A DNA stretch of 64,000 nt from Legionella nautarum (GTDB lineage: Bacteria > Pseudomonadota > Gammaproteobacteria > Legionellales > Legionellaceae). Below are positions 1 through 64,000 of this stretch, one piece after another. Position numbers and translations under genes: made by a program. The notes beneath the pieces are model-generated. The model was given only the letters and a program-made list of their open reading frames with translations. It was not told the DNA's origin and made no database searches. Position 1 is the stretch's first letter; every line of letters begins with the position of its first letter. Location of the stretch: the NCBI RefSeq assembly GCF_001467895.1, contig NZ_LNYO01000013.1, positions 901,134 through 965,133 on the forward strand, written 5' to 3'.

Positions 1-1943
<1,943 letters not shown>

Positions 1944-2010
1944 CTAAAGTATGTTGAGCTCTACCTCATTGCCGTCAGACTATAAGCATTTTATCTGCTC
2001 TGATCAGGCT

Positions 2011-2380
2011 CTGAGGTATCCCCACAAAATGAGTATCTAAGCAATTTGTATTCATTTTATCCCGTTCAACTTCAGGAGCACGCATGGCGTGCGTCCCGAA
2101 GGCTTGTATTTCGATGGAGCCTTTTGCGACACTTCGAGACAGCGCTATGCGCTTCCTCAGTGCGAACGGTACAACAAAAAATAAGTATCTAATGAATTTT
2201 GGATTAATTTTATTCCGTTCAGCCTGAGGAGCACGCATGGCGTGCGTCTCGAAGGCTTGTCTCTCGATGGAGCCTTTTGCGATACTTCGAGACAGCGCTG
2301 CGCGCTTTCTCAGTGCGAACGGGATAAACAAAACGATCAATGAACTAAACAGTCTATTTAATGTCGTGGGAATATCTCAG
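2011..2380 (+). repeat. MITE-like dispersed repeat, copy 1 (duplicated core)
   Basis: The segment begins CTGAGGTATCCCCAC and ends GTGGGAATATCTCAG. These 15-bp ends are inverted repeats with 13 of 15 positions matching. Inside are two consecutive copies of a core that starts CCGTTCA, has the palindrome GCACGCATGGCGTGC, then GCCTTTTGCGA, CTTCGAGACAGCGCT and CAGTGCGAACGG. The right part (AACTAAACAGTCTATTTAATG) also occurs in the copies near 8.4 and 16.6 kb. It contains no transposase gene, so if mobile it would be non-autonomous. Short open frames across it read FALRKRAALSRSVAKG-like peptides in one orientation and are treated as non-coding. Confidence 0.8.
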
Positions 2381-2550
2381 TTCCGGCTGGGTCCTTCGAG
2401 AGCCTCATACACGGAGCCGTTAGGTTGTGTCGAAGCCTTGCTAGTCCTGATGGGAGGCTTCGGAGACGACGCAAGCAGCTCCTCTGCCCGAAGCGATTGT
2501 TGTTAGCCTAAAAGATAGTTTTGAGAATGAGCAACAGAATTCAATTTCAA
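2381..2550. other. Gene-free spacer after repeat copy 1
   Basis: This stretch contains CCTTCGAGAGCCTCATAC and a later inverted-looking GGGAGGCTTCGGAGAC, which resemble short intergenic repeat debris and may be an extension of the adjacent repeat. No convincing gene is seen. Confidence 0.4.
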
Positions 2551-2699
2551 AAAGAAAAAACCTCAAGACAGCTGTTCCTGTCTATAGGTTTCGTTTCTGA
2601 GTATGATGACCAAATGGGCCGCGTCCTTGCGGCGGAGCACATCCTTTGTGCTTGTCCCTTAGTATGACGTCCTGTCAGACAATCCTTGTCATCCTTTAT
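2551..2699 (-). ncRNA. Rsm-type CsrA-sequestering small RNA (RsmY/RsmZ-like)
   Basis: Read on the minus strand, about 150 nt hold seven GGA motifs. Five sit in or at the loops of consecutive hairpins: GACAA-GGA-TTGTC (2690-2678), TGAC-AGGAC-GTCA (2677-2665), AGCACA-AAGGA-TGTGCT (2652-2636), CCGC-AAGGAC-GCGG (2632-2619), and the terminator hairpin, which carries ACAGGAAC. Two more are in single-stranded spacers. This is the architecture of RsmY/RsmZ/CsrB RNAs, which titrate CsrA/RsmA through GGA-bearing loops. A -35/-10 pair and a LetA-like box lie just upstream, and a hairpin with a T-tract lies at the end. In Legionella such RNAs are activated by LetA/LetS and release CsrA-repressed transmission genes. 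Ends are estimated from promoter and terminator positions. Whether it corresponds to RsmY or RsmZ cannot be decided here. Confidence 0.82.
2555..2591 (-). terminator. Rho-independent terminator of the Rsm-type RNA
   Basis: On the minus strand, AAACCT-at-AGACAG pairs with CTGTCT-tg-AGGTTT around a GAACAG loop and is followed by TTTTTTCTTTTT. This is a clear intrinsic terminator for the small RNA. The hairpin itself presents an AGGA at the stem-loop boundary. Confidence 0.85.
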
Positions 2700-2705
2700 G
2701 TTATA

Positions 2706-2733
2706 AGTATATCTGGTTTCTGCTAATTGTCAT
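2706..2733 (-). promoter_or_regulatory. Promoter of the Rsm-type RNA
   Basis: On the minus strand, ATGACA (2733-2728) and TATACT (2711-2706) are separated by 16 bp, close to the sigma-70 consensus. The expected start is about 2699, directly ahead of the first GGA motif. Confidence 0.7.
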
Positions 2734-2756
2734 TGCAGGATCAGATGTGCAATATG

Positions 2757-2770
2757 TAAGAGATTTCTCA
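2757..2770 (-). promoter_or_regulatory. LetA-like upstream box
   Basis: TGAGAAATCTCTTA on the minus strand matches the Legionella LetA element TNAGAAATTTCTNA at every specified base but one. Its centre lies about 65 bp upstream of the predicted start of the Rsm-type RNA, where GacA/LetA boxes normally sit. The consensus is recalled from published work on rsmY/rsmZ in L. pneumophila. Confidence 0.75.
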
Positions 2771-2824
2771 AATAAATAGAGGTATTGTCTCTATATTAGG
2801 CATATTTTGCTTGGCAAGCTTAGC

Positions 2825-3424
2825 TTAGCCTTGGTGAGGCTTGCTGACATAACTTCCATAAAGTTCTTTTGCGCTTTCAACTGGATTATCAAAAAAACGA
2901 CGAATTGAAGATTGATAAGGGGCCGTGGCCGAATTTGGTCTCGGCGCATCATGGGTCTCCTGATGAATTTGATGTGCAGGTATGGGTATATAAGTAATTT
3001 CGCTGTCCGTTCTGTTGTTACTCTCTTCGCCTGCAAAGAAGGAAATCACTTGCTTAGCTCCTACATAAGAGAAAAAACCAGCCAAGAGAACAAATAATAA
3101 TGGGGCAATAACTGCCACAATCAGTCCTACAACAATCAAAGAAAGAGGCAACAAAGGAATGCTGACGAGGGCACAAATTGCAATCCGTTTAATTGCATCT
3201 AGAGTAAAGGCTGTAAATCCTTCAAATTTTAATGAGGGCTTTTGAAACGTCTCTGCAAGTTTGTTGACCGCAAGTGATGCAACATAGAAAGCAAGCCAAA
3301 CAACAAGAATGGGAGAGACTATTGTAAAGGCAGTGAGCAGGAAACCCATAGTGACTGCGCTAGTGATAGTTCCCAAAGGTAAGAATGCAATAGTTAACGC
3401 ACCAGTTACTAATTTTCTAGACAT
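2825..3424 (-). CDS. Hypothetical multi-pass membrane protein
   Basis: About 199 residues with hydrophobic segments at roughly residues 8-60 and 85-125 (LVVWLAFYVASLA, IAICALVSIPLLPLSLIVVG, PLLFVLLAGFFSYVGAK), then a polar tail rich in Ser, Asn and Pro. It is probably an inner-membrane protein with a cytoplasmic or periplasmic tail. I do not recognise the family. ATG at 3424 is preferred over an in-frame TTG at 3433, but no strong ribosome binding site decides it. The gene reads away from hfq, and its 3' end faces the LetA box of the Rsm-type RNA on the same strand. Confidence 0.7.
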   Translation of the reverse strand: MSRKLVTGALTIAFLPLGTITSAVTMGFLLTAFTIVSPILVVWLAFYVASLAVNKLAETFQKPSLKFEGFTAFTLDAIKRIAICALVSIPLLPLSLIVVGLIVAVIAPLLFVLLAGFFSYVGAKQVISFFAGEESNNRTDSEITYIPIPAHQIHQETHDAPRPNSATAPYQSSIRRFFDNPVESAKELYGSYVSKPHQG

Positions 3425-3594
3425 AGTCGACAAAGTTGTTCACAGGGTTTGCGCGACATGGTATCACAATGTTATGCGTTTGTTGATAATTAAAGGAAAG
3501 ATTAAAGATAATTTGCAATCCGTTGATATTTTTGAATTATTAATACACAAATAGACTTTAAAATTAAATTTTTGTTTAAATATTTTATCTAAAG

Positions 3595-3615
3595 TGTAAA
3601 GTTTTTCATTTTACA
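3595..3615. promoter_or_regulatory. Inverted repeat upstream of hfq
   Basis: TGTAAA, nine bases, then TTTACA form a dyad about 55-75 bp upstream of the hfq start. It could be an operator or part of the hfq leader. There is no direct evidence of function. Confidence 0.3.
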
Positions 3616-3670
3616 GACGATTACATTAATGAAGCAGTTGCCTGAATAAAATAATAATAAGGAGTAGGCA

Positions 3671-3916
3671 ATGACTAAAAATCATTTATTGCAAGATCCC
3701 TTTCTGAACGAATTGCGCAAAGAAAAAATTCCCGTCTCAGTGTTTTTGGTTAATGGAATCAAATTACACGGCGTGGTCGATTCTTTCGATCAATACGTAG
3801 TGATGCTAAAAAACTCTGTCACACAAATGGTTTATAAGCATGCTATCTCCACCGTAGTTCCTTCACGCATGGTTAAGTTGCCTACTGGTGAGGAGGAGGG
3901 AAATGTGGCAGACTAG
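3671..3916 (+). CDS. hfq: RNA chaperone Hfq
   Basis: An 81-residue Sm-like protein that forms a hexameric ring, binds sRNAs and A-rich mRNA tails, and promotes their pairing. Sm1 ([20 protein letters not shown] and following [12 protein letters not shown]) and Sm2 ([12 protein letters not shown]) are intact, including the Tyr-Lys-His of the uridine-binding pore. The C-terminal tail is short, unlike the longer E. coli tail. AAGGAG sits correctly ahead of ATG. hflX follows after 29 bp, the usual hfq-hflX pairing. With the Rsm-type RNA and 6S RNA in the same window, post-transcriptional regulators are well represented. Confidence 0.97.
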
Positions 3917-3945
3917 CTACATTTCTGGTTGAGGGAAACGTCGTC

Positions 3946-5211
3946 TTGTTTGAACGTCCACAAAGTGGCGAGCGCGCTATTCTAGTACAATTGGCGCTTC
4001 CGGGTGTCGATGCTGAAAAAGCATTAGCTGAGTTTAAGGAGTTAGCCCTTTCCGCACAAGCAGAAGTTCTTGCTTGTGTAGTGGGTGCTCGTGCCACTCC
4101 AGAGGCGAAATATTATGTGGGTCTAGGCAAAGCCGAAGAAATTCAGCAGCTTGTTGAAGAGCATGATGCGGAACTTGTTTTAGTCAATCACGAGTTATCC
4201 CCTTCCCAAGAACGAAATTTAGAACGGTTACTTCAATGTCGTGTCATCGATCGCAGCGGGCTGATTCTTGATATTTTTGCGCAGAGAGCAAGAACTTTTG
4301 AGGGAAAATTACAAGTTGAATTAGCGCAATTACAACATATATCAACTCGATTAATTCGCGGATGGACCCATTTAGAGCGTCAAAAAGGGGGAATTGGTCT
4401 CAGAGGTCCTGGTGAAACGCAGCTTGAGACCGATCGTCGTTTACTCCGGGAACGCATTAAATCGATTAACAAACGCTTAGAAAAAGTAAGACGAAGCCGT
4501 GATCAAAACCGTCGTGCTAGACAAAAAGCAGCAATGCCTACTGTATCACTGGTGGGGTATACCAACGCAGGCAAATCAACTTTATTTAACGCCTTAACAG
4601 GTGAGCATATTTATGTGGCGGATCAATTATTTGCTACCTTAGACCCGACAATGCGTAAAGTAGAGCTACCCGGTGCCGGTGCCATTATTTTAGCTGATAC
4701 TGTTGGCTTTATTCGCGACTTGCCCCATCAATTAGTCGAGGCATTTCGAGCCACGCTTGAAGAAACGGCAGAAGCTGATTTATTACTGCAGGTTATTGAT
4801 ATTTCTGATCCTAATTGGCGGGAAATGGTTTTTTCGGTGCAACAGGTGTTAGCCGAAATTGGTGTGTCTGAGATTCCTACCATTCAAGTTTTTAACAAGA
4901 TAGATGCGCAGGAAAATTGGCTCCCAAAAATGGATCAACAAGAAGATGGAGCTAAGGTGTGGTTATCAGCTAAAAGCGGTGCTGGCCTTGACTTACTTAG
5001 TGAAGCAATTGCTACTCAATTACATGGAAAAATTAGCGAAGAAACCCTGTCCCTTAAACCGTCGGAAGCTAAATTGCGCGCAAAACTTTATCAATTAGAT
5101 GCCGTCCTTCAAGAAGTGCCCTCCGATGAAGGCGGCTGGCATCTAAAAGTTAAATTGACACAAGCCCAAAAAAAGCGACTATTTCCTTTAGAAAATAAGA
5201 GCGCTGAATAG
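3946..5211 (+). CDS. hflX: GTPase HflX
   Basis: A 421-residue ribosome-associated GTPase of the OBG-HflX branch, thought to split or rescue stalled ribosomes under stress. The N-terminal HflX domain (VVGARATPEAKYYVGLGKAE; GGIGLRGPGETQLETDRR) is followed by a coiled linker and a G domain with G1 VGYTNAGKST near residue 205, G3 ADTVGF and G4 NKID. Length matches E. coli HflX (426). The start is TTG with GAGG 11 bp upstream; the family N-terminus (M-F-x-R) aligns with this codon and no ATG fits. It is probably co-transcribed with hfq. Confidence 0.95.
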   Translation: MFERPQSGERAILVQLALPGVDAEKALAEFKELALSAQAEVLACVVGARATPEAKYYVGLGKAEEIQQLVEEHDAELVLVNHELSPSQERNLERLLQCRVIDRSGLILDIFAQRARTFEGKLQVELAQLQHISTRLIRGWTHLERQKGGIGLRGPGETQLETDRRLLRERIKSINKRLEKVRRSRDQNRRARQKAAMPTVSLVGYTNAGKSTLFNALTGEHIYVADQLFATLDPTMRKVELPGAGAIILADTVGFIRDLPHQLVEAFRATLEETAEADLLLQVIDISDPNWREMVFSVQQVLAEIGVSEIPTIQVFNKIDAQENWLPKMDQQEDGAKVWLSAKSGAGLDLLSEAIATQLHGKISEETLSLKPSEAKLRAKLYQLDAVLQEVPSDEGGWHLKVKLTQAQKKRLFPLENKSAE

Positions 5212-5217
5212 AGACGG

Positions 5218-6132
5218 TTAAAAGAAATAATTCACTGCAAGGGTAGAAGTTACAAATTTAGCAGCATGGGGCCCAGTGACCGAAAACCAAACCCCACCAA
5301 TAATTCCTAAATTGGGGTTAAAGTTAAATTCAAGCGCGGGTGCTAATGAGGCTGAATCAGAACCTGGCCCACCGATACTTAAGATGGCTCCCCCAGGGGT
5401 AAATCCTGGATTCCCTGAAAATGCTGTTCCATCGCTGTGTGCGTATAAAACTTCAAAAACAGGCACCCAATTCTGAGTGAGTTGGTATTCACAGGCTAGG
5501 TCGACTGCATAACTGTTTCCAATATGCACCGATCCTTCTGTTACTTCACTGCCACCAAAGGCATTAACACCATTAACACTGGAGCTTCCTGGAAATGCAC
5601 CAACTACGCTTAAACGTGAGCGCAAATAATGACCATTGTGAAATTGCCACAGCTTTTGGAAATTTAAACTCAATGCAGTGATATAGGCGCCTAATCCTGT
5701 TTGATCGGTTCCTAATTTTCTAGGATCTAAATTTTCAAAGCGTCCTGTAGGAAAAACTTCTTGAACAACTAGGCGTAGATCCGGAAGCCATCCATCCTCT
5801 TTTTGCTTAAGTACTTGGATTCCAACACCTAAACTATAGTCGGCAATATCTGTTGAATGTCGGCTTTGGCTGATCCAGCTGTAATCGTAAGGTAAGGCCA
5901 TTTGCAAGTCTAAAAAATCAGTGATACCTGCGGTTAAGATGGGGGTAATTTCAATATTCTTAAAATTCTGGGGATAAGTCGTATAAAAGGCGTAAGGTTC
6001 AAAATTAAAATGACCAGAGGGAATAGTCTTGCCCGCTGGGGCGAGTAATGGGCCTGTCCACCATGGGCCTGCTATTGCCACCTTAGCAAAGAATAACAAA
6101 AAGAAGACTCGCCAATACATAAATGAAGCCAT
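5218..6132 (-). CDS. Putative outer-membrane beta-barrel protein
   Basis: A 304-residue protein with a cleavable signal peptide (residues 1 to about 21, ending AKVAIA before GPWWTGPLLAP). Alternating polar/hydrophobic strands follow, and the protein ends in LAVNYFF, a terminal aromatic typical of BAM substrates. It is rich in Gly, Asn, Phe and Tyr, like transporter-type barrels of unknown function. No charged soluble domain is seen. It converges on hflX with a 6-bp gap. ATG at 6120 is an alternative start. The exact family is not recognised. Confidence 0.7.
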   Translation of the reverse strand: MASFMYWRVFFLLFFAKVAIAGPWWTGPLLAPAGKTIPSGHFNFEPYAFYTTYPQNFKNIEITPILTAGITDFLDLQMALPYDYSWISQSRHSTDIADYSLGVGIQVLKQKEDGWLPDLRLVVQEVFPTGRFENLDPRKLGTDQTGLGAYITALSLNFQKLWQFHNGHYLRSRLSVVGAFPGSSSVNGVNAFGGSEVTEGSVHIGNSYAVDLACEYQLTQNWVPVFEVLYAHSDGTAFSGNPGFTPGGAILSIGGPGSDSASLAPALEFNFNPNLGIIGGVWFSVTGPHAAKFVTSTLAVNYFF

Positions 6133-6295
6133 TTAAAATTGAAAAATAGCATTTTAAACTTTTTTTATATTTATGGAATCGATTTTGCAGCAATTTGCAT
6201 TAAATTTTTCCCAAGCTAATATTTATTGTTACCGGCTTGATTTTTTGAGGAATATTTTCTATCAACCCGGCCAAAATATTAATTATTTAAGGGTC

Positions 6296-6751
6296 TTAAC
6301 CTGTGGTTGCCTTATTCAAGCTCTTTAGCGTTTGCTCCCCATATAAGGTCCCTTTATATTGGCCATTTGGATTAAAAACAAAGGTTGCAGGTACCCCGCG
6401 GATATCTCCTAATTTTAGGTCGCGGGCAGGACTAGATCGCAGGCTAGGGTAGCTAATATTATGTTTTCTAATAAGGGCGATTTGATGCGCTAGGGGAAGT
6501 GAATCATAGTTCACCGCAAATAAAGCGACCCTATCCTTGTTCTTTTTATAAAAGCGGTTCAATTCCCCAATTTCATCGAGACAAGGTTGGCACCAGCTAG
6601 CCCAATAGTTGATAAGTACCCATTTGCCTTTTAAGCTATCGAAGGGAATACTTTGTCCTCTTATATCTTTTAAAACAGCATTTGCACTATAACCATTCGT
6701 TGTTATTAGTAAGCAAACTAATATAGAAAAAATTAATTTTAAGCGCTGCAT
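6296..6751 (-). CDS. TlpA-like thioredoxin family protein
   Basis: About 151 residues. The N-terminal signal segment (KLIFSILVCLLITTNGYSA) is followed by a thioredoxin fold with the redox motif WASWCQPC and the cis-Pro region GVPATFVFNPNG. It is a periplasmic thiol-disulfide oxidoreductase of the TlpA/ResA type, which reduces disulfides in proteins such as cytochrome c maturation factors; the actual partner is unknown. The start at 6751 is set by AGGAGGT five bases upstream; a longer open frame reaches 6823 but lacks such a site. It is transcribed divergently from the pirin gene. Confidence 0.9.
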   Translation of the reverse strand: MQRLKLIFSILVCLLITTNGYSANAVLKDIRGQSIPFDSLKGKWVLINYWASWCQPCLDEIGELNRFYKKNKDRVALFAVNYDSLPLAHQIALIRKHNISYPSLRSSPARDLKLGDIRGVPATFVFNPNGQYKGTLYGEQTLKSLNKATTG

Positions 6752-6877
6752 AGCACCTCCTGTTGAACAAGTTGCAGGCATTCTAGCATAGTTTTGGTCT
6801 GTCCTTTTAATGTAGTTAGGCAAAATGCCTATTTTAATCTATCCTTGGATTATTCTTTCCTAATAGGTTCATCTCTG

Positions 6878-7711
6878 ATGAAAGAAATTCATGTTGAAAA
6901 ACAAGTCATTGGCACTTTAGTTCGTGAGGGTGCGGGAGTAAGAATTCAACGATACATAGGGGCAGAAAAGAACAATCCCTTTGAGCCCATTTTGTTATTC
7001 GACTTTTTTGATAGTAAAAATGAGCTGGATTATATTGCTGGTTTTCCTAACCATCCTCACCGTGGTTTTGAGACTATCACTTATCTTTTAGCAGGAGAGA
7101 TTGCTCACCAAGATAATCAGGGACATCAAGGGATAATCGGTCCTGGTGATGTACAATGGATGACTGCCGGGCGAGGAATTGTTCATTCAGAAATGCCACA
7201 AAAAAGGGATGAAGGCATAACCGGTCTGCAGTTATGGCTAAATTTGCCTGCAGTCAAGAAGATGACTGCCCCTCATTATCAAGAATATACGGCTAAAGAA
7301 TTACCTATTGAACAGCAAGCTTCTGGGGTGCAGATAAAAGTAATTGCTGGGAAAACGGACAAAGGAACTCAATCGCCTATAACGGGTATAGCAACTAACC
7401 CGCTTTTCTTCGATATCCGCTTGCCCGAGCAGCAAATAATGCAACAGCAGCTTCCTTGCGGTCATCAAGCACTCGTTTTTGTTCTCTCTGGTGAGCTAAA
7501 GATTCAAGAAGAAACTGTTAAACGGCATCATTTAGCTATTTTAAGTTCGGGCGAACTGCTGACTTTGCAAGCGCTCACTGAAAAAACCCATTGCTTATTA
7601 ATTGCTGCCAAGAAACTCAGGGAGCCTATTGCACGTTTAGGGCCTTTTGTGATGAATTCTGAAGAAGAAATAAAACAAGCTTTAGATGATTTTCGTAATA
7701 ATCGTTTTTAA
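6878..7711 (+). CDS. Pirin family protein
   Basis: About 277 residues of the bicupin pirin family (YhhW/Pir type). The first cupin shows the metal-binding signature HPHRGFETITY with a second His and Glu in GIVHSEMPQ; the C-terminal cupin is more degenerate, as usual. Members bind Fe(II); some bacterial ones cleave quercetin and others affect redox metabolism. ATG at 6878 is chosen because the family begins just before the RIQRYIGA region; upstream residues to 6794 look non-coding. wrbA follows 15 bp downstream, a plausible oxidative-stress pair. Confidence 0.92.
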   Translation: MKEIHVEKQVIGTLVREGAGVRIQRYIGAEKNNPFEPILLFDFFDSKNELDYIAGFPNHPHRGFETITYLLAGEIAHQDNQGHQGIIGPGDVQWMTAGRGIVHSEMPQKRDEGITGLQLWLNLPAVKKMTAPHYQEYTAKELPIEQQASGVQIKVIAGKTDKGTQSPITGIATNPLFFDIRLPEQQIMQQQLPCGHQALVFVLSGELKIQEETVKRHHLAILSSGELLTLQALTEKTHCLLIAAKKLREPIARLGPFVMNSEEEIKQALDDFRNNRF

Positions 7712-7726
7712 TTTCAGGAGAACTCG

Positions 7727-8326
7727 ATGATCAAGGTGTTAGTACTGTACTATTCCAGTTATGGGCATGTAGAAATAATGGCGGAAGAAGTTGTTAAAGG
7801 CGCTTCTGAAGTAGAGGGTGTGGCAGTAACCTTAAAACGTGTACCTGAAACGATGCCAGAAGAGATTGCCAAGAAGGCCGGAGTGAAATTAAATCAAAAA
7901 GCAGAAATTGCGACGCCGAAGGAACTTAGCGACTACGATGCCATTATTTTTGGAACACCGACCCGCTTTGGTAATATGGCAGCCCAAATGCGTAATTTCC
8001 TCGACCAAACAGGCGGTATGTGGGTAAATGGCGAGTTAATTGGTAAAGTGGCGAGTGTATTTGTTTCTACAGGGACTGGAGGCGGTAATGAATCCACTAT
8101 TTTATCGTTTTGGAATACGCTGATACACCATGGAATGATTTTGGTTGGCGTGCCTTATTCAGAAAAGGGATTAACCAACCTTACTGAGTTACATGGCGGC
8201 TCCCCTTATGGTGCTGGCACCATTGCTGGTGCAGATGGTAGTCGTATGCCGAGCGCTCTTGAACGTCAAATAGCGCGCTTCCAGGGAAAGCATGTGGCAG
8301 AAATAACAAAACGCTGTTGTAAGTGA
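7727..8326 (+). CDS. wrbA: NAD(P)H:quinone oxidoreductase WrbA
   Basis: A 199-residue flavodoxin-like protein that reduces quinones by two electrons and so avoids semiquinone radicals. The FMN phosphate loop ([15 protein letters not shown]), the [19 protein letters not shown] segment and the [15 protein letters not shown] segment are all typical of WrbA, and the length matches E. coli (198). CAGGAG precedes ATG. It is probably co-transcribed with the pirin gene. Confidence 0.96.
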
Positions 8327-8375
8327 TTTTCGTAAGGTTTTGTAGATGAGCTTTGAAGAGTTTTTAGTTTTTTAA

Positions 8376-8623
8376 CCGTTCGGTTCTGTTTTATCCCCAC
8401 GACATTAAATAGACTGTTTAGTTCATTAATGTTTTTGTTTATACCGTTCGCACTGAGGAAGCGCGCAGCGCTGTCTCGAAGTGTTGCAAAAGGCTCCCCT
8501 CTCAGAGCCTCAGGACAAGCCTTCGAGACGCACGCCATGCGTGCACCTCAGACTGAACGGAATAAAATTAATACAAATTCCTTAGATACGCATTTCATGG
8601 CGATACCTCAAAGCACGAACGGG
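8376..8623 (-). repeat. MITE-like dispersed repeat, copy 2 (single core, full length)
   Basis: Read on the minus strand it starts CCCGTTCGTGCTTTGAGGT and ends GTGGGGATAAAAC...ACGG, with the same order of parts as copy 1 but only one core: CCGTTCAGTCTGAGG, GCACGCATGGCGTGC, CTTCGAGACAGCGCTGCGCG, CAGTGCGAACGG, AAACAGTCTATTTAATG. At about 248 bp it defines the unit length. It sits about 50 bp downstream of wrbA. Peptides read through it are repeat artefacts. Confidence 0.8.
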
Positions 8624-8852
8624 AAATGCGAGTCGATATGACATTTTTTTATCTAAACTCGCGAAATTTCGTCTACGCAGTAACGTCGGATAAATCATAG
8701 GAATTCATCAGTTGTATCAGCGATCATCGTTTTGTGTCAAATTAAAACACACTGTTGTTTGCTGGGCAAAGCAAATGCTGTATAATCGATAAGACCTTTT
8801 TTTACCCTAAGTCAAATGGAATAGATTAGCGTTGGTCTCAAGGATAAAAAAT
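8624..8852 (+). promoter_or_regulatory. Upstream region of the TSUP gene with probable promoter
   Basis: TATAAT at 8781-8786 has TTGCTG 16 bp upstream, a plausible sigma-70 promoter with a start near 8793. That gives a leader of about 115 nt before the transporter gene. The rest of this AT-rich stretch shows no gene. Confidence 0.45.
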
Positions 8853-8882
8853 ATGTTACTCAAGCTACTTCGCAAGGCTTAG
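8853..8882 (+). CDS. Possible 9-residue leader peptide
   Basis: ATG-to-TAG encodes MLLKLLRKA. AAGGA is placed eight bases upstream, a better ribosome binding site than the one for the transporter gene that starts 24 bp later. It could be a translated leader or chance. Only position and site support it. Confidence 0.3.
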   Translation: MLLKLLRKA

Positions 8883-8906
8883 CGGCGCCCACATGATGAG
8901 AATCTA

Positions 8907-9815
8907 ATGACAATTAATTTAATCATTTCTGGAATAGTAATTCTGAGTTTAATTTGTGTTGCTGCTATGGTTTATCGATTGAGGCAACAGCCGTCTGTGC
9001 CCTTATCTCCTTTAGATTATCTAAAACTCGGTGTGAGCGGTATTCTGGCTTTTATTGCTGATACGCTTGGAGTAGGAAGTTTTGCCGTGAATATTGCTTT
9101 GGCAAAGCTGCTTGGCACTTTTCCTGATGATGAACTCCCTGCAGTAAACAATGGCGCACAAGTTATTCCGGGTGTTTTTGAATCCTTTTTTTTCATGCAG
9201 TTAATTGATGTTGACTTAATCACTTTAATTACCTTGGTGGCTGGAACCTGCGTGGGTGGGTTAATGGGTGGCGCTGTAGTCAGCCGCTTAAGTAAACAAG
9301 CCATTCGTTTAGCAATGATCTGCTGTTTTGCGGCAATTATTGTCTTATTAATCTGTCATCAATTGCACGTAGTACCTATTGGTGGCGATCTCGTCGAATT
9401 GCATTCGTGGAAATTAGTTATTGGCTTTTTCGCCATGATAGTTTGTGGTGGCTTAACTTCCGTCGGTATTGGTTTGTTCGTCATGGTGCAGGCCGTATTA
9501 TTTTTAATGAATGTGTCACCCTTGGTGGCTTTTCCTATCATGACCACAGCCGGTGCGATGCAGCAACCGCTGACTACTTTAGTTTTTGTGCAACAAAATA
9601 AAATTCCTCTGAAAAAAACCTTAATTCTAAGTCTCTTCGGCTGTGTCGGTGTTTTTATTACTGTACAATTATTTACACAAATCACGGTAACTTGGTTGCA
9701 TTCTTTATTGCTCCTTATTTTAATCTACAATTTTATCGCGATTAGCCGTGCTTATTTTCGTACGAAAGCCAAGGCCAAGGACTATGCGCTTCCTCCAATA
9801 GCTGCTGTTGATTAA
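8907..9815 (+). CDS. TSUP (TauE/SafE) family membrane transporter
   Basis: A 302-residue protein with about eight hydrophobic segments. It shows the TSUP pattern of Gly-rich repeats (GILAFIADTLGVGSF in the first half; CGGLTSVGIGLFVMVQ in the second). Members export sulfite, sulfonates or other small anions across the inner membrane; the substrate here is unknown. ATG at 8907 follows GATGAGAATCTA, which is a weak site. The gene stands alone, preceded by a promoter and a possible short leader ORF. Confidence 0.85.
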   Translation: MTINLIISGIVILSLICVAAMVYRLRQQPSVPLSPLDYLKLGVSGILAFIADTLGVGSFAVNIALAKLLGTFPDDELPAVNNGAQVIPGVFESFFFMQLIDVDLITLITLVAGTCVGGLMGGAVVSRLSKQAIRLAMICCFAAIIVLLICHQLHVVPIGGDLVELHSWKLVIGFFAMIVCGGLTSVGIGLFVMVQAVLFLMNVSPLVAFPIMTTAGAMQQPLTTLVFVQQNKIPLKKTLILSLFGCVGVFITVQLFTQITVTWLHSLLLLILIYNFIAISRAYFRTKAKAKDYALPPIAAVD

Positions 9816-9903
9816 TATGATCTGGTGAAATGCTAGAATTAAAAGTACTGTGTTTTTTTATGGATTGCGGTTAAGGTAGCAATCTTTTTGAAAGGCTAAT
9901 TCG

Positions 9904-10392
9904 ATGGAAGAGATGGAAGAGTTAAAAAGTAAATCACAAAAAAAACGCGATGCAGAGGCTCTAAAGAAAATAGGCGTTGAGTTGATTGCATTGAGCGAAA
10001 CAAAGCTGGATACCTTACCTCTGTCCCCACCTTTGCGACAAGCCATTATTGATGCAAAATCGATCAAAAGCCATGGCGCGACTAGGCGTCAAGCTCAACT
10101 CATTGGAAAATTGATGCGCTCAGCAGATACAGAGGCTATTTTGCAGGCTTATGATGCACTTTTGGCAGAAGATAGTGCAAAAACGGTGGTCTTTCATGAG
10201 TTAGAACAATGGCGTGAAAAGTTAATTCAGGGGGGGAAAGACGCGCTGACTGAATTTATTGCTGAATATCAACCTGAAGAGGTACAGCAGCTGCGGCAAT
10301 TAGTCAAAAAAGCGATAGAGGAACGGAACAGCGGAAAAAACTTAGGCGCTAGTAAAGCACTTTTTCGCTTTTTGCGGAGTTGTGTATCATGA
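9904..10392 (+). CDS. darP: Ribosome biogenesis factor DarP (YjgA, DUF615)
   Basis: A 162-residue basic, helical protein of the DUF615 family, which associates with late 50S assembly intermediates. The family signatures SKSQKKRDAEALKKIG and KSIKSHGATRRQAQLIGKLM are present. The length fits (E. coli 183, usually 150-180). The stop overlaps the start of rlmL as ATGA, so the two are translationally coupled. Both act on the large ribosomal subunit. Confidence 0.93.
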   Translation: MEEMEELKSKSQKKRDAEALKKIGVELIALSETKLDTLPLSPPLRQAIIDAKSIKSHGATRRQAQLIGKLMRSADTEAILQAYDALLAEDSAKTVVFHELEQWREKLIQGGKDALTEFIAEYQPEEVQQLRQLVKKAIEERNSGKNLGASKALFRFLRSCVS

Positions 10393-12506
10393 ATCACTCT
10401 CTTCATTCCCTCTTCATTAGCTGCCCCAAAGGGCTTGAATACCTTTTAGAAGAAGAGGTGAAAGCCATCGGTTTACAGGTGACTCGAGTAAGCCCACAAG
10501 GGGTCTATGGCGAGGCTGATTTGGTCGTGATTTATAATCTTTGCTTATGGACCCGTTTAGCCAATCGCATTCAACTTATCTTGTTTAGCGGGAATGCTCA
10601 TAATGAGCAAACTCTTTATCAATTATGTAATCAATTTCCTTGGCAAACCGTTTTTACGGCTGAGAAAACACTTGCTATCGAATTTCATGGTTCTTCAACT
10701 CATATTCGCAACTCAATGTTTGGTGCTCAGGTTGTCAAAGATGGAATTGTGGATCATTTTCGCCAATTTAAAGGAACGCGCCCCACCGTCGATCGTGGAA
10801 AACCGGATATTCGCTTACATGCTCATCTAAAAGATGAGGTTGTTACAGTGAGTCTTGATTTGACTGGCTATAGTCTACATCAACGAGGCTACCGTACTCA
10901 GGCCGGTGAGGCACCCTTAAAAGAAAACATAGCTGCCGCCATGTTATTGCGGGCTAAATGGCCACAACTGGCGGCAGCCGATTATGCCTTTCATGATCCT
11001 TTTTGTGGGGCAGGGACTTTAGTGATCGAAGCGGCAATGATGGCAGGGCATATTGCTCCGGGATTATTGCGCCATGATCAAGCACTTGTTCATTGGACGC
11101 AACATCAGCCTTCTTTATGGGAAAAAGTGAGAGCCCATGCTCTCCAGCAAGTGAAACCTACTTCGGTAAAACTGCGTGGGACAGATAGTAATCCAAAGCT
11201 CATTAATATTGCGCGAGAGAATGCTGAGCGCGCAGGGGTCTTACCTTTAGTGGAGTTTTCTGCCTTGCCAGTCAAAGACTGCAGACCGAATCACAATAAA
11301 GGATTAGTCGTATCTAACCCGCCCTATGGTGAGCGTTTAGGCGATGCAACTCAACTTGTTCCTCTTTATCAGCAATTAGGAGCAACACTACATAGTTATT
11401 ATCAAGGTTGGCAGGCAGCCGTTTTAACCTCTAATCCAATGCTCGCAAAAGCTTTGGGTTTACGAGCGAGTAAACAATACACCCTATTCAATGGTGCTAT
11501 AGAATGTAAATTATATTGCATGACCCTGAGTGCGGAGAATCAGTTGAAGGGCCAGGAGTTAGGGACTTTATCTCCCGGTGCAGAAATGCTCGTTAATCGC
11601 TTGCATAAAAATTTTGCTCATCTACAAAAATGGGCAAAACGAAATCAGATTCATTGTTATCGAGTTTATGATGCCGACTTGCCTGAATATGCTTATGCTG
11701 TCGATATTTATAATGATTATGCGGTCCTTCAAGAATATGTAGCGCCGGCGGATATTCCCCTCCATAAAACGCAAAAACGTAGTTTAGAAGTGATTCAAGC
11801 CGTGCCAAAAGCCTTAGGCATTGCACCAGAAAAATTAGTAGTTAAGCAGCGCAAGCAGCAAAAAGGCTCTAATCAATATCAAAAAATGAATCAAACCAAA
11901 CATACGATGACAGTGGTTGAAGGCCGAGCAAAATTTAAAGTTAATTTGTATGACTATCTTGATACTGGCTTGTTTTTAGATCATCGGCCGCTAAGAATGC
12001 GTTTTGAGCAACTAGCAGCAGGTACTCGCTTTCTCAATTGCTTTTGTTACACGGCCACTGCCAGCGTGCATGCGGCTCTGGCAGGTGCGATAACAACCAG
12101 CGTTGATTTATCAAGGACCTATTTAGATTGGGCCGAAGATAATTTCAGATTGAATCATCTGGATTTATCGAAACATCAATTCGTGCAATTTGATTGCCTC
12201 GAGTGGTTGAAAATTACCCGTGATCGCTTTGATGTCATTTTTCTTGACCCGCCAAGTTTTTCAAACTCAAAACGAATGACCCAAACTCTCGATATTCAGC
12301 GTGATCATGAGACCTTAATTGAGCTCGCGATGCGCATTTTGAATCCAAAAGGCATTCTATACTTTTCAACTAATTTTAGACAATTCAAATTATCGCCGCA
12401 GGTTAATGAGCAATATCAGGTCAAAGATATAAGTGCGGAAACAGTTGATTTGGATTTCAAACGTAATCAACGGATTCATCATTGTTATATGATTGTTTGT
12501 AAATAA
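10389..12506 (+). CDS. rlmL: 23S rRNA methyltransferase RlmKL
   Basis: About 705 residues, like E. coli RlmKL (702). Order: ferredoxin-like/THUMP region (residues 1-160), RlmL-type methyltransferase with FHDPFCGAGTLVIEAAM and catalytic NPPYGERLG near 310, then the RlmK methyltransferase with FLNCFCYTATASVHA and DPPSFSNSKRM near 620. The N-terminal half makes m2G2445 and the C-terminal half m7G2069 in E. coli numbering. ATG at 10389 overlaps the darP stop. A TTG at 10380 is in frame but less likely. Confidence 0.96.
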   Translation: MNHSLHSLFISCPKGLEYLLEEEVKAIGLQVTRVSPQGVYGEADLVVIYNLCLWTRLANRIQLILFSGNAHNEQTLYQLCNQFPWQTVFTAEKTLAIEFHGSSTHIRNSMFGAQVVKDGIVDHFRQFKGTRPTVDRGKPDIRLHAHLKDEVVTVSLDLTGYSLHQRGYRTQAGEAPLKENIAAAMLLRAKWPQLAAADYAFHDPFCGAGTLVIEAAMMAGHIAPGLLRHDQALVHWTQHQPSLWEKVRAHALQQVKPTSVKLRGTDSNPKLINIARENAERAGVLPLVEFSALPVKDCRPNHNKGLVVSNPPYGERLGDATQLVPLYQQLGATLHSYYQGWQAAVLTSNPMLAKALGLRASKQYTLFNGAIECKLYCMTLSAENQLKGQELGTLSPGAEMLVNRLHKNFAHLQKWAKRNQIHCYRVYDADLPEYAYAVDIYNDYAVLQEYVAPADIPLHKTQKRSLEVIQAVPKALGIAPEKLVVKQRKQQKGSNQYQKMNQTKHTMTVVEGRAKFKVNLYDYLDTGLFLDHRPLRMRFEQLAAGTRFLNCFCYTATASVHAALAGAITTSVDLSRTYLDWAEDNFRLNHLDLSKHQFVQFDCLEWLKITRDRFDVIFLDPPSFSNSKRMTQTLDIQRDHETLIELAMRILNPKGILYFSTNFRQFKLSPQVNEQYQVKDISAETVDLDFKRNQRIHHCYMIVCK

Positions 12507-12576
12507 CTGAGAAAGAGATGCCTCAAAGCAAAGCTTCTGATTAACAAGGCTCCCTCAAAAAATGAATATTTCGCCT

Positions 12577-12596
12577 ATTAATATTGCCTTAATTAA
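12577..12596 (+). promoter_or_regulatory. PmrA-like direct repeat
   Basis: TTAATATT-gc-CTTAATTAA places two TTAAT cores 11 bp apart, one helical turn, as in the tandem element reported for PmrA-controlled Dot/Icm genes. A -10-like TAAAAT lies at 12604-12609, so the repeat overlaps the -35 region. It lies about 50 bp upstream of the effector-like gene. In AT-rich DNA such a match can arise by chance. Confidence 0.5.
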
Positions 12597-12644
12597 TCAT
12601 CTTTAAAATACAGATCGCTTATTTACATTTCAAAAGGTGATTTA

Positions 12645-14159
12645 ATGACAATTTATTATTATTCAGTGGATGTTGACGGTCTTGTATTTAATAAGAAATA
12701 CAACGCGGGGCCCCAATCACCAACAAAACATTCCAGTGAGCTTGTCATTACTGCCAATCAAGGTTACTACGATTCAATAAGAGCGGAAGCTGAAAGCATG
12801 GGAGCCACAAAAAGGGTTTTGATGATTGGAACAAATCGGCAAGACCAGCAGCATGATGCAGAAAACGCCCTAATGCGTGATGGCTGTTCTTCAGCCTTTC
12901 CCGCATTGAAAAAGGTAAGTGAGTATCTGGGTTTTGAACTGGATACTTTTCTAATGGCCGATGCAAAAGCGGGACTTGAAAGTGGTGCTTCTTACGACCA
13001 AATAATGAAAGAATTGGAAATTAATCCCGACGCTGACGATTGGCAATTTCCTAAGCTCAAACACGAAACATATATCTTTGATCCAGTAAAAAGACCACTC
13101 CTTATTGCTCAGCTACAGAAGGCAGTGCTAGATAACCCAGGAGACGAAAAGATAGTCTTTACTTTTGCTGATGATTCAGTGGAAATTTTAGAGTCGTTAA
13201 AGAGGTTTTTTACAAAATATGAGTATTTGATTTCCGAGAGAATTAGCTTTCGTCTACATTTTTATGATAAAGGAGAAATCAAAGAATACGCAGTGTTTAC
13301 AGGTAAGGGCAAGTCTTATGAAAATTACCGGGATATAGCTAAAACACCTATGGGTCCTTTCCTTGATAGGGATATGGATCATTATCTCCATACTCTCTTC
13401 CCCCCTGAACAACCTGAAGTTAATGAAAATAAAGCAGTAGAAAAAGAAAAATCTGAAGTAGAGATCGTTGAAATTGAAGAGCAGGAAAAGACTATTCTTA
13501 ATAACGCAGCGAATGAGGGTGAAAAAGAAGAGCCTATTGTACAAACTACATCCGCGAAGGCGGCTAGCAATCCCCTTGATCTCGAGTATGAGAAAGTGGG
13601 CGGGTACTCTGTTGCAAAATTATATCTGAGAATTAATAAAAATAACTTGAGTGAAGAGGAAGTTCGGAGCTGGTTTAAAGGCTATCTACCGCCAGCTATT
13701 AGCCTTGAAGGTGAGCAATATGTTCTTGAAATGAATGCTAGCAATGTTATGGAGAATATCTTCCATGGCCGCCAGCTTCAAGAAGAACCTAGTCTCAAGC
13801 AAGCTATCGAGATTCTATACAGACAGGGTTTTCGAATGACTGATGCCTCGATAGAGAGATTAAAATCAGATTTAGCAACAGCTAAGTGCGTATTTGAGGA
13901 AGCCCAAGTGCTGGCTACTACAATGGATGAAGGAATAAATCCTCTAGAATTACTTGAGTCTGTGCAGATGGCTTTTATTGATATGTTGGATGATAGCTAC
14001 CCGGATCTACTTGCGGCGCGCCGTATAGCTGAACAAGATCTGCCTCAGGAAGCGGTGGTACCCGTTGGGCGCAATCCATACCACAGCTTTGCAAATCGGC
14101 AAAATAGAGATGCTCAAAGAGGACAGGAGCATCAGCCAGAGCGTTGTACTATCTCTTAA
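12645..14159 (+). CDS. Candidate Dot/Icm effector with C-terminal CaaX box
   Basis: A 504-residue soluble protein with no signal peptide or membrane segment. The N-terminal YYYSVDVDGLVFNKKY recalls the start of HAD-like phosphatase folds (DxDG), with a possible aspartate site, but the remaining HAD motifs are not clear. An acidic, repetitive linker (about residues 255-310, rich in Glu/Lys) separates it from a helical C-terminal part. The last four residues are CTIS, a CaaX box with Ser at X, which favours farnesylation in a eukaryotic host; Arg and Gln surround it. A PmrA-like repeat sits upstream, AAAGGTG precedes ATG, and a strong terminator follows. The effector role is inferred; the enzyme activity is unknown. 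Confidence 0.65.
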   Translation: MTIYYYSVDVDGLVFNKKYNAGPQSPTKHSSELVITANQGYYDSIRAEAESMGATKRVLMIGTNRQDQQHDAENALMRDGCSSAFPALKKVSEYLGFELDTFLMADAKAGLESGASYDQIMKELEINPDADDWQFPKLKHETYIFDPVKRPLLIAQLQKAVLDNPGDEKIVFTFADDSVEILESLKRFFTKYEYLISERISFRLHFYDKGEIKEYAVFTGKGKSYENYRDIAKTPMGPFLDRDMDHYLHTLFPPEQPEVNENKAVEKEKSEVEIVEIEEQEKTILNNAANEGEKEEPIVQTTSAKAASNPLDLEYEKVGGYSVAKLYLRINKNNLSEEEVRSWFKGYLPPAISLEGEQYVLEMNASNVMENIFHGRQLQEEPSLKQAIEILYRQGFRMTDASIERLKSDLATAKCVFEEAQVLATTMDEGINPLELLESVQMAFIDMLDDSYPDLLAARRIAEQDLPQEAVVPVGRNPYHSFANRQNRDAQRGQEHQPERCTIS

Positions 14160-14167
14160 CTCTAATT

Positions 14168-14195
14168 AAAACCTGCTGTATTTACAGCAGGTTTT
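14168..14195. terminator. Bidirectional intrinsic terminator
   Basis: AAAACCTGCTGTA and TACAGCAGGTTTT form a perfect 13-bp stem with a two-base gap, lying between the convergent effector-like gene and the DUF962 gene. T-runs are present on both strands. Confidence 0.9.
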
Positions 14196-14197
14196 AA

Positions 14198-14761
14198 TTA
14201 TTCCAACTTAGATTTATCAATCTCATTATCTAAGGAACTTTCTTCATGGATAGGCTCTTCTTTCTCCTCGATACCCTGAATTTGCTCTTGTAAATTTTGC
14301 ATCCGCCCGCCTAAGAAAAAGAGTTCAGCAGTTAAAAACATTGGCGCAATGAGGGCTTGCCAAATATTATCGAGGAAAGCTGGACGATTGCCTTCAAAAA
14401 AATGACCAATCAATTGCAGTGCCCAGCCCAAGATAAAAGTAATTAAAAAAATCCATAGCGCTGAGCGAGTCGGGCCATAGTAGCTTACAAGATTTGCAAG
14501 CCAAAGTAAGATAATAAAGACGGCAGTGAGGACTAGGGCTAAGCGCCAATTAAGAAAATAGTAGTAAATAAGTAAAGCAAAGGTGGCGATGCTTGCCAGA
14601 GTAATATCCATGACACCGGGAATAACCAAATGAAGAAAACCAAAAAGGACCATTAATGAGAAAATAATTAATGGAACACCCGCAAAATGGGTGTAGCGAG
14701 TGATTGGTTTTCGGTGATAAGCCCCATACATTCGCGCTTGTTCAATAAAAGATTTCATCAT
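14198..14761 (-). CDS. DUF962/Mpo1-like membrane protein
   Basis: About 187 residues. The N-terminal motif YGAYHRKPITRYTHFAGVP matches the DUF962 (Mpo1/YGL010w) signature with conserved His residues, followed by four hydrophobic helices (LIIFSLMVLFGFLHLV; LASIATFALLIYYYFL; LVLTAVFIILLWLA; LWIFLITFILGWALQLIGHF) and an acidic tail. Mpo1 in yeast is an Fe(II)-dependent 2-hydroxy fatty acid dioxygenase; the bacterial role is not established. Start ATG at 14761 is chosen for GGGG six bases upstream; in-frame TTG at 14782 is less likely. Confidence 0.85.
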   Translation of the reverse strand: MMKSFIEQARMYGAYHRKPITRYTHFAGVPLIIFSLMVLFGFLHLVIPGVMDITLASIATFALLIYYYFLNWRLALVLTAVFIILLWLANLVSYYGPTRSALWIFLITFILGWALQLIGHFFEGNRPAFLDNIWQALIAPMFLTAELFFLGGRMQNLQEQIQGIEEKEEPIHEESSLDNEIDKSKLE

Positions 14762-14823
14762 AATCATCCCCAAAAGGTTCAATTAAAAAGTAGCATAATT
14801 TTCTTGAAACTAGCAATTTAGGC

Positions 14824-15213
14824 CTATTTAAGGAGGTGTTGCAACCCGAACCAAGTTGCCATGCCTGCTATTGTCATTAACATTGAACCCATTAAATGAG
14901 AAACAATTTCTCCCAAAAACATCCCGTATTGCTCTTCCTGTAATAAGGCGACTATCTCTGCCGAAAAGGTGGAAAACGTCGTTAATCCCCCGCAAAAACC
15001 AGTAATGATAAATAAACGCCATTCCGAAGCAATGCTCGGCATAGAACTAAAATATGCAATCGCTAAGCCAATGATATAAGCACCGATAAGATTTGCGACC
15101 AGCGTTCCTGGCGGTATCGAGGGAAAGAGGTGGTTGAGTTTAAGACTAAGCAACCAACGAAGAATGGCACCTATAGCTGCGCCTAGGGCAATAGAAATAA
15201 GGGATTTCCACAT
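14824..15213 (-). CDS. crcB: Fluoride channel CrcB/Fluc
   Basis: A 129-residue protein with four membrane helices, matching CrcB (E. coli 127). It shows [12 protein letters not shown] near the N-terminus, the [16 protein letters not shown] segment with the pore Asn, and [14 protein letters not shown] with the Phe-box and central Na+ site. It forms a dual-topology dimer that exports fluoride. AAGGA lies six bases ahead of ATG at 15213; the open frame to 15261 lacks a ribosome site. No fluoride riboswitch was recognised upstream. Confidence 0.95.
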
Positions 15214-15412
15214 AGTGATCCTTGATTGGAATAAGGAATAGCTTATTGAGAATATAAACAATATTAAGAAGAATTACTAAGAGAAAAATAACCTCCTCCT
15301 ACCGCTTCATGCCTTTAGCTCGGTATGATGCTCTTTCAGATCTCGAAGTACATTATTGATTCTTTTTGTATAAATTGTTATCATATGCAGTCCTTTGTTA
15401 GTAGGATGAGCT

Positions 15413-16552
15413 ATGAAGTTTTTTAAATTGTTAATTTTAACTGGCGCTCTATTGACCATGGGGCAAACCCTGGCGACAGAATCTCTAAGCCTAAGAGATA
15501 AAATTGGTCAAATGCTTATTATAGGCTTTGATGGTAAGCAAGTAGATAATAATTCCCCTATTATCAAAGCAATTAATCACGACAATATCGGTGGCGTTAT
15601 TTTATTTGATTATAACTATCGTACAGATAGCTTCGATAAAAATATTGAAAGTCCAGCCCAGGTTAAAAAGCTGAATGACCAATTGCAACAGGCCAATGAA
15701 CGTGCCAATCAAAAATACCATCGCCCTCAATTGCCTTTATTAATTTCGGTTGATTACGAAGGCGGTGCTGTTAATCGCTTAGGCAAGGAATATGGATTTC
15801 CTGAGACTCTTCCCGCTGCAGAGGTTGCCAAAATGAAAAAGGAAGAGGTTGCTGGTTTAGCCGATAGTATGGGCAGAACCTTGCAAGATGGTGGGTTTAA
15901 TTTAAATTTTGCGCCTGATATCGATGTCAATGTGAATCCAGAAAATCCCATCATCGGTCAGTTAGGTCGTAGTTTTTCTGCTGATCCTGCAGAAGTAGCC
16001 AGCTTCGCAACCATTTTTTCGCGTTATTTTTTACAGCATAAATCCCAATGTGCTTATAAACATTTTCCAGGCCATGGGAGTTCTAATTCGGATTCACATT
16101 TAGGTTTTGTGGATGTGAGTGAGAGTTGGCAAGAATCTGAATTACAGCCGTATAAACAGCTTTTGGGCGGAAATGAGGGCTGTAATATGGTGATGACTGC
16201 GCATATTGTTAATCGAAAACTCGATGAATCCGGCTTGCCTGCTACTTTATCACGTAAGATCTTGACCGGCATTTTGCGTGAGCAATTACAATTTAATGGA
16301 GTGATTGTTACCGACGACATGCAAATGAAAGCGATTAGCGATCATTATGGTTTAGAAAAAGCAGTGACCTTGGCCGTGAATGCAGGCGCTGATATGTTTA
16401 TTTTTGGCAACCAATTATCTAAGACTCCTCAGGATCCCAAAGAAGTTATTGATATTATCGAAGCAAAAGTAAAATCAGGCGAGATTAGCCAAGCTCGCAT
16501 TGAAGATGCTTATCGTCATATTCGCTCGTTTAAGGATAGTCTTCAGGCTTGA
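15413..16552 (+). CDS. Secreted NagZ-like beta-N-acetylhexosaminidase (GH3)
   Basis: A 379-residue GH3 enzyme with a signal peptide (residues 1-21, ending TLA). SVDYEGGAVNRLGK, the His/Asp loop KHFPGHGSSNSDSHLG near residue 216 and the nucleophile segment VTDDMQMKAI near 300 define the NagZ group. It would remove N-acetylglucosamine from peptidoglycan fragments. Typical NagZ is cytoplasmic, so the signal peptide suggests action in the periplasm or outside the cell. A truncated repeat copy begins within 20 bp of the stop. Confidence 0.93.
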   Translation: MKFFKLLILTGALLTMGQTLATESLSLRDKIGQMLIIGFDGKQVDNNSPIIKAINHDNIGGVILFDYNYRTDSFDKNIESPAQVKKLNDQLQQANERANQKYHRPQLPLLISVDYEGGAVNRLGKEYGFPETLPAAEVAKMKKEEVAGLADSMGRTLQDGGFNLNFAPDIDVNVNPENPIIGQLGRSFSADPAEVASFATIFSRYFLQHKSQCAYKHFPGHGSSNSDSHLGFVDVSESWQESELQPYKQLLGGNEGCNMVMTAHIVNRKLDESGLPATLSRKILTGILREQLQFNGVIVTDDMQMKAISDHYGLEKAVTLAVNAGADMFIFGNQLSKTPQDPKEVIDIIEAKVKSGEISQARIEDAYRHIRSFKDSLQA

Positions 16553-16567
16553 TCTGTACAGGCTGTG

Positions 16568-16718
16568 GAAGGCCTGTCCTGAGGCTCTCGAAAGGGGGCT
16601 ATTTGCGACACTTCGAGACAGCGCTGCGCGCTTCCTCAGTGCGAACGGGATATACAAAACGATCAATGAACTAAACAGTCTATTTAATGTCGTGGGGATA
16701 TCTCAGAGCCCGAACGGG
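16568..16718 (+). repeat. MITE-like dispersed repeat, copy 3 (left end missing)
   Basis: It contains CCTGTCCTGAGGCTCTCGAA, CTTCGAGACAGCGCTGCGCG, CAGTGCGAACGGGATA, AAACAGTCTATTTAATG and the right terminal repeat GTGGGGATATCTCAG (16692-16706) followed by AGCCCGAACGGG. Its right end is the reverse complement of the left end of copy 1 with one mismatch in 15. The left portion is absent, replaced by the 3' flank of the NagZ-like gene. Confidence 0.78.
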
Positions 16719-16739
16719 ACAACGCCGCAATTTTCAAAC

Positions 16740-17060
16740 TCAAAACTCCACCACAAAATACCGCGGATCATAACGATAGCAGTACCATAAAAATTTTTTA
16801 TTGTTTTGCGCGATAGTAATCCGTAATAAATCGAGGGATTTAAGTGACGGTTGTGCATTAATAAAACAAACTCGATTATCCCCGCTGACATTAACAAAAT
16901 GATAATTATGGCTAGATACATAAGCGCTAGGAAAACTATAATAATTCATCGTGGGAAATAAGACGACAGGTCTTCCGGTTAGGAGAATTTTATCTGCGAA
17001 AACTGAAGGACTAAAAACGATTAAAATAAACAAGCTAAGCCTAGCAATCATTCTTTGCAT
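16740..17060 (-). CDS. Small secreted protein of unknown function
   Basis: About 106 residues with a signal peptide (ARLSLFILIVFSPSVFA, cleavage before DKILLTG). The mature part has two Cys (RVCFINA and LWYCYRYD) that could form a disulfide in the periplasm. No family is recognised. GGAG lies six bases ahead of ATG at 17060; in-frame TTG at 17072 is rejected. Its stop codon lies about 20 bp from the right end of repeat copy 3. tag lies upstream on the same strand. Confidence 0.65.
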   Translation of the reverse strand: MQRMIARLSLFILIVFSPSVFADKILLTGRPVVLFPTMNYYSFPSAYVSSHNYHFVNVSGDNRVCFINAQPSLKSLDLLRITIAQNNKKFLWYCYRYDPRYFVVEF

Positions 17061-17098
17061 CAGACGCTCCAATCGTATTAATGTCTAAATTATAGACA

Positions 17099-17656
17099 TT
17101 AACTCAATTGCTGGTGACGAAAACAGGAAATAAGATGATCATTAACAATTCCTATCGATTGCATAAAAGCGTAGCAAGTAGTTGGCCCCATAAAACTAAA
17201 GCCATCTTTTTTTAATTGCTTAGCCATGGCAGTGGATTCGGGGGTGACCGCAGGAATTTGCTGTAATGATTCAAGCTGAGGTTGCAGGGTTTTTCCGCCA
17301 GTAAACTGCCAGAAATAATCGATAATATTTTCGCGCTCAGCGACAGCTAAAAAACGTTGCGCATTGGTTTTTACCGATTTTATTTTTAAACGATTACGAA
17401 TAATCGCGCTGTTGGTCAACAAATTTTCTATCTTTTCGTCAGAGAGCTGAGCTAATCTTTCCGGAGAAAAATCTAAAAAAGCCTCGCGCATGGCTTCTCG
17501 TTTTTTTAAAACAGTGAACCAACTTAACCCCGCTTGCATGCTTTCTAACACAATCATCTCGAATATTTTTTGAGGGTTTTTAACCGGAACCCCCCATTCT
17601 TCATCGTGATAGGCCACATAAAGAGGATCTTGAGTACACCATGCGCATCGTTGCAT
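17099..17656 (-). CDS. tag: DNA-3-methyladenine glycosylase I
   Basis: About 185 residues, as in E. coli Tag (187). It removes 3-methyladenine from alkylated DNA. The N-terminal Cys of the zinc snap (MQRCAWC), the aromatic pocket (YVAYHDEEWGVP), FEMIVLESMQAGLSW and the C-terminal GPTTCYAFMQSIGIVNDH with its zinc ligands are present. The start is ATG at 17656, which gives the family N-terminus; TTG at 17680 is in frame. Confidence 0.96.
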   Translation of the reverse strand: MQRCAWCTQDPLYVAYHDEEWGVPVKNPQKIFEMIVLESMQAGLSWFTVLKKREAMREAFLDFSPERLAQLSDEKIENLLTNSAIIRNRLKIKSVKTNAQRFLAVAERENIIDYFWQFTGGKTLQPQLESLQQIPAVTPESTAMAKQLKKDGFSFMGPTTCYAFMQSIGIVNDHLISCFRHQQLS

Positions 17657-17688
17657 CTTTGTTATTCCCAATTCTATCAATTTTTCAA

Positions 17689-18117
17689 TTAAGGTAATTT
17701 TTGAAAAAACTGTTTTATGATAGGCAAAGGATTTTTTAGATCAGCATAAATTGCCACTGCGGCAAGGTTGTCGCCTATGTCGTAATCGCAAAGCCAATAA
17801 CCTTCTTCGTTAAGTAACGGTTTTGGGTTACCTGTTAAACTAGAGAGAGACTTCTTTCCTTCAGTAATGGCGTCAGCCTCTTTTTCTTGCTTAAAAAACC
17901 CGACAGCAAAGAACCAGTTATGGGGCGTGCCATAATCGCTAAATTGGTAAGTAAGAAACATTCTAGGAAATAACTCAAGAGCCATTGATACCCCTTCCGC
18001 TTGGATTGCGCTAACATTGGGGCAGGCTTTGGGTGATAGGTTTCCAAAAGAAGCGAAAGCGGAGCTTGTCATAACCAGAGCGCCTATTAAAGAGAGTAGT
18101 TTTGCGTTTAACTTCAT
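17689..18117 (-). CDS. Small secreted protein, possibly DUF4949-like
   Basis: About 142 residues with a signal peptide (LLSLIGALVMTSSAFA). The mature region has two conserved-looking Cys (KACPNVSAIQAEGVSMA and YWLCDYDIGDN). It resembles the short secreted proteins annotated as DUF4949 in Legionella, but I am not certain of that family. ATG at 18117 has AAGGAAA upstream; the open frame continues antisense into the permease gene and that part is rejected. It is transcribed divergently from the permease. Confidence 0.7.
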   Translation of the reverse strand: MKLNAKLLSLIGALVMTSSAFASFGNLSPKACPNVSAIQAEGVSMALELFPRMFLTYQFSDYGTPHNWFFAVGFFKQEKEADAITEGKKSLSSLTGNPKPLLNEEGYWLCDYDIGDNLAAVAIYADLKNPLPIIKQFFQKLP

Positions 18118-18160
18118 GTAACAATTTCCTTTTATCACTTTTTCCGAGAGGCATACTAAC

Positions 18161-19549
18161 ATGGACTTGTTGCGCAAAAAAGCGGTAAATGATCCTCTTG
18201 AACCAGAAACTCGATTGGCGCAGTGTTTGTCTGCTTTTGATTTGACCCTTCTCGGTGTGGGTGCCATTGTCGGAGCAGGAATTTTTGTGCTAACAGGCAT
18301 TGTTGCAGCAACACAATCAGGTCCCGCCATTATCTTGTCTTATATAATTGCTGGCTTTGCCTGCGCATTTGCTGCCTTGTCTTATGCAGAATTAGCATCC
18401 AGCGTCGGTGGTTGTGGGAGTGCTTATGGCTATGCCTATGCAGGTTTTGGCGAGTTAATTGCCTGGATTGTCGGCTGGGATCTGCTGCTTGAATATTCGA
18501 TTTCTGTTTCTGCGGTGGCTGTGGGTTGGAGTGGTTACTTCAATGATTTTTTACAAGCGCTCAAATTGAAACTACATCCTGGTTGGCGTCATGGCTTGGG
18601 AGATGGAGGGATCTTTAATTTTTCAGCCTTTGCAATCATTATTTTTTTAGCCATCTTGCTAATCTATGGCGTGAAATCGAGCTCGCGGTTTAATAACTTT
18701 ATAGTGCTGGTGAAGCTCATTGTTATTTTTATTTTTATTGGCATCGCAGTCACTGAAGTGCAGGAACAATATTGGTTTCCTTTTATGCCTTTTGGCTGGA
18801 AGGGAGTTATTGAGGGGGCTTCGTTAATCTTTTTTTCTTATATTGGCTTTGATGCGGTTTCAACCGCTGCTGAAGAAGCAATAAAACCTTCGCGTGATGT
18901 GCCAATAGGGATTATCGGTTCTTTGCTTATTTGTACTACTTTATACATCATTGTGGCTGGCTTACTGACTGGAATAGTTCCTTACTACAGCTTAAATGTT
19001 GCGTCTCCGATTTCTCATGTTTTACTCCATTTGGGATATAAACTAGCGGCGGCCTTAGTCGGTGTGGGGGCAATCGCAGGCTTAACGACAGTGATGCTTG
19101 TCCTCTTTTATGGTTTAAGTCGAGTTTTTCTAGCCATGGCGCGTGATGGTTTATTACCTGGGTATTTTGCTGTAGTTAACTTGCGAACACGGACACCGAT
19201 TCGAATTATTGTCATCAGCGGTTTAATCATAGGTTTGCTAGCGGCCTTAATACCCATGCATGACTTGGCTGAGCTTGTTAATATAGGGACTCTTTTCGCT
19301 TTTATTATGGTTTGTGGCGGAGTCATTATCTTGCGTTATCTGCAGCCGGATTTACCCCGTCCTTTTAAAACACCATTCATGCCGGCCATTCCGATTTTAG
19401 GTATTCTGAGTTGTGCTTATCTTATTTTTCACCTCCCATGGATTACGATGCTGCGCTTTATCATTTGGATGATAACAGGTATAGTTATTTACTGGTTTTA
19501 TGGTCGCTTTAATAGCGAGTTGAATAGAAAAGAACAAAAAGTTGACTAA
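18161..19549 (+). CDS. APC-family amino acid permease
   Basis: A 462-residue permease with about 12 membrane helices. The substrate-binding first helix GVGAIVGAGIFVLTGIVAA is the APC/cationic amino acid transporter signature. SYAELASSVGGCGSAYGYAY and FFSYIGFDAVSTAAEEAIKP are also typical of the CAT/YfnA branch. It imports amino acids by proton coupling; specificity is unknown. Amino acids are the main carbon source of Legionella, so such permeases are common there. exoD overlaps its 3' end by 8 bp. Confidence 0.92.
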   Translation: MDLLRKKAVNDPLEPETRLAQCLSAFDLTLLGVGAIVGAGIFVLTGIVAATQSGPAIILSYIIAGFACAFAALSYAELASSVGGCGSAYGYAYAGFGELIAWIVGWDLLLEYSISVSAVAVGWSGYFNDFLQALKLKLHPGWRHGLGDGGIFNFSAFAIIIFLAILLIYGVKSSSRFNNFIVLVKLIVIFIFIGIAVTEVQEQYWFPFMPFGWKGVIEGASLIFFSYIGFDAVSTAAEEAIKPSRDVPIGIIGSLLICTTLYIIVAGLLTGIVPYYSLNVASPISHVLLHLGYKLAAALVGVGAIAGLTTVMLVLFYGLSRVFLAMARDGLLPGYFAVVNLRTRTPIRIIVISGLIIGLLAALIPMHDLAELVNIGTLFAFIMVCGGVIILRYLQPDLPRPFKTPFMPAIPILGILSCAYLIFHLPWITMLRFIIWMITGIVIYWFYGRFNSELNRKEQKVD

Positions 19550-20141
19550 ACATACTGGAATTGCAGCTTTATTTAAGCAGTTGCTAAAAAAACATGAACA
19601 AGACGCTTCTATCACTTATGAGGAGTTAGTCCGTTCAATTGGACCTCAAGCTTATGGTTTAATTATTATTCTGTTTGCCTTACCTAGTGCTTTACCTATT
19701 TCGGTAGTGCCGGGCATCTCCTTTATCTTTGGCTTACCCATCGTTTTTATCGCTCTTCATATTATAATTGCCAAACCCAATTTATGGTTACCCACCCGAT
19801 TGGCAAATCGTAAAATCGAGACTAAGAAACTAGCGACGGTGATTAATAAAACACTTCCTTATTTAGTATCCATCGAACATTTATTGAAGCCGCGCTGGCT
19901 ATTTTTCACTTCATCGGCAATGGAGCGCTTACATGGGGTGGTTTTATTAGGTTTGAGTTTCTTGCTGTTACTGCCTATTCCGTTTAGTAATTTTATTTTC
20001 GCCTCCATAATCATTTTATTTGGCTTAGGTATTTCTGAAGAAGACGGACTGGTAATCGTTTTGGCCTATCTTGGCTCCTTTGCTTATGCTTTATTTTTAA
20101 CTAAATTAACCCGTGAAGTATTTCGTTGGTTTGGTGCCTAA
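19542..20141 (+). CDS. exoD: ExoD family membrane protein
   Basis: A 199-residue protein of the ExoD family, named for a Sinorhizobium protein that affects exopolysaccharide and alkali tolerance; the molecular role is unknown. Family blocks seen: TYEELVRSIGPQAYGLIIIL, LPSALPISVVPGISFIFGLP, LLLPIPFSNFIFASIIILF. The start is TTG, placed across the permease stop (TTGACTAA), which suggests translational coupling. No better ATG exists near the conserved N-terminus. Confidence 0.85.
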   Translation: MTKHTGIAALFKQLLKKHEQDASITYEELVRSIGPQAYGLIIILFALPSALPISVVPGISFIFGLPIVFIALHIIIAKPNLWLPTRLANRKIETKKLATVINKTLPYLVSIEHLLKPRWLFFTSSAMERLHGVVLLGLSFLLLLPIPFSNFIFASIIILFGLGISEEDGLVIVLAYLGSFAYALFLTKLTREVFRWFGA

Positions 20142-20176
20142 TCGGCGTTTTTGCATGGTTGAACTCTCTCCCAACG

Positions 20177-20197
20177 TCCCGTGGCTTGTTCGCGGGA
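20177..20197. repeat. Short palindromic intergenic element
   Basis: TCCCGTG-GCTTGTT-CGCGGGA is a near-perfect 7-bp hairpin followed by TCCAGAGATC. Similar TCCCG..CGGGATCCAGAGAT elements recur between genes in many proteobacteria. It lies between convergent exoD and pitA and could aid termination. Confidence 0.45.
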
Positions 20198-20231
20198 TCC
20201 AGAGATCTCAATATGAGAAAGGATCGCCTGC

Positions 20232-21221
20232 TTAACCACAAGTCAACATGATGGCAGCGGCAATAATCCCCGCCGCTGGAATAGTGAGAAGCCATGAGAG
20301 AAAAATACGCCTTAAAACAGGCCAATGCGCTCCTTTAAGGCCGTTATTAAGACCGACGCCGGCAATGGCTCCCGTGACGGTGTGAGTTGTTGAAACAGGA
20401 ATACCGCATTCCGTTGCCGCAAAAATCATGATTGCTGCACCAGACTCAGCCGCACAGCCGCGCATGGTATTAAGTTCAGTAATTTTAGTTCCCATGGTAT
20501 GCACAATTCGCCATCCCCCCGCTAAAGTGCCTAAACTAATAACCGTCTGGCAAGAAATAATGACCCAAAAGGGAACATAAAAGGTATCGCCGAGTAACGA
20601 AGAGGAAAATAAGAGAACGGCAATAATCCCCATGGTTTTTTGAGCATCGTTACCGCCATGCGTTAGGCTTAATAATGCTGAGGAAGCAAGTTGAAAACCC
20701 TTAAATACTCTATTGAGTACTTCTTCAGGATATTTATTTAAGAGAAGACCCATTGAGAACGCAAGCAGAAATCCAAAGGCTAAGCCCACAGCGGGAGCTA
20801 CAAAGATACCGATAGCTACTTTGATAAATCCTGCAGGCTTAAGCGCCGCTATCCCGCCCTTTGCAATGGCAGCCCCAGCGAGTCCGCCAATCAAAGCATG
20901 GGAGGAACTGGAGGGTAAGCCATAATACCAAGTGGCCAAATTCCAAAAAATTGCCCCTATCAGAGCGGCAAAAATGAGGTGGGCATTCACAATGTTAGTA
21001 TCAATCAGTCCATTACCAATGGTTTTTGCCACCATCAGGCTAAAAACCATAAACGCGATAAAATTAAAAAACGCAGCCCAGATAACTGCTTGACGTGGGG
21101 TTAAAACCCCCGTGGTGACTATGGTGGCTATGGAATTTGCGGCGTCATGAAAACCATTAATAAACTCAAAAATAAAAGCAATCATGATAACGAACACGAT
21201 AAATGAAGTGCCTGTTCCCAT
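20232..21221 (-). CDS. pitA: PiT-family inorganic phosphate transporter
   Basis: About 329 residues with roughly ten membrane helices and the duplicated PiT signature: NGFHDAANSIATIVTTGVL in the N-terminal half and STTHTVTGAIAGVG in the C-terminal half, plus GLPSSSSHALIGGLAG. It imports metal-phosphate with protons. ATG at 21221 has AAAGG nine bases upstream; ATG at 21242 is in frame but lacks a site. It lies 33 bp after the CNNM gene in a coq7-CNNM-pit operon. Confidence 0.93.
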   Translation of the reverse strand: MGTGTSFIVFVIMIAFIFEFINGFHDAANSIATIVTTGVLTPRQAVIWAAFFNFIAFMVFSLMVAKTIGNGLIDTNIVNAHLIFAALIGAIFWNLATWYYGLPSSSSHALIGGLAGAAIAKGGIAALKPAGFIKVAIGIFVAPAVGLAFGFLLAFSMGLLLNKYPEEVLNRVFKGFQLASSALLSLTHGGNDAQKTMGIIAVLLFSSSLLGDTFYVPFWVIISCQTVISLGTLAGGWRIVHTMGTKITELNTMRGCAAESGAAIMIFAATECGIPVSTTHTVTGAIAGVGLNNGLKGAHWPVLRRIFLSWLLTIPAAGIIAAAIMLTCG

Positions 21222-21254
21222 AGTTTGCATCCTTTGCCGCATGAGTTGAGTTGT

Positions 21255-22571
21255 TTAAGGGTTAGGGATAATTCTTACTTGTCTGATTCGTGCTCCTTGA
21301 ATATGTTCAATAGTAGCAGAAAAATCAGGAAAGCTAATTATTTCCCCTTCTTTAGGCACCGAGCCATGTTGATGCAAAATTAAACCGGCAACAGTGGTTA
21401 TGTCTTCTTCCTCATCAATAGGTAAAGTTAACTCACGTTGTAAGGCACGTTCAAGGGTATAAAGCGAACAATCGCCTTTTACGGTTAAACTACCATCCTT
21501 ATTGGCTACCCAAGCTTCTTGGGTTTGATGGAATTCATCTTGAATAACTCCGATGACTAAGTACAATAAATTATCTAAAGTGACAAAACCTACAATCGCA
21601 TTTTGCCGTCCGTAAACTAAAGCAAAATGGGGCATACCCTCCTGGAATTGACGTAATAAGGCTAAAACCGGGAGTCTATAGGAAATTTTGGGAACAGGTC
21701 TTAAGATTCCCTCAAGAACCAGTTCGTCATTTTCTTGAGTTTCTAGCAAAATAGGATGCAAATCTTTGACATGGAGAATGCCAATAATCTGTTTTTTTGC
21801 TTTGTCATACACCGGATAGCGGCTGTAATGATAGTGATTCAATGTTTCCATTAACACCTTACTGACAATGCGATTATCGAGCATCACCATGTCGTCATAA
21901 GAGCGCATAATGTCACTGACATTCAAATCAGCCAGATCAAGTGTATGAGAGAGAATGCTCGTTTCCTGTTGGCTTAATTCGCCATGCAATTGACTAGAGC
22001 GCAGGATAAGCTTGATTTCTTCGCTGGAGTGAAACTGCTCTCCGGGGTGCATAACATCTAGGCTTAAACTTCTTAATAAAAGATTAGAGCAAGAGTTGAG
22101 CAGCCAAATTACCGGATACATAAGCCAATAAAAAAAGTAGAGAGGGACTGCTGTCCATAAGGAAATTTGTTCACTTTGACGAATTGCCAACGATTTTGGC
22201 ATGAGTTCGCCAACAACGATGTGTAAGAACGAGAGGAGAGAAAAAGCAAAGATAAAGCTGAGCGCTGCAAGCAGCTTGGGTTGAACAAATCCTATCCACG
22301 AAAAAATAGGATGAAGTATACGGGCCACAGTGGGTTCGCCAATCCAACCTAATCCCAGGGAGGCGAGAGTAATCCCAAGTTGGCAGGCCGATAAATAAGC
22401 ATCAAGATTATGATGTACTTTGGCTAAAATACTTCCCCGCCAAGGGTATTCTTCTCTAATAATAGCCACTCGGGTATGTCTTAATTTTACCATGCCAAAT
22501 TCGGCAGCGACAAAAAATGCATTGAGCAACACTAATGCAAAAGCTGCAAGAATGAGAATGAAGTTAGTCAT
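21255..22571 (-). CDS. CNNM/CorC-type membrane protein (hemolysin family, DUF21-CBS-CorC)
   Basis: 438 residues. The DUF21 membrane domain (residues 1 to about 180; NAFFVAAEFGMVKLRHTR, CQLGITLASLGLGWIGEP) is followed by a CBS pair (VSDIMRSYDDMVML; RYPVYDKAKKQIIGILHVKD) and a CorC_HlyC domain at the C-terminus. Homologues act in Mg2+ efflux. Its ATG overlaps the coq7 stop by 4 bp, so it is probably coupled to coq7. Confidence 0.93.
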   Translation of the reverse strand: MTNFILILAAFALVLLNAFFVAAEFGMVKLRHTRVAIIREEYPWRGSILAKVHHNLDAYLSACQLGITLASLGLGWIGEPTVARILHPIFSWIGFVQPKLLAALSFIFAFSLLSFLHIVVGELMPKSLAIRQSEQISLWTAVPLYFFYWLMYPVIWLLNSCSNLLLRSLSLDVMHPGEQFHSSEEIKLILRSSQLHGELSQQETSILSHTLDLADLNVSDIMRSYDDMVMLDNRIVSKVLMETLNHYHYSRYPVYDKAKKQIIGILHVKDLHPILLETQENDELVLEGILRPVPKISYRLPVLALLRQFQEGMPHFALVYGRQNAIVGFVTLDNLLYLVIGVIQDEFHQTQEAWVANKDGSLTVKGDCSLYTLERALQRELTLPIDEEEDITTVAGLILHQHGSVPKEGEIISFPDFSATIEHIQGARIRQVRIIPNP

Positions 22572-23209
22572 AAATGATAACTTGAATGGGTCATCAATTT
22601 GGAAACAGCCTGCATTAATTTTTTGATGACTAAGGGGAGTTCAGCCGCACCGGCTTCTTTAGCGACTTCGGCATGATGGGCCTCATCTTCTTCCATTTGC
22701 TCTAAGATAAGTTTTGATTTTTCATCTTGAGGAGGTAATTTTTGTAAATGGTTTTGCAAATGCTGAGTGACTTGCCGCTCTGTTTCTGCAACAAAACCAA
22801 GACTCCAACGATCGCCTGCCATACCTGCCAAAGAACCCAGCATAAAAGAGCCTAAATACCAAATTGGATTCAATACGCTGGGTTGGCTGCCTAATTCCAA
22901 TAAGCGTTGTTCACACCAGGCTAAATGATCAATTTCTTCGGCTGCCGCTTCATCCATTTGCGCTTTAACTCGAGCAAGTTGCGCTGTGAGGGCTTGTCCT
23001 TGGTAGAGTGCTTGAGCACAGACTTCACCGGCATGGTTGACTCGCATTAATCCTGCTATATGGCGTTTTTCCTGTGAGCTCAAAGGCGATTCATGCAAGC
23101 CCTCTGCAGGCGAATGCCGTTGCACCACCCTTTGAGCAGGCGGAGCCAGGGTGCGTAGGGCTGTATCGATTTCACAAATTATATTTTCAAAAAGACTTAG
23201 ACTACGCAT
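22568..23209 (-). CDS. coq7: Demethoxyubiquinone hydroxylase Coq7
   Basis: 213 residues, about the length of bacterial Coq7/CAT5. It hydroxylates C6 of the quinone ring in ubiquinone synthesis. The di-iron ligands are in two repeats: GLMRVNHAGEVCAQALYQGQ with EEIDHLAWCEQRL, and VAETERQVTQHL with EEDEAHHAEVA. It replaces UbiF in organisms that lack UbiF. First gene of a coq7-CNNM-pitA run on the minus strand; a perfect hairpin lies 40-70 bp upstream. Confidence 0.96.
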   Translation of the reverse strand: MRSLSLFENIICEIDTALRTLAPPAQRVVQRHSPAEGLHESPLSSQEKRHIAGLMRVNHAGEVCAQALYQGQALTAQLARVKAQMDEAAAEEIDHLAWCEQRLLELGSQPSVLNPIWYLGSFMLGSLAGMAGDRWSLGFVAETERQVTQHLQNHLQKLPPQDEKSKLILEQMEEDEAHHAEVAKEAGAAELPLVIKKLMQAVSKLMTHSSYHL

Positions 23210-23249
23210 AGAGTTCTCAAGATAAATGATTAATAGTAATGGCAGCTTG

Positions 23250-23277
23250 TTGGTTCATCCTTGCTTGGATGAACCAA
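23250..23277. other. Perfect 11-bp hairpin in a divergent intergenic region
   Basis: TTGGTTCATCC and GGATGAACCAA flank TTGCTT. No gene ends here and no T-run follows directly, so a terminator role is doubtful. It lies 40-70 bp upstream of coq7 and about 180 bp upstream of the effector-like gene. Confidence 0.5.
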
Positions 23278-23458
23278 TTCTCTCATTTTACCTAGATCTA
23301 AACCTTTTTTTCAAAGCTGTAAAATTATTTATTCTTGAAACTCCCAGGTCATCTAACTGTCAAGCCTGGAATGCGAAATCTCTGATCTAATCATGTAAAT
23401 TTTGATCATATTCATGTATAATAAAAGATCATCGCAACTGCAAAACGGAGAGTAATTC

Positions 23459-25249
23459 ATGGGTTTAAGCATACGAGTATTTACTCTTAACTGCGGTAAT
23501 GGTTCTTTAGGCGAGACTGCCGCAGATAAAATAGTTCAACAATTTGAAGAGACGAATGCTGATTTATTTATCCTTAATTGCCAAGAAGTTAACTTTGATA
23601 AGGCATTAAGCGAATTAGCGAACCGTAAGCGAAATGCCGTTGTTTTAGCCGGCCCTCCAATGGTTACTCATACCAAACTTTCTACCCAACTACATCATAA
23701 CACCGGCATGATGACCATAATTATTCATAAACGGGATCTTCAAGTAGCCGTAGCAAATAATCAACCAGCAAGAAGAGCAGCGAACCGTTTCGGTGGTAGT
23801 GGCTACAATAAGGGTGGCGCATTGACCCGTATTGTTGCGTCTAGAGAGGGCGAGAGCTTCACTATTGATGATATCAATGCCCACCTCGATGCATTTTCTG
23901 ACGCAACAAGAGCGCAAGATTGGGCAAATATTCATCGCTTGCAAAAATATCCTGTCTCAGATTGGGAAGGGTTGTGTGCTGCAATGCCTGATCTGAGTTG
24001 TAGTGGCTTTGATGCTAATACACGCAATAAGTTTTCTTCGAGTGAGATGCAAGCTTATCTAGGTGCCTGGGAAAATCCAATTGACTGGGATATGCAAAGT
24101 TTAGTGCTGGCACCTTTAGGAAATGTTCGCGAATCTCAAGCTTCAACGTACAAAAGCCATCAACCAGGGATCTTGGAGGTAGCTGATCCTAAAAGGCCAA
24201 ATCGCACACGAGGCGGTATGGTCGATTTAGTAGCTTATACCGACGTTGGGGCGGCGAAAAAGCAATTACAATCGCGAGATTCGGTTTTAGTTAAAACCTC
24301 TGCTATATCCGTTCCTCCGCAAGAGAATGAGAGCCGAGACCATGCCGTAATTGGCAGTGATGAAATTATTATTACCAAAAAGACTAAGTTTGATCGCGTT
24401 CGTGAAGCAATTGCTTGCTCCTTGGTTGAGGCAGCGCCCCAGTTGGCAGCTCATCTATTAAGTGATGATTTTGAAAAAAACAAGGCGAATAAAACCTACC
24501 TGCTTGAAGTGTATAAGCGATATTTAGGGCCCGAAGGCTTATTACAAAAGCATCTGCAATTGCATGCGGAGCGTTTGCGGATTTTAGAACAATCTCAACA
24601 CGAGAACCCGGAAGCAGAAGAGCAATTTAAACAGCAACTGTTTCTCGGTTCACAACCTTGGTTCATTATAGATAAAGATGAAAGCTTAGAGCAAAACGCT
24701 GATTATCATCATAGTGTATTCATGTTGCTGAATTTACACAGTCAGTGTTTAGCTGAGGCGGCTTCAAAAGAAGAACGTGAATCTCTACAACTGATTGTGG
24801 AGAAGGCTTTAGCTATGCCTAAGAATTTGCCTCTTACTGAACAGCAAAAATGGATTAAGCAAACCAATCAATTGTTCTCTATCAACAAGCTTTTGTACAG
24901 CTATGATCGACATCTACGACAAGAAACGGAAAAAAATTTACTAACTACACCAGAGCAACCCAATATACTATTAAAGATTAAAGTTGATATGATGACTAGC
25001 CTCAAAGAAAGGCTTAAAGCTGACAAAAATCCGGAAGAAATGCTCTCTGAGATAGATACAGAACTTGATAATGAGGTTAAGTCTATTCTTACACTACATC
25101 GTCATGATGACTTTTTAACACATTTTTATCATAAGCTCAGAAAGCTGATAACTGGTACGGATCTAAGTTATGGTGGCTTCTTTGTTGCTGAAACGACGAA
25201 GATACTTAAAGAAGAAGCAACTCCAGGTGTTGCTCCTAACTCTGATTAA
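23459..25249 (+). CDS. Candidate effector with endonuclease/exonuclease/phosphatase-like domain
   Basis: 596 residues without signal peptide. The N-terminal half resembles the EEP fold (inositol 5-phosphatase, sphingomyelinase, nuclease): IRVFTLNCGNG, FILNCQEVN (metal-binding Gln-Glu), GGMVDLVAYTD and SRDHAVIGSDEI near residue 300, matching the terminal Asp-His step. The C-terminal 300 residues are helical, polar and Gln/Glu/Lys-rich. Such two-part architecture and absence of an export signal suit a Dot/Icm substrate; that role is inferred. A possible -10 (TATAAT) lies near 23418. GGAG precedes ATG. Confidence 0.65.
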   Translation: MGLSIRVFTLNCGNGSLGETAADKIVQQFEETNADLFILNCQEVNFDKALSELANRKRNAVVLAGPPMVTHTKLSTQLHHNTGMMTIIIHKRDLQVAVANNQPARRAANRFGGSGYNKGGALTRIVASREGESFTIDDINAHLDAFSDATRAQDWANIHRLQKYPVSDWEGLCAAMPDLSCSGFDANTRNKFSSSEMQAYLGAWENPIDWDMQSLVLAPLGNVRESQASTYKSHQPGILEVADPKRPNRTRGGMVDLVAYTDVGAAKKQLQSRDSVLVKTSAISVPPQENESRDHAVIGSDEIIITKKTKFDRVREAIACSLVEAAPQLAAHLLSDDFEKNKANKTYLLEVYKRYLGPEGLLQKHLQLHAERLRILEQSQHENPEAEEQFKQQLFLGSQPWFIIDKDESLEQNADYHHSVFMLLNLHSQCLAEAASKEERESLQLIVEKALAMPKNLPLTEQQKWIKQTNQLFSINKLLYSYDRHLRQETEKNLLTTPEQPNILLKIKVDMMTSLKERLKADKNPEEMLSEIDTELDNEVKSILTLHRHDDFLTHFYHKLRKLITGTDLSYGGFFVAETTKILKEEATPGVAPNSD

Positions 25250-25469
25250 TCTGTTTAAGAATCCTCGAATAATGAGAATTTCCAGGATTATAATCGCGGC
25301 GTTGTGTAAATGGGAGCGTATCCATGGAGAGATTTTCGATTTTGTCTAATCTAAAATTTCTCCATTGTGGAAGACCGCCGCTGCGACTACCGTTACCGAT
25401 TTGATAGCAATGAAGTTGTTTGCAGTCGTGCAAAAATCTATAGTGGTTGAGGTTCAATTTTACGAGCAT
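25236..25469 (-). pseudogene. Possible remnant of a larger protein
   Basis: Up to 78 residues from an ATG at 25469. The frame is closed by a stop just upstream and its 3' end overlaps the effector-like gene by 14 bp. The tail (QWRNFRLDKIENL, DYNPGNSHYSRIL) looks like the C-terminus of WYL-type regulator domains, which often end W-x-x-F-R-x-D-x-I then Y-N-P. If so, most of the gene is gone. This may instead be a chance frame. Confidence 0.3.
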
Positions 25470-25602
25470 GACCTTCAATAGTTAAACCTCATTTTTCTTT
25501 GCTCAATTGCTTCACCAATGAGCTTTTCAATGTGGTTCATTTATTGCCTATGGAGCCTATTTTTTTAGCAAAAGAAAAAAATTTTCGGCTCGTTGCCTAA
25601 TC

Positions 25603-27585
25603 TCATTGATTAGGAGTTACGATATTAAACCAGAAATCAAAATTATCTATGAAACTTAGCAATTGCCGTAATGACTCTGGATTACCTTCGATTCTTAACT
25701 CGTTGTTGGCCACTGTACTGGCAATCGTTTTCTGCTTAAGAATAATTTGGTTTAATATTTCCCTATTGATAGTGATAGTTGCATCTGCTTTATCCGATTG
25801 ATAACCCTTAATATGATGTAAACTACCATTATTAAGTTCTACGAGATATTTTTCATTAATATCAGGAAAAACAAAATTTAATGTAAGTACAGTATTGGCC
25901 GCTTTTTCACCATTCAATTTGACCCCTAGATAATCAAAAAATAAATCTGTACTCATAGCGCGAATCGTATCTGGACTAGCGGTATCGGGTGTAGCCGTTT
26001 TTTCTACTCCCTCACGTAATTCTTTAGCACCACTAAGGTAAAAATTGCGCCATGGTCCTGATTCAGCTTGATACCCCAGTTGTTCTAAGGCATCGGCTTC
26101 AAGATTACGTGCCTCCTGATTATTGGGATAAGCAAAGACTACATGATTCATTACTTCGGCTACCCAACGATAATTTCCTTGTTCATAATCTTTTTTGGCT
26201 TGATTCATAATTTTGGCAGCACCGCCCATATAATCGACGTATTTTTTACTGGCCTCTACAGGAACCAAAGGATGTAGGGTAGCAGGGTTGCCACTGAACC
26301 AGCCTAAATATTTTACATAAGTGGCTTTGGTATTATGATTCATCGTTCCATAATAACCACGGTTTGACCAATAATGACTTAAGGTCTCAGGAAGCTTCAC
26401 TTTTTCTGCTATTTCATCCATGGTAAACCCTTGGTTTGCATAATGCAGGGTTTGGTCATTAATAAACCGATACATATCTCGCTGTAATTTTAAATGCTTT
26501 TCAATATTGTCTTTATCCCAAACTGGCCAGTGGTGAGGGGCAAACAATACTTGGGCATCATTTCCCCAAAGGTAAAGTACTTCATTTAAATATTTTGACC
26601 AGGCTAAGGGATCTCTAATTTTTGCTCCTCTTAGTGAATAAGTGTTATGAAGTGTGTGTGTTGCATCTTCTGCAGTACAGAGAGCATGATATTCTGGTAT
26701 GTAAAAGAACATTTCAGACGGTGCTTCAGAGTCTGGCGCCATATAAAAAACAAAGTCCAATCCCGCTAAACTTAACTGTTGCTGGTTGTCTTTGACTAGA
26801 TCGGTAGGGGGAATAAGCGATACTGTTCCTGAGGAAGTAGTCATCCCTAAACCAGCTCCTACTTGGCCAGTGGGTGACATAGGCAATAAGTTACCATACA
26901 TATAACTCGCTCTGCGGCTCATCGCATTGCCTGCCATCACATTTTCCGCCACTGCACTTTCGATAAAACCAACGGGCGCTACAATTTTTACTTTACCCGC
27001 ACGAACATCTTCTTCTGTAACGACACCTTTGACTCCACCATAATGATCAACGTGGCTATGGGTATAAATGACTGCAACAATGGGTTTTTTAGGTCGATGT
27101 TTAAAATATAAATCAAGAGCAGCGGTTGCTGTTTCTGTGGAGATTAAGGGGTCGACAATGACTATCCCGTGTGGTCCTTCAATAAAGGTAATATTGGAAA
27201 GATCTGCAGTACGCACTTGATAGATATGTTCACTAACCTGGAATAATCCATCCATTTTTACGAGTTGAGATTGGCGCCATAAACTGGGATTGACTGTATC
27301 AGGGGAGGGACTATCTTTTTTGATAAATGAAAAATTACTCAAATCCCAGATAATATTTCCATTAGCATTTTTAATCACACCATTATCCGGCAGAGGTGCA
27401 ATAAAGCCTTTAGATGCATTATTAAACGATTCCTTATCATTGAAAAGTAGTTCTTTTAGCAGTGTATTATTTGAATTCTTAGTGATTGAAGACGCTTCTT
27501 TTGGGGATTCAGCGGCGTGGGAGATATTTAAAAAAAATACTGATAGTACTGCTAAAATACTAAAAACCCATTGTGTTATTTTCAT
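25603..27585 (-). CDS. Alkyl/aryl-sulfatase, SdsA1/BDS1 type
   Basis: 660 residues with a signal peptide (VFSILAVLSVFFLNISHAA). The metallo-beta-lactamase core binds two zinc ions through THSHVDHYGG near residue 175, AEDATHTLHN and FAPHHWPVW. It is followed by the dimerisation domain and a C-terminal SCP2-like domain (ATITINREILNQII). The family hydrolyses primary alkyl sulfates such as SDS to alcohol and sulfate, here in the periplasm or outside. AAAGGA precedes ATG at a good distance. Length agrees with SdsA1. Confidence 0.94.
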   Translation of the reverse strand: MKITQWVFSILAVLSVFFLNISHAAESPKEASSITKNSNNTLLKELLFNDKESFNNASKGFIAPLPDNGVIKNANGNIIWDLSNFSFIKKDSPSPDTVNPSLWRQSQLVKMDGLFQVSEHIYQVRTADLSNITFIEGPHGIVIVDPLISTETATAALDLYFKHRPKKPIVAVIYTHSHVDHYGGVKGVVTEEDVRAGKVKIVAPVGFIESAVAENVMAGNAMSRRASYMYGNLLPMSPTGQVGAGLGMTTSSGTVSLIPPTDLVKDNQQQLSLAGLDFVFYMAPDSEAPSEMFFYIPEYHALCTAEDATHTLHNTYSLRGAKIRDPLAWSKYLNEVLYLWGNDAQVLFAPHHWPVWDKDNIEKHLKLQRDMYRFINDQTLHYANQGFTMDEIAEKVKLPETLSHYWSNRGYYGTMNHNTKATYVKYLGWFSGNPATLHPLVPVEASKKYVDYMGGAAKIMNQAKKDYEQGNYRWVAEVMNHVVFAYPNNQEARNLEADALEQLGYQAESGPWRNFYLSGAKELREGVEKTATPDTASPDTIRAMSTDLFFDYLGVKLNGEKAANTVLTLNFVFPDINEKYLVELNNGSLHHIKGYQSDKADATITINREILNQIILKQKTIASTVANNELRIEGNPESLRQLLSFIDNFDFWFNIVTPNQ

Positions 27586-27671
27586 ATCAGTCCTTTGATT
27601 TTTACAGTAATAGTCTTTAATAAATCTAACTGTGATCTACTCTTTTGAGTAAACGAATGGGCTAAGCCAAC

Positions 27672-63334: not shown

Positions 63335-64000
63335 TCGACAGGTAGACATACTCATTGTGGGGGGCGGATTGACTGGTGCTATCTTGATGCTAGCCCTCGC
63401 TAATTCTGGCTATGAGGTTTTGCTGGTGGATACTAATCCGCTGAATGCTAAGGTCAGTCCTGATTTTGATGCACGTACTCTCGCCCTGTCACCCGCAAGT
63501 ATCCGTATTCTGGGAATGCTGAATATTTGGCCGCTATTAGAAGCAGAGGCGACAGCCATTAAAACCATTCATGTCTCTGAGCAAGGTCGCTTCGGCTCGG
63601 CGAACCTGGGCAATGAAGCCAATCAACCCTTAGGGTTTGTTGTGGAAATGCAGCATATTAATCAGGCGTTGCATCAACTGCTCAATCAGCAGCAGATTTT
63701 AGCACCAGCTCGAGTGACTGCTCTCGATAAAGAGCAAGGCTTGGTGACCATCTCATCAGATAAAAAGGATTCTGTGCTGCAAGCAAAATTGATCGTTGCG
63801 GCTGATGGCACTGATTCCACCATCAGACACTTAAGTGGACTGGTTCCAAAAGTAAAAGATTATCGCCAACAAGCGATTGTGGCGAATATCGGTTTAGCAC
63901 GCGCTCACCATAATCAAGCCTATGAACGATTTACCTCTTCCGGGCCGCTGGCACTCCTTCCAATGACCAAAAACCGTGCGTCGCTGGTTTGGGCCTTGCC
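63327..64000 (+). CDS. ubiH: 2-octaprenyl-6-methoxyphenol hydroxylase UbiH (3' end outside window)
   Basis: A GTG at 63327 inside the end of pepP opens a frame that runs to the window edge, about 224 codons. VDILIVGGGLTGAILMLALA is the Rossmann FAD-binding motif, DARTLALSPASIRIL is the typical UbiH/UbiF second block and LIVAADGTDSTIR the NADPH/FAD motif. UbiH adds a ring hydroxyl in ubiquinone synthesis, the same pathway as coq7 earlier in the window. Order ygfB-pepP-ubiH is conserved. UbiF or UbiI are alternatives, but context favours UbiH. Confidence 0.92.
   Translation, partial: MADRQVDILIVGGGLTGAILMLALANSGYEVLLVDTNPLNAKVSPDFDARTLALSPASIRILGMLNIWPLLEAEATAIKTIHVSEQGRFGSANLGNEANQPLGFVVEMQHINQALHQLLNQQQILAPARVTALDKEQGLVTISSDKKDSVLQAKLIVAADGTDSTIRHLSGLVPKVKDYRQQAIVANIGLARAHHNQAYERFTSSGPLALLPMTKNRASLVWAL

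What the first reader, a model, noticed from the sequence alone, without database searches (positions are those of the whole stretch)
2551..2770. Unannotated Rsm-type sRNA with LetA-like box downstream of gyrB
Seen directly: seven GGA motifs in 150 nt, four clean hairpins plus a terminator hairpin presenting GGA at loops, -35/-10 at 16-bp spacing, and a 14-bp element one mismatch from TNAGAAATTTCTNA centred near -65. Known: this layout defines GacA/LetA-controlled RsmY/RsmZ RNAs that titrate CsrA and switch Legionella to its transmissive phase. Its place in a repeat-filled gap makes it easy to miss.
Basis: partly seen in the sequence, partly recalled or inferred. Interest (0 to 1): 0.85.

Follow-up and report, generated by a model that had tools for sequence, protein, structure and literature searches.

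The report
Legionella RsmY-type CsrA-sponge small RNA
This is most likely the local copy of RsmY, a small RNA already known from Legionella pneumophila that is thought to soak up the regulator protein CsrA when the bacterium switches life stage; it is a solid but largely expected find.

Summary
The minus strand carries a LetA/GacA-like box (2770-2757, one mismatch), a sigma-70-like promoter (2733-2706), seven GGA motifs, four GGA-loop hairpins and a terminator hairpin with the seventh GGA. A DNA search finds the element in all 21 other genomes of the genus held (E<=7.1e-9). A covariance model of its 80-nt core, trained partly on the same genomes, matches 129 of 143 Legionellaceae genomes. A box within 2 mismatches was found in 35 of 37 aligned rows. 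gyrB and/or hfq lie beside it in 20 of 30 unnamed and 19 of 22 named loci, which overlap. In the genome that carries published L. pneumophila primers (G128), it lies between gyrB (4th main ORF) and the 5th; hfq is the 9th. Published labels (RsmY = lppnc0001, hfq = lpp0009, a nearby RNA lnc0003) place RsmY there, by inference. So this is an RsmY orthologue, not a new kind of RNA. The genome also has a separate RsmZ-like RNA, CsrA genes and a GacA/LetA-type regulator. Lineage detail: the T run after hairpin 4 is absent and termination appears to use a downstream hairpin. Transcription, LetA binding and CsrA binding were not tested.

The parts
2757..2770 (-). LetA/GacA-type box TGAGAAATCTCTTA, centred about -65
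   Evidence: Read; 1 mismatch to TNAGAAATTTCTNA; best box within 2 mismatches in 35 of 37 aligned rows
2781..2790 (-). Conserved element AGACAATACC just upstream of the box, role unknown
   Evidence: Mean top-base fraction 0.75 against 0.29-0.40 in the four 10-nt blocks further upstream
2706..2733 (-). Sigma-70-like promoter ATGACA-16-TATACT
   Evidence: block 2710-2701 mean top-base fraction 0.74
2555..2698 (-). Predicted RsmY-type transcript, about 144 nt (start and end inferred)
   Evidence: Promoter position and terminator; no transcript data
2618..2697 (-). Conserved 80-nt core (model R1), six GGA
   Evidence: R1 match G000:C13:903751-903830, 101 bits, E 8.8e-32 (this sequence is in the model); alignment A1
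2678..2690 (-). Hairpin 1, GACA-AGGAT-TGTC
   Evidence: 95.1% of cells paired in A1; RNAalifold recovers three of its four pairs
2665..2677 (-). Hairpin 2, TGAC-AGGAC-GTCA
   Evidence: 100% of cells paired in A1; recovered by RNAalifold
2637..2651 (-). Hairpin 3, GCACA-AAGGA-TGTGC
   Evidence: 87.8% of cells paired; folds alone at -6.7 kcal/mol; not recovered by RNAalifold
2618..2633 (-). Hairpin 4, GCCGC-AAGGAC-GCGGC; followed by a T run in many relatives, not here
   Evidence: 97.2% of cells paired, one pair C-G to U-A in 8 of 36 rows; T run after it in 20 of 36 rows, not here
2557..2592 (-). Downstream terminator hairpin with the seventh GGA (2578-2576) in its loop, T run 2560-2555
   Evidence: -17.5 kcal/mol, z -5.15

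Best explanation
It is the RsmY orthologue of a Legionella species near L. drozanskii. LetA (the GacA-type response regulator) is inferred to bind the box at about -65 and switch on the promoter late in growth; the RNA, with six conserved GGA sites and a seventh in its terminator hairpin, binds several CsrA dimers and so frees the mRNAs that CsrA represses. Shown here: the anatomy, its conservation in the family, its place in a genome that carries published L. pneumophila primers, and CsrA and LetA-type genes in the same genome. Inferred: that the L. pneumophila RNA at this place is the one called RsmY, and LetA binding, CsrA binding, growth-phase control and the effect on life-stage switching.
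For: Anatomy. DNA matches in 21 of 21 other genus genomes, E<=7.1e-9. Model R1 in 22 of 22 genus genomes and 129 of 143 family genomes; 21 of those 22 and up to 36 of the 143 supplied training rows. 18 pairs with 94.7% of cells standard-paired against 19-42% in slid controls; C-G to U-A in hairpin 4. Conservation peaks at the box (0.90) and through the GGA hairpins and is low outside. gyrB and/or hfq beside it in 20 of 30 unnamed and 19 of 22 named loci; 13 of the named loci are the same places as unnamed ones. G128 is the only one of 143 genomes with the L. pneumophila Paris hfq primer at <=1 mismatch; it has one gyrB primer exactly, the other with 2 mismatches. Its R1 match 6505-6426 lies between the 4th main ORF (holding the gyrB primers) and the 5th; the 9th main ORF is 85 aa and holds the hfq primer; published hfq is lpp0009, 85 aa (PMC5225317). 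RsmY = lppnc0001 (PMC8828724 Table 1). LetA binds the rsmX, rsmY and rsmZ promoters in L. pneumophila (PMC5928044 passages). CsrA: 4 matches over the cut-off, 3 nearly full-length; GacA/UvrY-type regulator 280.2 bits, cut-off 280.
Against: No transcript, binding or mutant data for this species. No Rfam family reaches its gathering score at the locus (best RsmV 15.9 against 100 bits). The minimum-energy fold does not show hairpins 1 and 2 as drawn. Covariation is thin: 1 of 18 pairs has double changes, and 483 of 500 shuffles reach that number. Ten of 30 unnamed and 3 of 22 named loci showed neither gyrB nor hfq in the stretch held. The predicted length (about 144 nt) exceeds the about 110 nt reported for L. 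pneumophila RsmY (PMC5928044). The place of RsmY in L. pneumophila rests on label order, on taking lnc and lppnc as one series, and on the primer match of G128; I saw no stated coordinate or sequence.
Confidence: 0.92

Rival explanations
1. It is the RsmZ or RsmX orthologue rather than RsmY: same mechanism, different name.
For: All three are LetA-controlled in L. pneumophila (PMC5928044), so anatomy alone does not separate them.
Against: RsmX is reported absent from L. longbeachae, yet the locus is there (L064). A second, different family (5'/3' closing stem, LetA-like box) exists in this genome at C13:387942-388028 and may be RsmZ. RsmY has the first ncRNA label of the Paris strain.
Confidence: 0.05
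2. It is not an independent RNA but the 3' untranslated region or a processing product of the 202-aa gene (3433-2825) upstream on the same strand.
For: The ORF ends about 90 bp upstream of the promoter on the same strand.
Against: A conserved box and -10 lie between ORF and RNA; the ORF was found by tblastn in only 3 of 52 loci (L001, and L. drozanskii twice as L002 and L060), whereas the RNA is family-wide.
Confidence: 0.02
3. It is a chance or degraded copy: a box and GGA cluster without function, perhaps part of the repeats beside gyrB.
For: GGA clusters of this density occur elsewhere in the window, one other box site there is followed by 6 GGA, and a 136-nt direct repeat lies close by at 2045-2333.
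Against: Core conserved in 129 of 143 family genomes; 0 of 78 boxes in shuffles had >=7 GGA; the repeats found do not overlap the RNA.
Confidence: 0.01

Closest known systems
RsmY of Legionella pneumophila (lppnc0001 in strain Paris)
   Same: Place beside gyrB ahead of hfq (inferred from label order and G128), same core with six GGA, same box and promoter layout.
   Different: Here the transcript is predicted to run on to a further hairpin with a seventh GGA; predicted about 144 nt against about 110 nt reported (PMC5928044). G128 also lacks a T run after hairpin 4.
RsmZ of Legionella
   Same: GGA hairpins downstream of a LetA-like box; the best candidate in this genome is at C13:387942-388028.
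   Different: The RsmZ-like RNAs modelled here (R2) are closed by a long 5'/3' stem and lie elsewhere in the genome. The name RsmZ for them is my inference.
RsmY/RsmZ/RsmV of Pseudomonas, CsrB/CsrC of Escherichia (Rfam)
   Same: Same working principle: many GGA in loops, GacA-family control (recalled).
   Different: No Rfam member reaches its gathering score; common ancestry by sequence is not shown.

Membership tests
GacA/LetA-controlled Rsm/Csr sponge RNA | Several GGA motifs, most in hairpin loops | tested here: met
   Seven GGA here; in the 36 rows where hairpin 4 was recognised the core has six in 34 and five in 2; hairpins paired in 87.8-100% of cells
GacA/LetA-controlled Rsm/Csr sponge RNA | GacA/LetA-type palindromic box upstream of the promoter | tested here: met
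   One mismatch here; 35 of 37 rows within 2 mismatches, best of about 100 nt searched
GacA/LetA-controlled Rsm/Csr sponge RNA | Own promoter and intrinsic terminator, intergenic, no long ORF | tested here: met
   (predictions only)
GacA/LetA-controlled Rsm/Csr sponge RNA | CsrA and a GacA/LetA-type regulator in the same genome | tested here: met
   the regulator passes its cut-off by 0.2 bits; the sensor kinase was not sought
GacA/LetA-controlled Rsm/Csr sponge RNA | Binds CsrA; expression depends on LetA/GacA | not testable with these tools
   No binding or expression data
RsmY of Legionella | Orthologous place and sequence to L. pneumophila RsmY | tested here: met
   R1 in G128 beside gyrB; RsmY = lppnc0001. 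Met by inference from label order and primers; no annotated coordinate seen
RsmY of Legionella | Length about 110 nt | tested here: inconclusive
   Predicted about 144 nt; ends not mapped
Rfam RsmY, RsmZ, CsrB and other Rsm/Csr families | Score at or above the gathering cut-off | tested here: not met
   No hit at the locus; RsmV 15.9 against 100 bits; no Rsm/Csr family in L170, L184, L064, L153 or L136 at E<=0.1

The most novel reading that the evidence does not exclude
In the lineage of this genome and L. drozanskii the RsmY 3' end has moved: hairpin 4 is without a T run and serves as a CsrA site only, a downstream hairpin has taken over termination, and in this genome that terminator loop carries a GGA, giving an RNA with one more CsrA site and so a different sponge capacity.
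Probability: 0.4. Interest if true: 0.3.

Novelty: new member of a known kind. Interest (0 to 1): 0.3.

Why it matters
It shows RsmY as a conserved and often syntenic feature of most held Legionellaceae genomes and gives a covariance model for a family that Rfam, as searched here, does not detect. That makes Rsm content countable: each of 22 genus genomes has one strong R1 match, while RNAs matching the RsmZ-like model R2 vary from none found to seven per genome (other forms may be missed). The mechanism itself is known.

Tried and rejected
Rfam scan of the whole window and of the locus: no Rsm family at its cut-off. Exact 12-mer box search for the partner RNA in this genome: five other places fetched, none with more than 2 GGA in the stretch that would hold the RNA. 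Scan of genome contigs with the 202-aa neighbour: nothing. Pattern for a hairpin with GGA in G000 and G006: two places, neither Rsm-like by eye. A weak R1 match at G000:C13:758496-758588 (E 0.0876) was set aside: no box seen upstream by eye. Plasmid collection searched with this RNA and with the L. massiliensis Rsm-like RNA: no match. The order-level search returned the same number of genomes (143) and listed the family again, so it says nothing about other families. Outside the family, the DNA search of 21 class-level relatives gave only short matches, best E 0.007. For alignment A1, 36 of 52 loci were used: 13 were the same sequence seen twice, and 3 (L026, L028, L030) were dropped because their second half has diverged. 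The two models were built largely from the genomes then searched, so their E-values there are not independent; the DNA search is. In G128 the stretch after hairpin 4 does not fold into a clear terminator (z -1.3).

Full report
What is there. On the minus strand, from 2790 down to 2555, the window reads: a conserved AGACAATACC element, the box TGAGAAATCTCTTA (2770-2757), ATGACA-16-TATACT (2733-2706), and an RNA from about 2698 to about 2555 with seven GGA. Hairpins 2690-2678, 2677-2665, 2651-2637 and 2633-2618 each show GGA in the loop; a fifth, 2592-2557, is followed by T at 2560-2555 and has the seventh GGA. A gyrB reading frame (its 5' part lies outside the ORF listed) ends at 1943 on the plus strand, and hfq and hflX follow at 3671 and 3946.

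More than chance. Folding of 2703-2553 has z = -4.7. The GGA count alone is unremarkable, but a box with at most one mismatch followed by >=7 GGA was seen for 0 of 78 boxes in 60 shuffles; 2 of the 78 had >=6, and so has one other box site in the real window. The decisive test is conservation.

Relatives. A DNA search of 56 genomes gave matches at E<=7.1e-9 in all 21 other genomes of the genus. Thirty loci from it and 22 named contigs from a pattern scan gave 52 loci; 36 distinct, full-length rows form alignment A1 (13 repeats and 3 diverged rows dropped). The given structure pairs 94.7% of cells against 19-42% when slid; hairpin 4 has one pair that switches C-G to U-A in 8 of 36 rows; otherwise the sequence is too constant for strong covariation, and 483 of 500 shuffles reach the single doubly changed pair. 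RNAalifold, not told the structure, finds hairpins 1, 2 and 4, not 3. Model R1 finds the RNA in 22 of 22 genomes of the genus (21 of them supplied training rows) and in 129 of 143 genomes of the family at E<=0.01 (up to 36 supplied training rows). By my hand count of that table 102 of 143 have E<=1e-12; the weaker ones may be other Rsm RNAs or partial. Fourteen have none at that threshold.

Promoter. In 37 rows (A1 plus the G128 copy) the best box in about 100 nt has 0, 1, 2 and 3 mismatches in 6, 23, 6 and 2 rows. Conservation by 10-nt blocks is 0.29-0.40 far upstream, 0.75 at AGACAATACC, 0.59 between, 0.90 and 0.78 over the box, 0.55-0.66 down to the promoter's -10, 0.74 at the -10, 0.74-1.00 through the core, and 0.41-0.45 just after it; the last blocks are lowered by the cut ends of the rows.

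Which Rsm RNA. L. pneumophila has RsmX, RsmY and RsmZ, with LetA binding their promoters; RsmX is absent from strain Philadelphia-1 and L. longbeachae (PMC5928044, passages). RsmY is labelled lppnc0001 in strain Paris, in a series that follows chromosome order in the two rows seen that give a place (lppnc0374 antisense to lpp1558, lppnc0692 at lpp2966/67; PMC8828724, Table 1). hfq is lpp0009 and encodes 85 aa, and a cloned region 'including lpp0009 and lnc0003' is named (PMC5225317, passages); that lnc0003 is the hfq antisense RNA and that lnc and lppnc are one series is my inference. So RsmY should lie ahead of hfq, near the origin. G128 is the only one of 143 genomes with the published Paris hfq primer at up to 1 mismatch; one gyrB primer is exact, the other has 2 mismatches. 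There the 4th main ORF holds the gyrB primers, the R1 match follows it, four minus-strand ORFs come next, and the 9th main ORF, 85 aa, holds the hfq primer. The finding is therefore most likely the RsmY orthologue. I did not see a stated coordinate or sequence of RsmY in print.

Partner parts. The genome has CsrA matches over the cut-off at four places, three nearly full-length, one GacA/UvrY-type response regulator at 280.2 bits against a cut-off of 280, and a second Rsm-like RNA at C13:387942-388028 with ATAAGAAATCTCTTGG upstream, of the family with a long closing stem (it is itself a training row of R2). The last is probably RsmZ; the name is inference.

3' end. Of 36 rows with a recognised hairpin 4, 20 have four or more T in a row within 9 nt after it; this genome, L. 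drozanskii and 14 others, the G128 copy among them, do not. Here and in L. drozanskii a downstream hairpin with a T run is present: -17.5 kcal/mol, z -5.2, and -12.9 kcal/mol, z -3.3; of these two, only this genome has GGA in it.

Mechanism. Inferred from L. pneumophila: LetA switches the RNA on, the RNA sequesters CsrA, and CsrA-repressed transmission traits are released (PMC5780407, PMC5338858, passages). Nothing here shows transcription or binding in this species.

Confidence.

Literature limits. Papers were seen as search listings and found passages only (PMC5928044, PMC5338858, PMC3048289, PMC4066749, PMC2824747, PMC8828724, PMC12239595, PMC5780407, PMC5655016, PMC5225317). The 2006 and 2009 papers that described these RNAs are not held. 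Searches for Rsm content in other species (one paper; 12 of 30 papers listed, titles and starts of abstracts) showed no title evidently on this; only those searches stand behind that statement.

Noticed in passing
Several share their downstream flank by eye, which suggests copying together with a neighbouring gene.
   Followed up: partly
No match in the plasmid collection.
   Followed up: partly
window 2781-2790: AGACAATACC is conserved upstream of the LetA box; it may bind a second regulator (recalled: IHF has been linked to rsmY/rsmZ control).
   Followed up: no
window 2045-2333: Two direct copies of a 136-nt repeat between gyrB and the sRNA, 88% alike.
   Followed up: no
window 60535-60693: 6S RNA on the minus strand, 54.2 bits, gathering score 46.4.
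   Followed up: no
L136 2798-2876 (G014:C80): RAGATH-32 motif above its cut-off (and RAGATH-13 below its own) about 1.1 kb downstream of one RsmZ-like copy.
   Followed up: no
L029 (family member G023): Two tandem LetA-like palindromes upstream of its RsmY-type RNA.
   Followed up: no
L144 (G003:C182) and L145 (G010:C285): Further Rsm-like RNAs with box-like palindromes upstream that match neither model well; RsmZ-like content outside the R2 type is therefore under-counted.
   Followed up: no
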